A stretch of 64,000 nucleotides of DNA. It comes from Thermonema rossianum DSM 10300 (GTDB lineage Bacteria > Bacteroidota > Bacteroidia > Cytophagales > Thermonemataceae). Numbering within the stretch: the stretch's first letter is position 1; every line of letters begins with the position of its first letter. The position numbers were made by a program, and so were the translations under genes. The DNA lies in the NCBI RefSeq assembly GCF_000426825.1, contig NZ_AUGC01000006.1, positions 1 to 64,000 on the forward strand. Direction: 5' to 3'. The notes below the pieces were generated by a model, which worked only from the letters and a program-made list of their open reading frames with translations, was not told the DNA's origin and ran no database searches. Of the stretch, positions 1 through 64,000 are shown piece by piece.

Positions 1-95
1 GTAGCATTATCTGTCCAGTTGCCATACACCTCTAAGGTAAAGGTGTTTAAGCTGAAAGTGCCGCTATATCCGGAAATCGTCAAGTTTTTACAGGC
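1..95. repeat. 95-base segment identical to 7278-7372
   Basis: Bases 1-95 match bases 7278-7372 without a mismatch. Both copies lie at the same place in two paralogous giant genes, just after the signal peptide and first WNN(P/A)(G/A)NW motif. The flanking sequence on the right (96 onward against 7373 onward) diverges at once. The left end is cut by the window, so the repeat may be longer. Confidence 0.95.
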
Positions 96-341
96 TTCAT
101 TCTTAGTAAGATTGCAGTTTTTATTATTATTAAACACCACATCGTCATTGGCATCAGGGATACCATCTGCATCCGGTCCTACCTGAACCCAGTTGGCAGG
201 ATTATTCCACGCAGTACCGGCTGCACCTGTCCACGTAAAAGTAGCCTGTGCCCACCCACTTGTAACACAAGCCATTGTCAAAAACAGCGCCATGAGCCGG
301 CTTTGCCATAGTGTGTATCCGCTCTTTTGTACCCTATTCAT
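1..341 (-). CDS. N-terminal part of a giant secreted T9SS-type surface protein (runs off the window)
   Basis: The reading frame starts at an ATG at 341 and stays open to base 1, giving the first 113 residues. It begins with a signal peptide (MNRVQKSGYTLWQSRLMALF, then a hydrophobic run ending in GWAQA). The mature part opens with TFTWTGAAGTAWNNPANW, a 'WNNPANW' motif typical of large Bacteroidota surface proteins, followed by a DADGIPDANDD calcium-type loop. It is clearly paralogous to the start of the 2309-residue protein encoded at 656-7585. Residues encoded by bases 1-95 are identical between the two, at both protein and DNA level. The C-terminus is outside the window, so a T9SS sorting domain is expected but not seen. 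Both giants are transcribed leftward, with 314 bases between them. Role is inferred as adhesin or surface layer; the ligand is unknown. Confidence 0.8.
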   Translation of the reverse strand, partial: MNRVQKSGYTLWQSRLMALFLTMACVTSGWAQATFTWTGAAGTAWNNPANWVQVGPDADGIPDANDDVVFNNNKNCNLTKNEACKNLTISGYSGTFSLNTFTLEVYGNWTDNA

Positions 342-655
342 AGTGTCGTATATTTTTAGCTCGATAAACTCTTTTTTCTATATTCCCGGTAATCCAAATA
401 AGTAACCAATATGTTTTTTTTAAAACATAAACTTACATACAAGATCGCATGGCTTCTTAAATGCTATACGATAACAAGCTCTCCGGTGTTCCAAAAAAGA
501 AAATGCAAACATAATAAACAGAATGCAAACCAATGAATCATATTCACTTTTTTGTACAAAACCTGTATCGTTCCAAAAAGTTTGAGAAAATTACATAACA
601 CAGGGCAGCACTACCGCTTGGTAATGCTGCCCTGTATTTTCGCATTTGTCATGCA
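342..655. other. Gene-free gap between the two giant surface-protein genes
   Basis: No plausible gene is present. The part next to 656 holds a terminator-like hairpin. The rest is AT-rich and would carry the promoter of the left-hand giant gene. A TAnnTTTG-type element (TATGTTTG on the minus strand, 506-513) is visible, but its TTTG partner at 526-529 is only 12 bases away, so the promoter call is weak. Confidence 0.5.
599..640 (-). terminator. Terminator-like hairpin after the giant T9SS gene
   Basis: A 15-base stem (601-615 with 620-634, one mismatch, GCTT loop) lies just past the stop of the gene ending at 656. The stem is GC-rich (GGGCAGC/GCTGCCC). The T-run on the minus side is weak; a TATTTT run lies on the other side. 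Confidence 0.65.
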
Positions 656-3600
656 CTATTCTATCACAAGACGACTATAATACATCTGTCCTTGTGCGTT
701 TTGCACACTAAGCAGGTACACCCCTGCCTGTGGCTTTTGAGCAAACTGCAAGCGAAGCGTTTGAGTGCCGTCCGTCAATTGTTTGAGCTGCACCAAACGT
801 CCGGTCATGTCGTACAAGCGCACGGTAGCCGCTTCCACACCACCGAAAGGCAAGACCACAAACACCTCATCACCGCTGTTGGGGTTCGGGTACACACTGA
901 GGCGTCCGTCCTGCTGCAGTTCGCCTTTCACCTCTACCGCCACTACTTTCGAGTAGCTCACCTTTCCGTCTTTTTCTTCTTGGCGCAAGCGGTAGTAGTT
1001 CACCCCTTGGTGCGGTGCCGGGTCTATGTGATAATAAGCAGCCACTGTTTCGCCTCCGTTGCGGGCTTCTATACGGGCAATTTCCACAAACTGTTGCCCG
1101 TCGGTGCTGCGCTCAATGCCGTAATACGCCAAACGGCTTTCATTGGCAACTACCCAATCAAGCTGTACTTGGCTTTGATTGACCACCTTCGCCTGCAAAC
1201 TCAATACCTCTACGGGCAACGGAATAAAGTACCAGCCATAAGTAAAGCGGCTGTTGCCCAGGGTGGTCAAAGGCTCGGTAGAGCTGATGGTTACGTTGTT
1301 GGACTGCAAGTCGCCAATACCGCCAATATCCCGCCAGAATTCACCTTTGGAGGCATAACCTCTGCGGATAGGAAGCTCTGTATTCACTACTACAGGTGTA
1401 GCCTGACGCGCATAAGGCAGATCATCATTGGAGTAATCTTGTAAGATACTCAGTTGAGTAACTAAGCTCAAGTCGGCCATCACATTGGGGTATTGCGTAT
1501 CCAATGGCGGTGGTGCTGCAATGGTATTCTGAGCAGCATCAAAGCGCAAGGTAACGATGGCTTCTGCCAAGTCGCCGGCCGCTACGGCGGGTGCCGGATC
1601 CAGAGGCAAGGCTGAAGGGAAGCCTATATTTTTGATTTTCCAATATCGTTGATTGGTTACCATATTGATATTAGACGCATAGGTTGCAATATCGTGATCA
1701 TTGCCATCGTCGCCACCCGGCTCATGAACACCGTCTTCATCTTCATCTTCCGGGTGCATGCCCTCCATAATTTGCATGGTAAAGGCAGTAGGGTTATTAT
1801 TGGTAAGGCGTACTTGCAGCGCATAGCCATCCGATCCTGCCGGGCTGTTGCCCCCGGTATATACGTAACCGGCACGCCCAATGGGGAAGTTCAGGCGAGT
1901 GGATAACACAGAGCTGCCTTGGAAGATACGCCCTACCGGACCATCTACAAAAGCAGTATTGGGACTTGCAGAAGCAGAGCGTACCCATGACCCCAACTGG
2001 CCGATAATAATCTCTCTGCCATTACCCGTACCATCATCTTCGAAAGTCTTGAAGATGCCTCGATTCAAAGTAAGCAGGTTGTTGACCACCACGCGGCTGT
2101 TTAAGGTAACCGTTCCTGCATCTGTCAGCTTCTCTATTCGCAAGTCATAGAAATTCTCATAAGCCTGCAATAATCCCGCAGCACTATTACGTGTGATAGT
2201 CTGAGCCCCGGCCCCATTGAAAACTACCTCACCGGTGCGTGGCACAAACAAACCATTGTCATTGATCCAGTCACCACCTACATAAATTTTAATTCCATCA
2301 ACATCAGAAGCATCATACACAGGCGTGACTGCCCCGGTTTTATGAATATAAAAGTCGTTATCGACAAAGAGATTGTCATTATTTTCGCTGTAGCCGCCTT
2401 GGAATTCAACATCCCAGAAGTGGCTAAAGGTAGGACCGGTGGTAATGGTTCTTGAACCTACATTTTGATTGAACACCACCCGGGCACGATCTGTGCCATC
2501 ATCCTCCAAGTCGTAGTCGAAGGTGCCTGCCACACTCCATCCTTTACCGATGGTGAAAGCTTGGAAACCATTGCCCGTGCGGATGGTCACGCCCTGGCTT
2601 GCCGTGAGGTCGCCACCATATTCCGTACCACCGGGACAAGGCGACGAACGCTGGATGATGGTTTCTACTTGCCCTCCTCCACTATGTAAAATGTCTAAAT
2701 TGATGGGATTGCCCCCTCCGGTGTCTATAATCAAGTCCCGGCAGGCAATTTCGGGCACTCCATTACCGGTAGCAGTAAAACCTCCCACAGTGGGCGTGTA
2801 GTTATCCGGCAAGAAAGCACCATCTGCTGTAATATTGATAGGCCCCGCTACATAACGGTGATCTATCACTATGGCGTCCTCAATGGTAGGTAGCGCATCG
2901 TCTGTCCAGTTGGCCGGGTCATGCCAGCTGGTGCCGTCGCCGTCGCCATCCCAGTATTTAATCTTACCGGACCACACGATGATAGAGTCTGCCGAACCGA
3001 TCCATGAGCCTGCTGTTTCTCTATCGAACGACTCCCCAGCAAACACACCGGTAGCATTAATAAAGCGCGTTTTCTGATAGCGGATGTCAGAAGTATCGCC
3101 CGGCAAGGCGCCTACCGGCGGGTCGTCAGTAGCAACTACATTGGTATACGTATTAGAACCATTGGCCCCATCACGACGCACGTTGGAGGTGCCCGGTGAA
3201 GTAAGTGCCAGCGGGAAGTTTACATTAAAGACATCTTGTGATTCATAATTGGAAGGCAACCACAAGTAGGTAGCATCATTTACGTCTTTTCCATTGGCGA
3301 AGGTACCATCGCTGAAAGTACCTACTGCCATTACAGGGCAACCGCCGCCAAAAAGCGTAATACCCGGGCTTTCCGGGGTGCCATTACGCATATCTACCCC
3401 GTTTTCATCAGTAAACTGAATATTATAGAAACGAACGGCAGCCCGTCCATTGATATCGAAACGGTAATAGTCATTGCCCATGCGCGAGATGCGTACATAC
3501 TGGTCTTGCGTACCGATGGCTTCCAATGTACCGTTAATAATCAAACTTTTACTTCCTTCAGCCGTGATTTTAGTAATATCGGTTTGCATGAGCAGCTCGG

Positions 3601-6600
3601 CACCGGGGTTCAGGTCTATTTTTCCTCCGGCCTGCACAGTAAGCCCCGTAAGTTGCAATGAAACAGATGTCCCTATAGGCACCGTTGCGGTCTGCACTAC
3701 GTAGTTGTTCCCGATGGTGGTTTGTGCCAAGGCACGCATGCCATCCTCTATGGTGTAGGTACTGGTGCCTCCACCGGCGTTATCGAAGAATACGCGATAG
3801 AATACCTGCCCCCGGGTGCGAATGGTGTAGTTGCCCGGGGTAGTAGGCCGGAAGCGCACGGCTGCTGCTGCATTCAATATTGTTTCATCGACATAGCCAC
3901 CGTTATTCAGCCAGCTGCCACCTACACGCACTTCTCCGTTATCGAAGATGAAGGTACCACCATTCAGGATAAAGTCGTCGCGTGTCGTGAGATCTGAGTT
4001 GGTAGAAAGACGGCAGGTAGCCGTTCCGTTGGGTTGTTCCATACGAAACTTAAAGCAATCGAGGTTGGCGCCTCCACCTTGAAGAATAACCCCACCGGAA
4101 GGCTTATCAATTACAAAGTCTTCCCAGTCATCGTTATTATTATATTTCACTTCTTGCTCACCGGGGCCATTCAGCGTAAAGGTCACTACATTGGCAGCAT
4201 TCCCAAAGTCATTGGTTCCGGAACCATCTACCATATAGTTCTGTCCTACAAATATTTGTACATTTCCGTAAGCTTCCAGTTCAGAAGGCAAGCCACCGCT
4301 GCCCCATCTTTTTTCTATGATAATGGACTTCTTCACCGAAAAGATGATATCTCCCTGCAAAGTAAGCTGTGTATTCGGGGCATCTTGTACCTGAGGAGAC
4401 AGATCTTGCGGTTCTTGCCCCCCGGACCCCATATTCTGTCCGTTAATGACCAGATTTCCTTCTATTTCTATGTTGCCCACGCCGTTCACGCCCACGATGG
4501 TAGAGGGAATGACTGCATCCATTGGTGCTGTATGCGACAAATACACATTGAAGCGCTCGAAGATGTCGTCCGGAATACGAGCATCCGTTACAATGTTCAC
4601 ATTATCTGCCACATCACCATCTCCGTCCGTATCGAAGTGCTCTATGTAGTTACCGTCTCCGTCCGTATCGATGGCAGCCAATTCATCTTGTCGCAACCCT
4701 ATCAAAATATAATCTTCAAAATCAATAGTCCGCAGCTCCGGTGCCGAAAAAGCACTCTTGGGCATACCGGGGTAGATGCGCAAAGGATTGTAGAATTCAT
4801 TATTGACAAACGACCAGTTGCGGTAATCTGCCCAGTTGGTAGGATCGAATGGAGCAGAGTTATCACAACCTTGGTCGTCTCCTTTGTTGTAATTATTTTT
4901 TCCCCCTTTCCTATCCGGGTCAGCTCTGTATGGGCTGGGGGCGCAAGGATTATAAGGCGATGAAGAATCTACCATCCCTCCTACCCAATAGATAGGTGCA
5001 AACTCAGACCAAATGATGCGGTCATCATTGGGGTCGCTGTCATCGTTATCACCGCCATCCCAGCCTTCGCCGTTGGAGCCGCCAATCGTGCCCGAAGAGG
5101 CTACCATAGTAATAACCCCACAGACGTCATTGGCAACAGCCGGCGAGCCGCAGCTAACCCCCGAATAACCAAAGGCAGCTGCAGAAGCCGCTGTGCTGGC
5201 TACAAGATTATTGTCATTTGTATTATTCTTAGAACCGGTAAAGCGCGCTCCTTTGATGGTCATGGTTTGACCGGTATTGATGGTCAGTGCCGTATTTCCG
5301 GTGGCCCCTTGAGCAAAAGAGCAGTAGCTGAAATTGTAAAAGATTGGCTCAGCATTGACCAGCTGATACCGGGGCCCGGTTTCTGTAGTATCGTTATCAT
5401 TGTCAAAATCATACTCATCAATGAAGCCGATGATAGGCGGTGCCAAAACCGAACCGTAATGCATCTTGAAGCCACCATCGCTATTTGCACCTCCATCATG
5501 CAAAAAGCCGCTGTCAGCTGCCCCCTGATAGTTGAAGTTGGTAAAGGCTGCTTCGACCTGCCCCCCGGGCCATGCTTCCATACGATAATACTGACCGGGT
5601 GTACCGTCCCTGTCTACCTGCACACGCTTGGTGGGTGTTCCCAAGAAAGAAACTCTGCCTCCGTTGCCTATTTGAAGGAAAGCCCCCCGGGAAGTCTTTC
5701 CGGTGCACATGCTTAAACGTGAACCGGCCTCGAACTCAAGTCGCCCATATACGCGCAAGACGTCATTTTCACGATTACCAAAGAGCATAGTCGCTTCGGG
5801 CAAGCGGAAGGTGCCTGTCAAGACATACATGTTGCCTTGCACCCGTACCCCTTTACTGGTAGGGATTGCTACAAATTGGCTATTTGCATCTTTATAAACA
5901 TACACATTGGGCAGATAAATCCCGGCAAGCCCGGCAATGGGTGAGTTGTTGATATTTTTTAACCCCTGAGTATTGCCGTTGAGTGTTTGATTCAAATTAC
6001 CAACAAGGACTAACGTTGGCAACCTGTTGTTATCACCTTGTGAGCTTCCGCTATATACATCGGAAGGGCCGACATAAAAACCTGCTGTTGCAGAAGGGTA
6101 AGCTGTATTGTTGTCAACCAGATTGCCGCGTAAAAACAAAGTGATGGTGTTGGCACCAGCTGGCTCATTGCTATACAAATCAACAAACCCGTTGTTTTCA
6201 ATCACCAGATCTTTTACATCAATATCTGCTGCGGGTATGTCATAAGTTCTGTCTGTGTCTATCCCCCCCGCCGGATCGAATCCCGGTTTATTTACAGTAG
6301 TATAAATGGCATCGGTCACGTTGGTAACTATCAGGCCACAGCCGGGTAGCACGTTCAACAAACGGTCAATAACTAAGGGGTTATCACGAAGGGTAACTGT
6401 ATTGCCCGAGCTCTTTTGAATAATCACCTCATCAAAACGCGTAGAAGTCGACGGGCGAATTTCTACATTGCCACCTTCAATAAACTGAACGGAAGAGTTG
6501 ATATTGGTCAGCAGAGGATTGGCGGCCGTACAACCGAGGCTATTCCACGAGCCGGACAGGCGGATGATAGAGCTTCCGTTGAAGGCGTCAATAAAACCGG

Positions 6601-7585
6601 CACCGGGCAGGACGATATCGCCCCGCACCACCAACGGCTGTCCTGTTTCGATACGCAAAGAGCCATCTTGAACAAACAAACTCTTAGGACTTGCGCTTGT
6701 ACCTATCTCGATAGCCGGCGAAGTAATGCCGGCTCCCAAGATCACTCGTGCTCCCCCTGATTTATTGACATTCACAGCCGAACGGATAGCGACAGCGCTT
6801 CCGGAAATGATGGAGTTGGCCGTTCCGGTGAATTGCACGGGGGCAAAACCGGCTACTGCCGCCTGGTTCCCCACTATGAAACCTCCGGTTTGCATATAAT
6901 CCCCCTGCATTCTTAATTGGGCACTTCCTGCCAGTGTAAAATCGCCACTTTCAACGGTAGTGGTACCTTGCACCTCGATATATCGAGTGGAAGGAGCTGA
7001 AAAAGCCGAAGAGCCTGTACGCACCCGCAGATTGGCCACCGGTAAAGCACCGGCTCCCTGGGCAATGAGTGTACCGCTCTCCATAATCAACTCATTGCTT
7101 ACCATGCGGATCCCCCCAAAGGCACTGCCTATGATTTCCATGCTGCTACTGCCTTTGTCGAAAACCAGCGTATAAAAATAATCCGCATAAGGCAAGAAGA
7201 TGTCCATCGTATAAGGACCGGCCCCTCCATCCCTCAAAATCACCGTGCCGGTACCTGCCTGGAATCGACTACTACCGGTAGCATTATCTGTCCAGTTGCC
7301 ATACACCTCTAAGGTAAAGGTGTTTAAGCTGAAAGTGCCGCTATATCCGGAAATCGTCAAGTTTTTACAGGCAGCATCGGCAGTAAGCACACAGTTATTG
7401 GCAGGGCTTCCGGCAAAAACTACATTGTCATCTTTGTCCGGAATACCGTCTCCGTCTGCATCATTGCCGGCAGTGAGAGTCCAGTTTCCTGCATTATTCC
7501 ATGCGGTACCGGCGCTTCCCGTCCACGTAAAGTCGGCTTGTGCCCAAGCTTGGCTTCCCCAAAGCAAGCCAAGAGCAAGAACCAA
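656..7585 (-). CDS. Giant secreted surface protein with T9SS type A sorting domain (2309 aa)
   Basis: About 2300 residues, rich in G, N, T, D and V, in short beta-strand-like repeats that resemble right-handed beta-helix adhesins. The hydrophobic start ends in SQAWAQA, a signal peptidase site. WNNAGNW-type motifs recur (DPTNW, DPANW further on), and acidic DxDGDG loops (DADGDGIPDKDD; DTDGDGNYIEHFDTDGDGD) suggest calcium binding. A fibronectin-III-like stretch (VEVLSLQAKVVNQSQVQLDW) precedes a C-terminal domain of about 80 residues beginning LSVYPNPNSGDEVFVV and ending YYSRLVIE, the usual form of a T9SS type A sorting signal. It is therefore probably exported by T9SS and fixed on the cell surface. 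The readable frame begins at a TTG (7585) immediately after an in-frame stop. A better start, ATG at 7608 with a normal signal-peptide start, is one base out of frame, so a frameshift is likely here. Ligand unknown. Confidence 0.85.
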   Translation of the reverse strand: MVLALGLLWGSQAWAQADFTWTGSAGTAWNNAGNWTLTAGNDADGDGIPDKDDNVVFAGSPANNCVLTADAACKNLTISGYSGTFSLNTFTLEVYGNWTDNATGSSRFQAGTGTVILRDGGAGPYTMDIFLPYADYFYTLVFDKGSSSMEIIGSAFGGIRMVSNELIMESGTLIAQGAGALPVANLRVRTGSSAFSAPSTRYIEVQGTTTVESGDFTLAGSAQLRMQGDYMQTGGFIVGNQAAVAGFAPVQFTGTANSIISGSAVAIRSAVNVNKSGGARVILGAGITSPAIEIGTSASPKSLFVQDGSLRIETGQPLVVRGDIVLPGAGFIDAFNGSSIIRLSGSWNSLGCTAANPLLTNINSSVQFIEGGNVEIRPSTSTRFDEVIIQKSSGNTVTLRDNPLVIDRLLNVLPGCGLIVTNVTDAIYTTVNKPGFDPAGGIDTDRTYDIPAADIDVKDLVIENNGFVDLYSNEPAGANTITLFLRGNLVDNNTAYPSATAGFYVGPSDVYSGSSQGDNNRLPTLVLVGNLNQTLNGNTQGLKNINNSPIAGLAGIYLPNVYVYKDANSQFVAIPTSKGVRVQGNMYVLTGTFRLPEATMLFGNRENDVLRVYGRLEFEAGSRLSMCTGKTSRGAFLQIGNGGRVSFLGTPTKRVQVDRDGTPGQYYRMEAWPGGQVEAAFTNFNYQGAADSGFLHDGGANSDGGFKMHYGSVLAPPIIGFIDEYDFDNDNDTTETGPRYQLVNAEPIFYNFSYCSFAQGATGNTALTINTGQTMTIKGARFTGSKNNTNDNNLVASTAASAAAFGYSGVSCGSPAVANDVCGVITMVASSGTIGGSNGEGWDGGDNDDSDPNDDRIIWSEFAPIYWVGGMVDSSSPYNPCAPSPYRADPDRKGGKNNYNKGDDQGCDNSAPFDPTNWADYRNWSFVNNEFYNPLRIYPGMPKSAFSAPELRTIDFEDYILIGLRQDELAAIDTDGDGNYIEHFDTDGDGDVADNVNIVTDARIPDDIFERFNVYLSHTAPMDAVIPSTIVGVNGVGNIEIEGNLVINGQNMGSGGQEPQDLSPQVQDAPNTQLTLQGDIIFSVKKSIIIEKRWGSGGLPSELEAYGNVQIFVGQNYMVDGSGTNDFGNAANVVTFTLNGPGEQEVKYNNNDDWEDFVIDKPSGGVILQGGGANLDCFKFRMEQPNGTATCRLSTNSDLTTRDDFILNGGTFIFDNGEVRVGGSWLNNGGYVDETILNAAAAVRFRPTTPGNYTIRTRGQVFYRVFFDNAGGGTSTYTIEDGMRALAQTTIGNNYVVQTATVPIGTSVSLQLTGLTVQAGGKIDLNPGAELLMQTDITKITAEGSKSLIINGTLEAIGTQDQYVRISRMGNDYYRFDINGRAAVRFYNIQFTDENGVDMRNGTPESPGITLFGGGCPVMAVGTFSDGTFANGKDVNDATYLWLPSNYESQDVFNVNFPLALTSPGTSNVRRDGANGSNTYTNVVATDDPPVGALPGDTSDIRYQKTRFINATGVFAGESFDRETAGSWIGSADSIIVWSGKIKYWDGDGDGTSWHDPANWTDDALPTIEDAIVIDHRYVAGPINITADGAFLPDNYTPTVGGFTATGNGVPEIACRDLIIDTGGGNPINLDILHSGGGQVETIIQRSSPCPGGTEYGGDLTASQGVTIRTGNGFQAFTIGKGWSVAGTFDYDLEDDGTDRARVVFNQNVGSRTITTGPTFSHFWDVEFQGGYSENNDNLFVDNDFYIHKTGAVTPVYDASDVDGIKIYVGGDWINDNGLFVPRTGEVVFNGAGAQTITRNSAAGLLQAYENFYDLRIEKLTDAGTVTLNSRVVVNNLLTLNRGIFKTFEDDGTGNGREIIIGQLGSWVRSASASPNTAFVDGPVGRIFQGSSVLSTRLNFPIGRAGYVYTGGNSPAGSDGYALQVRLTNNNPTAFTMQIMEGMHPEDEDEDGVHEPGGDDGNDHDIATYASNINMVTNQRYWKIKNIGFPSALPLDPAPAVAAGDLAEAIVTLRFDAAQNTIAAPPPLDTQYPNVMADLSLVTQLSILQDYSNDDLPYARQATPVVVNTELPIRRGYASKGEFWRDIGGIGDLQSNNVTISSTEPLTTLGNSRFTYGWYFIPLPVEVLSLQAKVVNQSQVQLDWVVANESRLAYYGIERSTDGQQFVEIARIEARNGGETVAAYYHIDPAPHQGVNYYRLRQEEKDGKVSYSKVVAVEVKGELQQDGRLSVYPNPNSGDEVFVVLPFGGVEAATVRLYDMTGRLVQLKQLTDGTQTLRLQFAQKPQAGVYLLSVQNAQGQMYYSRLVIE
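7278..7372. repeat. Second copy of the 95-base identical segment
   Basis: Identical to bases 1-95. It encodes ACKNLTISGYSGTFSLNTFT and the following NWTDNAT region in both paralogues. Sequence outside this block is clearly diverged at DNA level, for example 121-180 against 7398-7457. Confidence 0.95.
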
Positions 7586-7718
7586 CTCAGTTTATTTCTT
7601 TGCCTCATAATACTTTATTTTATGGTTTATTCATTAATCGTTTTAAGCAGGACTTAGTAAACGACCATGCAAGTTTTTTACTGAAAAAGCGCAAGGCATA
7701 GGCGCACCTCGCAAAGCC

Positions 7719-7753
7719 TTTGGTTTAAATAAGCAAAAATTGTAGTATTTTTG
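7719..7753 (+). promoter_or_regulatory. Candidate Bacteroidota-type promoter of tex
   Basis: TATTTTTG (7746-7753) matches the TAnnTTTG -7 element. A TTTG at 7719-7722 lies 23 bases upstream, slightly longer than the usual 19-21. The start codon of tex is 33 bases downstream. Confidence 0.45.
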
Positions 7754-7786
7754 GAGGCATTGTAAGAAATAGAACAAAATAGACGC

Positions 7787-10021
7787 ATGGTTGAGGAAGT
7801 GATACGTTTATCAGAGAAGCTGGGGCTTCGGGTCAAGCAAATCGAAGCTACCGTTCAATTGCTGGATGAGGGAGCCACCATTCCCTTTATTGCACGTTAC
7901 CGCAAAGAAGCCACCGGCGGCTTGGATGAAGTGCAAATCGCCCAAATACGGGACGAGGTAGAACGCCTGCGTGAGCTGGAAAAGCGCAGAGAAACGATTC
8001 TCAAAAGCATAGAAGAGCAAGGCAAACTCACCGACGAGCTAAAAGCAGCCATTTTAGCTGCCGACACCATGAGCGTGCTGGAGGACCTGTATCTGCCCTA
8101 TCGTCCCAAAAGACGCACCAAAGCGACCATGGCAAAGGAGAAAGGGCTGGAACCACTGGCCCGGCAGCTGTTTGAACAAGCCGAAAACCTGATTCCGGAA
8201 ACAGCCGCACAAGCCTTTATAGATGCCGAAAAAGGCGTAAATACCACAGAAGAAGCGCTCGAAGGCGCACGCCATATCATTGCCGAATGGATCAACGAAA
8301 CGCAGGAAGTGCGTGCAAGATTACGCGACTTATTCGAAGAAACCGCCCTCATCAAAAGTAAAGTCATCAAAGGCAAAGAGGAAGAAGGGCAAAAATTCCG
8401 CGATTACTTTGAATGGGAAGAGCCGCTTAAGAGCATTCCCTCGCACCGGCTGCTGGCCATCCGGCGCGGTGAAAGTGAAATGGTGCTTTCGGTCAGTATA
8501 GAACCGGACGAAGAAACAGCCATTGCACAAATAGAGCGGCTGGTATTGCAAAACCAAAGCCCCGCCGCCGAGCAGGTACGTTTGGCCATTGCCGATGCTT
8601 ATAAACGCCTGCTGCGCCCCTCGCTTGAAACCGAAATGCGTTTGGCATCGAAACAGCGAGCCGACGAAGAAGCCATCAAAGTGTTTGCCGACAACCTGCG
8701 CGAATTGCTTTTGGCTTCTCCCTTTGGCGAAAAGCGCGTATTGGCTATAGACCCGGGCTTTCGCACCGGCTGCAAAGTGGTTGTTCTTGACGAACACGGG
8801 CAGCTTCTTCATGATGATGTCATTTACCCTAACGAGCCTCAGAACCAAAAAGAGGCAGCCGGGCAACTGCTTCGCCGGCTTTGCGAACAATATAAAGTAG
8901 AAGCCATTGCCATAGGCAATGGCACGGCCAGCCGTGAAACCGAGCAGTTTGTGCGCCAGCTGCAAATTCCGGGCGTGTTGGTAGTGATGGTCAACGAAAG
9001 TGGCGCTTCGGTTTACTCTGCCTCGAAGGTAGCCCGCGAGGAGTTCCCCGACAAAGACGTCACCGTCCGGGGAGCCGTATCGATTGGGCGCCGCTTGCAA
9101 GACCCCCTGGCCGAGCTGGTCAAAATAGACCCCAAGTCTATAGGCGTGGGGCAATATCAGCACGACGTGGACCAAAAAGCACTCAAAAAGAGTCTCGATG
9201 ACGTGGTCATCAGCTGTGTGAATGCGGTGGGGGTAGAGCTAAATACTGCCAGCAAGCAATTGCTTTCTTATGTATCGGGGCTGAGCGAGCGCCTGGCAGA
9301 CAACATTATTGCCTACCGCACAGCAAACGGCGGCTTTCGTAACCGGGAAGAGCTCAAGCGGGTTCCCGGTATTGGTCCCAAAACCTTTGAACTGGCAGCT
9401 GGCTTCTTGCGCATACGCAATGGGGAGCACCCATTGGATGCCAGTGCCGTTCACCCTGAATCATACCACATTGTAGAGCAAATGGCAAAAGACTTGGGGT
9501 GCAGCATAGAAGACCTGCTGCGTGATGCCAAACTGCGCGCGCAAATTCAAATCGAGCGGTATGTAAGCGATAAAATCGGCTTACCCACCCTGCAGGACAT
9601 CATGAATGAGCTGGCCAAGCCGGGGCGCGATCCACGCCAGGAATTTGAGGTGTTTCAGTTCGACGAGCGCGTGCACAGCATAGAAGACCTGCGGCCGGGC
9701 ATGCGCCTGCCGGGTATTGTCACCAATGTCACCAAGTTTGGTGCTTTTGTGGATATAGGGGTTCACCAAGACGGGCTGGTGCATATAAGCGAGCTGTCGC
9801 ATGAATATGTAAGCGACCCTGCGCAGGTGGTAAAAGTACATCAAAAAGTGATGGTCACGGTTTTAGAAGTGGACATTCAGCGCCGGCGCATTGCCTTGTC
9901 TATGAAGGGCGATGCCCCTGCCTCAAAGAAAAAAGCCAAGAGCAAAACCAAGGCACACGCCAAGCAAGAAGAAGACATGGCAGCCAAGCTGGCTGCCCTG
10001 CGGGCTAAGTTTGGACAATGA
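7787..10021 (+). CDS. tex: Tex-family RNA-binding transcription accessory protein
   Basis: 744 residues, the usual length for Tex. The N-terminal helical region (EKLGLRVKQIEATVQLLDEG, IPFIARYRKEATGGLDEVQI) is the Tex N domain. A YqgF/RuvC-like nuclease fold follows near residue 317 (VLAIDPGFRTGCKVVVLDEH), then helix-hairpin-helix motifs near 495-540 (RVPGIGPKTFELAAGFLRI), and an S1 RNA-binding domain near 634-705 (GIVTNVTKFGAFVDIGVHQD). The last 35 residues are lysine-rich. Tex proteins bind nucleic acid in the cytoplasm and influence transcription; the exact role in Bacteroidota is not settled. It is preceded by a promoter-like element and followed after 54 bases by pdhA, which may be co-transcribed. 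Start chosen at the only suitable ATG. Confidence 0.95.
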   Translation: MVEEVIRLSEKLGLRVKQIEATVQLLDEGATIPFIARYRKEATGGLDEVQIAQIRDEVERLRELEKRRETILKSIEEQGKLTDELKAAILAADTMSVLEDLYLPYRPKRRTKATMAKEKGLEPLARQLFEQAENLIPETAAQAFIDAEKGVNTTEEALEGARHIIAEWINETQEVRARLRDLFEETALIKSKVIKGKEEEGQKFRDYFEWEEPLKSIPSHRLLAIRRGESEMVLSVSIEPDEETAIAQIERLVLQNQSPAAEQVRLAIADAYKRLLRPSLETEMRLASKQRADEEAIKVFADNLRELLLASPFGEKRVLAIDPGFRTGCKVVVLDEHGQLLHDDVIYPNEPQNQKEAAGQLLRRLCEQYKVEAIAIGNGTASRETEQFVRQLQIPGVLVVMVNESGASVYSASKVAREEFPDKDVTVRGAVSIGRRLQDPLAELVKIDPKSIGVGQYQHDVDQKALKKSLDDVVISCVNAVGVELNTASKQLLSYVSGLSERLADNIIAYRTANGGFRNREELKRVPGIGPKTFELAAGFLRIRNGEHPLDASAVHPESYHIVEQMAKDLGCSIEDLLRDAKLRAQIQIERYVSDKIGLPTLQDIMNELAKPGRDPRQEFEVFQFDERVHSIEDLRPGMRLPGIVTNVTKFGAFVDIGVHQDGLVHISELSHEYVSDPAQVVKVHQKVMVTVLEVDIQRRRIALSMKGDAPASKKKAKSKTKAHAKQEEDMAAKLAALRAKFGQ

Positions 10022-10075
10022 GCAGTTGCATCTGAAACAGATATTTTGGTATTTTAGCGGCAAACCTATCTCAAC

Positions 10076-11146
10076 ATGGCACAAAAGAAGAAATCAGAAG
10101 TAACCAAGCAGGGCGAACAAAACAAACACTCCCTTACGCCCGATAAAAAAGCGGAAGTTTATGACTTTCCGCAAGAGACCTACCGTTTCTGGTATGAGAA
10201 GATGTTATTGGCCCGGCGTTTCGAAGAGAAAGCAGGGCAATTGTATGGACGCCAAAAAATACGTGGCTTCTGCCACTTATACATAGGACAAGAAGCCTGC
10301 GTGGCAGGTGCCGCCACAGCCCTCACAAAAGACGACAAGTGGATTACCGCCTACCGCGACCATGCCCATCCTTTGATATTGGGCACCCCGGCGCGGGCTG
10401 TCATGGCAGAACTCTTTGGTAAAGTCACCGGATGCTCGAAAGGCAAAGGCGGCTCCATGCATATGTTCGATAAAAACGTTAACTTCTTCGGCGGGCACGG
10501 CATCGTGGGCGGGCAAATTCCTCTGGGGGCAGGCATAGCCTTTGCCGAGCAATATATGGGCACACAAAACGTATGTATTTGCTATATGGGCGACGGTGCC
10601 GTGCGTCAGGGGGCTTTCCATGAGACTCTGAACATGGCCATGACCTGGAAGCTGCCCGTCATCTTTGTTATTGAAAACAACGGCTATGCCATGGGCACTT
10701 CGGTGAAGCGCACATCCAATGTCACCGACCTTTATACCTTAGGTGAAGCCTACGACATGCCCTCCGAACCGGTTGACGGCATGGTGGTTGAGGAAGTGCA
10801 TTTGGCCGTGGCACGCGCTGCCGAACGTGCCCGCAAAGGCGAAGGGCCTACCCTGCTGGAGTTCCGCACCTACCGGTACAAAGGTCATTCTATGTCTGAC
10901 CCTGCGAAGTATCGCACCAAAGAAGAAGTAGAAGCATATAAGCAACAAGACCCCATTGAGCAGGTCAAGCGGCGCATGCTGGAAAAAGGCTTTGGCGACG
11001 AAGCTTACTTCAAGCAAGTAGAAAAAGAAGTGAAGGCGATTGTGGAAGATTCCGTACAATTTGCCGAAGAGTCGCCTTATCCGGATCCTTCCGATATTTT
11101 CAAGGATGTGTATGTGCAGGAAGATTATCCTTTTCTGAAGGAATAG
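10076..11146 (+). CDS. pdhA: Pyruvate dehydrogenase E1 component, alpha subunit
   Basis: 356 residues, typical of E1-alpha. The thiamine diphosphate site is seen near residue 171 (GDGAVRQGAFHETLNMAM, then VIENNGYAMGTSVKR), preceded by GGHGIVGGQIPLGAGIAFAE. The phosphorylation-loop region YRYKGHSMSDPAKYRT is near residue 265. With E1-beta, E2 and E3 it converts pyruvate to acetyl-CoA in the cytoplasm. No pdhB or E2 gene lies next to it; in this genome they must be elsewhere. The N-terminal 20 residues are lysine-rich and not part of the family core. A strong terminator follows. A branched-chain 2-oxoacid E1-alpha is less likely, given the close match to PDH motifs. Confidence 0.93.
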   Translation: MAQKKKSEVTKQGEQNKHSLTPDKKAEVYDFPQETYRFWYEKMLLARRFEEKAGQLYGRQKIRGFCHLYIGQEACVAGAATALTKDDKWITAYRDHAHPLILGTPARAVMAELFGKVTGCSKGKGGSMHMFDKNVNFFGGHGIVGGQIPLGAGIAFAEQYMGTQNVCICYMGDGAVRQGAFHETLNMAMTWKLPVIFVIENNGYAMGTSVKRTSNVTDLYTLGEAYDMPSEPVDGMVVEEVHLAVARAAERARKGEGPTLLEFRTYRYKGHSMSDPAKYRTKEEVEAYKQQDPIEQVKRRMLEKGFGDEAYFKQVEKEVKAIVEDSVQFAEESPYPDPSDIFKDVYVQEDYPFLKE

Positions 11147-11172
11147 CATCCCGCAAAATGATTGAATATTGT

Positions 11173-11218
11173 GCAGAAGCCTGCCCCACCGCCCGGGAAG
11201 CAGGCTTCTGCCTTTTTG
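11173..11218 (+). terminator. Rho-independent terminator of pdhA
   Basis: A perfect 12-base stem (11173-11184 with 11200-11211, GCAGAAGCCTGC) is followed by CTTTTTG. It lies 26 bases after the pdhA stop. Confidence 0.9.
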
Positions 11219-11853
11219 AGTTGAATGCTCGTGAATGACTGTTGTTGTTTTTTGCCAAAAAGAAAAAAAGCAGTGGCAGCTGTCATTTCTCACGGAGCAG
11301 AAGCGAAGTGAAAAGTCGCATCCGCGGCGGGCATGTTGTTTTTGTCATGTCGAACGAAGTGAGACACCTCGCCAAGCCAAACTTCTTTTTGATACAAGAG
11401 ATTTCCCGCTTGCGCTCGAAATGACAAGGAAAAGGACACTCGAAAAAAATAAGAAGACGCAAAAGACAAAGAAAAACCAAAGTGTAACGAAAGTGCTCCA
11501 ACGGTGCAGCGAAGCACGTCATTTCTCACGGAACACAAGCGAAGTGAAAATTCGCATTCCCGGCGGGCATGGGTATTTATCATGTCGAACGAAGTGCAAG
11601 CGAAGCATGTCATTTCTCACCTCACGCAGTGAAGTGAGAAATCTCAATCTTCCCCCCAAGCCACAAAAAGCAAAGAGATTTCCCGCTTGCGCTCGAAAGA
11701 GCAAAAGGACAAAGGTAAGAGTCGAACCAACAAAGAAGGTTGAAAAGAATAAAAAACCCTCTAAAGTCCCCAAACACTTTTTAACCGCAAATAAAAGCAT
11801 GACCGGCAGCACCTGCCCCCGGCACGCATAACCTTCAAGCAAAGCTTAGGTCA
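11219..11853. repeat. Gene-free block of degenerate hairpin repeats
   Basis: No real gene: open frames here are arginine/lysine-rich, overlap on both strands and are unlike any family. A unit starting TCATTTCTCACGGA at about 11282 recurs at about 11520, with the matching stretch GAAGCGAAGTGAAAA and GGCGGGCATG in both. A second word, AGATTTCCCGCTTGCGCTCG, occurs at about 11399 and 11674. The words TGTCGAACGAAGTG, GAAATGACAA and CTCACCTCAC are shared with the block at 45128-45310. Many pieces are partly self-complementary, for example TTTCTCAC with GTGAGAAA around 11612-11645. These are dispersed non-coding repeats. Confidence 0.85.
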
Positions 11854-12375
11854 CTAAAAAAAAGTTTGTGCTTCTTCTTTCACAAAGCGCAAAGCGGGGT
11901 CCACCGGGTCAAAACCGGACTCGTTCAGGTTGTTTAAAATAGCTTTGGCAAGTACCAGTGCTTTGGCGTTTTCATCTACGGTGGCTGCGGTATTGTTGAT
12001 GAGAGTAACCACCCCTTCTTTTGCCTTTTTCACTTCTTCCCAGGCGGCAATGCTCATGTACAGTTGCTGAGACAGATTATGCGAAAACTCTTGTTGTATT
12101 TCATGCAGCAAAACGTGACGCAGCTCACCGGCTGTCAGGTCTTGAAACTGTATGCGCAGCAACAGCTGTGTAGGCGACATACGCTCAAGCAGCAAGCAAA
12201 TGCGCTCATAGGCATGCAGGCGATGCTCAAGAGCAGTTTCACTGTATTTTAAACGCAATTCAGCCAGTTTTTTTTCAAAATCTTTTTGCAAAAAAGCGCG
12301 CACCGTAGCGTAGAGCGCATAACTTACGATGGCTAAGGGAATGCTCACTTTCAGTAGGTCAAGAAGTACTTCCAT
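11854..12375 (-). CDS. Small membrane-anchored protein of unknown function
   Basis: 173 residues. One membrane segment lies near residues 5-28 (LLKVSIPLAIVSYALYATVR), followed by a basic, helical, probably coiled-coil cytoplasmic part (KDFEKKLAELRLKYSETALE). The remainder is mostly alpha-helical with no catalytic motif that I recognise. The layout resembles small uncharacterised single-span proteins common in Bacteroidota (possibly the DUF7935 group), but I cannot confirm that family by eye. It is divergent from the hesB-like gene; a minus-strand TATTTTTG at 12408-12415 may be its -7 element. The stop is close to the repeat block. Confidence 0.7.
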   Translation of the reverse strand: MEVLLDLLKVSIPLAIVSYALYATVRAFLQKDFEKKLAELRLKYSETALEHRLHAYERICLLLERMSPTQLLLRIQFQDLTAGELRHVLLHEIQQEFSHNLSQQLYMSIAAWEEVKKAKEGVVTLINNTAATVDENAKALVLAKAILNNLNESGFDPVDPALRFVKEEAQTFF

Positions 12376-12407
12376 TCGTTCGAATTTATTTTTTTTGTGA
12401 AGCGTTT

Positions 12408-12415
12408 CAAAAATA
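12408..12415 (-). promoter_or_regulatory. Possible -7 element for the leftward 173-residue protein
   Basis: TATTTTTG on the minus strand fits TAnnTTTG and lies about 33 bases upstream of the start at 12375. No TTTG is found at the usual distance, so support is partial. Confidence 0.3.
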
Positions 12416-12438
12416 GGGATTTTTTCAAAGTATCGGCT

Positions 12439-12747
12439 ATGTTCAACGAACTACCTGTAAAAATTACGGCAACGGCTCTGGAAGCCATCAAAGATATAAA
12501 AGCCAACAAAGGCATACCGGCAGACTATGGACTGCGTATTGGCGTAAAGGGCGGAGGCGGCTGTGGCGGTGCCCAATTCCTTTTAGGTTTCGACCATCCC
12601 AAAGAAGATGATGCCATTTATCAATTGGAAGGCATCGATATCTATATTTCCAAAAAACACTTTATCTATCTTTTGGATGTGCAAATAGACTACGAAGAAA
12701 CCGAAGAAGGAGTAGGCTTCACCTTCACCAAGCTGCAAACAAGCTAA
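12439..12747 (+). CDS. HesB/IscA-like iron-sulfur biogenesis family protein
   Basis: 102 residues from the ATG at 12439, chosen because the family begins close to PVKITATALEAIKDI; an ATG at 12397 would add 14 residues without family support. The core GLRIGVKGGGGCGGAQFLLG contains the single conserved cysteine, and IDIYISKKHFIYLLDVQIDY is the second half of the fold. IscA and SufA carry a C-terminal CxC that completes the metal site; it is absent here, and the protein ends in FTFTKLQTS. A similar subgroup without CxC occurs in other Bacteroidota. A direct role in cluster carrying is therefore uncertain. The stop overlaps the stop of the convergent gene. Confidence 0.85.
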   Translation: MFNELPVKITATALEAIKDIKANKGIPADYGLRIGVKGGGGCGGAQFLLGFDHPKEDDAIYQLEGIDIYISKKHFIYLLDVQIDYEETEEGVGFTFTKLQTS

Positions 12748-13343
12748 GAAGCAGAAGGCTGTTTTTTTGCATCTTTCAAGCCGGCATCAGGTTCAAAATA
12801 AGAAAGCGGGGGGTTTTTCACCAAGAGTCCTTTGGTGTAGTGCATCATCTGCAGGGTCAAGCTCACAACATCACGCTTTTGCCCTTCGGGAATAGCTATC
12901 ATCAGCTCATAGGGGCGTTCGGTATCGTCTTCATAGAAAGCGCCGATGCGGCACTTGGCATGGGAGTAACGCATGATGTAATCGAACGGCTTGAAGTGTT
13001 GCAGGCTTACACAGTACAGATAGTCGAAGCGTTCCTGCATGAAAGCTTTGACTTCTTCGGTATGGACGGCCTCGCCTCTTTTCAGATCGTTCTTAGTGAA
13101 AAAATCAAACTTAAAATCATAAGGGTTGGAGTGTTTTTCTTCAAAATAGGCCATTGCCCGCACCTTTTTGCCATCTTGTTTCAGGATTTTCACCCAAAAG
13201 TTAAGCGCCCCGTGGCTGTCTTCGTCGGTACTGTTAAACAAAATACCCACCGTGCGCACTTCTTCATAATTGAGCGCATAACGCTGTACCTGTGGCAAAG
13301 GGGGGCAACGGTGCCTGCCCAATATTTTATCCCAAAAACTCAT
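12744..13343 (-). CDS. DUF6913-like protein of unknown function
   Basis: 199 residues from the ATG at 13343 (MSFWDKILGR), chosen because an earlier ATG at 13394 would run into cinA. No signal peptide or membrane segment. The sequence has an ordered alpha/beta look (VRTVGILFNSTDED, NDLKRGEAVHTEEVKAFMQE, FDYLYCVSLQHFKPFDYIMR, CRIGAFYEDDTERPYELMIA). This matches my memory of the Bacteroidota family DUF6913, which is usually next to other housekeeping genes, but has no known function. It is the last gene of a probable ppx-cinA-DUF6913 operon (31 bases after cinA). Confidence 0.7.
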   Translation of the reverse strand: MSFWDKILGRHRCPPLPQVQRYALNYEEVRTVGILFNSTDEDSHGALNFWVKILKQDGKKVRAMAYFEEKHSNPYDFKFDFFTKNDLKRGEAVHTEEVKAFMQERFDYLYCVSLQHFKPFDYIMRYSHAKCRIGAFYEDDTERPYELMIAIPEGQKRDVVSLTLQMMHYTKGLLVKNPPLSYFEPDAGLKDAKKQPSAS

Positions 13344-13374
13344 AACTGTTCCGCTCAATTGCATTGCTGTTGAA

Positions 13375-14661
13375 TTATACGAAAAAATCTTCAAAGCGGC
13401 TTGCCCTGCCGCCCAGTTTCTTGCGCAGCCAGTCGAGCAGCAAAGCCGTTGTCACCTTGATATTGAAGAGGCGGTCATTGCCCAAGCGATAAAGCGCTGC
13501 CTTGGCACCTTCTGCATCGGCATAAGCCACCCAAATGGTGCCTACGGGCTTGGCAGGTGTGGCGCCCCCCGGTCCGGCAATGCCACTGGTAGCCAGCCCT
13601 ATGTCGGCATGGAAGCGCCGGCGCACGGCATTGGCCATTTGCAGCACGGTGGCTTCGCTCACTGCCCCCTCCGTCTCGAGCGTTTGGGGCGATACACCCA
13701 AAAGCTCTATTTTGGCACGATTGCTATAAGCAACCACTCCGCCCTGAAAATAAGCCGAGCTGCCGGGTATTTTGGTAAAACTATGCGCCAAATAGCCGCC
13801 GGTGCAGCTTTCTGCCACGGCAATGGTTTTGCCACTTTTTCGAAGTAAAGCTGCCACCACTTCTTCAAGTATTTCTTGCTCAAAGCCAAATACGTATTTG
13901 TCAATCAAAGGCAGCAGGCGGGCAAGCTGCTCCTTGATGTCTTGCCGGAGTTGTGAGGGGGCTTTCCCTTTGGCCGTCAGGCGCAACTTCACCTGCCCAA
14001 AAGAAGGCAAGTAAGCCAATTTGATATGTGAGGGCAAAGCCTCCTCCCATGCTGCAATTTGCTCTGCCAGCTGCGACTCACCAATACCCACTGTTTTCAC
14101 ATGAAAATGAAGCAGGGGTTCTATGGAAAAAGTCTGCAACAAGCGGGGCAGCACTTTTTCTCGCATCAAATGCTGCATTTCGTGTGGCACGCCGGGCATT
14201 GCTACTACCACACGTCCGGCCGCATCCTGCATCCAAATGCCGGGTGCAGTGCCTTTTTCATTTTGAAGATAAAGGGCTCCCGCAGGCAAGGCTGCCTGTT
14301 GCCGGTTTAGCTCAGACAGAGAGCGCCCCCGCAGCCTGAACATTTCTTCGAGGTGCGCCAATGCTTCGGGGTGCAGCTGCAGCCCGGTATTGAAATAACT
14401 ACACAGAGCCAGCTTGGTGACGTCGTCTTTGGTGGGTCCCAGGCCCCCGGTCATCAGTACCACTTGTGCACGTTGCAGCGCTTCTTGCAGTGCTTGCACA
14501 ATAGCCGCTTGTTCATCGGCTATGACCGTATGGCGAAGCACCCTGAAGCCGGCTTCGGTCAGGTATTCGCTCATCCATTGAGCGTTTGTGTTGGCTATGT
14601 TGCCATAAAGCAACTCATCGCCTATGTTGATGATTTCAACCGCAACTCTATTCAAGGACAT
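13375..14661 (-). CDS. cinA: CinA-family protein (competence/damage-inducible; NMN deamidase-related)
   Basis: 428 residues, full length. The N-terminal molybdopterin-binding-like domain shows IINIGDELLYGNIANTNAQW near residue 11 and MTGGLGPTKDD at 70-80. The C-terminal CinA domain shows AVAESCTGGYLAHSFTKIPG and TSGIAGPGGATPAKPVGTIW, the pattern of nicotinamide-nucleotide amidohydrolase (PncC). The expected role is recycling of nicotinamide mononucleotide and clean-up of oxidised pyridine nucleotides in the cytoplasm. It starts 9 bases after the ppx stop, so the two are co-transcribed. The ATG at 14661 fits the family start (VAVEIINIGDELL). Confidence 0.93.
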   Translation of the reverse strand: MSLNRVAVEIINIGDELLYGNIANTNAQWMSEYLTEAGFRVLRHTVIADEQAAIVQALQEALQRAQVVLMTGGLGPTKDDVTKLALCSYFNTGLQLHPEALAHLEEMFRLRGRSLSELNRQQAALPAGALYLQNEKGTAPGIWMQDAAGRVVVAMPGVPHEMQHLMREKVLPRLLQTFSIEPLLHFHVKTVGIGESQLAEQIAAWEEALPSHIKLAYLPSFGQVKLRLTAKGKAPSQLRQDIKEQLARLLPLIDKYVFGFEQEILEEVVAALLRKSGKTIAVAESCTGGYLAHSFTKIPGSSAYFQGGVVAYSNRAKIELLGVSPQTLETEGAVSEATVLQMANAVRRRFHADIGLATSGIAGPGGATPAKPVGTIWVAYADAEGAKAALYRLGNDRLFNIKVTTALLLDWLRKKLGGRASRFEDFFV

Positions 14662-14670
14662 AAGATAGTC

Positions 14671-15570
14671 TTAATCGTCAAACAACATTCTGTTTTTGCG
14701 GAAACCGTGTTTTTCGAGCAGCATTTCCAATAAGCCATCCCGCAGCCCCACACCGGGCACCAGTATTTCTTTGATGCCGGCCCAGCGCATCACTGAAAGG
14801 TAAATATGTGCTGCGGGCACAATCACGTCGGCGCGGTCGGGGTTCATTTCCAGCATGGCAATACGTTCTTCGTAGGTATAGCTTTCAATGCTCTCTTTGA
14901 TTTTCGCCAATTCCTTAATAGTAATCGAGCGCCCTTTTTTCTTGGTGTAAGTGGCCAGCTTGTTGATGTTGCCCCCTACCCCTACGGCCGTCAGCTTATC
15001 GACTTTGCTGCAGTGTTTTTCTACCCACTTTTGCATTTCCTTCCATAGTGCGGGGTCGGCAGCGCCTTCCAGCAATCGAATGGAACCAATTTCAAAGGAA
15101 CGGGAAGCCACGGCTTGCCGCTCCATGATGAGCGTCAGCTCGGTGCTTCCGCCCCCCACGTCAATATGCAAATAGGGCTTGTGGTCTAAATGACGCAACA
15201 AAGCCACGTTGACATAATGGTTTTCTTCGTCGCCACTGATAACCCTCAGTTCAATGCCTGTTTCCCGGCGCACCCGCTCCACGATGGCTGCACTGTTGGC
15301 TGCTTCACGCATGGCAGAAGTAGCCACCGCCATGTAGTCGTGCACTTCGTGCAAATCCATTAATAAGCGATAGGCTTGCAACAGCTTCAAGATTTGCTCT
15401 TCCTTGTGGGGCGTGATATGTCCGTGCTTGAATACATCAATGCCTAAGCGCAAAGGGAAACGCACATATTCCACCCTTTTCAAAAAAACTCCATCCAGTT
15501 CATTATTGATAACGCTCGATATTTGCAAGCGGGCGGCATTTGACCCTATATCTATGGCTGCTAATTTCAC
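14671..15570 (-). CDS. ppx: Ppx/GppA family exopolyphosphatase
   Basis: 299 residues from a GTG at 15570 (VKLAAIDIGSNAARLQISSV), the standard family start. A start at 15618 or 15714 would lie across the promoter and the divergent kinase gene. ASKHA-fold motifs: phosphate-1 loop DIGSNAARL at residues 6-14; VATSAMREAANS; phosphate-2 loop HIDVGGGSTELTL near residue 135; C-terminal RADVIVPAAHIYLSVM. The enzyme hydrolyses polyphosphate, or possibly guanosine pentaphosphate; the short single-domain form is the usual one in Bacteroidota. First gene of the leftward ppx-cinA-DUF6913 operon. Confidence 0.88.
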   Translation of the reverse strand: MKLAAIDIGSNAARLQISSVINNELDGVFLKRVEYVRFPLRLGIDVFKHGHITPHKEEQILKLLQAYRLLMDLHEVHDYMAVATSAMREAANSAAIVERVRRETGIELRVISGDEENHYVNVALLRHLDHKPYLHIDVGGGSTELTLIMERQAVASRSFEIGSIRLLEGAADPALWKEMQKWVEKHCSKVDKLTAVGVGGNINKLATYTKKKGRSITIKELAKIKESIESYTYEERIAMLEMNPDRADVIVPAAHIYLSVMRWAGIKEILVPGVGLRDGLLEMLLEKHGFRKNRMLFDD

Positions 15571-15605
15571 AAGGTTCCGTAGTTTTAAAGTCCAATTGCT
15601 TGTTA

Positions 15606-15613
15606 CAAATATA
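15606..15613 (-). promoter_or_regulatory. -7 promoter element of the ppx operon
   Basis: TATATTTG on the minus strand is an exact TAnnTTTG. It lies 36 bases upstream of the GTG chosen for ppx. A TTTG is present at 15625-15628 but only 11 bases away, so the upstream element is uncertain. Its position supports the GTG start. Confidence 0.5.
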
Positions 15614-15706
15614 GTCATTGCCTGCAAACCACACTTTATTTTTCCCCGTATGACTTGAATAGTCAGAAGAAAGTGTGTAAACTTGGAGAGTTTGACCTTT
15701 GCCGTC

Positions 15707-17023
15707 ATGCCCAATAGCTCAAATATTATTTTTTATTCTCCCTCTGCACCAAGCGCTGAGCCTGCTCTCATTGGTGAGCTTAAAAGAGAAGCTCAAGAGC
15801 ATAAAAGCGATTGGCACATAAGTATCTACACTCAAGAACATGAGTTGCTTCACGCAATAGAATCGCTCTCAGCACCGGCAGCGTTGTTTATTCCGGTGGT
15901 TTCGGATGAAAGCACGGCGCCCTTGTTTGTTCATAAGGTTACTCAACAGCTGCAACTAAGCAAACAGGTAGTGCCTGTTTTTAGTGGTGGGCATGGCTTG
16001 AGCATCGTCCTGCAAGAGCAACTGTATCAAAGCGGGGCTTGGTATGTCTTTGACTTCGAGCAACAGCCGCCTGTTATTATATATCAAGCCATAGAGCAAG
16101 CCATTCGAAGAATTGAAAAACTGCACCACACGCCTGCCCAAGTGCAAGAGTGGCAAGAGCGTTTTTATGCACTCTTTCAACGTTGTCGCCTGCTGGAGCA
16201 GGAATTGGAAGAAAGCAAGGAAGAGCTGCTGGAGGCCTACAAAGAACTAAGTGAAACACTTGAGCAGCAAGTCGATTTAAAAAAAACGATCGCTAAACTG
16301 CAGGCCGACTTGGATAGTTTTCTTTACAAACTCTCGCACGACATACAAGGACCGGTGGCTTCGCTGCAGGGGCTGGGCAACTTAGCCCGCTTGGACATAA
16401 GCGACCCTACCGCCCTGGATTATGTGGAAAAGATGATGCTAAATATTGGCAAACTACAGAAGATAGTGCAGGGGCTGCAAAAAGTAGTCAATGCCCGCTA
16501 TGCCAATCACGAAGTGGAACTCATAGACTTCCATCAGCTCTTGTTTCAGCTGCGTGGCGAGTTCAAAAGCCTTTGCAGCAAACTGAATGTGGAAATACGC
16601 AGCCAAATCAATGATAAACAACCTTTTTTTGCTTCCCGCAATCTCATTTATACCATCCTGCAGCACCTCATAGAAAATGCTTTGGTACATGGTTTAAGCC
16701 AAAGAGCCAACTTCGATGAAACCGCCTATGTCGATGTGGTGATAAGCACCAGCCGGCGGCAATGCCTTCTGTTGGTCATTGACGAAGGCAGCGGTATTCC
16801 CGAAGAAGCCCATGACCGCCTGTTCGATTTGTTTTTCAAATACAACCCTGACTCCAAAGGCACCGGCGTGGGACTATATGTGGTAAAAAGCTGCGTAGAA
16901 CAACTGCGGGGCACCATAGAAGTAGAAAGTGAAGTAGGCAAAGGAACCACCTTCCGCATTGTGATTCCCAACCAAAAGATGGAAAAGCTACCACAAGACC
17001 ATGAAATTATACTCAGCACCTAA
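15707..17023 (+). CDS. Cytoplasmic sensor histidine kinase with receiver-like N-terminal domain
   Basis: 438 residues from the ATG at 15707. Residues 1-140 resemble a receiver fold (IIFYSPSAPSAEP, ALFIPVVSDES) but I see no phospho-acceptor aspartate. A coiled coil follows (EELLEAYKELSETLEQQV, about 170-200). The dimerisation/phosphorylation helix has the histidine in KLSHDIQGPVAS near residue 209. The ATPase domain has N box LIENALVHGL (about 319), G1 VIDEGSGIPEE (about 358), F box LFDLFFKYNPDSKG and G2 GTGVGLYVVKS (about 385). There is no membrane segment or signal peptide, so it senses a cytoplasmic cue. No response regulator is adjacent; its 3' end overlaps the glycosyltransferase start by 23 bases, suggesting coupling of the two. 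Confidence 0.88.
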   Translation: MPNSSNIIFYSPSAPSAEPALIGELKREAQEHKSDWHISIYTQEHELLHAIESLSAPAALFIPVVSDESTAPLFVHKVTQQLQLSKQVVPVFSGGHGLSIVLQEQLYQSGAWYVFDFEQQPPVIIYQAIEQAIRRIEKLHHTPAQVQEWQERFYALFQRCRLLEQELEESKEELLEAYKELSETLEQQVDLKKTIAKLQADLDSFLYKLSHDIQGPVASLQGLGNLARLDISDPTALDYVEKMMLNIGKLQKIVQGLQKVVNARYANHEVELIDFHQLLFQLRGEFKSLCSKLNVEIRSQINDKQPFFASRNLIYTILQHLIENALVHGLSQRANFDETAYVDVVISTSRRQCLLLVIDEGSGIPEEAHDRLFDLFFKYNPDSKGTGVGLYVVKSCVEQLRGTIEVESEVGKGTTFRIVIPNQKMEKLPQDHEIILST

Positions 17024-18224
17024 AAGCCTCTATGTGGCATTTGACGTGTACCCGGCTGCCAAGGGCTCTGCCACGCATATTCGTCATTTTTATGCAGCCA
17101 TGAGACAAAGCCTGCCGCCCTCTGTGCTTTATACTTTGGGCAACGAAACACAAGCCGTGTATGAGCAGCGTACGGGTGAAGAAGTAGTTCGTTTTCGCTA
17201 CCCTCAAGCCCCTTTTTTTGAACGCGTCGATGCCTTTCAGCGGCAACTGTTCGATTTGTTGCACCAAAGTGCGCATACGTTGGCAGTCTGTCACTTCCGG
17301 GATGTGTGGGGGGGCATGCCCGTGCTTCTACACCGCGCCCGTAGCCGTGCAGCTTACCGCACTGTTTTTGAAGTCAATGCCCTCATGAGCATAGAGCTCC
17401 CCTATCGTTTTCCCGAAATGTCCGCAGCGCTTTTAAAGCAAATCGAAACGCAAGAGCTATGGTGTTTGCAACAAAGCGACCATATCGTTACGCCTTCTTA
17501 CCGGCTTAAAGAACAGTTGTTGCAAAAAGCTTCTATTTCGCCGGAAAAAATCAGCGTGATACAGAACGGCGCCGAGGTCAATATCCCCCCCATGCCACGC
17601 ATGCCCGATGCGCCCCTGCATTATTTCATTTATTTTGGCGCTACCCAGCCATGGCAGGGCATTGAAGAGCTGCTGCGTGCCTTCCGCTATGTGCATGCCC
17701 GGTATCCCAACCTGCACTTGGTCATGTGTCTTTCATCGAAAGAAAAGAAAAACCGCCAATGGGTGAAATTAAGCCGGAAACTGGGCTTGGCAGAAGCGGT
17801 GGTGTGGCGCTATGAACTTCCTCAAAGCATCTTGTATCGCTATGTGCAGCACGCCATCGCCTCAATAGCTCCGCTGACTGCCTGCCGGCGCAATATGGAA
17901 CAGGGCGCCTGCCCATTGAAAATCATAGAATCGATGGCCATGGGCGTACCGGTCATTGCCTCCGACTTGCCCATTGTCCGGGAAATCATGCAAGACGAAC
18001 AAGAAGGACTTTTGGTGCGTGCAGGGCGTCCGGCACTTTTGGCACGCCAAATGCAACGGCTCTACGAGTCCCCCTCGCTTCGCTTGCGCTTGGCACAACA
18101 AGCAAGGCACACCGCCACACAGCGTTTTAATTGGGAAGAAAAAAAGCAGGCGCTTCAAGCAGTGTATCAAAGGCTTTTGACTTCGTCCGCACAAGCCGTT
18201 TTTACTCCATCAGGTGCTTTTTAG
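17001..18224 (+). CDS. Family 4 glycosyltransferase
   Basis: 407 residues. A GT-B fold is indicated by the acceptor-side GSATHIRHFYAAMRQSLP and by the donor-side PEKISVIQNGAEVNIPP, YFIYFGATQPWQGIEELLRA and CPLKIIESMAMGVPVIASDL. The final helix FNWEEKKQALQAVYQRL is typical of GT4. The usual first glutamate of the E-x7-E motif appears shifted (EQGACPLKIIE). It probably adds a sugar from a nucleotide-sugar donor to a lipid or glycan at the inner face of the membrane; donor and acceptor are unknown. Its start lies inside the end of the histidine kinase gene (23-base overlap). Its last 23 bases overlap the convergent DUF6150 gene. Confidence 0.88.
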   Translation: MKLYSAPKSLYVAFDVYPAAKGSATHIRHFYAAMRQSLPPSVLYTLGNETQAVYEQRTGEEVVRFRYPQAPFFERVDAFQRQLFDLLHQSAHTLAVCHFRDVWGGMPVLLHRARSRAAYRTVFEVNALMSIELPYRFPEMSAALLKQIETQELWCLQQSDHIVTPSYRLKEQLLQKASISPEKISVIQNGAEVNIPPMPRMPDAPLHYFIYFGATQPWQGIEELLRAFRYVHARYPNLHLVMCLSSKEKKNRQWVKLSRKLGLAEAVVWRYELPQSILYRYVQHAIASIAPLTACRRNMEQGACPLKIIESMAMGVPVIASDLPIVREIMQDEQEGLLVRAGRPALLARQMQRLYESPSLRLRLAQQARHTATQRFNWEEKKQALQAVYQRLLTSSAQAVFTPSGAF

Positions 18225-18549
18225 AGCGGTTGCGCCACCCCGCTTGCGACTCATATTTGACAAAATAAATTTTTAAATCTGCCCGGGAAGCATAGTCAAC
18301 AAAATAGATGCTTTTATCGGCTTGGGAAGCGTATTTTACGAAGTGCCATTTTCCCTCATTTCCACGCGCTTGGCTTGCATAGCTTACCTTATATACTTTC
18401 AAATCTGCCTGCGACTCATAGTTCACTACGTACACCTTCACATCGGCCCGGCTTGCATAGCGGGCTGCATATACTTTTTGTGCCCGGGCATTGCCTGCGC
18501 ATACGGCGCTTATCGCCCCAAAAATCGCGTACTTCCATAATCCCTTCAT
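18202..18549 (-). CDS. Secreted DUF6150-type six-repeat protein
   Basis: 115 residues. A signal peptide (MKGLWKYAIFGAISAVCAG, cleavage after NARA) precedes about six copies of a 13-16-residue unit of the form KVYxVxYxSxADL: KVYAARYASRAD, VKVYVVNYESQAD, LKVYKVSYASQAR, a longer GKWHFVKYASQAD, KSIYFVDYASRAD and LKIYFVKYESQAG. The spacing of Y, S, A and D is almost constant, indicating a small regular beta structure. This is the DUF6150 pattern of Bacteroidota; function unknown, presumably periplasmic or outer-surface. The tail is basic (WRNRSKKHLME). Convergent with and overlapping the glycosyltransferase. Confidence 0.82.
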   Translation of the reverse strand: MKGLWKYAIFGAISAVCAGNARAQKVYAARYASRADVKVYVVNYESQADLKVYKVSYASQARGNEGKWHFVKYASQADKSIYFVDYASRADLKIYFVKYESQAGWRNRSKKHLME

Positions 18550-18687
18550 GATAAATAGTTTTTAAAAGTTGCTGCTTAAACATAAGATAAGCAATTCTTG
18601 AAAGAATAACCGTTGAATGCTGCCCGTTGCTTTCAAACTTTTTTGATTTACGGGGGGCTTTCTTTTACCCCACTCCAAAACAAGGTT

Positions 18688-19962
18688 TTAAATAAGCCGC
18701 TTGGCAGTAAAGCGGATAAACATAAGGTGATTGTTGCGGCGCACAAGCAAGGCTATATCTTTGCCTTCTACCTCCGTAATTTTATACAGGCGGTTCAGTG
18801 TCAGCTCCGATGCCGCAAACTCGTTGACCCCCAGTAGAATATCGCCGGGGCGCAAGCCTGCCTTCCACGCCTCGGACAAAGGATTGACATCGCTGACCAT
18901 AAAGGTGCGGAAATCGGGCGGTAAAAGCACCCAGTCAATGCCGGTAAAGCTATATTCGAAAGGCTTACGGGCGTTTTTGTTGGGGCGCAGCCACACCCGG
19001 CGGTTTTTGTAGTCAAACACCCAATGAAACCGTGACATCAACCCAAAGCCGACGGCCCCTTGCACCTCGATGCCGGCAGGCTTGCGAAACTCGTAATAAG
19101 AAGTATCGGGGAAACCGGTAATGACCTCATTCATTTGCCAACGGGCTATTTGAATCCGTGGCAAACGGGCTATGAAACCATACCAATCGCCGGCAAGCGT
19201 GGCGCCTATGCGTCCTTTGATGTGTTGAGCCGGCAGGCGCAAAGCAGAGTCGGCAGCTGTTTCAAGCAAAAGCGTATGCCCTGCCCCACTGTCCAGCAGC
19301 ACATTGACCGGCCGGAAGTGGCGCTCGCCTGCTTGCTGTATCCATAAACGCATATAAGGTTTTTCGCCATGCAACAACAGCGTATCGGCATGATAGCCTT
19401 TCAGCTTGCGCAGCCACTGCCGGTGATGACGGCTATAAAAAACCAACTCTTTTCGCAGGTAATCTATTTTCACCACCAAATGACGAAACAAGTCAGAGCC
19501 CAAAAGCCCATGAATCGGCTTGCCTGCATAGGAAGACAGGTTGAATACAGAGTCTTCCATGACCATGACATTGGCGGCTTCATCGACCAGACTGCTGCCT
19601 ACCCGCAAATGATTAAGCGAAGACACATGTGCCCAAAAGACGTCGGGCGAACCCAAGCCACGCACCGGAATGCGTGTGCTGTTGCCATAAGATGCAAACA
19701 AAGTGTCAAGCGCAGGGTTTAAAATAAGTGTGCCTTTCACGCCGGTGTCAACCGCAAAATTTAAAGTATCTTTGCCATGATTCACAAAAACAGGCACCAC
19801 CACCAGGTTGCCATACAGCTCAAAAGGGACCACCGCCTTGGGGCGGTGTTTCTTGGCTATACGGAAGCCTATTTCCTGAGTGGAAGAAACCAAAGAGCGG
19901 CTCGCGCATGCCCCCAAACAAAGAGCTATCAAACCATAGCCTACCAAACGAAAAATGAGCAT
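18688..19962 (-). CDS. Retropepsin-like aspartic protease lipoprotein with PDZ domain
   Basis: 424 residues. The start MLIFRLVGYGLIALCLGAC has a lipobox with lipidated Cys19, so it is a lipoprotein of the periplasm or outer membrane. Two protease-like halves follow: DTG at 72-74 (FAVDTGVKGTLI) with GLLGSDLF near 153, and DSG at 224-226 (VLLDSGAGHTLL) with GAVGFGLMSRF later. This is the two-domain aspartyl protease seen in Bacteroidota. The last 80 residues form a PDZ domain (FMVSDVNPLSEAWKAGLRPG, DILLGVNEF). Substrate unknown. Transcribed alone, leftward, divergent from the small ORF before dxr. Confidence 0.88.
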   Translation of the reverse strand: MLIFRLVGYGLIALCLGACASRSLVSSTQEIGFRIAKKHRPKAVVPFELYGNLVVVPVFVNHGKDTLNFAVDTGVKGTLILNPALDTLFASYGNSTRIPVRGLGSPDVFWAHVSSLNHLRVGSSLVDEAANVMVMEDSVFNLSSYAGKPIHGLLGSDLFRHLVVKIDYLRKELVFYSRHHRQWLRKLKGYHADTLLLHGEKPYMRLWIQQAGERHFRPVNVLLDSGAGHTLLLETAADSALRLPAQHIKGRIGATLAGDWYGFIARLPRIQIARWQMNEVITGFPDTSYYEFRKPAGIEVQGAVGFGLMSRFHWVFDYKNRRVWLRPNKNARKPFEYSFTGIDWVLLPPDFRTFMVSDVNPLSEAWKAGLRPGDILLGVNEFAASELTLNRLYKITEVEGKDIALLVRRNNHLMFIRFTAKRLI

Positions 19963-20027
19963 AGAGCCGGCTTTTTATACTATTGAACGGAAACAAGTTT
20001 ATTTTGTAAAATAAAAATTTTACGAAA

Positions 20028-20129
20028 ATGTTGTGGAAAGCAATTCTTATATTTCTTGCCGCTTCGCTGTTTGCCGGCGTGGGCTATTACCTCGACTGGC
20101 GCGCCAAACACCCAAAGCGTAAAAAATAA
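20028..20129 (+). CDS. 33-residue single-span membrane peptide
   Basis: ATG at 20028 to TAA at 20127-20129, 33 codons. It starts MLWKAILIFLAASLFAGVGY, a good membrane segment, and ends in a basic tail YYLDWRAKHPKRKK. It sits 11 bases before the dxr start on the same strand, in the leader, so it would be co-transcribed. Hydrophobic core plus positive tail is a credible small membrane protein with N-out or hairpin-free insertion. No family recognised. It could also be a leader peptide. Codon use is like the neighbouring genes. Confidence 0.6.
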   Translation: MLWKAILIFLAASLFAGVGYYLDWRAKHPKRKK

Positions 20130-20140
20130 ATAGCTATACT

Positions 20141-21319
20141 ATGAATGAAGCCATACAGCAGGAAAAGAGAAGAGTAGCCATTTTGGGCTCTACCGGTTCC
20201 ATTGGCACCCAGGCCCTCGAAGTCATCCGCGAGCAAGCCGACTACTTGGAAGTAGAAGTACTTACCGCTCATAACAATGTGGATTTGCTCATAGAGCAAA
20301 GCATTGCTTTTCAGCCCAATGCCGTAGTGATAGGCAACCCCGCTCACTACGACAAACTAAAAGAAGCACTGGCACCCTACCCGGTCAAGGTGTATGCCGG
20401 CGAAAAAGCCCTGTGTCAGATAGTGGAGATGGACAGCATCGACATTGTGCTTACTGCCATGGTAGGTTTTGCAGGCTTACGCCCCACAATTCATGCCATC
20501 GAAGCCGGCAAGCCCATTGCCTTGGCCAATAAAGAAACGCTGGTAGTAGCCGGTGCCTACATCACACGCCTGGCACGCGAAAGGGGCGTAAACATTTACC
20601 CCGTCGATTCGGAGCACTCTGCCATCTTTCAATGCCTGGTGGGCGAGTTTCACAACCCCATAGAAAAAATCATACTGACGGCTTCGGGCGGACCTTTCCG
20701 CGGCTACAGCCGTGAGCAGCTGGCCGGCGTACGCAAAGAGCAAGCCCTTAAGCATCCTAACTGGAACATGGGCGCCAAAATCACCATCGATTCGGCCACC
20801 CTGATGAACAAGGGACTGGAAGTGATAGAAGCCAAGTGGCTATTTGGGCTTTCGCCCGAACAAATAGAAGTGGTAGTGCACCCGCAATCCATTATTCATT
20901 CGATGGTGCAGTTCGAAGACGGCTCTATCAAAGCCCAAATGGGCCTGCCCGACATGAAGCTGCCCATCCTTTTTGCCCTCAGTTATCCGCTGCGCTACCG
21001 CACCTCTTTCCCCCGTTTCGACTTTACGGCCTATCCGCAACTTACCTTCGAGCAGCCCGACCTGCAGGCTTTTCCTTGCCTGCGTCTGGCATATGAAGCG
21101 CTTCGCCAAGGGGGCAATATGCCCTGTGTGCTCAACGCAGCCAATGAAGTGGCTGTAGCTGCCTTCCTGCAAGACCAAATCGACTTTTTAGACATTCCCG
21201 TATTGATAGAATCCTGTATGCAGCGTATGGACTACATTGCCGACCCTTCGCCCGAAGACTATTTTGCTACCGACCGGCAAACCCGCGAATATGCGAAAGA
21301 AGCCTTAAAACACGTTTAA
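20141..21319 (+). CDS. dxr: 1-deoxy-D-xylulose 5-phosphate reductoisomerase
   Basis: 392 residues, standard length. NADPH-binding loop VAILGSTGSIGTQALEVI near residue 12; ANKETLVVAG; metal and substrate motifs VDSEHSAIFQCL, LTASGGPF, KHPNWNMGAKITIDSATLMN and KGLEVIEAKWLFG; later HPQSIIHSMVQFEDGS. It catalyses the first committed step of the MEP isoprenoid pathway, DXP to 2-C-methyl-erythritol 4-phosphate, in the cytoplasm. The next gene, rseP, starts 51 bases later; dxr-rseP neighbours are common in Bacteroidota. Confidence 0.97.
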   Translation: MNEAIQQEKRRVAILGSTGSIGTQALEVIREQADYLEVEVLTAHNNVDLLIEQSIAFQPNAVVIGNPAHYDKLKEALAPYPVKVYAGEKALCQIVEMDSIDIVLTAMVGFAGLRPTIHAIEAGKPIALANKETLVVAGAYITRLARERGVNIYPVDSEHSAIFQCLVGEFHNPIEKIILTASGGPFRGYSREQLAGVRKEQALKHPNWNMGAKITIDSATLMNKGLEVIEAKWLFGLSPEQIEVVVHPQSIIHSMVQFEDGSIKAQMGLPDMKLPILFALSYPLRYRTSFPRFDFTAYPQLTFEQPDLQAFPCLRLAYEALRQGGNMPCVLNAANEVAVAAFLQDQIDFLDIPVLIESCMQRMDYIADPSPEDYFATDRQTREYAKEALKHV

Positions 21320-21325
21320 GTTTTG

Positions 21326-21333
21326 TAATTTTG
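21326..21333 (+). promoter_or_regulatory. Possible -7 element before rseP
   Basis: TAATTTTG fits TAnnTTTG and lies 37 bases upstream of rseP. No TTTG at the expected spacing, so rseP may also be read from upstream with dxr. Confidence 0.35.
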
Positions 21334-21370
21334 TTCAATCACCAATCACCCCAAAAAAACAAGATATTTC

Positions 21371-22696
21371 ATGGGAGTTCTTATTATGATTTTACAGCTC
21401 ATCTTGGGGCTGTCGGTTTTAGTAGCCGTGCACGAGTTTGGGCACTATATTGCCGCACGCGCCTTTGGCATGCGTGTCCATAAGTTTTTCATTTTTTTCG
21501 ACGCCTGGGGCAAAAAGCTATGGAGTAAAAAAATAGGCGAAACAGAGTTCGGTATTGGCATCATTCCTTTCGGTGGCTATGTGCAAATAGCCGGCATGAT
21601 AGACGAAACCCAAAATGCCGATGCCCTTTCCAAAGAGCCCGAGCCGTGGGAGTTCCGTGCCAAGCCGGCATGGCAACGCCTGATTGTGATGCTGGGCGGC
21701 ATCATCATGAATGTTATCACCGGTATCTTGATCTTTTCCTTGATCAGCTATACCCAAGGTGAAAACTATATCCCCAACGAGCGCGTTCAGGGCATCATCG
21801 TGGGCGACATAGGCGAATCGGTAGGTTTGCGCACCGGCGACAAAGTCATTGCCGTCAACGGAAAAGCCGTGGAGCGCTTCAACGACCTGTTCAGCTCTGA
21901 TGTGCTGTTGGGCAGCGACGTGGTGTTTACTGTGGTGCGTGCAGGCGACACCCTGCAAATACATCTTCCGAACGATTTGGCAGACAAGGTCATTGACAAT
22001 AAGGACGGCTTCATATTGCCCATTCCCTATCTGACGAACTACGAAATAGTAGAAATAGCCCCCAACTCGCCGGCAGAAAAAGCCGGCTTGCAAAAAGGCG
22101 ACAAGATAGTAGGCGTAAACCAAGACAGCGTACGGCATTTCTACGAGCTGTCTGAACTCTTGGCAAAACACAAAAATGAAGAAGTAACCCTGAAAGTATT
22201 GCGCCGGGGGCAGCTTATAGAACTGACGGCCACCGTGGGCAAAGACGGCAAACTGGGTTTTCAACCTGCTTTCTTCAACCAACTGTATGAGCGCAAAGAC
22301 CTAAGTCTGGGCGAAGCCTTTGTCAAAGGTACAAGCACCGCCTTCAATGTGATTTTCGATAATATCAAAGGATTCAAGAAAATTTTCCGGGGCGAAGTGT
22401 CGGCTTCCAAGTCACTGGCCGGTCCCATAGGCATTGGTGCCATTTATGGTTCTGTGTGGGATTGGCTGCATTTCTGGACCATCACCGGTCTTTTGTCTAT
22501 GGTGCTTGCCTTCATGAACCTGCTGCCCATCCCTGCCTTAGACGGCGGGCACGTGGTATTCTTGTTGCTGGAAATATTGAGCGGGCGCCCCGTACCCGAA
22601 AAGATACTTGAAAAGGCACAGCAGGTAGGCATGGTTATATTGTTGGCATTGATGGTGTTTGCTGTCTTCAACGATTTGTTTAAGTTTTTCACTTAA
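21371..22696 (+). CDS. rseP: RIP site-2 zinc metalloprotease RseP
   Basis: 441 residues. The zinc site HEFGH is at residues 21-25 inside the first membrane segment (LILGLSVLVAVHEFGHYIAA). Two periplasmic PDZ domains follow: first near 130-200 (VGDIGESVGLRTGDKVIAVN), second near 215-290 (APNSPAEKAGLQKGDKIVGV). The third zinc ligand motif NLLPIPALDGGHVVFLLLE is near 383, with a final membrane helix. It cleaves membrane-embedded segments of substrates such as anti-sigma factors or leftover signal peptides. The substrate here is unknown. The stop is 17 bases before the PAP2 gene. Confidence 0.95.
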   Translation: MGVLIMILQLILGLSVLVAVHEFGHYIAARAFGMRVHKFFIFFDAWGKKLWSKKIGETEFGIGIIPFGGYVQIAGMIDETQNADALSKEPEPWEFRAKPAWQRLIVMLGGIIMNVITGILIFSLISYTQGENYIPNERVQGIIVGDIGESVGLRTGDKVIAVNGKAVERFNDLFSSDVLLGSDVVFTVVRAGDTLQIHLPNDLADKVIDNKDGFILPIPYLTNYEIVEIAPNSPAEKAGLQKGDKIVGVNQDSVRHFYELSELLAKHKNEEVTLKVLRRGQLIELTATVGKDGKLGFQPAFFNQLYERKDLSLGEAFVKGTSTAFNVIFDNIKGFKKIFRGEVSASKSLAGPIGIGAIYGSVWDWLHFWTITGLLSMVLAFMNLLPIPALDGGHVVFLLLEILSGRPVPEKILEKAQQVGMVILLALMVFAVFNDLFKFFT

Positions 22697-22712
22697 AAAA
22701 AAAGCCGGTATT

Positions 22713-23345
22713 GTGAAAAAGCTTTTGCGGCGATATGAACCATACTATGACACCGTAGGGGCTATGCTGCTGTTTGGCGGCATAGCCTTGTTGCCTTTTT
22801 CGAAAGAGCAGGTGCAGCTATGGATAGATGCACATCACTTACCTTGGTTGGATGCTTTCTTTGCCTATCTGACACATTTAGGTGACGGCCTCACCTTTGT
22901 GATAGTGATAGCAGGCATGGCACTATGGCGCAGCTACTACCACGCTACCGAAGGCTTGCTTTCGTTTGCCACCTCCGGTTTGTTTACCCAATTGCTAAAA
23001 CGCACCGCCTTTGCCGATGCGTTGCGTCCCAAAGGCATACTGGGCGCTAAACTCCATTACATTGCAGGCGTGGACGTACATATAGCACACTCCTTCCCTT
23101 CGGGGCATACCACCACTGCTTTTGCTTTGGCTACCTTTCTGGCGCTGCACAGCGCCCCCAAACGCGGCGTATATTGGGCATTGGCAGCCGGATTGATAGG
23201 CTTTTCACGTATTTATTTAAATCAACATTTTCTTACCGACGTGCTGGCAGGTGCCGTCATCGGTACCTTTTGGGCAAGCCTCATCCATTGGTGGTTACTG
23301 CCGCTTCGGGAAAAACCAAAGTGGCAAAAACGCTTACTCCCCTGA
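22713..23345 (+). CDS. PAP2-superfamily membrane phosphatase
   Basis: 210 residues from a GTG at 22713 (VKKLLRRYEPYYD); a longer frame would overlap rseP. Five or six membrane helices with the three phosphatase signatures: KRTAFADALRPKG near residue 95, SFPSGHTTTAF near 126 and GFSRIYLNQHFLTD near 164. These residues form the lipid-phosphate phosphatase site, usually facing the periplasm. Likely substrates are undecaprenyl pyrophosphate, phosphatidylglycerol phosphate or lipid A; the sequence does not decide. It may be read with dxr-rseP. Its last 12 bases overlap the convergent symporter gene. Confidence 0.88.
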   Translation: MKKLLRRYEPYYDTVGAMLLFGGIALLPFSKEQVQLWIDAHHLPWLDAFFAYLTHLGDGLTFVIVIAGMALWRSYYHATEGLLSFATSGLFTQLLKRTAFADALRPKGILGAKLHYIAGVDVHIAHSFPSGHTTTAFALATFLALHSAPKRGVYWALAAGLIGFSRIYLNQHFLTDVLAGAVIGTFWASLIHWWLLPLREKPKWQKRLLP

Positions 23346-24233
23346 GTCTTTGCGCGGCAACCGTTCTCTAAAAAACAGCCCCAAGCCTACGGCGGTAAAG
23401 AAAGTAAACAAAGCATACACCGAAGCGGGAATGGCTGCTTCCGGGCTGTTGAGCATGGTGGCGCTGGTAGCTACGGTAATAGCCAGCCCCGTATTTTGCA
23501 ACCCCACCTCAATGGCTATGGTCAAGCAGTTTTTGCGCTTCAGGTGCACCGCCTTCGACACATAGTACCCCAACAGCATCCCGCCCAAGTTCAGACCCAG
23601 CATGAAAGGCAAGATGCCCAAATAATCATACCACCGGAACGACAGACTGTTGTCTTGGTTAAAGTAAATGGTCAGTACCATGGCTATCCCCAGCAAACCG
23701 GGCAGCAGATACTTGAGCCAGCGTTGCCACTGCTCCACACGGCGTTTGCCCACACGATGCCGAACGTAAATGCCTAAAACGGCCGGGATAACCGTTATCA
23801 GCAGTATTTGCACAAAAGTATTCCAAAAAGGAAGGCTTAACTCACGCCGGTCCCCCATAAACACCCACAGTGCCAAGTTTACAATGGAAGGAATAGTAAA
23901 AATCGTCAATAAGCTATTGAAAGAAGTCAACAGAATAGATAAAGCCAAGTTGCCTTGCAGAAGGTAGGTAATTAAGTTGGACACCGTTCCGCCCGGGCAG
24001 GCCGCCACCAACACAATTCCCACTTTAATGGCCGGACTGAAAGGGGCTACCCATGCCAATAAAAACGCCAAAAAAGGCAATCCTATCATCTGCAGGCCAA
24101 GCCCCACAAGCATGGATTTGGGATAACGTATGATGCGTTTAAAATCATTGAAGGTAAGAGACAAGCCCATGCCCAGCATAATGAGCGCCAAGACCAAGGG
24201 CAGGATATAGGTTGCTAATAGTTCTCCAAACAT
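23334..24233 (-). CDS. Bile acid:sodium symporter family protein
   Basis: 299 residues with about nine or ten hydrophobic segments. Family marks: LALIMLGMGLSLTFNDFKRI near residue 14, VGIVLVAACPGGTVSNLITY near 92 (a conserved unwound-helix motif), and EVGLQNTGLAITVA near 245. These belong to the BASS superfamily, sodium-coupled carriers of organic anions in the inner membrane. The bacterial substrates are mostly unknown; transport of pantoate or a 2-oxoacid is possible but not shown. Divergent from the adaptor gene across 111 bases. Confidence 0.88.
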   Translation of the reverse strand: MFGELLATYILPLVLALIMLGMGLSLTFNDFKRIIRYPKSMLVGLGLQMIGLPFLAFLLAWVAPFSPAIKVGIVLVAACPGGTVSNLITYLLQGNLALSILLTSFNSLLTIFTIPSIVNLALWVFMGDRRELSLPFWNTFVQILLITVIPAVLGIYVRHRVGKRRVEQWQRWLKYLLPGLLGIAMVLTIYFNQDNSLSFRWYDYLGILPFMLGLNLGGMLLGYYVSKAVHLKRKNCLTIAIEVGLQNTGLAITVATSATMLNSPEAAIPASVYALFTFFTAVGLGLFFRERLPRKDSGE

Positions 24234-24344
24234 GTCGTTTTCTAAATTCGGCGCAAATTACTAATTTCAAGCTTAGCATTAAACACAATTCCGGGCACAA
24301 CCAAGCCACTGCGCTCTTTGTTTTTTCATAAAGCCGTCAAATGC

Positions 24345-25592
24345 ATGTTTACACACCCACTCAGAAAGAAACTGCTTTTTATAGCCTTTCCCCTGCTGAC
24401 ACTTTTTTTGGCATGGTGGTTGATGCCTTCATCCCCCACACAAGAAGGCTGGGCACGCGTACAAAAAGGCAACCTTAGTGTGCAAGTGCTGGCAGCCGGC
24501 GAGCTCACTGCCCGCCAAGCTGTCGAAATCACAGCGCCTGCCATCTTGCGCAGCCTCGAAATTTACCAGGTCAAGATCGTGGACATGGTGCCCGAAGGCA
24601 GTCAGGTGAAAGCGGGCGACTACCTGGCCACCTTAGACAAACAAGAACTCAACGAGAAAATACAACAGCTGCGTATCGAAATAGAAAAGCTTGAAAACGA
24701 GCGCAGCCAAGCATTGGTCGATACCGCGCTGCTGCTGCGCCAAGCGCGCGAAGAGCTGCAAAACCTTGCTCTCGACCTGGAAATGAAAAAAATACAACTA
24801 CAAGGCATAGAGTATGAGCCCCCTGCCGAACAAAGCAAAGCCAAACTGGCTTATGAGCGTGCCCTGAACGCTTATGAGAGCGCCAAACAATCCTACCGGC
24901 TCAAACAAAAGCAAGCGCGCAGCAAACTGTTGGGCATTTATACGCTACTCAACGAAGCCAAACGCAAATACGAAGCAGCACAGGAAGCACTGGAAGCACT
25001 CACTCTGTATGCGCCCACCGATGGCACCGTGATTTATCACAAAGACTGGAACGGGAACAAAAAAGAAGCCGGCAGCTTGGTCAGCAGTTGGGACCCCATT
25101 GTAGTAAAGCTTTCGGCACAACAAGAGTTGGTGTCCACAGCCCGTGTCAATGAGCTGGACATACATAAAATACAAGTAGGACAAAGCGCCGAAGTACGCA
25201 TAGAAGCGCTGCCCAACCGCACCTTCCACGGCGAAGTTATCAACATATCGAGTACTGCCGAAAGCGATGGTTCCAAAGTGCGCTACTTTGCCGTAAATAT
25301 ACGTTTAAAAGAAAAAGACCTTGCCTTACGCCCTACCATGAGTACCCTCAACCGCATCGAGTGCAGTCGCCACGAAAATGTGCTGCTGGTTCCTTTGAGT
25401 GCCATTCATTATGCCGGCGCGGGCACCCCCTACGTAATAAAACGAACAGGCAGACGCACGGTAAGGCAGCAAGTAGAGCTGGGCGCTGCCGATGACCTCT
25501 TTGTTATTGTGAAAAAAGGGCTGAAAGCCGGCGACCAAGTCAGTTTATCGTTACCCAAAGAAGCAGAATCGCTGCCATGGCAGGCATTATAA
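24345..25592 (+). CDS. HlyD/MacA-type periplasmic adaptor subunit
   Basis: 415 residues from the ATG at 24345 (MFTHPLRKK). One N-terminal membrane anchor (LLFIAFPLLTLFLAWWLM). Then a biotinyl-lipoyl-like half (GSQVKAGDYLATLDKQELNE), a long coiled-coil hairpin (about 90-215, rich in E, Q, L, K and A), the second lipoyl half (LYAPTDGTVIYHKDWNGNKK) and beta-barrel/membrane-proximal domains (GQSAEVRIEALPNRTFHGEV). It should bridge an inner-membrane transporter to an outer-membrane channel. Its 3' end overlaps the permease gene by 16 bases, so the two form one unit. No TolC-like or ATPase gene is next to them. Confidence 0.88.
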   Translation: MFTHPLRKKLLFIAFPLLTLFLAWWLMPSSPTQEGWARVQKGNLSVQVLAAGELTARQAVEITAPAILRSLEIYQVKIVDMVPEGSQVKAGDYLATLDKQELNEKIQQLRIEIEKLENERSQALVDTALLLRQAREELQNLALDLEMKKIQLQGIEYEPPAEQSKAKLAYERALNAYESAKQSYRLKQKQARSKLLGIYTLLNEAKRKYEAAQEALEALTLYAPTDGTVIYHKDWNGNKKEAGSLVSSWDPIVVKLSAQQELVSTARVNELDIHKIQVGQSAEVRIEALPNRTFHGEVINISSTAESDGSKVRYFAVNIRLKEKDLALRPTMSTLNRIECSRHENVLLVPLSAIHYAGAGTPYVIKRTGRRTVRQQVELGAADDLFVIVKKGLKAGDQVSLSLPKEAESLPWQAL

Positions 25593-26842
25593 AAAAAATA
25601 CTCTCGCATCATCGTGTGGCACAATGGAAAAAGGTGTTGTACTGCAGCTGGCAATTGGCACAGCAAAACCGGCGTGCACACCGCTGGCGCCTGTGGCTTT
25701 CCATGGTAGGCATCGTGGTAGGCACCGCCGCCCTGTTCAGTCTGCTGATACTCAACCGCGGCATGCATCGAAAACTGCAGGAGCGCCTCCATGCCTATGG
25801 GCTCAATACCCTGTATTGGCTGCCTCAAACCAACAGTCTGGCTGCCGACCAACTCAACGCTGCCGGTGAAGCGCTTTACTTAACTGTTGAGAAATTGAAA
25901 CAATACGAAGATGTATTGACAAGCCCCGCTACCCCTATTTGGCATTTGAGTGCTGAGGTGCGTTGCCGCGACCGTCACCGGGTGCTCCCGCTGGTGGTTT
26001 CTTCGGCTGCCCTCCGGCAGCTGCTGCCCATTCGCTTGGAAAGCGGACGTTTCCTGCCCGGCACTGCTTCTGCCCCGGCTGTTTGTGTAGTGGGGCACCG
26101 TCTGGCGGCAGCCCTGTTGCCACCCGGGCACTCCCCCGTAGGGCAAACCATTTGCATAGGCACTACTTGCCTCACGGTGGTAGGCGTCATTTATTGCCCG
26201 GGCAGCGATAACCGTTTGTTACCGGACCTGAACAGTGCTGTCATCGTTAGCCCCGGTACTTTTTTATACCGCCTGTTGCCATTCATAGAAAAAACGAACC
26301 TGCCACACCCCTTCTGGCTGAGCCGCTACCGGCAACAGGCAGCAGGCATGCCCCTTCTGGCAAGTCTGCTGCATCAAACCTATCCGCTGAGCAGCTACGA
26401 AGCTTGGAATCCGGAAAACTTGATAAGCGAAGAAAAGAAAACGCAACGCACCCTGCGCATTACCCTCTGGAGCATCAGCGTGGTAGCTTTCCTGGTAGGC
26501 AGCATCGGCATGGTGAATATGATTTATAGCCATACGCTTGAGCGCAGCGTTGAAATAGGCATACAAAAAGCGGTAGGTGCCACTCCCCTGCTCATACAAT
26601 GGCAGTTCATCCTGGAGACTTTGCTGCTGGGCTTTTATGGCTGGCTGGCCGGCATGTTGCTGGGCGGCGTGTTCAGTTATTTCATCAGTCAACAAGCAGA
26701 TATTCCATGGGATATGCGCGTGCCCGACTGCCTTTCGGTAGCCGGCATAGCCCTTACTCTTTGTTTGCTTTCGGCATGGCTGCCTGCCCGGAAAGCGGCA
26801 CTGCTTCCTCCTGCCCGGGCACTTATTCAGCACGAATCCTAA
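25577..26842 (+). CDS. MacB/FtsX-type ABC transporter permease
   Basis: 421 residues. N-terminal membrane helix near 38-60 (WLSMVGIVVGTAALFSLLIL), a large periplasmic domain of about 220 residues, and a C-terminal FtsX domain with three helices (LWSISVVAFLVGSIGMVNMI; GFYGWLAGMLLGGVFSYFIS; IALTLCLLSAWLPARKAALL). The RSVEIGIQKAVGAT loop is the usual coupling site for the ATPase. No nucleotide-binding domain is fused to it and none is encoded nearby, so the ATPase must come from elsewhere. The periplasmic domain is unusually rich in P, H and L. Likely part of an exporter or a MacAB-like mechanotransmission system. Confidence 0.86.
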   Translation: MAGIIKKILSHHRVAQWKKVLYCSWQLAQQNRRAHRWRLWLSMVGIVVGTAALFSLLILNRGMHRKLQERLHAYGLNTLYWLPQTNSLAADQLNAAGEALYLTVEKLKQYEDVLTSPATPIWHLSAEVRCRDRHRVLPLVVSSAALRQLLPIRLESGRFLPGTASAPAVCVVGHRLAAALLPPGHSPVGQTICIGTTCLTVVGVIYCPGSDNRLLPDLNSAVIVSPGTFLYRLLPFIEKTNLPHPFWLSRYRQQAAGMPLLASLLHQTYPLSSYEAWNPENLISEEKKTQRTLRITLWSISVVAFLVGSIGMVNMIYSHTLERSVEIGIQKAVGATPLLIQWQFILETLLLGFYGWLAGMLLGGVFSYFISQQADIPWDMRVPDCLSVAGIALTLCLLSAWLPARKAALLPPARALIQHES

Positions 26843-26892
26843 AAAATGATTACCTTAGTCCCAAAAGCTTGCACACTCTTTTTTGAAGACTT

Positions 26893-29019
26893 ATGGCAAA
26901 ACAATTACTGCTTGTTTTTTTACTCTTCCTGTCTTGTCCGGTCTTGCCTCTTTGGGCACAAGATGCAGAAAACAAAATAGCTCGCCTGGAGCAAGAATTG
27001 GCGCATACAGTGGGCACCCGTGAAGTGGACATCTGTGTAGAGCTTGCCAATGAGTATTTGTTCTATGACCTTGATCGTGCTTTTAAGTATGCTCACTTAG
27101 CCCTGCAAAAAGCAGAATCGAAGAACTACCTGCGTGGTGTTCTGGCAGCACGTGTTGCCTTAGGCAACTGCTACCTCTACCGTAGCGAACAGAACGACCT
27201 GCTGGGCGCTTTCGAGCAATACACCCAGGTGATAGAAACACCTCTCACGCCAAAACAAGAAGAAAATTGCCGCTTGGTCCTCGAAAAGGCTAAAGCCCTG
27301 AACGGGCTGGGTAGCCTGTATCAAATATGGGGTGACTTCAAAAAAGCTATTGAGCTGCATACCAACTCCTTGAGGATACGGGAGCGCTGTGGCGACCAAA
27401 TAGGCATTGCCCGCTGCTATAACAGCATAGGTCTTGTGTATGACAACATGGGCAATTACGACGAAGCCATACGCTACTACTCCCGCGCATTGAATATATA
27501 TGAAAAGCACCGCCGCATGCGCGACGTAGCCGGTGTATTGAACAACCTGGCAGCAGCCACCCACTTGAAACTGCTCCAAAGCCAAAGTGCCGAGAGCTAC
27601 GAGCAGGTGTTCGACTATTACCGCCGCTCCTTAAAAATAAGTGAGGAACTGAAAGACCGGCGCGGCATGGCGCGCATCTACAACAATATGGGCATACTAT
27701 ATGCCGAACAGGGCAAATTTGACGAAGCGCTTGACCTTTATTTCCGGGCAGCCATGATTGATGAAGAAGAAAATGACCCGGCAGAAGCAGCTGCCACTTT
27801 CAACAACATAGCCCGCCTCTTCGAGCAAAAGGAAGAGTGGCTCGTAGCCTTGGATTACTACCAGAAAGCGCTGGAAGCAGCCGCTGCCGTAGAATCCAAG
27901 TCGGCACTGCTGAATGCCGCCCAAGGGCTGAGCCGGGTGTATGCTCAAATGGGAGACTACTATCAGGCTTTTCAGTATGCCCAAATGAGCAACCATTTAC
28001 AAAAAGAGCTCTACGATGTAGAAACAAGCCGCCGCATAGCGCTCATCAGCAGTCAATACGAAATAGAGAAAAAACAAAAGCAAATAGAACTGCTGGAACG
28101 GGAGAAAGAACTGCAGAAGTTGAAAGAAGAGCGGCTCCGGCAATACATCATTCTCGGCATCCTGCTGCTGGTGATGCTGACTATCCTCGTTTTGCTGCTC
28201 TTCAACCGTTACCGCTTCAAGTCAAAACTGAACAAACAGCTGCAGACTCTCTACCGTGAGTTGGAAATACAACACAAACGCACCGAAGACAGCATACAGT
28301 ATGCCAGCCGCATTCAGCAAGCCATGATACCCAAAACAGAGGCTTTGCTCAACCCATTCCGAGAAGCAGGTATATTCTACCGCCCCAAATCTATTGTCAG
28401 TGGTGATTTCTACTGGTGCAAAGAGGTAGGTAACAAAAAAGTGATTGTTGTAGCAGACTGCACGGGGCATGGTGTCCCGGGCGCCCTGATGACGGTGCTT
28501 TCCATGAACCTGCTCGACAAGCTGGTAGATGAAATGCAAGACCGCCTGCACCCCGACGAACTGCTGCGACAACTGGACTGGCGCATTCAGCAAGCCCTCC
28601 CCGATGAAAAAGTGCAAGACGGTTTAGACGGGGCAATTCTTGTTGTAGAGGGCAACCGGCTCGAATACGCCGGCGCCAAGTTTCCGCTTTACCTTTTCCA
28701 TGACGATGACTTTTTTGTATTCAATGCCGCCCGCATTTCATTGGGCAACAAGTCCTACAAAAAAGAAAAGGTATTTACACTCCACAAATTACAGTTGGAA
28801 CCCGGCGACAAAATCTACCTCCACTCCGACGGCTTCCCCGACCAGTTTGGCGGAGAAGAAGAGCGAAAGTATATGAGTAAGCGGTTCAGAGAATTGTTGA
28901 AACGGCACGCCACCCTCCCACTTCAAGAGCAGGCACGCGAATGGGAGAAAGAATTTGAGCGCTGGAAGGGCAACCAAGACCAAACCGACGACGTGGTGGT
29001 GGTTGGCTTGATGTATTAA
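26893..29019 (+). CDS. Membrane TPR protein with SpoIIE-type PP2C phosphatase domain
   Basis: 708 residues. A signal peptide (MAKQLLLVFLLFLSCPVLPL, WAQ) precedes about eight tetratricopeptide repeats at 60-390 in the periplasm (for example ARCYNSIGLVYDNMGNYDEA and ARIYNNMGILYAEQGKFDEA). A coiled coil, a membrane helix near 416-441 (ILGILLLVMLTILVLLLFNR) and a cytoplasmic SpoIIE phosphatase from about 480 follow. Metal-binding aspartates are seen in SIVSGDFYW, VVADCTGHGVPGALMT and the terminal QTDDVVVVGL. It probably dephosphorylates an anti-anti-sigma-like protein in reply to a periplasmic signal. No partner kinase is nearby. Paralogue of the protein at 38970-40898. Confidence 0.9.
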   Translation: MAKQLLLVFLLFLSCPVLPLWAQDAENKIARLEQELAHTVGTREVDICVELANEYLFYDLDRAFKYAHLALQKAESKNYLRGVLAARVALGNCYLYRSEQNDLLGAFEQYTQVIETPLTPKQEENCRLVLEKAKALNGLGSLYQIWGDFKKAIELHTNSLRIRERCGDQIGIARCYNSIGLVYDNMGNYDEAIRYYSRALNIYEKHRRMRDVAGVLNNLAAATHLKLLQSQSAESYEQVFDYYRRSLKISEELKDRRGMARIYNNMGILYAEQGKFDEALDLYFRAAMIDEEENDPAEAAATFNNIARLFEQKEEWLVALDYYQKALEAAAAVESKSALLNAAQGLSRVYAQMGDYYQAFQYAQMSNHLQKELYDVETSRRIALISSQYEIEKKQKQIELLEREKELQKLKEERLRQYIILGILLLVMLTILVLLLFNRYRFKSKLNKQLQTLYRELEIQHKRTEDSIQYASRIQQAMIPKTEALLNPFREAGIFYRPKSIVSGDFYWCKEVGNKKVIVVADCTGHGVPGALMTVLSMNLLDKLVDEMQDRLHPDELLRQLDWRIQQALPDEKVQDGLDGAILVVEGNRLEYAGAKFPLYLFHDDDFFVFNAARISLGNKSYKKEKVFTLHKLQLEPGDKIYLHSDGFPDQFGGEEERKYMSKRFRELLKRHATLPLQEQAREWEKEFERWKGNQDQTDDVVVVGLMY

Positions 29020-29026
29020 GCAACTG

Positions 29027-29725
29027 CTATAAAGAAAACAAGTGCCCGTGCTGCCGCAGCCAGCGATGATGCACAGCATAGCCGGGCATTTGCCGTTCCA
29101 CTTCCTGCCAAAAAGCAGCACTGTGGTTGTGGTGGCGTAAGTGAGCCAACTCATGCACTATCACGTAATCTACCACCTCTACGGGTGCCATCATCAGGCG
29201 CCAAGAGAAGTTCAGGCTTCCCTTGGACGAGCAGGAGCCCCAACGTTTGCGCGCCCGGCTGACCTTCACCGCGGTATAATACCCCTGCAGTCCTGCCCGG
29301 GCAGCCCAGCCGGCGACCCGCTCCGGTAAAAAAACTGCTGCCTGCTCAATATACCACTTTTCAAACAAGAGGGCGGCTTCTGCCTGTTTGCCGGCATGCA
29401 TCACAAAAGCAGCTCCGTCAAAAAGCAAAGGCTGTGGCGTTTGTACGCTGAAACGCAAGGGATAAGTATGCCCCAAATAATAAAACAACTCTCCTTCTAC
29501 AAATAGCCTTTCGGGGCGCGCTGCCTTGCGCTGCCGGGCAGCCGCCAGGTGCTTTTCTACCCAAGCCACATGCTTGAGCAGCACCCTGTAAATGTCACTT
29601 TCTTTGGCATGGTAGGGCGCACGCACCCACAACTCCCCTTCTTCGGTGATTTGCAGGGCGATGGTTTTTCGTTTGCTGCGGATGATACGGTCAACAGAAA
29701 ACGGCAGGGGATGCTTTCCTTTCAT
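29027..29725 (-). CDS. YgjP-like (DUF45) zinc metallopeptidase
   Basis: 232 residues from the ATG at 29725 (MKGKHPLPFSVDRIIRSKRK); a longer frame runs through the accC terminator and into accC, so it is rejected. The zinc motif VHELAHLRHHNHSAAFW near residue 189 has HExxH and a third histidine, as in the WLM/SprT/YgjP group. Also seen: KVSRARKRWGSCSSKGSLNF, a family signature upstream of the zinc site. No signal peptide, so it is cytoplasmic. Substrate unknown. It faces the TPR-phosphatase gene tail to tail, 7 bases apart. Confidence 0.85.
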   Translation of the reverse strand: MKGKHPLPFSVDRIIRSKRKTIALQITEEGELWVRAPYHAKESDIYRVLLKHVAWVEKHLAAARQRKAARPERLFVEGELFYYLGHTYPLRFSVQTPQPLLFDGAAFVMHAGKQAEAALLFEKWYIEQAAVFLPERVAGWAARAGLQGYYTAVKVSRARKRWGSCSSKGSLNFSWRLMMAPVEVVDYVIVHELAHLRHHNHSAAFWQEVERQMPGYAVHHRWLRQHGHLFSL

Positions 29726-29775
29726 GTGAAACGGACGGGACAAAGTGATACATACGCTGCTCTTCTTTGCCAAAG

Positions 29776-29813
29776 ATAAAAAAAGTGGGCAGCGGTCGTA
29801 AAAACAGCTGCCC
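29776..29813 (-). terminator. Rho-independent terminator after accC
   Basis: On the minus strand a GGGCAGC/GCTGCCC stem (29787-29793 with 29807-29813) is followed by ACTTTTTTTTATC. It ends the yceD-rpmF-plsX-fabH-accB-accC transcript. Confidence 0.85.
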
Positions 29814-29843
29814 GGAAGATATGCAAGAAGTTTTTTGGGATGC

Positions 29844-31190
29844 TTAAGCAAGGTCAGACATATCGAAGTTGTCCAAGAAGCGTGTGGTAAAGTTACCGGC
29901 TTTGAACTGTTCGTTGTCCAGTATTTTGATAAGCAAGGGGATGGTTGTTTTCACTCCCTCAATAACGAACTCTTGCAATGCCCGCTTGGTACGCACAATG
30001 AGCTCTTCGCGGCTTTGTGCACGCACAATCAGCTTGGCAATCATAGAGTCATAAAACGGCGGTATGGTATAACCGGCGTAGATGTGAGTATCGACACGCA
30101 CACCCATGCCCCCCGGTATGTGCAGGTTGGTGATGCGTCCGGGCGACGGCATGAAGCCCTTGGCGGGGTCTTCGGCATTGATACGACACTCCATCGTATA
30201 AAGCTGCGGCTCATAGTTGCGCCCCGAGATGGGTTCGCCTGCCGCCACTTTGATTTGCTCTTTAATCAGGTCGAAGAAAGTGGCTTCTTCGGTCACGGGA
30301 TGCTCCACCTGAATACGGGTGTTCATCTCCATGAAGTAGAAGTTGCCGTCTTTATCTACGATAAACTCAATGGTACCGGCACCTTCATAATTGATGGCTT
30401 GCGCCCCCTTGATGGCTGCCTCCCCCATTTTTTTACGCAGTTCGGGGGTCATAAAGGGCGAAGGAGTTTCTTCGATAAGCTTCTGGTGGCGCCGCTGGAT
30501 GGAACAATCACGCTCCGACAAGTGGCATACTTTGCCGTATTGGTCGCCAAACACTTGTATTTCTATGTGGCGTGGCTCTTCGATGAACTTCTCCATATAG
30601 AGCCCGTCGTTGCCAAAAGCGGCGGCTGCCTCTTGACGTGCCGACTCCCAAGCTTTTTCCAGTTCTTCCTCGCTGCGCACGATGCGCATGCCTTTGCCTC
30701 CCCCGCCGGCGGTGGCTTTCATCATCACCGGATAGCCTATTTCAGCAGCTGTTTTTTTGGCATGTTCGAGCGATTCGAGCAAGCCGTCGGAGCCGGGCAC
30801 TACCGGCACGCCTGCCGCCCGCATGGTGGCTTTGGCGGTTGCCTTGTCGCCCATTTTTTGAATCATCTCGGGCGTAGGACCAATGAACTTAATATTGTGG
30901 TCGATACAGGCTTGCGCAAACTTGGCGTTCTCCGACAAGAAACCATAGCCGGGATGGATGGCGTCGGCATTGGTGATTTCTGCGGCAGCAATGATATTGG
31001 GTATGTTCAGATAAGACTCTTTGCCGGCAGGTGGTCCGATACACACCGCCTCATCGGCAAAACGCACGTGCAGGCTTTCCTTGTCGGCAGTAGAGTACAC
31101 AGCCACCGTCTTGATGCCCATTTCCCGGCAGGTGCGTATGATGCGCAGGGCTATTTCGCCACGGTTGGCAATCAGTATTTTTTTAAACAT
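29844..31190 (-). CDS. accC: Acetyl-CoA carboxylase, biotin carboxylase subunit
   Basis: 448 residues. N-terminal [23 protein letters not shown]-grasp glycine loop [20 protein letters not shown]; catalytic motifs [35 protein letters not shown] and [20 protein letters not shown]-terminal domain with [20 protein letters not shown]. It carboxylates the biotin on AccB using ATP and bicarbonate, for malonyl-CoA formation. It starts 16 bases after accB. The carboxyltransferase genes are not in the window. Confidence 0.97.
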
Positions 31191-31206
31191 AGAAATCCGT
31201 TTTTAA

Positions 31207-31698
31207 TTAAGAGAGAGGTTCTACCAGGAAGAGCGGCTGGTCATATTCCACGGGGGTAGCGTTTTCTACCAACACCTCTACGATGCGTCCCTCTACTTCC
31301 GACTCTATTTCATTGAATAGCTTCATGGCTTCGATGATGCAAACTACCTGCCCTTTCTTCACCACATCGCCTACCTTCACAAAAGGCTCTGCGTCGGGGT
31401 TGGGGGCACGGTAGAAGGTACCAATCATGGGCGATTTGATTTCGAGCAGTTTCTTATTGCTTTTGGGTTCGGCTGCCGGTGCTTCACCTCCGCTTTGCGG
31501 CTCCTGCACTGCCGGTGTAGCTGCCGGCACTTGCTGCTGCACCACAGGCGGGGGCACAGGCACAGACGACTGCACTACTGCTGGTGCTTCGCTATGACGC
31601 TTTACGCTTATTTTGAATTCTTCGGTTTCGATATTGACTTCTGCCAAGCCTGACTGGGCAATGAAGTCGATGAGGTCTCTCAATTCTTTCGCTTTCAT
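31207..31698 (-). CDS. accB: Biotin carboxyl carrier protein of acetyl-CoA carboxylase
   Basis: 163 residues from the ATG at 31698 ([20 protein letters not shown]); a longer open frame reaches into fabH and is rejected. The middle is a P/A/Q/V-rich linker (about 50-85). The C-terminal lipoyl fold carries the biotin lysine in [16 protein letters not shown], with the usual thumb-bearing [20 protein letters not shown]. It carries CO2 between AccC and the carboxyltransferase. Next to accC in an operon. Confidence 0.96.
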
Positions 31699-31750
31699 GA
31701 GTGCTTTCGTTTGTTCGAGGTGGTAAAAATACAATTTTGTATTTAAAAAA

Positions 31751-32752
31751 TTAAACTTGGGGGTCGTAAGCCCACTTGACGAGGCTGGCACCCCAAGTGA
31801 AGCCACCACCAAATGCTGCCAGCACCAGCAAGTCGCCTTTTTTCAGACGTGCCTCATAGTCCCTCAAACACAAAGGAATGGTCGCATTGGTGGTATTTCC
31901 GTATTTATCGATGGTGAGCATTACTTTGTTCTCGTCGAGTCCCATGCGTTGGGCAGTAGCGTCTATAATACGTTTGTTGGCTTGATGAGGCACCAACCAT
32001 GCAATGTCGTCGCCACTGAGTTGATTGCGCTCCAGTATTTCATAGGCGGCTTCTGCCATGCCCACTACTGCATGTTTAAATACATTGGCGCCTTCTTGAT
32101 AAATAAAATGCTCGCGTGCCTCCACTGTTTCATGTGAAGCAGGGCGGCGGCTTCCGCCGGCTTTCATGTGGAGATGCACCCAGCCGGCGCCGTTGGTGTA
32201 ATGCACATGGTCGAGTAGCCCATAGCCTTCGGTGTTGGGCTCCAATAAAACAGCCCCTGCCCCATCGCCAAACAATACGCAGGTGTTGCGGTCGGTGTAG
32301 TCCACAATGGACGACATTTTATCGGCACCTACCAATATCACCTTCTTATAGCGTCCACTTTGAATGTACTGCGCGGCTGTAGTCAAGCTAAACAAGAAGC
32401 CGGAGCAGGCAGCCATCAAATCAAAACTAAAAGCATTGACAAGCCCTGCCTCGTGTTGAATGATGTTGGCAGTCGCCGGGAACATCATGTCGGGAGTAGC
32501 CGTAGCACAAATAAGAAGTTCTATCTCCTCAGGGTGGGTGTTGGTCTTTTCCAAAAGTTTTTTCACGGCTTGCGCACCCAAATAAGAAGCGCCTAAGCCT
32601 TCGCCTTTTAAGATACGGCGTTCTTTGATACCTGTACGGGTGGTAATCCACTCGTCATTGGTATCTACCATTTGTTCCAATTCCTTGTTGGTCAATACGT
32701 AATCGGGGGTATAAGCTGCTACGCCCGTGATGGCTGCGGTGATTGGTGCCAT
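31751..32752 (-). CDS. fabH: Beta-ketoacyl-ACP synthase III
   Basis: 333 residues. Catalytic cysteine 116 in [14 protein letters not shown]; histidine in [20 protein letters not shown]; asparagine in [14 protein letters not shown]. The N-terminal [20 protein letters not shown] is standard. It condenses acetyl-CoA (or branched acyl-CoA) with malonyl-ACP to begin fatty-acid synthesis. It sits between plsX and accB, the typical Bacteroidota order. Spacing of about 50 bases on either side fits a single operon. Confidence 0.97.
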
Positions 32753-32809
32753 GGGTCTTTTTTTTTAGTGAAAAACATAGAGAGGGGAGGTGCTTCTCCC
32801 CTTTGCATA

Positions 32810-33763
32810 TCAAATGCTTTGCAACAATGCGCGTTTAATTTTTGAATTTAATTCGGCTTGTGCAAACTTTTCGGCAAGTAATATCATATTGCGGATAGCC
32901 AAGGGCGACGAGATGCCATGCCCTATCACTACATTTCCGTTGATGCCCAAGATGGGGCTTCCTCCGATGGCTTCGTAATTCATGCGGTCAAAAAATGCAT
33001 CGTGCAGATTGCGCTTGTTCATGATTTCATAAACAGACTCTGCCATTTTCAGCACGATGTTGCCAATAAAGCCGTCACATACAATCACATCGGCTTTATC
33101 CAAAAATATGTCGCGCCCTTCGATGTTGCCTACAAAGTGCAGGTGTTCGGCGCCTTTCAATATCTTGTGTGCTGCCTGTACGGCAATATTACCTTTTTGC
33201 TCTTCTTCGCCTATGCTAAGCAGAGCCACGCGTGGTTGTTCGTGCTCCAGCACATATTTGCAGTAGAGGTTGCCCAGTTGGGCAAACTGAGCCAATACTT
33301 CCGGTTTGCAGTCGGCATTGGCACCCACATCGAGGATTACGCCTGTGTTGCCATTGACCATAGGCACGTGGCTAATCAGTGCCGGGCGCATGATGCCCTC
33401 TATTGCCTTGATGCTGAACAGGGCACCTACATACATGGCACCGGTATTGCCCGCGCCGCAAAACACATCCACTTTGCCCTCTTTGAGCAGGTGATAGCCT
33501 ACGGCAATGCTGGAACGTGTTTTTTGTTGCATGGCTTTGGTGGGGTGCTCTGCCATGCCAATCACTTCGTCGGCATGCACAATCTGAATGTTGGCAGGGA
33601 TTTCTCCGGGCAGCTGTGCCCGGATGGCGTCTTCTTGTCCAATCAATACAATGACAATTTCATCCGGACGCTCTTGTGCTGCCATCAATGCACCCTTCAC
33701 AGGAGATTCGGGGGCGAAATCGCCCCCCATTGCATCAATTGCGACTTTAATAGGCTGATTCAT
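32810..33763 (-). CDS. plsX: Phosphate acyltransferase PlsX
   Basis: 317 residues. Family motifs: VAIDAMGGDFAPESPVKGAL at the start, ATKAMQQKTRSSIAVGYHLL, FCGAGNTGAMYVGALF, ILDVGANADCKPEVLAQFAQ and IGGSPILGINGNVVIGHG. It transfers the acyl chain from acyl-ACP to phosphate, giving acyl-phosphate for PlsY and so for phospholipid synthesis, at the inner face of the membrane. It lies 58 bases after rpmF and is read with fabH. Confidence 0.96.
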   Translation of the reverse strand: MNQPIKVAIDAMGGDFAPESPVKGALMAAQERPDEIVIVLIGQEDAIRAQLPGEIPANIQIVHADEVIGMAEHPTKAMQQKTRSSIAVGYHLLKEGKVDVFCGAGNTGAMYVGALFSIKAIEGIMRPALISHVPMVNGNTGVILDVGANADCKPEVLAQFAQLGNLYCKYVLEHEQPRVALLSIGEEEQKGNIAVQAAHKILKGAEHLHFVGNIEGRDIFLDKADVIVCDGFIGNIVLKMAESVYEIMNKRNLHDAFFDRMNYEAIGGSPILGINGNVVIGHGISSPLAIRNMILLAEKFAQAELNSKIKRALLQSI

Positions 33764-33821
33764 TAGCTAATAAAGTTTAGGGAAAAAGAAAAAACTGACG
33801 GAGCTCACCGCCGGCAGTGCC

Positions 33822-34013
33822 TTAGATGCGCTCGTAGTCTTCAATATACACTTTTCCCTTGTAATAGAGCTTACCATCTACCACATAGGCACGGTGACGC
33901 AAATGGGGTTCACCGGTGGTAGGGCAAATAGAAAGCGCAGGCATAGCGGCTTTGTAATGAGTTCTGCGCTTATCTCTGCGGGTCTTCGAGGTTTTACGCT
34001 TCGGATGTGCCAT
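33822..34013 (-). CDS. rpmF: 50S ribosomal protein L32
   Basis: 63 residues. The start [20 protein letters not shown] is diagnostic. The core has [20 protein letters not shown] with a single cysteine and histidines, so the full four-cysteine zinc knuckle of some L32 proteins is not present. It begins 2 bases after the yceD stop; yceD-rpmF pairing is nearly universal. Confidence 0.97.
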
Positions 34014-34015
34014 AG

Positions 34016-34603
34016 TTAGTTTTCGTTTTGGTTATTTTTTAGCTTTTTTAAAATTGCCCAACGTGGGTCAATATCTTCATCATCAATTGACTGCTGCTCT
34101 TGATGCTTTTCTTCTGCGCTATGTGTTGTGTAAAAAAGACGGCTGTTGTTATGCAAAGGGTCGTCGTCCTCTTCTTGTTGTTGTTCTTCTTGTTCGTAGC
34201 GCGGGTGCAATTTCTTTACCGGCACCGCAAAGCATATTTCTTCATAAATATGATGCGCCACATTGATGGCAGTGGTCGATGAGGGCACGATGGTCAAGTC
34301 GTCGGACTCGAGCGTTTCAGTGTCGCCAAATTGAACGATATGGAAGCGCTCCAGCTCAAACGGGTATTCAAACTCATCCAGGCTGCGGTCGCAAACAAGC
34401 CGCATGCTCCCTTTGATGCGGAACTGCAGGTGCAGCATGTTTCGGTCTTTGCGCAGTTGCAATTGTGCGGCAAAACGCCCCTTCTCTACCAGGCTGTTTT
34501 CGAAGCAGGCAAAGAAGCGGTCGTCATCCTCAAAGTTGTAGGTATAAACCTGCTCTTTGAGGTGAAAGACCGGTATTTCATATTTCTTCAAGTAGTCAGC
34601 CAT
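34016..34603 (-). CDS. yceD: YceD/DUF177 family protein (23S rRNA accumulation factor)
   Basis: 195 residues from the ATG at 34603 ([20 protein letters not shown]), chosen because the promoter at 34631-34661 excludes the longer form. The DUF177 core is seen in [20 protein letters not shown] (a single cysteine where E. coli has CxR(C)) and [20 protein letters not shown]. The tail is acidic and Q-rich ([13 protein letters not shown]) before the conserved [10 protein letters not shown]. Related proteins help 23S rRNA levels; the exact job in Bacteroidota is untested. First gene of the rpmF-plsX-fabH-acc transcript. Confidence 0.9.
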
Positions 34604-34630
34604 TTTGCTTATGCACAAAATTGCGAGTGG

Positions 34631-34661
34631 CAAATTTACGCATTTTTTTAGCAACTGCAAA
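34631..34661 (-). promoter_or_regulatory. Bacteroidota-type promoter of yceD-rpmF-plsX-fabH-accB-accC
   Basis: On the minus strand TTTG (34661-34658), a 19-base spacer and TAAATTTG (34638-34631) form an exact match to the Bacteroidota consensus. The start of yceD is 28 bases beyond. It overlaps the very end of pdxA, so the six genes have their own promoter beside read-through from murD-pdxA. Confidence 0.75.
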
Positions 34662-35711
34662 CTAATCAGAGATTTCAATGAGGTGTTCGAAGCGCCTGAT
34701 TTTGGCTATGTCGCATGCCCAAAACAGCGCATGCAACAAAGAGGTGGGGTCGGCTATGCCCTTGCCGGCAATCTCATAGGCAGTGCCGTGGTCGGGCGAG
34801 GTGCGCACCACAGGCAAGCCGGCAGTAAAGTTGACGCCCTCAAAACCGGCAATGCTTTTGAATGGAATCAACCCCTGGTCGTGATACATCGCCAAGACGG
34901 CATCGAACTTGGTATAGTGGTGCTGGGCAAAGAAACCATCGGCAGGATAGGGACCAAATACCAAGTGTCCGTCGCGCTTGAAGTCTTTAATCACCGGGCG
35001 GATGATTCTGATTTCTTCATCACCAATCAAGCCCTCATCGCCGGCATGCGGATTCAAGCCCAAGACGGCAACACGTGGTTTGAGCACCCCGAAGTCTTTG
35101 CGCAGGCTTTCTATCATAAGCTGCAATTTGGTGTGCAGTTTTTCCTCATTCAAAACGGAAGCCACCTCTTTGACAGGCACATGCCCGGTTGCCATGGCTA
35201 CTTTTATCTGCTCATGAATCATAAACATAAGACACTCGCTTTGCCCCGTGTTGTCGGCAAAGTATTCGGTATGTCCGGGATACTGAAAGTGTTCGTTTTG
35301 AATGTTCTTTTTATTGATGGGACAGGTCACCACTGCATCGAGGCGCCCCCGCAAAAGGTCTTTGGTTGCCTGCTCCAGGCATAAAAAAGCAGCTTCGCCC
35401 GCTGCCGGCGTTACCTTGCCCGGCTCCACCTCTTCTTTCAGCGAAAAACAATTGACCAGGTTCACCTTTTTGTGGGTGATTTCGTCGATGCTCTTGGCTT
35501 GGTGAATAAACCACTCGGGCAAGTTCAACAGACGACGATAACGCGAAAGCACCTTCATGGAAGCGTAAATCACGGGGGTGCACAACTGCAAGATGCGGTT
35601 GTCTTCCAGTGCCTTTAAGATAATTTCCGGACCTATGCCGTTGTAATCCCCCATGGTGATACCTATCACCGGTTTCCAATTGGTGTTTATTTTTTTGCTA
35701 AGGTTGCTCAT
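34662..35711 (-). CDS. pdxA: 4-hydroxythreonine-4-phosphate dehydrogenase
   Basis: 349 residues. Start KPVIGITMGDYNGIGPEIIL; LDAVVTCPINKKNIQNEHFQ; metal/substrate motif YPGHTEYFADNTGQ; LGLNPHAGDEGLIGDEEIRI; FDAVLAMYHDQGLIPFKSIA; VNFTAGLPVVRTSPDHGTAY. The enzyme belongs to the DXP-dependent vitamin B6 route, producing 3-amino-2-oxopropyl phosphate. It starts 3 bases after murD, so the two are translationally linked. Presence fits de novo pyridoxal phosphate synthesis. Confidence 0.96.
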   Translation of the reverse strand: MSNLSKKINTNWKPVIGITMGDYNGIGPEIILKALEDNRILQLCTPVIYASMKVLSRYRRLLNLPEWFIHQAKSIDEITHKKVNLVNCFSLKEEVEPGKVTPAAGEAAFLCLEQATKDLLRGRLDAVVTCPINKKNIQNEHFQYPGHTEYFADNTGQSECLMFMIHEQIKVAMATGHVPVKEVASVLNEEKLHTKLQLMIESLRKDFGVLKPRVAVLGLNPHAGDEGLIGDEEIRIIRPVIKDFKRDGHLVFGPYPADGFFAQHHYTKFDAVLAMYHDQGLIPFKSIAGFEGVNFTAGLPVVRTSPDHGTAYEIAGKGIADPTSLLHALFWACDIAKIRRFEHLIEISD

Positions 35712-35714
35712 GGT

Positions 35715-37091
35715 TTATGCTTTTGAATGAAGAGGCTTCAGCAGCGCCTGCACACAGCGCCGGAACTGCTCGCCTCTGTCTTCATAGTTTTTAAACAAAT
35801 CGAAGCTGGCACAAGCGGGCGACAAGAGTACCACATCGCCGGGCTGCGCCATACGTGCCGCCATAGTGATGGCTTCTTCCATGCTGCGGGCTTCGCTGCA
35901 CTTCACCATGGATTCATAGTGCGTGCGCAACTTGGTGTTGTCAACGCCCAAGCATATGAGATGTTTCACACGGCTACGCACCAGCTCGTCCAAAATACTG
36001 TAATCGTTGCCTTTGTCCACCCCGCCGGCAATCCAAATGATATGGGGTGAAGCAGGAAAAGCCTCCAAGGCAAAGAATACGGATTCCACATTCGTTGCTT
36101 TGGAATCGTTGATGAAGCGCACATCTTGTATTTCGGCTATCAGCTCCATACGGTGCGGCACGCCGGCAAAAGAAGCCAAGCCTTCTTTCAGCTTTTCGGG
36201 CGGAGCCCCCACAAGCATGGCTGCTGCAAGTGCCGCCAGGGCATTGGTCAAATTATGTTTGCCTGAGAGTTTCAGGTGGGTCCATTCAATAAGTGCGGGC
36301 GGCAAGCCCGGCAACTCCATCTTCAAGCCGGCAGCCGTAGCCCATGCCCCAAAAGGCAAGCCTTCTTTTTTGGTATATGCCACCGGGATGCGCACTGCCT
36401 CAATGCGGTGTTTTGCCATGGCAAAGCGCAGGTCTTTGCTCTCATAATTAAAGATGAGATAGTCAGCAGCTGTTTGATTGCGGAATATGCGCATCTTCGC
36501 TTCGGCATATGCTTCATAAGAGCCGCCGTAGCGGTCGAGATGGTCGGGCGACAGCCCGGTAAGGATAGCCACATGAGGATGAAAATCGTAGCAGTGCTCC
36601 AGTTGAAAGCTGCTTAGCTCCAATACCCAATAATCGTGGTCGCCTTCTTCGAGCAGGCGGCGCGCAAAACTATGCCCCACATTTCCTGCCAAACCGGCAT
36701 CGAAACCTGCATGAGTGAGCAGATGATGCAACAGTAAGGTGGTGGTGGTCTTGCCGTTGCTGCCCGTAATTGCCAGCAGCTTGCCACGGGTAAAACGTGC
36801 GGCAAATTCAATTTCCGACAAAAGCGGGATGCCCCGCGCCACAATACCCTGCACTACCGGCAGTTCATTGGGAATGCCCGGGCTTTTTATCACCTCATCG
36901 GCGGCATAGATTTTTTCCAAGTTATGCCCTCCCTCTTCATAAGGAATGCCGGCACGGCTAAGAAGTGTTTTTTGTTCGGCTTTGAGCTGCCCCACTTCCG
37001 ACAAAAAGACCTCATAGCCCTTGTGCTTTGCCAAAAGGGCTGCGCCCACGCCGCTCTCGCCTCCGCCTAATACAATGATTTTCTTTGTCAT
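35715..37091 (-). CDS. murD: UDP-N-acetylmuramoyl-L-alanine--D-glutamate ligase
   Basis: 458 residues. N-terminal Rossmann-like IIVLGGGESGVGAALLAKHK; ATP loop LAITGSNGKTTTTLLLHHLL near residue 110; central LELSSFQLEHCYDFHPHVAI and LTGLSPDHLDRYGGSYEAYA; C-terminal GVPHRMELIAEIQDVRFIND, DSKATNVESVFFAL and VLLSPACASFDLFKNYEDRG. Adds D-glutamate in cytoplasmic peptidoglycan precursor synthesis. The rest of the dcw cluster is not here, so murD is separated from its usual neighbours. Confidence 0.96.
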   Translation of the reverse strand: MTKKIIVLGGGESGVGAALLAKHKGYEVFLSEVGQLKAEQKTLLSRAGIPYEEGGHNLEKIYAADEVIKSPGIPNELPVVQGIVARGIPLLSEIEFAARFTRGKLLAITGSNGKTTTTLLLHHLLTHAGFDAGLAGNVGHSFARRLLEEGDHDYWVLELSSFQLEHCYDFHPHVAILTGLSPDHLDRYGGSYEAYAEAKMRIFRNQTAADYLIFNYESKDLRFAMAKHRIEAVRIPVAYTKKEGLPFGAWATAAGLKMELPGLPPALIEWTHLKLSGKHNLTNALAALAAAMLVGAPPEKLKEGLASFAGVPHRMELIAEIQDVRFINDSKATNVESVFFALEAFPASPHIIWIAGGVDKGNDYSILDELVRSRVKHLICLGVDNTKLRTHYESMVKCSEARSMEEAITMAARMAQPGDVVLLSPACASFDLFKNYEDRGEQFRRCVQALLKPLHSKA

Positions 37092-37111
37092 AGAGCTACT
37101 GCTATAAAGCG

Positions 37112-37119
37112 CAAAATTA
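37112..37119 (-). promoter_or_regulatory. Possible -7 element before murD
   Basis: TAATTTTG on the minus strand, 20 bases before the murD start. A TTTG lies at 37129-37132, too near (9 bases) for the usual spacing. Confidence 0.35.
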
Positions 37120-37153
37120 TACGATTATCAAAGACTTAACAAGTGCATGGCGG

Positions 37154-37864
37154 TTAGTAGGTTGCCCCTTCGTTCAAAAACAGAGGCAGTTGGCTGAAAC
37201 AGGCTATCTGTGAGCTTGTTTGAGGTGCCTCCAAACGCTTGGGGTTATACCACAAAGCATGCATGCCCACCTGAAGCGCCCCGCATACATCCGCTTCCCA
37301 GTTGTCGCCTATCATCAAGCACTGCTGCGGGCTACAGCCTGCTGTTTCCATAAAATAATGAAACGCCCGGGCTTGTGGCTTGGCTGCCCCCGCCCGGCAG
37401 GATGTAACTACCGTATGAAAGAAAGACTCGATGCCCGCCGCACGCAACTTAATGTGCTGCACATCGGCAAAGCCGTTGGTGAGGATATGCAGGCGGTAAC
37501 CGCGGCTTTGCAGGTCCATGAGCATCTGTGGCACATGAGGCAAGGTGTAAGGCTTGTGGGGACAGCGCTGCACATACTGCTGCCCAAAACCCTCTGCCCA
37601 CGCCAAGGGGATGCCCAAACGCTCGAATATATGCACAAAGCGCACACGCCGCAGTGCTGCCTGCTCTATCTGCCCCCGGTTGTATGCTTGCCACAGCATA
37701 TGATTGACCTGCCTGAAAACAGTCAAAAAAGAGTCGAAGCCTTGGCAACAGCGCCCAAGCCCATACTCCTCGAATAGCTCGCGCAGGGTTTCTTCCGAGG
37801 CACGTTCATAGTCCCACAGTGTGTGGTCCAGGTCGAAGACAATATGCCGGATGTCATGATGCAT
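37154..37864 (-). CDS. yjjG: YjjG-family HAD nucleotidase
   Basis: 236 residues. HAD motif I HIVFDLDHTLWDYERASEET with the DxD nucleophile; motif II LHILTNGFADVQHIKLRAAG; motif III K in CRAGAAKPQARAFHYFMETA; motif IV CLMIGDNWEADVCGALQVGM. The overall layout and the DHTLWDY start fit YjjG, a pyrimidine 5'-nucleotidase that removes non-canonical nucleotides. It starts 4 bases after the arsR-like gene and must share its transcript. Substrate assignment is by family only. Confidence 0.86.
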   Translation of the reverse strand: MHHDIRHIVFDLDHTLWDYERASEETLRELFEEYGLGRCCQGFDSFLTVFRQVNHMLWQAYNRGQIEQAALRRVRFVHIFERLGIPLAWAEGFGQQYVQRCPHKPYTLPHVPQMLMDLQSRGYRLHILTNGFADVQHIKLRAAGIESFFHTVVTSCRAGAAKPQARAFHYFMETAGCSPQQCLMIGDNWEADVCGALQVGMHALWYNPKRLEAPQTSSQIACFSQLPLFLNEGATY

Positions 37865-37868
37865 AGAA

Positions 37869-38279
37869 TTAGTGGTTTAGTTTCATTTCTTCGAGAAAGA
37901 ACTGCTCGCGCTTGCGCGGTTCCACCTTCCATAGCGAAAGCTCACGGTTCGAAAACAGCGTTTTATATACCTTCTGGTCTTGCTGAAGCACGGGGTCTTT
38001 GACCAGTGCAAGCAACTGCTCGACTACCCCCCGTACCTCTTCCTTCATGGAATAAAAAACCCATTGGTCTATGCGATTGGCACGTGCAATGCCGGCATTA
38101 CGCAAGTATCCCAAATGGCGCGATGTCTTGCTTTGTGAAAAGTCTAAAATCAGCTCCAGGTCAGAAGGGGTCATTTTGCCGTTGCGCCACAATAAGTGTA
38201 TGATACGCAAGCGGGCTTCGTCGGAGAATGCCTGAAATAACTGGGCAGCCAACGGAAGGGAGAAGTGTTTGATACGCAT
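37869..38279 (-). CDS. ArsR-type winged-helix transcriptional regulator
   Basis: 136 residues. The winged helix is at residues 8-90: LAAQLFQAFSDEARLRIIHL, then MTPSDLELILDFSQSKTSRH, LGYLRNAGIARANRIDQWVF and YSMKEEV. It lacks the ELCVCDL cysteine box of arsenic sensors. The 45-residue C-terminal extension (LVKDPVLQQDQKVYKTLFSN onward) is unusual for ArsR proteins and ends in an acidic-basic tail. It is upstream of yjjG and may control its own operon; the ligand is unknown. Transcribed leftward, divergent from the secreted protein at 38367. Confidence 0.85.
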   Translation of the reverse strand: MRIKHFSLPLAAQLFQAFSDEARLRIIHLLWRNGKMTPSDLELILDFSQSKTSRHLGYLRNAGIARANRIDQWVFYSMKEEVRGVVEQLLALVKDPVLQQDQKVYKTLFSNRELSLWKVEPRKREQFFLEEMKLNH

Positions 38280-38366
38280 AGTTTTTATTGTAGTTAATCA
38301 ATCTGACAATTTTATTTTTTATGTATTTTAAGGAAAGTATTTGTTTTCATTAATTTTCAATAAGAT

Positions 38367-38795
38367 ATGTTGAATTTACAAAAAATTGTCTTATCTGTTA
38401 CCGTTCTTGCTCTGCTGCCGCTGTTTGCTGCCGCCCAAGAAGTAGCGCTCTACCGCGGCACACAAAAACTTACCCCTTCCCGCTCTCTGCTGGCGCAAGA
38501 AGTATTTGAAGAAGACGAACTGCGCCTGGTTATTGCCTTGGATGAAGCTTTCATGAAAGCGCATCCGGACATACAAACCATCCGCCCGTTCAAAACACTC
38601 ATCACCCATCAGCGTAAAGACGGCAAGATGCAAACCATGGTTTTGACAGGAAAAGACCGCTTTACGCTTGCTCCCTTTCACCCGGTAGAAGGCGAGCGTT
38701 TCGTTATAGAAATTACGGAATGGATGGTTACCTATACTGACGGCAGCTTAAAGAAAGAGCAGGTGCAGGACCGGCTGATAAAACTGATTTACTGA
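38367..38795 (+). CDS. Small secreted protein of unknown function
   Basis: 142 residues. Signal peptide MLNLQKIVLSVTVLALLPLF with cleavage after FAAAQ. The mature part has no cysteine and reads like a beta-rich domain (EVALYRGTQKLTPSRSLLAQ; ELRLVIALDEAFMKAHPDIQ; RFVIEITEWMVTYTDGSLKK). I do not recognise a family. An ATG 20 bases after a TATTTG-like stretch is used. Divergent from the arsR gene. Confidence 0.7.
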   Translation: MLNLQKIVLSVTVLALLPLFAAAQEVALYRGTQKLTPSRSLLAQEVFEEDELRLVIALDEAFMKAHPDIQTIRPFKTLITHQRKDGKMQTMVLTGKDRFTLAPFHPVEGERFVIEITEWMVTYTDGSLKKEQVQDRLIKLIY

Positions 38796-38886
38796 GGCGG
38801 CAGGCATGTGCCATCTTCCGGCGAAATTGTGTAAAAACAAATTATTCTTCACCTCAAGAATTTTATCACATACAAAAACCCAAACA

Positions 38887-38894
38887 TAGTTTTG
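38887..38894 (+). promoter_or_regulatory. Candidate -7 element of the TPR-phosphatase gene
   Basis: TAGTTTTG fits TAnnTTTG and lies 75 bases before the start at 38970. A TTTT rather than TTTG is found 22 bases upstream. Confidence 0.35.
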
Positions 38895-38969
38895 TATTTA
38901 GATGAAAAATCAATAAAATATAAGGCACAAACAGGCAACACCTTTCTATACTGAACAAGCAACAACTTT

Positions 38970-40898
38970 ATGAGAAGCCGGAAGATTCTTGAACTGGAGC
39001 GTGCCCTGCAAGAAACTCAAGAAGAGAAGCAGCAAATAGACTTGCTCAATGAGCTTAGTTGGTCTTTGCGTGATATAGATTTGCGGCGTGCCATTCAACT
39101 GGCACAACATGCCAACCGTCTGTCCATACGCCTTTCGGACGGCAGCATTTACGATTTTGGCTTGGCATGGAGCTCCATGCACTTGGGGTTCTATCACTTC
39201 CTGCTGGCACAATACGAAGATGCCATCAGTCGTCTGTCGCAAGCCAAGCGTTTATTTCAAAGTATAAACTACCCGGATGGCTTGGCACTCACACTGAGCC
39301 GGCTGGCGCTCACCTACTGGCATACCGGCGAATATGAAAAAGCGCTGGCTTATGTATTGGAAGCGATACACACATGCCACAATAAGCACAGCTTGGGCAA
39401 TGCATGGGCATGCTATGTATTAGCCGGCTTCTATTTGGAACTAAAAGAACCCCGCTTGTCCGCTACTTACTACGAAAAAGCCCTTTCTATATTTGAACAA
39501 CACCAAGAGACCGGCGGCGCTGCCCGCTGTTACAACGGTTTGGGGCGGCTTTATCAAAGAGAAGGCGACATAGTCAATGCCCTGCATATGCAGAACAAAG
39601 CCATTCGCCTTCAACAGAAAACCGGCGACCAAAGCGGCTATGCCCGTTCACTGCATGACATCGCCTACATTCTCATGCAACAAAAGCAGTATGACAAAGC
39701 CCTGCAACACGCCCAAGAATCGCTGGACATACGCCAAAAGTTGGGTACCAAAGGCTCCATTATCAACAGCAAACTGCAGATAGCCCGGCTTTTTTATCAT
39801 AAGAAATTCTACGACAAAGCCCTGAAAGAAGGACTTCATGCTCTGGAAATGGCATCCGGCATACAAGCCAAGCCCAAGCTGTATCGCATCCATGAGTTGC
39901 TTGCCCAAGTACATAAAGCCACCGGCAACAGTGAAAAAGCCCTCTATCACCTGGAACAGTACATTCAACTAAAAGAAGAGGTGATTGGTGAAGACGCCAA
40001 CACACGCCTCAAACGCTTGCAAATCAGTTTTGCCATAGAGCGTGCCGAGCACGAAACGGAAATGTACCGCCTCAATAACATCAAGCTGCGCGAAGCTTAT
40101 GAAGAAATTCAATTAAAAAACAAGCAAATCACCGAAAGCATACAGTATGCCCGCCACCTGCAGGAAGCTCTTCTGGCTGACCAAGAGCTGCTTCAAAGTG
40201 CTTTTCCTCAGTCGTTTGTAGTTTACCTGCCCAAAGACATTGTCAGTGGTGACTTTTATTGGATGAGCTTGGTACCCGGCTTGTTCCCGCAAACAGGCGG
40301 CGAGATTCTGCTGGCAGCAGGCGACTGCACAGGTCATGGGGTGCCCGGTGCCCTGATGACCGTACTGTGTCTTTCCATGCTCAACCAAATAGTGCAGGAA
40401 AGCAAGATATGCGCCCCCGCACAAATTCTTAATGTTCTGGATTTTCATCTGCAGCGCACCATCAACCGGCAAGGAAAAACGATTCAAAACCAAAGCGCCG
40501 ACATAGCCGTCTGCCGTTTGAATCTGAAAGAGAAGAAACTGCTGTTTGCAGGTGCCCGCATGGACTTGATTCTGGTACGTGACCGGCAAATACGGAAGCT
40601 ACGAGGCAGCCGCTTCCCCGTAGGGTTCCCGCATGGCAACCGCTCGTTCAACTTCACAGAAACAAGTATGGAATTGAAAAAAGGCGACATGCTTTATTTG
40701 TTTACCGACGGTTTTGCCGACCAATTCGGTATTAGCGAAAACCGTAAGTTTATGCTCAAACGCTTCCGCCATTTGCTTCTGCAGATTGCAGACCTGCCCA
40801 TAGAAGAGCAAGAGCAGCTTTTACTGAGCAATTTCCATGAGTGGAAAGGCAGCCTTGAGCAAACCGATGATGTGCTGGTCATGGGCATAAGGGTGTAA
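38970..40898 (+). CDS. Cytoplasmic TPR protein with SpoIIE-type PP2C phosphatase domain
   Basis: 642 residues, no signal peptide or membrane span. Tetratricopeptide repeats fill residues 1-360 (for example ARCYNGLGRLYQREGDIVNA and ARSLHDIAYILMQQKQYDKA). A coiled coil at about 360-400 (HETEMYRLNNIKLREAYEEI) leads to the SpoIIE domain from about 424. Metal aspartates are in DIVSGDFYWM, AAGDCTGHGVPGALMT and the final QTDDVLVMGIRV. Close paralogue of the membrane form at 26893-29019 in its phosphatase half (ESIQYARHLQEALL against DSIQYASRIQQAMI). Probably counter-acts a switch kinase in a partner-switching cascade. Partner unknown. The ATG at 38970 is preceded by a promoter-like element. Confidence 0.9.
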   Translation: MRSRKILELERALQETQEEKQQIDLLNELSWSLRDIDLRRAIQLAQHANRLSIRLSDGSIYDFGLAWSSMHLGFYHFLLAQYEDAISRLSQAKRLFQSINYPDGLALTLSRLALTYWHTGEYEKALAYVLEAIHTCHNKHSLGNAWACYVLAGFYLELKEPRLSATYYEKALSIFEQHQETGGAARCYNGLGRLYQREGDIVNALHMQNKAIRLQQKTGDQSGYARSLHDIAYILMQQKQYDKALQHAQESLDIRQKLGTKGSIINSKLQIARLFYHKKFYDKALKEGLHALEMASGIQAKPKLYRIHELLAQVHKATGNSEKALYHLEQYIQLKEEVIGEDANTRLKRLQISFAIERAEHETEMYRLNNIKLREAYEEIQLKNKQITESIQYARHLQEALLADQELLQSAFPQSFVVYLPKDIVSGDFYWMSLVPGLFPQTGGEILLAAGDCTGHGVPGALMTVLCLSMLNQIVQESKICAPAQILNVLDFHLQRTINRQGKTIQNQSADIAVCRLNLKEKKLLFAGARMDLILVRDRQIRKLRGSRFPVGFPHGNRSFNFTETSMELKKGDMLYLFTDGFADQFGISENRKFMLKRFRHLLLQIADLPIEEQEQLLLSNFHEWKGSLEQTDDVLVMGIRV

Positions 40899-41002
40899 TT
40901 ACACACACATCGCCACGGCAGGCGAAGTAGAGACTTGAAATCCCCCAAAAGGCATCTGTTTTCAGCTTAGATTATTAGGAGTAAAACAAGGCTCGGGCAG
41001 CG

Positions 41003-41032
41003 ATTTGCACAACTGCCTGTTTTTGTGCAAAT
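41003..41032. promoter_or_regulatory. Perfect 10-base inverted repeat upstream of the DUF2339 gene
   Basis: ATTTGCACAA (41003-41012) and TTGTGCAAAT (41023-41032) are exact complements, with a 10-base spacer. The right arm ends 26 bases before the ATG at 41059. There is no T-run, so a terminator of the previous gene is unlikely; an operator or a 5' leader hairpin fits better. Confidence 0.55.
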
Positions 41033-41058
41033 TCATATACTAACCATCGCATGTTCCC

Positions 41059-43284
41059 ATGAAAGCAGCACAGCTCGAAGCCTTAGAGCAGAAAATACAA
41101 AACTACCGCCGGCAACTCAAACAACTGCTGGCGGTAGATGAACCCGACGCTCAAACCGAAAAGCGCATCAAAGCCATCACACAGGAGCTGGCACGTCTTC
41201 AAGAAAGCTATGAGCGGCTGGCAGCTATGAGCGGCAGCCAACCCCAAAGCAGCCCGGAAGACGGTACACAATCCAAGACAAACAACTGGGACCAAACGCT
41301 GGTGCGCAAAGGCTTCGCTTTTGCGGGTATCGTGCTGTTTGTGCTGGGGGTGCTTTTATTGCTTGCTTATGCCATAGACCACGGCTGGCTTACCCCGGCT
41401 GTCCGTATCGTGTTGGGCTATATAGCTGCCCTTAGCCTGCTGGCAGTCGGCATTCGCCAACGCCCTCTGGGCATCCGCTATGCCTCGGTATGGGTGGCAG
41501 GTGCCGCCGTGCTTAGTTTTGTTACTTCGCTTTACACCGTAGATCATTATGCACTCAACCACTGGGGAGGCATTGCCCTGATGGTAGTGAATATGCTTGT
41601 GTTTCTATGGTATGCCTACTACTACCGGGAAGAGGTCATCGGGGTGTTGGGTTTTGTGGGTGGTTATATGGTGCTGGTTCCTTTACGGGGATTGCATGCA
41701 GACGACTTGCTTATTTTCACCTACATAGGCATCCTGAACACGGGCATTTCGCTGCTTGCCCTGCGTTTGTATTGGTGGCGCACGGCGCTGCTCTCCTTCC
41801 TGACAGCTTCTTTTTTCCTCTTTCTTTGGGTGGTATTTGAAGTTTCCTTCGGTACTGGCACAGAGGAACAAAAAACGTCAATACCCCTCATCGTAATTTG
41901 GTACAGCCTGCTGTACCATGTCGTATTTTTATTTTTGATTTACAGATACACAGCAGAGAAGTTGTCTTTGGCTTTGTGGTTTTTGCTTTCCAACATAGGC
42001 TTTGCTTTTATCTTAACAATGACACTTTATGAGGGCAGCTGGCAGGTACCTGCCACTTTTGCCGCCTTCCTGCTACTGCACGAGTTGCTTTGGCGCTATT
42101 TGCCACTCCCCCGCCTGATGCATGCCTCCCTGCCTGCTTTTCGCCTGCTTGCGGCTTTGTTTGCCATTGGCACCCTCCATCTGCTGCTGTTGCCCGACTT
42201 TGCTACGGGCGAACCCATGGTAATAGAAAACGACTTTTTACGTCTATTTCCTTGGAGTTCCCTTTACCTATTTGGTGCTGCTGCACTGTATTTCACTGCC
42301 CATGCCCACACCGGCACACACTGGCGGGTTATTTACTACATCACCGGTGGTCTTTTCCTGCTATCAGGTTTAGCACAAAGCATCCAGTTTGAAGAAAACG
42401 AAGTGCTCTGGTGGCAGCTACTTAGTCACTGGGCTGTCATTGCAGGCATGGGCTACCTTTACCGGCGGCTTACGTCAGCGGACAGCCAATTGCAAAACAG
42501 CCTCACCGTTTTTTTCATTTTCTCTTTCTGGTTTTCAACGGTTGAATTCATCAACTTCGCTTTGTTTAGCAACTTCTATGACACCTTTACTCTCCCGCTT
42601 ATCTTTTGCTTCAGCGTAGTTTATTATTTAGGCGTAACCCACTGGGCGCAAAAACGTGCCGGGCTGGTTTTACCCGCGCCCATACGCTATGGGGGGGTGC
42701 CTGCACTCGCTGCCTTTGCTTTTGTTGCCTGCCTTGCAAGCATAGAAAGCATCACATGGCACATATTTGTAAAAGACGCCTCGCCGTGGGGATGGTTGTG
42801 GCGCTATGCTGTTTATGCGGCGTTTTTGGGTTTACTGCTTCATCAAAAGAAGCAGCTGTCGCAAGGCAACTACCCAAAAGCCTATGTGCAGGCGAACTTC
42901 TACCTTCGACAAATAGGATTGCTGCTTATATGCAGCATGGAAGCCACCGGCTTTTATATGATAGCCATGCAACCGCAAGACAATGCAAGTTATCAGTTTC
43001 ATCTTGACCTGAGCCTGCGTTTTGTGTTGAGCCTGTCGTGGTTGTTGCTTGCTGCTTTTTGGATTTACACAGGCGTCCGTCAAAAGCACCTCAACCGCCG
43101 GCGCTTGGGTGTTCTGCTTGCCCTGCTCTCTGTTTTAAAAATATTGCTTATCGACGTCCGCGCCGAAGCCACACTCAGCCGCATCATTTTGTTTATTGTA
43201 TCCGGCGGTGTTTTGCTTGCTGCGTCCTATCTTTACCAACGATACAAGGACTTTTTAACTGACGATAATACGGAAAAACAATAA
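41059..43284 (+). CDS. DUF2339-type polytopic membrane protein
   Basis: 741 residues. A cytoplasmic coiled coil at 1-60 (LEALEQKIQNYRRQLKQLLA) and a short linker precede about 18-20 membrane helices, beginning KGFAFAGIVLFVLGVLLLLA. No catalytic motif is visible, and the last helix is followed by a short charged tail. The layout fits DUF2339, a large uncharacterised membrane family often encoded near surface or cell-wall genes. Preceded by a perfect inverted repeat; the stop is 15 bases before the next gene, so the two are an operon. Confidence 0.82.
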   Translation: MKAAQLEALEQKIQNYRRQLKQLLAVDEPDAQTEKRIKAITQELARLQESYERLAAMSGSQPQSSPEDGTQSKTNNWDQTLVRKGFAFAGIVLFVLGVLLLLAYAIDHGWLTPAVRIVLGYIAALSLLAVGIRQRPLGIRYASVWVAGAAVLSFVTSLYTVDHYALNHWGGIALMVVNMLVFLWYAYYYREEVIGVLGFVGGYMVLVPLRGLHADDLLIFTYIGILNTGISLLALRLYWWRTALLSFLTASFFLFLWVVFEVSFGTGTEEQKTSIPLIVIWYSLLYHVVFLFLIYRYTAEKLSLALWFLLSNIGFAFILTMTLYEGSWQVPATFAAFLLLHELLWRYLPLPRLMHASLPAFRLLAALFAIGTLHLLLLPDFATGEPMVIENDFLRLFPWSSLYLFGAAALYFTAHAHTGTHWRVIYYITGGLFLLSGLAQSIQFEENEVLWWQLLSHWAVIAGMGYLYRRLTSADSQLQNSLTVFFIFSFWFSTVEFINFALFSNFYDTFTLPLIFCFSVVYYLGVTHWAQKRAGLVLPAPIRYGGVPALAAFAFVACLASIESITWHIFVKDASPWGWLWRYAVYAAFLGLLLHQKKQLSQGNYPKAYVQANFYLRQIGLLLICSMEATGFYMIAMQPQDNASYQFHLDLSLRFVLSLSWLLLAAFWIYTGVRQKHLNRRRLGVLLALLSVLKILLIDVRAEATLSRIILFIVSGGVLLAASYLYQRYKDFLTDDNTEKQ

Positions 43285-43299
43285 ATTCGAACTATTGCC

Positions 43300-44427
43300 A
43301 TGGACATGGATAAAAAATGGGATAATTATATTCAAGCGCTCACCCGCCTGCAACAAGAACGGGAACGCCCCACAGAAGAAGACATGCGCGAAATTGCCCG
43401 CCGCTTGGGCTTCACCGACGATGACTTGCAGTATCTTGAACAACGCTACCAAGAGCTGCTCGAACAGGGCAAACAAGCCCTGCTCCATCAGCAGTTTGAA
43501 GAAGGCTATGACACTTTGCAGCAAGCCCATGCCCTGCGCCCCTTCGAAGCCGAGCCGGTGGTGCTCCTCACCGAGCTGTGTGCCAGAGCCTATTTGAGCA
43601 CCCGGCAAGACCTATGGAAGCAGCGCGGCGAAGAGTATGCCCAAGAAGCCCTGCAAATAGCCCCTCACAACACACGCGTGATGGCTGCACTGGATGCATT
43701 ACGCGCCCTTCCCTCCCGGAAGCAAGTCAAGTGGCGCAAGCTTCTTCTTTTCGGGGGAATAGCGGCGGGTCTGCTGATTATATTCACCTTTATGGCGCGG
43801 CGTTGGGCAAGCGAATCCACACCCGGTGCGGTAGTTACTACTACCACCTTGCAAAGCAGGCAAAACAATACACCATCTGCCATTGAAAATGCCGGCTGGC
43901 TAATAGATAACGTGCAAGAAAAAAATAGTTTCCGCCTGCGCATCATGCCTTCGGTGTGGATAGTAGAAAGCCCGCAAGGCATCTTGGAAGGTAAACATAA
44001 GAGCGACACCAAAGACAAATTCTATGACGAGGACGGCAAGCTGCAATATGAAGTGCGCCTCTACCCCGACGAGCCCAACAAATGGAAGCTGCGCGATGCC
44101 GGTAGCCGCACGCTGTGGAAGATAAAAGAATACGGCAGCCGCCTGAAAATATACCGCGGTGAGGAAGAGGAAGCCTCATTTGAAATCAAGCAGCAACAAC
44201 AAAATGCTGCCGTTCTGTTGGAAAAAGACAAGCCTGCCGCTTACATCAACTATTTGGGCGGGGTGCTTGAAGTGAAAACCGTCCAAGGTGTCTTGTTATA
44301 CCGCTGCAAGAAAGAAAACATAAGCCCCGGCGAGTTGCTTGGTTTCGGTTTATTGGCGCTCCCCGGCACAGAGGAATCAGCCAAACAGGCACTCCTTGCC
44401 GAATATCTGCACCGTCTGCAGCCTTAA
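43300..44427 (+). CDS. TPR-like single-span membrane protein of unknown function
   Basis: 375 residues. Residues 1-140 are helical and repeat-like (DLQYLEQRYQELLEQGKQAL; EEGYDTLQQAHALRPFEAEP; YAQEALQIAPHNTRVMAALD), typical of TPR. One membrane helix is near 147-168 (LLLFGGIAAGLLIIFTFMAR). The C-terminal 200 residues are beta-rich with W and Y (EGKHKSDTKDKFYDEDGKLQ) and probably extracytoplasmic. No family recognised. It follows the DUF2339 gene by 15 bases and probably works with it. Its last 4 bases overlap the convergent 2H gene. Confidence 0.75.
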   Translation: MDMDKKWDNYIQALTRLQQERERPTEEDMREIARRLGFTDDDLQYLEQRYQELLEQGKQALLHQQFEEGYDTLQQAHALRPFEAEPVVLLTELCARAYLSTRQDLWKQRGEEYAQEALQIAPHNTRVMAALDALRALPSRKQVKWRKLLLFGGIAAGLLIIFTFMARRWASESTPGAVVTTTTLQSRQNNTPSAIENAGWLIDNVQEKNSFRLRIMPSVWIVESPQGILEGKHKSDTKDKFYDEDGKLQYEVRLYPDEPNKWKLRDAGSRTLWKIKEYGSRLKIYRGEEEEASFEIKQQQQNAAVLLEKDKPAAYINYLGGVLEVKTVQGVLLYRCKKENISPGELLGFGLLALPGTEESAKQALLAEYLHRLQP

Positions 44428-44975
44428 TTCTTTCCACCAAAGGGGAAGAATACATGCTCTTTCCAACGCTTGTGCTCGTGCTTGAGCAGATAAAACCCTT
44501 TTACCTCAAAGCCGGCAGCAAAAGGTTTGTCTTTATAGTAAGCCCACATTTCTTCGAACTGTGCAGGCGACACATCGCGGTGTGCCAACGTCATATGCGG
44601 ATGAAAGGGGCGCTCCATGCGGCGGTCATGAATGCCGTGTGCCTCTTTCAGATAGGCGCAAAGCGAAGCCTGCAGGTGTTGTAAAGCCCCCGAAGGCGCC
44701 ACATGCAAAAACAACACACGCGGACGGAAGCAATCAAAGCCGTCAATATGCAGGTGGAAGCGCCCAAAAGGGGCTGCAAAACGGCGTATCGATGCTACCA
44801 ATTGCGTCTCTTCGCTTTCCTTCATGCGAAAAGGCATATACAAGGTAATATGCGCAGGTGAGCGCAAAGCCCACGAGCAGCCAAACAAATCCCGTATTTC
44901 CTCTTTCATGGCGCGCACCTCCGAATACAGAGGCTCCGGTGGTACCACCGCAAAAAAATATAAACGCTCTTGCAT
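44424..44975 (-). CDS. 2H phosphoesterase (2'-5' RNA ligase-like)
   Basis: 183 residues. Two HxTx motifs: HITL at 42-45 (RSPAHITLYMPF) and HMTL at 127-130 (RPFHPHMTLAHRD). This is the catalytic pair of the 2H superfamily, which includes ThpR, a 2',3'-cyclic phosphodiesterase/RNA ligase. Around it FHLHIDGFDCFRPRVLFLHV is the usual core strand pattern. No signal peptide. Substrate unknown. Convergent with the previous gene (4-base overlap), followed leftward by nothing of its own operon. Confidence 0.85.
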   Translation of the reverse strand: MQERLYFFAVVPPEPLYSEVRAMKEEIRDLFGCSWALRSPAHITLYMPFRMKESEETQLVASIRRFAAPFGRFHLHIDGFDCFRPRVLFLHVAPSGALQHLQASLCAYLKEAHGIHDRRMERPFHPHMTLAHRDVSPAQFEEMWAYYKDKPFAAGFEVKGFYLLKHEHKRWKEHVFFPFGGKN

Positions 44976-45127
44976 CTGTCTGCTCAGCTAAAGGTTGATT
45001 TGCATGGTAAAAGTAGGAAAAATAAAAAAGTGTAAAAGCAAACAGGCGTTAGAGTAAAACCACTGTCCAAAGGCATAGCGTTGCCCCCTCTTTTTTATAA
45101 TCCTGCCTCTTTACGTTCCAAGCGCCC

Positions 45128-45310
45128 TTTATTGTCATTTCATCATTCCGGGTGCTCCTCCCTTCTTGTCATTTTGAGTGCCCCCATTGTCATTTCGAAC
45201 GTTAGCGGGAAATTCTCTTTTGCTTTTTATAGCTTGGTTTGATGAGATTGAGGTTTCTCACCTCACTGCGTGAAGTTCGAAATGACAAGCCATGCTTCGC
45301 TCGTTCGAGA
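45128..45310. repeat. Dispersed hairpin repeat, second block
   Basis: TTGTCATTTCGAAC (45187-45200) and its exact complement GTTCGAAATGACAA (45275-45288) flank a core with GAGGTTTCTCACCTCACTGC. Further TTGTCATTT words occur at about 45132 and 45167. The same words (TGTCATTTC, TTTCTCACCTCAC, GAAATGACAAG, CGAACGAAGTG-like) make up the block at 11219-11853, so the two are one family. Confidence 0.85.
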
Positions 45311-45360
45311 TGACACTCAGCTCAAAAACAAGGGTGTTTCTTTCAAGACAGCAAGCTATT

Positions 45361-45414
45361 GAATAAAGAAACGACCTTCCGCAAGGCAGCCCCTTTGTCT
45401 ATACGGAAGGTCGT
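45361..45414 (-). terminator. Terminator of fadA-fadB
   Basis: A perfect 11-base stem ACGACCTTCCG/CGGAAGGTCGT (45371-45381 with 45404-45414) with a 22-base loop lies 22 bases past the fadB stop. On the minus strand it is followed by TTTCTTTATT. Confidence 0.75.
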
Positions 45415-45435
45415 CAAATACAGGCATCTTTTTTA

Positions 45436-47601
45436 TCATTTCCAACGGTTCACATAGCCTGCATAGTCATTTTTGGCAGCTGCTTCGCGCAGCGCTTCGG
45501 TGGGGGCAAAGCGTTCCCCGTAGGTGTTTGCCAAGCGCTCCAGCTCGGCTACAAAGCGTTGAATGCCTACGTAGTCAATAAACGAGAGGGCGCCTCCTGT
45601 ATAAGGCGGAAATCCCCATGCCAGGATAGACCCCACATCTGCATCGCGGCGCGTGCGTACCACCCCTTCTTCAAAACAGCGGGCTGCCTCCACTGCCTGA
45701 CGGTACAACAGACGCTTTTTCAGCTCCTCTATGGGTGGTTGCTCTGCCTTGGGCGGGAACAGCTCTTTCAAGCCTGCCCACAAGCGTTTAGGCTCATTTT
45801 CCGGATATTCATAGAACCCTTTCTTGTCGCGCCGGCCGGTGCGCCCCAGCTCTTCCACAAATTTGATAATTACCTTTCCTTCAGGTAAAGAAGAAAATGA
45901 AAGGCCTGTGTCTTTTTCTGTTTGCTTGCCTACCTTGTAAATCAAATCCAAATTCACGGCATCGGCCACCTCCAATGGACCCACCGGCATGCCTGCCTGT
46001 TCGCCGGCATGTTCGATGAGCGCCGGCACTATTCCTTCCGAAAGCATGGTGATGCCTTCCGATGTATAGGTACCAAAACAACGGGAAGTGTAGAAGCCCC
46101 GCGAGTCGTTCACCACAATGGGCGTTTTACGTATTTTCTGCACATAGGCGATGGCCGTTGCCAGGGCGTAGTCGTTGGTTTGCTTGCCTTTGATGATTTC
46201 CACCAGCATCATTTTATCTACCGGCGAGAAGAAGTGTAAGCCAATAAACTGCTCCGGACGGCGACTTGCTTCTGCCAGCGAAGTAATGGGCAAGGTGGAA
46301 GTATTGGAAGCAAAAACAGCCCGTTCGTCAAGGAATGCTTCTGCCTCTTGCGTCACTTTGTATTTCAGTTCGCGGTCTTCAAATACTGCTTCTATAACCA
46401 AATCGCAGCCTGCCAGATCAGCAGCATCGGCAGTAGGACGAATCAACGCCAGCACTTTTTCCGCCTGTTCTTGTGTCATCTTGCCGCGTGCCACCCGCTT
46501 TTTGAGCAGCTCACGCGAATAATCTTTCCCTTTCTCTGCCTTTTCTACCGAAACATCTTTGAGTACCACCTCAATGCCTGCCATGGCACTCACATAGGCA
46601 ATGCCCGAGCCCATCATGCCGGCGCCCAAAATGCCCACTTTTTTCACCTCGCGTGGTTCTACTCCTTGGGGCGCGGCAGCGCCTTTGTTGGCTTCGTTCA
46701 TGGCAAAAAACAAGGTGCGAATCATGTTTTTTGCCTCTTTGGTTTGGGCTATTTTGGCAAAATACTTCGCCTCTATGTCCAAGCCCAAGTCAATGGGCAC
46801 TTGCAAGCCCTCATACATGCAGCGCAGGACGGCATGCGCAGCCGGGTAGTTGAAGTGCACTTTTTGTACCAGCAGGGCAGTGCCTGCCATAAAGGTTTGC
46901 ACGCCTTTGGGGCTCTGCACATTGCCGCCGGGTATTTTATAGTTTTTCTTGCCTACGACCCTTCCTTTTTTGTCTATTTCGTCATAGGGCTGCAACACCG
47001 ATGGGTTTGCCAGCGCCCAGTCGATGGCTTTGCGCAACAACTCTTCTCTTGTGTCTGCCAGCTCATCTACCAGCCCCGCTTTTAGCGCTTCTTTCGGATT
47101 CATGCGCTTGGCTTGCAAAATAAGCTGCATGGCAGGCTCAATGCCTATGAGCCGGGGCAAACGCTGCGTGCCTCCTCCGCCCGGAAACAAGCCTATTTGT
47201 GTCTCGGGCAAGCCTATCTGTATTTTTTCATGGTTGAGTGCTATGCGGCGGTGGCATGCCAAGGCCAACTCATAGCCCCCTCCCAGGGCAGTGCCATTGA
47301 TGGCAGCTACCACAGGCTTGCGCCCTGTTTCCATGCGGCGAAAGATATCGTGCAAACGGCGAATCATCTGATAAGTCGTTTCTATATCCGCCGACTGCTG
47401 CAACATATTCAAATCTGCCCCGGCAACAAACTCTTTTCTTGAAGAAGTAATAACAATGCCCTTGGCTGCTTCATCGGCCAGGGCGCGCTCAATGGCTTCG
47501 CCCAGTGCTTTTATGGAATGCTCGTTGAGCACATTCATCGGGTAGCCCTCCATATTGATATCAAGCACGACCACCCCTTCTTTTATTGTATATTGAATCA
47601 T
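45436..47601 (-). CDS. fadB: Bifunctional enoyl-CoA hydratase/3-hydroxyacyl-CoA dehydrogenase
   Basis: 721 residues, FadB/FadJ layout. N-terminal crotonase domain with AINGTALGGGYELALACHRR and LFPGGGGTQRLPRLIGI. Then an NAD-binding Rossmann domain near 325 (VGILGAGMMGSGIAYVSAMA; LVIEAVFEDRELKYKVTQEA; FASNTSTLPITSLAEASRRP) and two 3-hydroxyacyl dehydrogenase C-terminal domains (VVNDSRGFYTSRCFGTYTSE). It performs hydration and dehydrogenation in beta-oxidation in the cytoplasm. fadA lies 23 bases upstream. The chain-length range cannot be told. Confidence 0.95.
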   Translation of the reverse strand: MIQYTIKEGVVVLDINMEGYPMNVLNEHSIKALGEAIERALADEAAKGIVITSSRKEFVAGADLNMLQQSADIETTYQMIRRLHDIFRRMETGRKPVVAAINGTALGGGYELALACHRRIALNHEKIQIGLPETQIGLFPGGGGTQRLPRLIGIEPAMQLILQAKRMNPKEALKAGLVDELADTREELLRKAIDWALANPSVLQPYDEIDKKGRVVGKKNYKIPGGNVQSPKGVQTFMAGTALLVQKVHFNYPAAHAVLRCMYEGLQVPIDLGLDIEAKYFAKIAQTKEAKNMIRTLFFAMNEANKGAAAPQGVEPREVKKVGILGAGMMGSGIAYVSAMAGIEVVLKDVSVEKAEKGKDYSRELLKKRVARGKMTQEQAEKVLALIRPTADAADLAGCDLVIEAVFEDRELKYKVTQEAEAFLDERAVFASNTSTLPITSLAEASRRPEQFIGLHFFSPVDKMMLVEIIKGKQTNDYALATAIAYVQKIRKTPIVVNDSRGFYTSRCFGTYTSEGITMLSEGIVPALIEHAGEQAGMPVGPLEVADAVNLDLIYKVGKQTEKDTGLSFSSLPEGKVIIKFVEELGRTGRRDKKGFYEYPENEPKRLWAGLKELFPPKAEQPPIEELKKRLLYRQAVEAARCFEEGVVRTRRDADVGSILAWGFPPYTGGALSFIDYVGIQRFVAELERLANTYGERFAPTEALREAAAKNDYAGYVNRWK

Positions 47602-47624
47602 AATTACTTACTCTTTTTATAAGG

Positions 47625-48830
47625 TTATACCATTTCAACCAAAGTGGCAATGCCCATGCCGCCGCCAATGCAAAGCGTTACCAAGCCGGTGCCCAGTTGG
47701 CGTCGTTCGAGCTCATCGACCAAAGTATTCAGCAAGATGGCCCCGGTAGCCCCCAACGGATGCCCCATGGCAATGGCACCTCCATTCACGTTGACCTTGT
47801 CGCGCGGTATGTTGAAAGTATCCATGTAAAGCATGGGAACCACTGCAAAGGCTTCGTTCACTTCAAACAAATCGATATCGGAAATTTGCATGCCGGTACG
47901 CTTGAGCAGCTTCTCGGTAGCCGGTATAGGCCCCGTCAGCATAATGGTGGGCTCTGAACCGCAGGTGGTGAATGCCTTGATACGGGCACGTGGCTTCAAT
48001 CCCAGCTTTTCACCCATGGCTTTGTTGCCCAACAACACCACTGCCGCCCCATCGACAATACCCGACGAGTTGCCGGCATGGTGCACATGCTCAATACGCT
48101 CAATTTCGGGATACTTCTCTATAGCCAAGGCATCCAAGCCTGCCATTTGGCCCATCATGGCAAAAGAAGGGGGCAAAGTGCTCATGATTTCCAAAGAGGT
48201 GTCGGGGCGCACGGTTTCGTCTTTGTCAAGTACCACATGCCCCAAAATATCTTTCACGGGCACAACCGAACGCTTGAAATAGCCTTCTGCCCATGCTTTG
48301 GCTGCCCGCTTGTGCGATTCCACGGCAAAAGCATCCAGCTGCCGGCGGTCATAGCCGTACTTGGTGGCGATCAGGTCTGCCGAAATACCTTGCGGCACAA
48401 TCTGCAGCTCCCCTACTATCTCGGGGCTTGTAAACAGGGCGCCGCCGTCTGAGCCCATGGGCACCCGCGACATGGACTCCACCCCACCGGCTATCATCAG
48501 TTGTGCCTGCCCGGCAGCTATATAAGCCGCCGCCATATTGATGGCTTCCAAGCCCGAAGAACAAAAGCGGTTGATTTGCACTCCCGTAACCGTTTCGGCA
48601 TAGCCGGCTGCCAATACGGCGGTGCGGGCAATGTCTGCGCCCTGCTCGCCAATGGGCGTTACACAACCGGCAATGAAGTCGTCGATTTCAGCTGTGTTGA
48701 ACTGCAGGCGCTCGCGCAGCTCGCACAACAAGGTGGTGAGTAAATGCACGGGCTGTGTGGCATGCAAAGCACCGTCGGGTTTTCCTTTGCCCCGCGGCGT
48801 ACGCAGGGCTTCATAAATATATACATCCAT
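47625..48830 (-). CDS. fadA: Acetyl-CoA C-acyltransferase (thiolase)
   Basis: 401 residues from the ATG at 48830 (MDVYIYEALRTPRGKGKPDG). Catalytic Cys90 in VQINRFCSSGLEAINMAA; histidine in NGGAIAMGHPLGATGA; second cysteine in TLCIGGGMGIATLVE. It splits 3-ketoacyl-CoA to acetyl-CoA in the last step of beta-oxidation. First gene of fadA-fadB. A 10-base inverted repeat at 48925-48948 lies 95 bases upstream. It could act biosynthetically, but the pairing with fadB favours degradation. Confidence 0.94.
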   Translation of the reverse strand: MDVYIYEALRTPRGKGKPDGALHATQPVHLLTTLLCELRERLQFNTAEIDDFIAGCVTPIGEQGADIARTAVLAAGYAETVTGVQINRFCSSGLEAINMAAAYIAAGQAQLMIAGGVESMSRVPMGSDGGALFTSPEIVGELQIVPQGISADLIATKYGYDRRQLDAFAVESHKRAAKAWAEGYFKRSVVPVKDILGHVVLDKDETVRPDTSLEIMSTLPPSFAMMGQMAGLDALAIEKYPEIERIEHVHHAGNSSGIVDGAAVVLLGNKAMGEKLGLKPRARIKAFTTCGSEPTIMLTGPIPATEKLLKRTGMQISDIDLFEVNEAFAVVPMLYMDTFNIPRDKVNVNGGAIAMGHPLGATGAILLNTLVDELERRQLGTGLVTLCIGGGMGIATLVEMV

Positions 48831-48924
48831 AAACAGTAGTATTTTTAAAACATTTTTTTGCACTTAAAGGCAATTTAAAAAATATTCGGCACACAGAATA
48901 AAGGTTTTACCATTTTTATTTTGG

Positions 48925-48948
48925 AAATTAGAATTCACATTCTAATTT
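48925..48948. promoter_or_regulatory. Palindromic operator candidate upstream of fadA
   Basis: AAATTAGAAT (48925-48934), TCAC, ATTCTAATTT (48939-48948): a perfect 10-base inverted repeat. It is AT-rich with no T-run, so it is not a terminator. The size and symmetry fit a TetR-family dimer site; fatty-acid degradation operons are often controlled in this way. The regulator is not in the window. Confidence 0.6.
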
Positions 48949-49114
48949 ATACTCCCCGGCACATGCCGAAACGGCTTCTTTCCGGTTCCGGCGGCACTTT
49001 CACGGCATGTCAATCAAGCAATGCAAAAAACTTAACGCATTCATAGTAACAATCTTAAAAGTTTTCGTAAATTTGCCCCCATGTTTGACCGGCATGCAAA
49101 AAAAGCCTTGAAAA

Positions 49115-49147
49115 TTTGCATGTTAGTGTCAAATGTGTCTATATTTG
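49115..49147 (+). promoter_or_regulatory. Promoter of the rplM-rpsI-rpsB-tsf operon
   Basis: TTTG (49115-49118), 21 bases, TATATTTG (49140-49147): an exact Bacteroidota promoter. Transcription would start at about 49154, giving a leader of roughly 50 bases. Confidence 0.8.
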
Positions 49148-49201
49148 TGTCCTTTTTTGGAAGGGTATAGCCTATAAATAAACTATAAAACGAGAAGAAC
49201 C

Positions 49202-49651
49202 GTGAAGTACATGAGTTACAAAACCGTTTCGGCAAATAAAAATACGGTTAAGAAAGAGTGGCTCGTGGTGGACGCTACCGACGCCGTGGTAGGCCGCCTG
49301 GCAAGCCAAATTGTGCATCTCCTGCGTGGAAAGCACAAGCCTCTCTACACCCCTCACGTGGACTGTGGCGACCATGTGATTGTGATTAACTGCGACAAGG
49401 TGAAGTTCACCGGCAAAAAATGGGATGAAAAACTTTACATCCGCCACACAGGCTATCCGGGTGGTCAACGTGCTTTGACTGCCAAGCAAGTGAAAGCCAA
49501 ATCTTCTACCCGCCTTATCGAGCATGCCGTGAAAGGCATGTTGCCCAAAAACCGCTTGGGTCGTCAGTTGTTCAAGAACTTGCATTTGTACGAAGGAGCA
49601 GAGCATCCGCATCAAGCACAACAACCTAAGGAATATAAACTGAAATACTAA
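49202..49651 (+). CDS. rplM: 50S ribosomal protein L13
   Basis: 149 residues from GTG 49202; the ATG at 49211 ([10 protein letters not shown]) is a possible start three codons later. Relatives in Bacteroidota begin MDTLSYKT, which lines up with the GTG. Motifs: [48 protein letters not shown]. First gene of the operon and a component of the large subunit. Confidence 0.97.
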
Positions 49652-49653
49652 TC

Positions 49654-50040
49654 ATGGAAGTTATCAATACTATAGGACGTAGAAAGACTGCTGTAGCGCG
49701 TATCTATATGAAGCCGGGCAGTGGTGTTATCACCATCAATGGGCGCCCCTTCGAGGAGTACTTCCCCACGGAAGTATTGCGCACAGTGGCAATGCAGGCA
49801 CTGACCTTGGTCAACGAAGCCGGCAAATTTGACATCAAAGCTAACTTGGACGGAGGCGGAATCGCAGGTCAGGCTGAGGCTTTCCGTTTGGCTACTGCTC
49901 GTGCACTGGTAGAATACAACCCTGAGTATCGCGCAGCATTGAAAGAAGAAGGCTATTTGCGCCGCGACCCCCGTATGGTGGAACGCAAGAAGTATGGTCG
50001 TGCAAAGGCAAGAAAACGCTTCCAGTGGACCAAACGTTAA
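49654..50040 (+). CDS. rpsI: 30S ribosomal protein S9
   Basis: 128 residues. IGRRKTAVARIYMKPGSGVI at the start; C-terminal RRDPRMVERKKYGRAKARKR and the final FQWTKR, whose last basic residues reach the P site. It begins 2 bases after rplM, the universal pair. Confidence 0.98.
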   Translation: MEVINTIGRRKTAVARIYMKPGSGVITINGRPFEEYFPTEVLRTVAMQALTLVNEAGKFDIKANLDGGGIAGQAEAFRLATARALVEYNPEYRAALKEEGYLRRDPRMVERKKYGRAKARKRFQWTKR

Positions 50041-50076
50041 TCCTGCAAACTGCTTACTTATAAATACTCTTGGAAT

Positions 50077-50874
50077 ATGGCAAAAAAATTGGAATATAAA
50101 GACTTATTGGCAGCCGGGGTGCATTTTGGTCACTTGAAACGCAAGTGGAACCCCAAAATGGCACCTTACATCTTCATGGAGAAGAACGGCATCCACTTGA
50201 TTGATATCAACAAAACCTTGGCAGCCCTCGACGAGGCTTCCAAAGCGTTGAAAGGCATCGTGCGCAGCAACAAAAAAATCCTTTTTGTTGCTACTAAAAA
50301 GCAAGCACGCGAAATCGTGGAGCAAGTGGCAAAACGCACCGGCATGCCTTACGTAACCGAGCGTTGGTTGGGCGGCATGCTTACCAACTTCTCTACCATT
50401 CGCAAGTCTATCAAGAAGCTCAACAGCTTGGAAAAGCTCATGAAGAGCGAATCTTACGAAAACCTCACCAAGCGTGAGCGCTTGATGATGCAGCGTAAAA
50501 AAGAGAAGATGGAAAAAGTATTGGGCGGTATTTTGGAAATGAACCGTCTGCCCGGTGCGCTCTTCATCGTGGACATCCGCCGCGAACACATTGCTTTGGC
50601 AGAAGCCAAGCGTTTGGGTATTCCCGTATTCGCTATGGTGGACACCGACTCTGACCCCACCAGCGTGGACTACCCCATCCCTGCCAACGATGACGCCTAC
50701 AAGTCTATTGACTTGATCGTGAACTATATTGGCGACATCATTGAAGAAGCGCAGCAAGAGCGCAAGCAAGAAAAAGAAGCGCAAAAGCTGCAAGCAGAAG
50801 AAAACAAAAAACGTGCGATGGATGAAGGTGCCGACGTAGAGAACGCACCCGAAAGCCATGACGAAGAAGAATAA
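50077..50874 (+). CDS. rpsB: 30S ribosomal protein S2
   Basis: 265 residues. LAAGVHFGHLKRKWNPKMAP at the start, then GTNI-like region ILFVATKKQAREIVEQVAKR, WLGGMLTNFSTIRKSIKKLN and PVFAMVDTDSDPTSVDYPIP. The C-terminal tail is a long charged helix (EEAQQERKQEKEAQKLQAEE) ending in an acidic run, longer than in many bacteria. Third gene of the operon, 36 bases after rpsI. Confidence 0.98.
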   Translation: MAKKLEYKDLLAAGVHFGHLKRKWNPKMAPYIFMEKNGIHLIDINKTLAALDEASKALKGIVRSNKKILFVATKKQAREIVEQVAKRTGMPYVTERWLGGMLTNFSTIRKSIKKLNSLEKLMKSESYENLTKRERLMMQRKKEKMEKVLGGILEMNRLPGALFIVDIRREHIALAEAKRLGIPVFAMVDTDSDPTSVDYPIPANDDAYKSIDLIVNYIGDIIEEAQQERKQEKEAQKLQAEENKKRAMDEGADVENAPESHDEEE

Positions 50875-50929
50875 GTCGGTTTTCTTCTTTTCACACCGCA
50901 CACGTTCTTTTGCATATAAAAACATGGCT

Positions 50930-50962
50930 GCCCATCAATTTCACGTTGATGGGCTTGCCTTT
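50930..50962 (+). terminator. Hairpin between rpsB and tsf (attenuator-like)
   Basis: GCCCATCAA (50930-50938) pairs exactly with TTGATGGGC (50946-50954), with a 7-base loop, followed by TTGCCTTTT. It sits in the 138-base gap and may partly end transcription before tsf. Confidence 0.6.
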
Positions 50963-51012
50963 TAAAATACAGTACCCGGTTTTTAACTATTTCATAAAAA
51001 ACGCATAATACT

Positions 51013-51840
51013 ATGGCAATCACAGCACAAGACGTAAACAAACTGCGCCAAATGACAGGCATGGGCATGATGGACTGCAAAAAAGCCCTGCAAGAAGCCG
51101 AAGGTGACTTCGACAAAGCCATTGAAATCCTTCGCAAAAAGGGTGAAAAAATATCCCTCAAGCGCGCCGATAACGAAACCAAAGAAGGGGTTGTGTTCAT
51201 CTACAACACCGGTACCGAAGCAGCTGCTTTCGCTTTCAGCTGCGAAACCGAACCCGTAGCCAAAAACACCGAATTCCGCGGCTTGGGTGAGGCTATCCTC
51301 GAAGCAGTGAAAGCAAACAAACCTAAAACAAAAGAAGAAGTAGAAAACTTGACTTTGGCTTCAGGACAAACCGTAAAAGAAGCCATCACCGAGTTGATGG
51401 GTAAAATCGGCGAAAAGCTGACCATCAGCGACTATGTGTTCTACACCGGCGAGCAAATTGTTGAGTACTTGCACAGCAACGAAAAAGTAGGTGTATTGGT
51501 GGTGTTTGAAGGCGTGAATGGCGCCGATCTCAGCGAAACCGGCAAAGACATTGCCATGCAAATCGCTGCCATGAAGCCCATCGCCATCGACAAAGACGGT
51601 GTGGACCCGGCTATTGTAGAAAAAGAGTTGGAAGTAGCACGCGAGCAGGTACGTCAAGAAGGTAAGCCCGAAGAACTGGTTGACAAAATTGCTCAAGGCA
51701 AACTGAACAAGTTCTTCCAAGAGCATACTTTGTTGAATCAGAAATTCGTAAAAGACGACAAAAAAACGGTTGCTCAGGTATTGAAAGAAGCAGCCCCCAA
51801 CGCCAAAGTAGTTGCCTTCAAGCGCTTGGCCATTGCTTAA
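51013..51840 (+). CDS. tsf: Elongation factor Ts
   Basis: 275 residues. N-terminal UBA-like TAQDVNKLRQMTGMGMMDCKKALQ-type start (VNKLRQMTGMGMMDCKKAL), the EF-Tu binding core, then KRADNETKEGVVFIYNTGTE, GVLVVFEGVNGADLSETGKD, IAMQIAAMKPIAIDKDGVDP and the coiled C-terminal part. It releases GDP from EF-Tu. It is separated from rpsB by a hairpin and followed by a strong terminator. Confidence 0.97.
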   Translation: MAITAQDVNKLRQMTGMGMMDCKKALQEAEGDFDKAIEILRKKGEKISLKRADNETKEGVVFIYNTGTEAAAFAFSCETEPVAKNTEFRGLGEAILEAVKANKPKTKEEVENLTLASGQTVKEAITELMGKIGEKLTISDYVFYTGEQIVEYLHSNEKVGVLVVFEGVNGADLSETGKDIAMQIAAMKPIAIDKDGVDPAIVEKELEVAREQVRQEGKPEELVDKIAQGKLNKFFQEHTLLNQKFVKDDKKTVAQVLKEAAPNAKVVAFKRLAIA

Positions 51841-51868
51841 GGCTGTTTTGGTTTAGGAAAACTATCCG

Positions 51869-51898
51869 GCGGTGCACCCCTCGTGCACCGCTTTTTTT
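51869..51898 (+). terminator. Rho-independent terminator of tsf
   Basis: GCGGTGCAC/GTGCACCGC stem (51869-51877 with 51883-51891) followed by seven T's. It closes the ribosomal operon. Confidence 0.92.
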
Positions 51899-51935
51899 AA
51901 TTCTTTGCCCACCAAGACTTTCATCGCTGCGGGGC

Positions 51936-51967
51936 TTTGTTTCAGCCCCAATCTATTTGTAACTTTG
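51936..51967 (+). promoter_or_regulatory. Promoter of leuS
   Basis: TTTG (51936-51939), 20 bases, TAACTTTG (51960-51967): exact Bacteroidota promoter, with a leader of about 24 bases to the leuS start. Confidence 0.8.
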
Positions 51968-51997
51968 CCCCCTGATTCATAGACCATCAAAACAGAT

Positions 51998-54769
51998 ATG
52001 AAAGGATATACACCCGCCGAGATAGAAAAAAAATGGCAACAGTACTGGGATGAGCAACAGGTTTACCGGGTCGATGAAATACCCGGTAAGCAGAAATTTT
52101 ATGTGCTCGATATGTTCCCCTACCCTTCCGGTGCCGGCTTGCATGTAGGCCACCCGTTGGGCTATATCGCCAGCGATATAGTAGCCCGCTACAAGCGGCA
52201 CCAAGGTTACAATGTGCTGCACCCCATGGGATTCGACTCCTTTGGCTTGCCTGCCGAGCAGTATGCCATACAAACCGGACAGCACCCGGCCATCACCACC
52301 GAAAAAAATATTGCCCGCTATAAAGAGCAGCTGCGTGCCATTGGCTTCTCCTATGACTGGAGCCGCGAAGTGCGCACTTCCGACCCCAAATATTATAAAT
52401 GGACCCAATGGATATTCCTCCAGCTCTTCGGTTCATGGTACAATAAACAAACCGACAAAGCCGAGCCCATCGAAACACTCATTGCCCACTTTGAAAAACA
52501 GGGCACCCAAGGGCTGAATGCCCACTGCAGCGAAGACACCCCGCAGTTTAGCGCCGAAGAATGGAAGGCTTTCGACGAGCGCAAAAAGCAAGAGATATTG
52601 TTGGACTACCGCCTGGCCTACCTCGATGACATGACCGTAAACTGGTGTCCGGCTTTGGGCATGGTGCTTTCCAACGATGAAGTAAAAGACGGCGTGTCGG
52701 AACGTGGCGGGCATCCCGTAGTAAAGAAAAAAATGCGGCAGTGGGCACTGCGCATTACCGCCTACGCCGAACGCCTGCTGGAAGGGCTCGAACGCATCGA
52801 CTGGTCGGAGGCCGTCAAAGAGATGCAACGCAACTGGATAGGCAAATCCTATGGCGCCGAAGTCAACTTCCCCATACAAGGGAAAGAAGACATGGCCATT
52901 AAAGTATTCACCACCCGCATCGATACTATTTTTGGTGTTACCTTCCTGGTATTGGCACCCGAGCACGAACTGGTAGAAAGCATCACCACCGAAGCGCAGC
53001 GTGCCGAGGTGATGGCCTATGTAGAAGAAGCCAAAAACCGCTCGGAACGCGACCGCATGAGCGACGTCAAGCATGTGTCCGGTGTCTTCACCGGCGCCTA
53101 TGTGGTGCATCCGTTCACCGGTAAGCCCATCCCCGTATGGATAGGCGACTATGTGCTGGCAGGTTACGGCACGGGGGCAGTAATGGCCGTGCCTTCATCT
53201 GACGACCGCGATTTCCGCTTCGCCAAGCATTTTGGCCTGCCCATCATTCCGGTTATTGAAGGCACCGAAACGCTCGAAAATCCCACCGAAATCAAACATG
53301 GGCGTCTTATCAACTCGGATTTCCTAAACGGACTCGACTGGCAGGAAGCCATCGAAAAAGCCATAGAAGAAGTTGAAAAACGTGGCTTGGGGCGCCGCCG
53401 CGTGCAATACAAGCTGCGTGATGCCGTCTTTGCCCGTCAGCGCTACTGGGGCGAACCCATTCCCATTGAATATCGCGACGGCATCCCCTATGCGCTGGAT
53501 GAAAAATACTTACCGTTGGAATTGCCACCCATTGACAAATACCTGCCCACCGAAGACGGCGACCCGCCTTTGGGACGCGCCGAAAACTGGGTAAGTCCCA
53601 ACGGCTACCCCTTGGAACTGAACACCATGCCCGGCTGGGCAGGCTCTTCGTGGTACTTCCTGCGCTATTGCGACCCCCACAACGAAGAGCGCTTCGCTTC
53701 GCCCGAAGCCATCGACTATTGGAAAAATGTGGACCTGTATATAGGCGGCACCGAACACGCCGTGGGGCACTTGCTTTATGCCCGCTTCTGGACCAAGTTC
53801 CTCTATGACCGCGGATGGATTCCCTTCGATGAGCCCTTCCAAAAGCTCGTGAATCAGGGCATGATTCAGGGGCGCTCAAACTTCGTGTATCGCATTAAAA
53901 ACACCAATACCTTTGTGTCTTACGGTCTCAAAGACCAATACGACACCGTACCCATGCATGTGGATATCAGCTTGGTGCACAACGATGTGCTGGATACCGA
54001 AGCCTTCCGGCGCTGGCGCCCGGACCTTGCCGATGCCGAGTTTATTCTGGAAGACGGCAAATATATCTGTGGCTACGAAGTAGAGAAAATGTCAAAATCG
54101 CGCTACAACGTAGTAAACCCCGACGACATCGTAGCCGAATATGGTGCCGACACCCTGCGCCTGTACGAAATGTTCTTAGGCCCCTTGGAACATTCGAAGC
54201 CTTGGAACACCCATGGTATCGATGGCGTCTATCGCTTCTTACGCAAAGTATGGCACCTTTTCTTCGATGAAGAAGGGCAATTGATAGTAACCGATGAAAC
54301 CCCGACCAAAGAAGAGTTGAAAGTGCTTCATCAAACCATCAAGCGGGTCAGCGAAGACATTGAACGCCTTTCGCTCAACACACCGGTAAGTAGCTTCATG
54401 GTGCTTACCAATGAGTTGCAGCGGCTTGGCTGCCACAAACGTGCCATCTTAGAGCCTTTTGTGGTGTTGCTTTCGCCTTATGCTCCGCACCTTGCCGAAG
54501 AGCTATGGCACGCCTTGGGGCACAACACCTCAGTAGTAGATGCCCCCTACCCCGAATATAACGAAAGCTATTTGGTAGAAGACAGCTTTGAATATCCGGT
54601 ATCCATCAATGGCAAGATGCGCACCAAAATCACTTTGCCCTTGGACATGCCCAAAGAAGAGATAGAACAAGTGGTGTTGCAAAACGAAATCGTACAGAAA
54701 TGGGTCGATGGCAAAACCCCGAAAAAAATAATCATCGTTCCCAAGCGCATCATCAACATTGTGGTATAA
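51998..54769 (+). CDS. leuS: Leucyl-tRNA synthetase
   Basis: 923 residues. HIGH-type motif [19 protein letters not shown] near residue 45; CP1 editing domain with [20 protein letters not shown]; the KMSKS motif [20 protein letters not shown] near 697; anticodon-binding helices ([15 protein letters not shown]) and C-terminal [20 protein letters not shown]. It contains an insertion before the CP1 domain ([20 protein letters not shown]), usual in Bacteroidota. Attaches leucine to tRNA-Leu. Own promoter and terminator. Confidence 0.98.
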
Positions 54770-54778
54770 ATCAAATTC

Positions 54779-54809
54779 GAAGTGGCGCAGTTTTTGCGTC
54801 ACTTCTTTT
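54779..54809 (+). terminator. Terminator of leuS
   Basis: GAAGTGGCGCA (54779-54789) pairs with TGCGTCACTTC (54795-54805, one G-U pair), followed by TTTTG. It is 10 bases after the leuS stop. Confidence 0.8.
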
Positions 54810-54845
54810 GTTCCTTATGGTCGTACTGCTTTGAAAACCAATCCT

Positions 54846-55550
54846 ATGCCCTTCTTTCGTACCCCTGCTTTTTTGCGTCGCGCTTTCCCTTCTTGCTACT
54901 GGCAGGTGCCGTATAAACACACGCAACGCCCTACGCTTTATTTAACTTTCGATGACGGCCCCGTGCCCGAAGCAACCCCACAAGTCCTCCGCATCCTTGA
55001 CCAATATAATATCCGGGCTTCCTTCTTTTGTGTGGGCGACAATGTGCGCAAGCATCCCTCCTTGTTCCGGGAAGTGCTACAAGCAGGCCATACCGTAGGC
55101 AATCATACCTTTCACCATGTAAAAGGATGGCATACGTCACTTACTGCTTACTTGAAAGAAGTGAGCCTGTGCCGTCAAATCATGGAAGAAACTGCCGGCA
55201 CTGCCCTGCCGCGCCTGTTTCGTCCACCTTATGGGCGCATCAGTCCCAAGCAGCTGCGCGCACTGCGTCAGCATTATGCCGTGGTGATGTGGGATATTCT
55301 TACCCATGACTACGACCCACGCCTGCAAGCCGACGGGCTGCTGCCCCAACTGAAACCTCTGTTGCGCGATGGTAGCATTTTGGTCTTTCACGACAGCATC
55401 AAAGCATATCCACGGATGATACGCCTGCTGCCGGCCATCATAGAAGCAGGTCTGGAACGCGGCTTCTCTTTCGCCACCCTTGAAGAAGGTCTGGCACCGG
55501 CACTTACTGCATTGGCACTGCCTGCTGCCTATCGTTACGAACCCATGTAA
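54846..55550 (+). CDS. Polysaccharide deacetylase family protein
   Basis: 234 residues from the ATG at 54846 (MPFFRTPAFLRRAFPSCYWQ); a longer open frame runs back through the leuS terminator and is rejected. The NodB domain shows LYLTFDDGPVPEATPQVL (metal Asp at 35-36), the HxxxH metal pair in GHTVGNHTFHH (87 and 91), RLFRPPYGRIS and VMWDILTHDYDP. These are carbohydrate N- or O-deacetylase motifs. No signal peptide of the usual kind, only a basic start, so the site of action is uncertain. Substrate unknown (peptidoglycan or surface glycan). Confidence 0.9.
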   Translation: MPFFRTPAFLRRAFPSCYWQVPYKHTQRPTLYLTFDDGPVPEATPQVLRILDQYNIRASFFCVGDNVRKHPSLFREVLQAGHTVGNHTFHHVKGWHTSLTAYLKEVSLCRQIMEETAGTALPRLFRPPYGRISPKQLRALRQHYAVVMWDILTHDYDPRLQADGLLPQLKPLLRDGSILVFHDSIKAYPRMIRLLPAIIEAGLERGFSFATLEEGLAPALTALALPAAYRYEPM

Positions 55551-55569
55551 AGCAGTCAAGGCATAGCAC

Positions 55570-55600
55570 AGGCGCTTCCCTTACGAAGCGCCTTTTTTTT
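55570..55600 (+). terminator. Terminator of the deacetylase gene
   Basis: AGGCGCTTC with GAAGCGCCT (55570-55578 with 55585-55593), then eight T's. Confidence 0.92.
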
Positions 55601-55602
55601 CT

Positions 55603-55610
55603 TAGTTTTG
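55603..55610 (+). promoter_or_regulatory. -7 element of cysS
   Basis: TAGTTTTG fits TAnnTTTG and is 31 bases before the ATG at 55641. It follows directly on the terminator of the previous gene. No TTTG at the usual distance. Confidence 0.45.
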
Positions 55611-55640
55611 TCATTCAAAAATACGAAACCGCAAAAAACC

Positions 55641-57140
55641 ATGAGTCAACCGCAGAAGCTATATTTTTTCAATACACTGACCAAGAAAAAAGAGTTGTTC
55701 GAGCCACTGAACCCTCCTTTCGTGGGCATGTATGTGTGCGGTCCTACGGTGTACAACGATGCCCACTTGGGCAATGCCCGCCCCGCGGTGGTTTTTGATG
55801 TGCTCTACCGTCTGCTTCAGCATATGGGCTACAAAGTGCGTTATGTGCGCAACATTACCGACGTGGGACACCTCACCGGCGACAGCGACCACGGCGAAGA
55901 CAAGATAGCACAGCGTGCCAAGCTGGAACAGCTCGAGCCCATGGAAGTGGTTCAGCGCTATACGGTAAAGTATCACCGCGTGATGGACTGGCTCAATGTG
56001 TTGCGTCCAAGCATTGAACCCACGGCTACCGGCCACATACTGGAACAGATAGAAGCAGTACAGCGCATCATAGACAAAGGTTGGGCATACGAAGTGAACG
56101 GCTCGGTTTATTTCGATGTGCCCAAATATGCACAAAGCCACCCCTATGGCGAGCTTTCGGGACGTGACCCCGAAGAGCAAATGGCCAACAGCCGCGACAA
56201 CCTCGAAGGGCAAGAAGAAAAGCGCCACCCTGCTGATTTTGCCCTTTGGAAAAAAGCCAACCCCGAGCATATTATGCGCTGGAACTCACCTTGGGGCGCC
56301 GGATTCCCCGGTTGGCACCTTGAATGTACTGTCATGAGCACCAAATACTTGGGCGAAACCTTCGATATCCACGGGGGCGGCATGGACCTGGTGTTCCCCC
56401 ACCATGAGTGTGAAATAGCCCAAGCCAAAGCAGCCAACGACGGCAAGCCGCCGGTGCGCTACTGGTTGCACAACAACCTGATTACCATTGAAGGAAAGAA
56501 AATGAGCAAGTCGCTGGGCAACTTCATCACACTTGAAGAGTTGTTCAGCGGCAACAGCCCTCTTATTTCCCAGCCCTATACCCCCATGACCGTGCGCTTG
56601 TTCTTACTGCTGGCACATTACCGCAGTACCCTCGACTTCTCGGACCAAGCGCTGCAAGCCGCACGCAAGGTGTATATCAAGCTGCTGAATGCCATCCGTG
56701 ACTTGAAAAAAATGCACTATCCCGAAACGACGGGCGAACACAACGAAAAACTCGAAAAAGAAATCACCCAAGGTTTGGACAAGGCGTGGGCTGCCCTTTA
56801 TGATGATTTGAATACGGCACTCTGCCTTACCCATCTTCAAGCCTTGGTAAAAAAAGTGAATCAGTTCCGCACCAATCCACAAGCCATCGGGCAAGTAGCC
56901 CCCGAAATATTTGCCCGCTTGCAACAGGAAATGCCCCTGCTGTGGGAAGATATTTTGGGCATGAAAGAAGAGCGTCCCGAAGCTTTTGAGCCCTTGCTCG
57001 ATATTATACTGAAGCACTACGCAGAAGCCAAAGCCCAAAAGCAATACGACAAAGTAGATGCCATCCGTGCCGATCTGAAGACCTTGGGCATTGCCGTGCG
57101 TGACAGCAAGCAAGGCATCGACTGGGCTTATGAAGAATAG
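55641..57140 (+). CDS. cysS: Cysteinyl-tRNA synthetase
   Basis: 499 residues from the ATG at 55641 (MSQPQKLYFFNTLTKKKELF). The HIGH-type box is VCGPTVYNDAHLGNARPA with zinc Cys33; the other zinc ligands are in GWHLECTVMS and FPHHECEIAQ; KMSKS near residue 287 (IEGKKMSKSLGNFITLEELF). C-terminal helical anticodon domain ends RDSKQGIDWAYEE. Attaches cysteine to tRNA-Cys. An earlier ATG at 55608 lies inside the promoter and is rejected. Confidence 0.97.
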   Translation: MSQPQKLYFFNTLTKKKELFEPLNPPFVGMYVCGPTVYNDAHLGNARPAVVFDVLYRLLQHMGYKVRYVRNITDVGHLTGDSDHGEDKIAQRAKLEQLEPMEVVQRYTVKYHRVMDWLNVLRPSIEPTATGHILEQIEAVQRIIDKGWAYEVNGSVYFDVPKYAQSHPYGELSGRDPEEQMANSRDNLEGQEEKRHPADFALWKKANPEHIMRWNSPWGAGFPGWHLECTVMSTKYLGETFDIHGGGMDLVFPHHECEIAQAKAANDGKPPVRYWLHNNLITIEGKKMSKSLGNFITLEELFSGNSPLISQPYTPMTVRLFLLLAHYRSTLDFSDQALQAARKVYIKLLNAIRDLKKMHYPETTGEHNEKLEKEITQGLDKAWAALYDDLNTALCLTHLQALVKKVNQFRTNPQAIGQVAPEIFARLQQEMPLLWEDILGMKEERPEAFEPLLDIILKHYAEAKAQKQYDKVDAIRADLKTLGIAVRDSKQGIDWAYEE

Positions 57141-57154
57141 AATAAAAACAAAAG

Positions 57155-57185
57155 CTGCCGGTGGGGCATGTCCATCCGCCGGCAG
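57155..57185 (+). terminator. Hairpin after cysS
   Basis: CTGCCGG (57155-57161) pairs with CCGGCAG (57179-57185), extended by three more pairs. No T-run follows, so it is only terminator-like. Confidence 0.4.
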
Positions 57186-57221
57186 GCTGTTCAAGCAAAA
57201 AAATATAAATGTCTATTTGTC

Positions 57222-58256
57222 ATGAAACGATATTTTTCCCTTTTCATTCTGCTTGGCTTATGCTGTGCTTTGTTCGCCGGCTGTGAGCAAAACAAGCAGC
57301 AAAGCCGCCAAGAGCAAAAGAAGCCATCCATCACCCTCAAACAAACCCCTTCTTTCAGTGCCGACTCCGCTTATGCCTACATCAAAGCACAAGTAGCGTT
57401 TGGGCCCCGTACGCCCGGCTCGGCCGCTCATGATGCCTGTGGGCGCTGGCTCTATGAAAAATTGCAAAATTTCGGGCTGCAAACACAAATGCAAGTATTC
57501 GAAGCAGAATCGTTTGACGGAAAGACCTACATAGGGCGTAATATCATTGCCAGCTATCGCCCCGACATACAACGCCGCATCTTGCTTATGGCACACTGGG
57601 ATACCCGTGCTTTTGCAGACAAAGAGACGGCCGACTCTTTGTGGCGCAAGCCCATAGACGGCGCCAATGACGGGGGCAGTGGTGTGGCCGTATTGCTGGA
57701 AGTAGCCCGTCTGCTGGCAAGCCATCAACCGGCAGTAGGTGTTGATATTGTTCTTTTCGACATGGAAGATAACGGACTCCCCGAGTTCATAGATGAGTTC
57801 GAAGGCAACCCCTCTGTCTATTGGTGCCAAGGCTCGCAGTATTGGGCAAAAAACCCACATGTACCTAACTACAGTGCTTACTACGGAATTCTGCTGGATA
57901 TGGTAGGTGCACAAAATGCGCGTTTTTACAAAGAACCATATTCCATGGAATATGCCCCTCAAATAGTGGAAAAAGTATGGCAGATAGCTCAAATGATGGG
58001 CTACGGGCATTATTTTGTCAATCAAAAAGCAAATATGAGCTTTGGCGGCATTTTGGACGACCATTTCTATGTGAACCGCGATGCCAAGATTCCAAGCATC
58101 GATATCATCGATTATCAAGACGGCTTTGGTGATTATCACCATACTTTAAAAGACAACCTGTCAATCATCGATAAAAACACATTGAAAGCGGTAGGCGATG
58201 TGGTGTTACAGGTGCTTTACCAAGAGATTGTACAAGAGAAAAATGCACAGCAATAA
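57222..58256 (+). CDS. M28-family lipoprotein, glutaminyl-peptide cyclotransferase-like
   Basis: 344 residues from the ATG at 57222 (MKRYFSLFILLGLCCALFAG), with lipidated Cys21 (FAGC). Zinc-site motifs: MAHWDTRA near residue 122, GANDGGSGVAVLLE (metal Asp), LFDMEDNG, LDMVGAQN and the final YHHTLKDN. The order matches M28 and is closer to bacterial glutaminyl cyclases than to aminopeptidases. It would act in the periplasm or on the outer membrane, cyclising N-terminal glutamine or trimming peptides; T9SS cargo often needs such processing. The next gene starts inside its end (14-base overlap). Confidence 0.86.
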   Translation: MKRYFSLFILLGLCCALFAGCEQNKQQSRQEQKKPSITLKQTPSFSADSAYAYIKAQVAFGPRTPGSAAHDACGRWLYEKLQNFGLQTQMQVFEAESFDGKTYIGRNIIASYRPDIQRRILLMAHWDTRAFADKETADSLWRKPIDGANDGGSGVAVLLEVARLLASHQPAVGVDIVLFDMEDNGLPEFIDEFEGNPSVYWCQGSQYWAKNPHVPNYSAYYGILLDMVGAQNARFYKEPYSMEYAPQIVEKVWQIAQMMGYGHYFVNQKANMSFGGILDDHFYVNRDAKIPSIDIIDYQDGFGDYHHTLKDNLSIIDKNTLKAVGDVVLQVLYQEIVQEKNAQQ

Positions 58257-59052
58257 ATTCCTCCTTTGTATTTTATTTTGCTTTTTGTGGGGCAGCTTCC
58301 CGGTGAACGCTCAAATACTGAATATAGAAAAAGAACGGCTGCTGCCCGACTCTGCCAATTACTGGATGCTGAACCTGGGCACTTCTTTGAGCCTTTACAA
58401 CCGTTCGGCACTCGACGACACCCCCTTGCGCTACACTTCGGTGCGGGGCAACCTGGACGTGTTGCGCGCAGGGCAAAAACATCTTTATTTGCTTTTGAAC
58501 CAATACAGCTATCTGAAAATCAACGATGCCGAGTTTTTTAACTTTGGCTATACACACTTGCGCAGCAACCTCTTCTGGCAGCGCACACTGTCGTATGAGC
58601 TGTTTGCACAGTGGCAGGTAGATAAACTGCGCGGCCTGCAGGAACGTTACCTGGGCGGTGCCGGCATTCGTTGGCGCTTGCTCGACACCCCCCACCATCA
58701 CATATTTGTGGGCATGGGCTTCATGGCAGAGCGCGAGCGCTGGCAACTCAGCGATGCAAGCACACGCTACGAAGCCAATCCTTTTTTCTGGAAGTCATCC
58801 AACTATATTCACTGGCGTGGACAAATCTCGCCTACCGTCAAAACGGTCATGGCGGTCTATTACCAAACAGGCTATGACGAATCGGTAAGCAATTTCCGCC
58901 ACCGGCTTAGTGGCGAGCTGCACCTCAATTTTCCTATTTCTCAAAAGCTGAAATTCAACACTTCATTTACTGCTTCTTACGAAAGCCTGCCACTGATTCC
59001 CATCACTCCTTTTATTTATCAGTTCAGCCAAGGGCTCACTTTGAGTTTGTAA
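58243..59052 (+). CDS. Probable outer-membrane beta-barrel protein (DUF481-like)
   Basis: 269 residues from the ATG at 58243. Signal peptide MHSNKFLLCILFCFLWGSFP with cleavage after VNAQ. The rest alternates hydrophobic and polar residues (YLLLNQYSYLKINDAEFFNF; LSYELFAQWQVDKLRGLQER; RWRLLDTPHHHIFVGMGFMA), ending in SLSL with aromatic residues near strand ends, as in outer-membrane barrels. Resembles the DUF481/YdiY group. It overlaps the M28 gene and is co-transcribed. Function unknown. Confidence 0.78.
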   Translation: MHSNKFLLCILFCFLWGSFPVNAQILNIEKERLLPDSANYWMLNLGTSLSLYNRSALDDTPLRYTSVRGNLDVLRAGQKHLYLLLNQYSYLKINDAEFFNFGYTHLRSNLFWQRTLSYELFAQWQVDKLRGLQERYLGGAGIRWRLLDTPHHHIFVGMGFMAERERWQLSDASTRYEANPFFWKSSNYIHWRGQISPTVKTVMAVYYQTGYDESVSNFRHRLSGELHLNFPISQKLKFNTSFTASYESLPLIPITPFIYQFSQGLTLSL

Positions 59053-59094
59053 ACCGGTATGCCATATCGAAATTTCTTCATATCACGGCGTCTT

Positions 59095-59113
59095 TGACAG
59101 GCGCCGTTTTTTT
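59095..59113 (+). terminator. Terminator of the M28/barrel operon
   Basis: ACGGCG/CGCCGT stem (59095-59100 with 59102-59107 side) followed by TTTTTTT. It is 43 bases after the stop. Confidence 0.75.
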
Positions 59114-59204
59114 GTAGGCTGCCGTGCGCCTTCAGCAGACGTGTTTCCGGTTCAAATTGTACTTCTTCCATCAAAAAGGACCGGCCCCCGGTATTTTTAG
59201 CCTC

Positions 59205-59278
59205 TGCAAAAAGTATTCATCCTTCTGCAAAATATACACTCCCATATTGCTTATTTTCAAGACTTTTGCATAAAGTAA
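59205..59278 (+). promoter_or_regulatory. Phased direct repeats upstream of the AraC-type regulator
   Basis: TGCAAAAAGTA at 59205, TGCAAAATATA at 59226 and TGCATAAAGTA at 59267; the first and last differ at one base and the first two are 21 bases apart, two helical turns. The last ends about 23 bases before the regulator start. The pattern fits AraC half-sites for autoregulation. Confidence 0.45.
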
Positions 59279-59300
59279 AGAAGCCTAAAAAACACGAAGC

Positions 59301-60212
59301 ATGAAAACAATACGTCGCATCCATACGGTAGCCGATTTTCACCGCCTGATGCAACTCGCCCCGCCGGAACACCCGCTGGTATCGGTGATAAAAACCGCCG
59401 ACAGCCACGCCCATACCATAGAAGGCAAATTTCAGCTCAACCTATATATGATCAGCTGTAAGACTGCCTGCGAAGCCGGCATACGATATGGCCGGAATGC
59501 TTTCGACTTTGAATCCGGCTCCATCATATTTACTGCTCCGGGACAAGTATTCGAAATAACAGAAACTCCCCCGGCGGCTGATGCTTCCGGCTACGATGGC
59601 TGGACCCTTGTTTTCCACCCTGATTTGATACGCCACCACCCGCTCGCTCAACAAATATCCGGTTATTCTTTTTTCAGTTATGAGATTTACGAAGCACTTC
59701 ATGTGTCTGAGAAAGAGAAAAACATACTTTTTGAGTTTGTAAAAAATATCAAAAACGAAATAGAGCAAAATATTGACAGGCATTCGCAAGAAATCATCAT
59801 CTCTAACATAGAAAGCATTTTGAAATACAGCCGCCGGTTCTACGACAGACAATTTTACACGCGCGCACCACTTCACAAGGATATACTGGCACGTTTCGAA
59901 GCTTTTCTAAAAGAGTACTTTGCTTCTGAAAAGCTTGCCAATCAAGGCCTCCCCTCTATTCAACAATGTGGGGAAGCGCTGAATATGTCGGGGCATTATC
60001 TCAGCGACTTGCTGAAGGCAGAAACCGGCATGAGCGCCCGCGAGCATATTCATAACTACCTGATAGAACAAGCCAAGAACAAGCTGCTTGGCAGCAATGC
60101 CTCTATAAGCGAAATAGCCTACGAATTGGGATTTGAGTACCCGCAGCACTTCAGCAAGCTATTTAAATCAAAAACCGGTGTATCTCCTTCTGAATACCGC
60201 AGAGTAAATTAA
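59301..60212 (+). CDS. AraC-family transcriptional regulator
   Basis: 303 residues. The N-terminal 180 residues form a cupin-like sensing domain (HAHTIEGKFQLNLYMISCKT; IFTAPGQVFEITETPP). The last 100 hold two helix-turn-helix units (NQGLPSIQQCGEALNMSGHY; NASISEIAYELGFEYPQHFS) ending SPSEYRRVN, the classic AraC end. It probably controls the SDR gene 21 bases downstream, and itself. The signal is unknown. Direct repeats at 59205-59278 are the likely binding sites. Confidence 0.92.
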   Translation: MKTIRRIHTVADFHRLMQLAPPEHPLVSVIKTADSHAHTIEGKFQLNLYMISCKTACEAGIRYGRNAFDFESGSIIFTAPGQVFEITETPPAADASGYDGWTLVFHPDLIRHHPLAQQISGYSFFSYEIYEALHVSEKEKNILFEFVKNIKNEIEQNIDRHSQEIIISNIESILKYSRRFYDRQFYTRAPLHKDILARFEAFLKEYFASEKLANQGLPSIQQCGEALNMSGHYLSDLLKAETGMSAREHIHNYLIEQAKNKLLGSNASISEIAYELGFEYPQHFSKLFKSKTGVSPSEYRRVN

Positions 60213-60232
60213 TTCAAAACAACCATAAGACA

Positions 60233-61180
60233 ATGAGCACACAATATTTTGGCAAAAACGGCTGGACACCCGAACGTATCAAAAACTTGCATGGAAAGAC
60301 CTATCTTATTACCGGTACCAACACCGGCGCCGGATTTGAAGCTGCCAGGATGCTCCTTTCAAAAGGCGCAGAAGTGGTTATGCTGAACCGAAGCGAAGAA
60401 AAAACACTTAAAGCAATAGATAGCCTAAAGGAAAGCATAGGCAGCCACATCAAGGTATCCTTTATTAAACTCGACCTGTCAAGCCTGTCATCTGTGCGCC
60501 GGGCGGCAGAAGAAGTCATACATAAAATACCGCATATAGATGCCTTGATTTGTAATGCCGCCGTTGCTCAGATAGCCACACGTACCCTCACCGCCGACGG
60601 TTTTGAAATGCAACTTGGCGTTAACTACTACGCTTACTTTTTACTTACTCAGCTGCTTTTCGATAAAATCGAGCAATCAAAGGGAAGAATTGTGTATGTA
60701 TCAAGTGAAGGATACAAGATGGGATTGAAGCGAATCAAGTTTGAAGACATGAACTTCAACGAAGGTTATGCGCCCAATACAGCTTATGCACAAAGCAAGC
60801 TGGCACTCATGGTATTTGCCTATGAGCTTCAAAGACGCATAAAGAAAGCACAAAAACAGGTAAAGGTATATGTATGCCATCCCGGCGCAGCGAAAACTTC
60901 ACTCATTCGTCCCAATGCGCCATGGCTCACTCGTGCCACCTGGTGGATACTGGCACATTCACCACTCGTGCAATCAGCCGAAAAAGGCGCCTACCCGGAA
61001 GTGATGTGTGCCACTGAAGAAAACTTAAAGCAAGAAGCCTTTTATGGTCCTACCGGCTTCATGCAGTGGTCCGGACCTGTGGGCGAATGCAAAGTAGAGC
61101 CTTTCGTCTTTGATGAAACTGCTGCTGCCAAATTATGGGCAATTTCAGAAGAAGCAACTCATTGCAAGTGGACTTTTTAA
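60233..61180 (+). CDS. Short-chain dehydrogenase/reductase (retinol-dehydrogenase-like)
   Basis: 315 residues. Cofactor motif TYLITGTNTGAGFEAARMLL at 28-35; FIKLDLSSLSSVRRAAEE; NAA in ALICNAAVAQ; catalytic serine VYVSSEGYKM; YxxxK in TAYAQSKLALMVF near residue 184. The C-terminal extension is longer than in classical SDRs and resembles the retinol dehydrogenase/WW-oxidoreductase group. NADP(H) use is likely from the T-N-T-G context but is not certain. It is downstream of the AraC regulator; substrate unknown. Confidence 0.9.
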   Translation: MSTQYFGKNGWTPERIKNLHGKTYLITGTNTGAGFEAARMLLSKGAEVVMLNRSEEKTLKAIDSLKESIGSHIKVSFIKLDLSSLSSVRRAAEEVIHKIPHIDALICNAAVAQIATRTLTADGFEMQLGVNYYAYFLLTQLLFDKIEQSKGRIVYVSSEGYKMGLKRIKFEDMNFNEGYAPNTAYAQSKLALMVFAYELQRRIKKAQKQVKVYVCHPGAAKTSLIRPNAPWLTRATWWILAHSPLVQSAEKGAYPEVMCATEENLKQEAFYGPTGFMQWSGPVGECKVEPFVFDETAAAKLWAISEEATHCKWTF

Positions 61181-61192
61181 ACTAAAAACAGT

Positions 61193-61717
61193 ATGGAAAT
61201 CATAAAAACCTCCATAGAGTGGGCAAGAAACGAAGTGTTTTCGTCGGCATTCTTCATCCTTTTCGGTGCTCTTTTCTTGTCTGCAAGTGCCGGATTCTGG
61301 CAGCTGGGCAAGACAGACCTGGCCAAAGCGTATGTTGTGCCCACCCTCATAGCCGGCACCCTGCTTTTGGTGATAGGCATAGGGCTGGTGTTCAGCAACC
61401 AGCGGCGGCTTGCTACTTTTGAAGAAGCCTACCGGCAAAATCCTGTTGCTTTCGTAGAGTCGGAAATTGTCCGCACCGAAAAGACCATCAAGGAATATCA
61501 AAATGTAGTGTTTACAGCCATTCCCATCATCATCATTGTGGCAGCCTTGTGCATTATTTTCATAAACGGCGCCACATGGCGTGCAAGCATGATTATCACC
61601 ATTGCCATGATGTCCGTAATTCTAATAATAGACAGCAATGCCAAACAAAGGATGGAAGCATATCATCAAAAGCTCATAGAAGCCCGGGCATATTTTAAAC
61701 AACACAACACACCTTAG
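61193..61717 (+). CDS. Four-span membrane protein linked to AraC-SDR
   Basis: 174 residues. Hydrophobic segments near 18-34 ([18 protein letters not shown]), 48-68 ([20 protein letters not shown]), 106-124 ([20 protein letters not shown]) and 130-146 ([16 protein letters not shown]). The conserved block [17 protein letters not shown] is between spans 2 and 3. I recall similar proteins next to AraC regulators in other Bacteroidota, without known function. It follows the SDR gene by 12 bases; a co-expressed partner is inferred. Confidence 0.8.
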
Positions 61718-61747
61718 CCGTTTTTTTATTAGTCAAGCATGTGTCGT

Positions 61748-61790
61748 CCGTTGTGCATCTTTGTTTTGTACAACGGGCTTTCTCTTTTCC
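61748..61790 (+). terminator. Terminator-like hairpin after the membrane protein
   Basis: CCGTTGT (61748-61754) pairs with ACAACGG (61770-61776), extended imperfectly, followed by CTTTCTCTTTT. Confidence 0.5.
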
Positions 61791-61872
61791 TTCCATTTAC
61801 CCCCGTTTAAAAATAAAAGCGGTAAGCAGCTTTTTATTATCTTCATCTGGTAGAAACCAAACCCATATAAAC

Positions 61873-63150
61873 ATGAAACAGCTGATTACCCTTTTACTCT
61901 TGTGCTGGGGGCTGGGCAGCGCCTTGGCTCAAACCACCCTGCTGCATTGTGGGCACCTGCTCGACGTCAAAAAAGGCAAGTGGCTCGAAGGCGTCACGGT
62001 GCGCATCGAAGGCAATACCATTCGCGGCATAGAAAAAGGCTATGTAGCCCCCAAGGCGGGCGAAAAGGTCATTGACCTGCGTAGCCGTTATGTGCTTCCC
62101 GGCTTGATGGACATGCACGTGCACCTCGAGTCGGAAACCAATCCGCACAATACGCTCGAGCGCTTCATACTGAACCCCGCCGATATCGCCTACCGTTCGG
62201 TAGGTTATGCCCGCAAAACGCTGATGGCAGGCTTCACCACCGTGCGCGACTTAGGTGGCACAGGCGTCAATATTTCACTACGCAATGCCATCAATGCAGG
62301 CCTGATAGACGGACCGCGCGTGTTTACCGCCGGCAAGTCCATTGCTACTACAGGCGGCCATGCCGACCCTACCAACGGTTACCGCAAAGACCTGATGGGC
62401 GATCCCGGTCCTTATGAAGGCGTGGCCAATGGTCCGGATGAGTGCCGCAAAGCCGTACGACAGCGCTATAAGAACGGCGCCGACCTCATAAAAATCACGG
62501 CTACCGGTGGTGTCTTAAGCCTTGCCAAAAGTGGCACAGCCCCGCAATTCACCGATGAAGAGCTGCGCGCCATTGTGGAAACTGCCCGCGATTACGGCAT
62601 GAAAGTAGCCGTGCATGCCCATGGTGCCGAAGGTATGAAAAGAGCACTGCGCGCCGGCGTGCATTCTATTGAGCACGGCACCTATATGGACGACGAAGCC
62701 ATTGAGCTCTTCAAGAAGACCGGCGCCTACTATGTGCCTACCATCTTGGCAGGACGCACCGTTGCCGACTCAGCCAAAGTGCCCGGCTACTATGCCCCCA
62801 TAGTGGTGCCCAAAGCCTTGGCGGTAGGTCCGCAAATACAAAAGACTTTTGCCAAAGCCTATAAGTCCGGCGTAAAAATCGCTTTTGGCACTGATTCAGG
62901 CGTGTCGGTGCATGGGCTCAATGCCATAGAGTTTGAGTTGATGGTAGAAGCAGGCATGCCCCCTCTCGAAGCCATCCGTTCGGCTACACTGAATGCTGCC
63001 GACCTGTTGGGCGTCAATAACCTCGGCAGCATAGAAGCAGGCATGCTGGCCGATGTGATTGCTGTAGAAGACAACCCATTGGAAAACATTTCTACCTTGC
63101 GTAAGGTGGTTTTTGTGATGAAAGACGGCAAAGTGTATAAGCAAGAATAG
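61873..63150 (+). CDS. Secreted amidohydrolase (imidazolonepropionase/prolidase-like)
   Basis: 425 residues from the ATG at 61873 ([20 protein letters not shown], signal peptide). Metal motifs: MDMHVHLES near residue 81 (HxH), K in [13 protein letters not shown] near 204 (carbamylated lysine), HAHGAEG near 247, IEHGTY near 265 and FGTDSG near 338 (Asp). The final strand [20 protein letters not shown] is the usual amidohydrolase composite domain. The pattern suits an Xaa-Pro dipeptidase-like or other periplasmic amidohydrolase; the substrate is not determined. It stands alone after a terminator-like hairpin. Confidence 0.88.
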
Positions 63151-63209
63151 TGAGAGCACAGGGGCATGTCCCCTGTTTTTATTACTTCTCCATGTCGATC
63201 TATACTCTT

Positions 63210-63472
63210 TTTTCACCACACCTCTGTGGCACTCTGCGCCCCCTGTGGTGAGTACCCCTTTTTCTTTACCACAGAGAACACAGAGAGACACGGAGTATAA
63301 CCCATTCCTCTATGGTACTCTGTACCCCCTGCGGTGAGTACCCCTTTTTCTTTACCACAGAGAACACAGAGGGACACAGAGTATAACCTACTCCTCTGTG
63401 GTACTCTGCGACCTCTGTGGTGAGTATTCCTTTTTCTTTACCACAGAGAACACAGAGAGGCACGGAGCCACC
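63210..63472. repeat. 86-base tandem repeat
   Basis: The unit GGTGAGTACCCCTTTTTCTT, followed by ACCACAGAGAACACAGAG and a tail, starts at 63247, 63333 and 63419: exact 86-base period, with a partial copy before 63247. CTGTGGT and ACCACAG inside each unit can pair. A long open frame across it on the minus strand is only a by-product of the repeat. Confidence 0.92.
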
Positions 63473-63602
63473 TCACTCTCTTTCGTAAGAACTATTTTAT
63501 AACGGCTTTATATTTCAATTTGGCACCCCACTCCTGCCGGATTCGCCCTTGATGATTTACCAAGCAAAAGCCTATATCCGGTTCTTTTCATGGCTTTTTC
63601 CG

Positions 63603-63639
63603 AAAAACAAAAACCCGGCAAGGACGAATACTTACCGGG
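63603..63639 (-). terminator. Terminator of the TldD/PmbA-family gene
   Basis: On the minus strand CCCGGTAAG and CTTGCCGGG (63631-63639 with 63614-63622) form a stem with one U-G pair, followed by TTTTTGTTTTT. Confidence 0.85.
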
Positions 63640-63675
63640 CTTTGAAGGTGTCACACGGACTTGTGTTATTTGGGG

Positions 63676-64000
63676 CTATATAGCATCGGAAAGGCTGGTA
63701 AAGGTGAAGTCACGAATCTTCATAGGCGGCACCAGGCTGCCGTTGATGCGCTGAGGTTTGCCCAGCTCCTCCAGATTGTTGAGCATGATAACAGGGCTTT
63801 CGTTGAAACGGAAGTTCTTCACCGGGAACATGATTTTTCCGTTTTCTATGTAAAAAGTGCCGTCGCGTGTCAATCCCGTATAGAGCAAAGTTTGAGGATC
63901 GACCGTGCGGATATACCACAAGCGCGTTACCAAAATACCACGCTTGGTAGAGCGAATCATCTCTTCTATACTCTTGTCACCGCCCAGCATGATGCCGTTG
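63676..64000 (-). CDS. C-terminal part of a TldD/PmbA-family metallopeptidase (runs off the window)
   Basis: The frame is open to base 64000 and ends at 63676; 108 residues are visible. Marks of the family: RGILVTRLWYIRTVDPQTLL, YTGLTRDGTFYIENGKIMFP and VKNFRFNESPVIMLNNLEEL. TldD and PmbA (TldE) form a zinc-dependent protease pair that processes peptides; whether this is TldD or PmbA cannot be told from the C-terminus alone, though it fits PmbA better. The leader and zinc site are outside the window. Confidence 0.85.
   Translation of the reverse strand, partial: NGIMLGGDKSIEEMIRSTKRGILVTRLWYIRTVDPQTLLYTGLTRDGTFYIENGKIMFPVKNFRFNESPVIMLNNLEELGKPQRINGSLVPPMKIRDFTFTSLSDAI

Follow-up and report, generated by a model that had tools for sequence, protein, structure and literature searches.

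Frame breaks in surface-protein genes have been described in several settings. Frameshifted and pseudogenised autotransporter genes are reported (PMC8111173 and PMC7168839) in which a large gene for a surface protein carries a small indel and the copies in relatives are intact. The opa genes of Neisseria are switched through repeats located in the leader (PMC3960869). Genes of another class encode type A cargo of the type IX secretion system, which carries a C-terminal sorting domain (TIGR04183 / PF18962). Export of type IX cargo requires a Sec signal peptide.

Here we describe an adhesin-like cargo gene from Thermonema rossianum, located in the first 64,000 nucleotides of contig C5 of the genome designated G000 (this stretch is referred to below as the window). 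Like other type A cargo, it has the sorting domain, and its orthologs have a Sec signal peptide; the window copy differs in lacking an in-frame ATG start and n-region. The likeness to the autotransporter cases lies in the small indel and the intact relatives; here, however, the break falls in the signal peptide and spares the mature frame, and the protein is type IX cargo instead. With opa, the gene shares the principle that shifting the frame inside the signal peptide would turn a surface protein off, but it has neither a repeat tract nor a sign of reversal, and the change is seen in one genome only. A literature search on signal-peptide frameshifts or phase variation in type IX cargo turned up no title or abstract opening that describes such a case.

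Start region of the adhesin gene and its intact relatives

The main open reading frame occupies positions 656..7585 of the minus strand and comprises 2309 codons without an internal stop. The only Pfam or NCBIfam match of its product (E up to 1) is a type IX sorting domain at residues 2231-2308 (662..895, minus strand), which scores 44.4 bits with TIGR04183 (cut-off 23; E-value 1.2e-11) and 34.9 bits with PF18962 (cut-off 27; E-value 1.8e-8), placing the protein among type A cargo; the genome contains 33 TIGR04183 matches. Given the sorting domain at its C-terminus, the protein should therefore need a Sec signal peptide. At the other end, the nearest upstream in-frame stop is a TAA (7592..7594, minus strand) two codons ahead of a TTG (7583..7585, minus strand). 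Because of this stop, the main frame has no start earlier than the TTG, from which the in-frame leader is only 15 residues long and uncharged. An ATG at 7608, surrounded by AT-rich sequence and preceded by A at both -3 and -6, opens a different frame, offset from the main one by one base. It reads MRQRNKLSWFLLLACFGEAK..., retains a basic n-region (MRQRNK) and ends at a stop at 7422-7420 after 62 codons (7420..7608, minus strand). The preliminary description had reported both the out-of-frame ATG and the TTG opening behind a stop, and our analysis confirms these observations.

For comparison we used a same-genus relative, represented by one genome (G001), and a same-family relative (G002). The G001 ortholog (2306 aa, 77% amino acid identity) is encoded in a single frame from an ATG and has the leader MKCNHRWRLLLLVCSFLWASEALA^QA; its ATG lies at nearly the same position as ATG 7608 and opens a basic n-region in the main frame. 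In the N-terminal alignment, the window protein read from the TTG misses the first nine residues of the ortholog, which hold this n-region, whereas its hydrophobic core and cleavage site align. The G002 ortholog, 44-49% identical in two pieces, is likewise encoded in one frame, with the leader MNKLSKLLFFTLLLLVAHGGWA^Q. Both orthologs adjoin the same divergent neighbour gene as the window adhesin (744 aa; 7787..10021, plus strand), which we take to be Tex-like. A tandem paralog has its 5' end at 1..341 on the minus strand (ATG at 341) and probably extends into contig C21; its signal peptide is intact, and so is that of its G001 counterpart. Since orthologs and paralogs are intact, the ancestral state was a single frame from an ATG and the window copy is derived. 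Relative to its orthologs the gene thus carries a frame-disrupting indel, and by this alignment a one-base frame break appears to have cost the signal peptide its charged beginning. That the signal peptide is broken by a one-base offset, as had been proposed, gains support from the two orthologs and the paralog with intact leaders.

We estimated how often such an arrangement arises by chance using 20,000 random upstream stretches matched to nearest-neighbour composition. In 28% of them, at least one ATG outside the main frame occurred at a distance of 15-45 nt ahead of the TTG; an ATG of this kind that stays open past the TTG and is followed by at least three K/R in residues 2-7, a criterion chosen after the case was seen, occurred in 0.9%. 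The positional match to the ATG of the same-genus ortholog is stronger evidence for a broken leader, outweighing the chance estimate. The ratio dN/dS between the window gene and its G001 ortholog is about 0.085, a rough value since synonymous sites are near saturation. It points to constraint for most of the time since the species split, and therefore to a break that is either recent or not real. With 2309 codons still open and this constraint between orthologs, the break would be young.

Loss-of-export mutation or sequence error

An ordinary frame break, by recent mutation or by sequence error and with no new mechanism, is the most likely explanation; a sequence error and a real frameshift that turns export off had both been offered in the preliminary description. 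Of the two, we slightly favour a real loss-of-export mutation. Our leading reading, held tentatively, is that the window gene is a real loss-of-export allele created by a recent one-base change. In its favour, the sorting domain implies export, and two orthologs in the same context are single-frame from an ATG. A very large surface protein of this kind would be exported first by Sec, through its signal peptide, and then by the type IX system, through its sorting domain. A change in the first codons would have left the ATG and the basic n-region in one frame, and the hydrophobic core with everything after it in another. Ribosomes initiating at the ATG would then produce a 62-residue dead-end peptide, little or no full-length protein would be exported, and the window copy would be an inactivated or strongly reduced allele next to a paralog with an intact signal peptide. 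We infer, under this reading, both that the organism itself carries the break and that translation and export are affected by it. If so, single type IX cargo genes can be switched off while a tandem paralog is still intact. In annotation, a gene finder would take the TTG and call the gene complete despite its damaged export signal.

There is a lesser but substantial chance that the organism has a continuous frame and that the deposited sequence or its assembly is off by one base. A lone indel in an otherwise intact 6.9-kb frame has the look that an error would have. In addition, the gene includes a 132-bp repeat (7241..7372, minus strand) identical to pieces of the N-terminal module of the paralog (C5:1-95 plus C21:13510-13604, with a 58-nt overlap), and the assembly broke at this repeat, contig C5 ending inside it. 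On the other hand, about 200 bp separate the frame break from the repeat, no homopolymer in 7540-7640 exceeds a length of 4, the order of flanking genes is as in the relatives, and the window contains no other split genes when compared to the relative, save three small flagged ORFs in antisense or intergenic positions. A second assembly of T. rossianum was found neither among 39 genomes nor among 8 family genomes (its own included in both), nor in a contig scan, which gave 5 loci, all distant; records of this genome or of very close ones may be missing from these searches.

The frequency of similar breaks was assessed in 158 reciprocal ortholog pairs of G000 and G001, drawn from contig C5 and from parts of C3. 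In no pair but the adhesin does the G000 frame open after the conserved start of the relative, and in 136 pairs both members have a common ATG start no further than 40 codons into the G000 frame. The remaining 22, judged by eye in a set that includes pieces other than clean genes, comprise the adhesin, a G001 lipoprotein, pairs with starts other than ATG, frames with long extensions upstream, a shadow ORF and a piece truncated by the end of a stretch, as well as two G001 partners that are very short and appear to be truncated glycosyltransferases. A scan of G001 ORFs for splits in G000 flagged 5 among the 167 (of 291) that had a match; four of these lay upstream of a start judged real and one was a true split. 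In the reverse direction, 3 rows (2 ORFs) were flagged among 169 of 303, and both ORFs lay upstream of the start. Under looser rules, 4 of 57 and 6 of 61 of the ORFs that had a relative were flagged, counts that these scans supersede.

The true split is an endonuclease-I-like type IX cargo gene lying in two frames with a one-base offset (L049 2292-4184; G000:C3 ~310,300-312,180), while its G001 ortholog (L093) has a single frame of 614 residues. Conversely, the G001 lipoprotein gene (minus strand, near 248,500-249,100 in G001:C1 240,001-260,000, L107) has its ATG in one frame and its leader and lipobox in another, and its G000 counterpart is single-frame. One further break in G000 and one in G001 are compatible with sporadic errors and with mutations alike, and the lipoprotein break counts against a real allele in the window insofar as mutation and error fit it alike. 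By these comparisons, single frame breaks are rare in both genomes and may be either mutations or errors. We also considered an excess of breaks in type IX cargo, as both G000 breaks fall in such genes and frames bearing the C-terminal domain make up 5 of the 158 pairs (7.7% of residues); the endonuclease-I-like gene is not among these five because its domain is in the split-off frame. This reading is not relied on, since one of the two breaks is the case that prompted the look.

TTG 7585 as a possible start codon

A third and rather unlikely explanation is that TTG 7585 is functional and provides a minimal signal peptide of 15 residues (MVLALGLLWGSQAWA^QA), with the protein exported, perhaps weakly. 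We compared this leader with those of 31 cargo loci of the same genome (the 33 TIGR04183 matches less the window's own and the C21 paralog), 22 of which were called by a script that accepts ATG starts only. The hydrophobicity of the core is within their range (best 8-residue mean 2.84 vs 1.99 to 3.69 in the 22 called leaders), and the leader ends in a good cleavage motif. Its length, however, is below that of all 22 (18-33 residues, median 22.5), and it is uncharged. K or R occurs within the first 12 residues of 19 of the 22 called leaders, the exceptions being L054, L062 and, with the start that the script chose for it, L071; L054 and L062 are intact cargo and offer a precedent for an uncharged leader, while the L071 call, examined by eye, skips an upstream ATG that would add K/R. 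The cleavage site of L066 also looks miscalled by eye. Among the 9 uncalled loci are leaders visible by eye, a Tat-like leader, the broken L049 and an 84-aa frame. A frame of 84 codons (L048 5974-6226; G000:C2 near 357,000) holds little beyond the type IX sorting domain, has no signal peptide and is possibly the remnant of a decayed cargo gene.

The sequence context of the TTG is mixed. Initiation in Flavobacterium johnsoniae benefits from adenines within the start codon and at positions -3, -6, -12 and -13, and it is tuned by structure (PMC6847099). Two of these favourable positions, -3 and -6, hold A ahead of ATG 7608. The TTG keeps the A at -6 and follows an A-rich stretch. In addition, a few of the 158 pairs suggest that the genus employs starts other than ATG; in one gene, for instance, TTG in G001 and GTG in G000 occupy a single column, and another gene has a TTG common to both. 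The G at -3 speaks against the TTG but is a weak point, because an A-3G change cost only about 10% in the E. coli reporter of the same study. Further objections are a competing ATG 23 nt upstream, the ATG starts with longer n-regions in both orthologs, and a predicted RNA hairpin (7530..7588, minus strand) whose lower stem holds the TTG. The hairpin has z-scores of -2.02 and -2.36 (10 and 2 of 200 shuffles fold equally well), and the TTG is in its stem in both the minimum-energy and the centroid folds; ATG 7608 is partly in a weak helix in the former and free in the latter. We consider the TTG possible as a weak start, while an efficient start beside a better ATG seems unlikely.

Phase variation and programmed frameshifting as improbable alternatives

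Two readings in which the broken frame would serve regulation are very improbable. In the first, an unstable site within the signal peptide toggles export, as in Neisseria opa, and the leader position is indeed the site of the opa switch (PMC3960869). Slipped-strand phase variation is recognised by a repeat tract at the switch; the sole array near the break consists of an 11-base unit present twice, homopolymers there reach the length of 4 given above, and the start of the same-genus ortholog has no visible repeat tract. According to the second, equally improbable, the break would be a lineage-specific throttle on export: most ribosomes would abort after initiating at ATG 7608, and a few would shift frame or use the hairpin-held TTG, resulting in a small or regulated release of the adhesin with the paralog as the steady copy.

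The least probable alternative, given as the third option in the preliminary description, is a programmed ribosomal frameshift that would carry translation from the ATG frame into the main frame. The predicted hairpin starts four bases past the main-frame stop and a shift there would yield a complete signal peptide, but the orthologs are single-frame, an X XXY YYZ heptamer is absent from the ATG frame over the region 7608-7519, and the same-genus ortholog folds no better than shuffles (z -0.17); a programmed shift is therefore unsupported. No hairpin of equal strength was found at the starts of the G001 ortholog and two paralogs (z -0.17, -0.50 and -0.16). Programmed -1 frameshifting is recognised by a slippery heptamer together with a stimulator conserved in orthologs; the locus lacks the heptamer, and its hairpin is unmatched in the same-genus ortholog.

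Several observations concern the tandem paralogs themselves. The end of contig C21 and the start of contig C5 (window position 1) overlap by 58 identical bases, and the paralog gene probably runs over this contig break. Comparison of the paralog stretches (window 7241-7372 and 1-95 with the end of L018; L016 2149-2585 and 9376-9797) revealed near-identical N-terminal segments within each genome, 132 bp being identical in G000 and 647 nt being 91.5% identical in G001. Between genomes, the orthologs are about 73% identical. The within-genome similarity may be a sign of gene conversion in each lineage.
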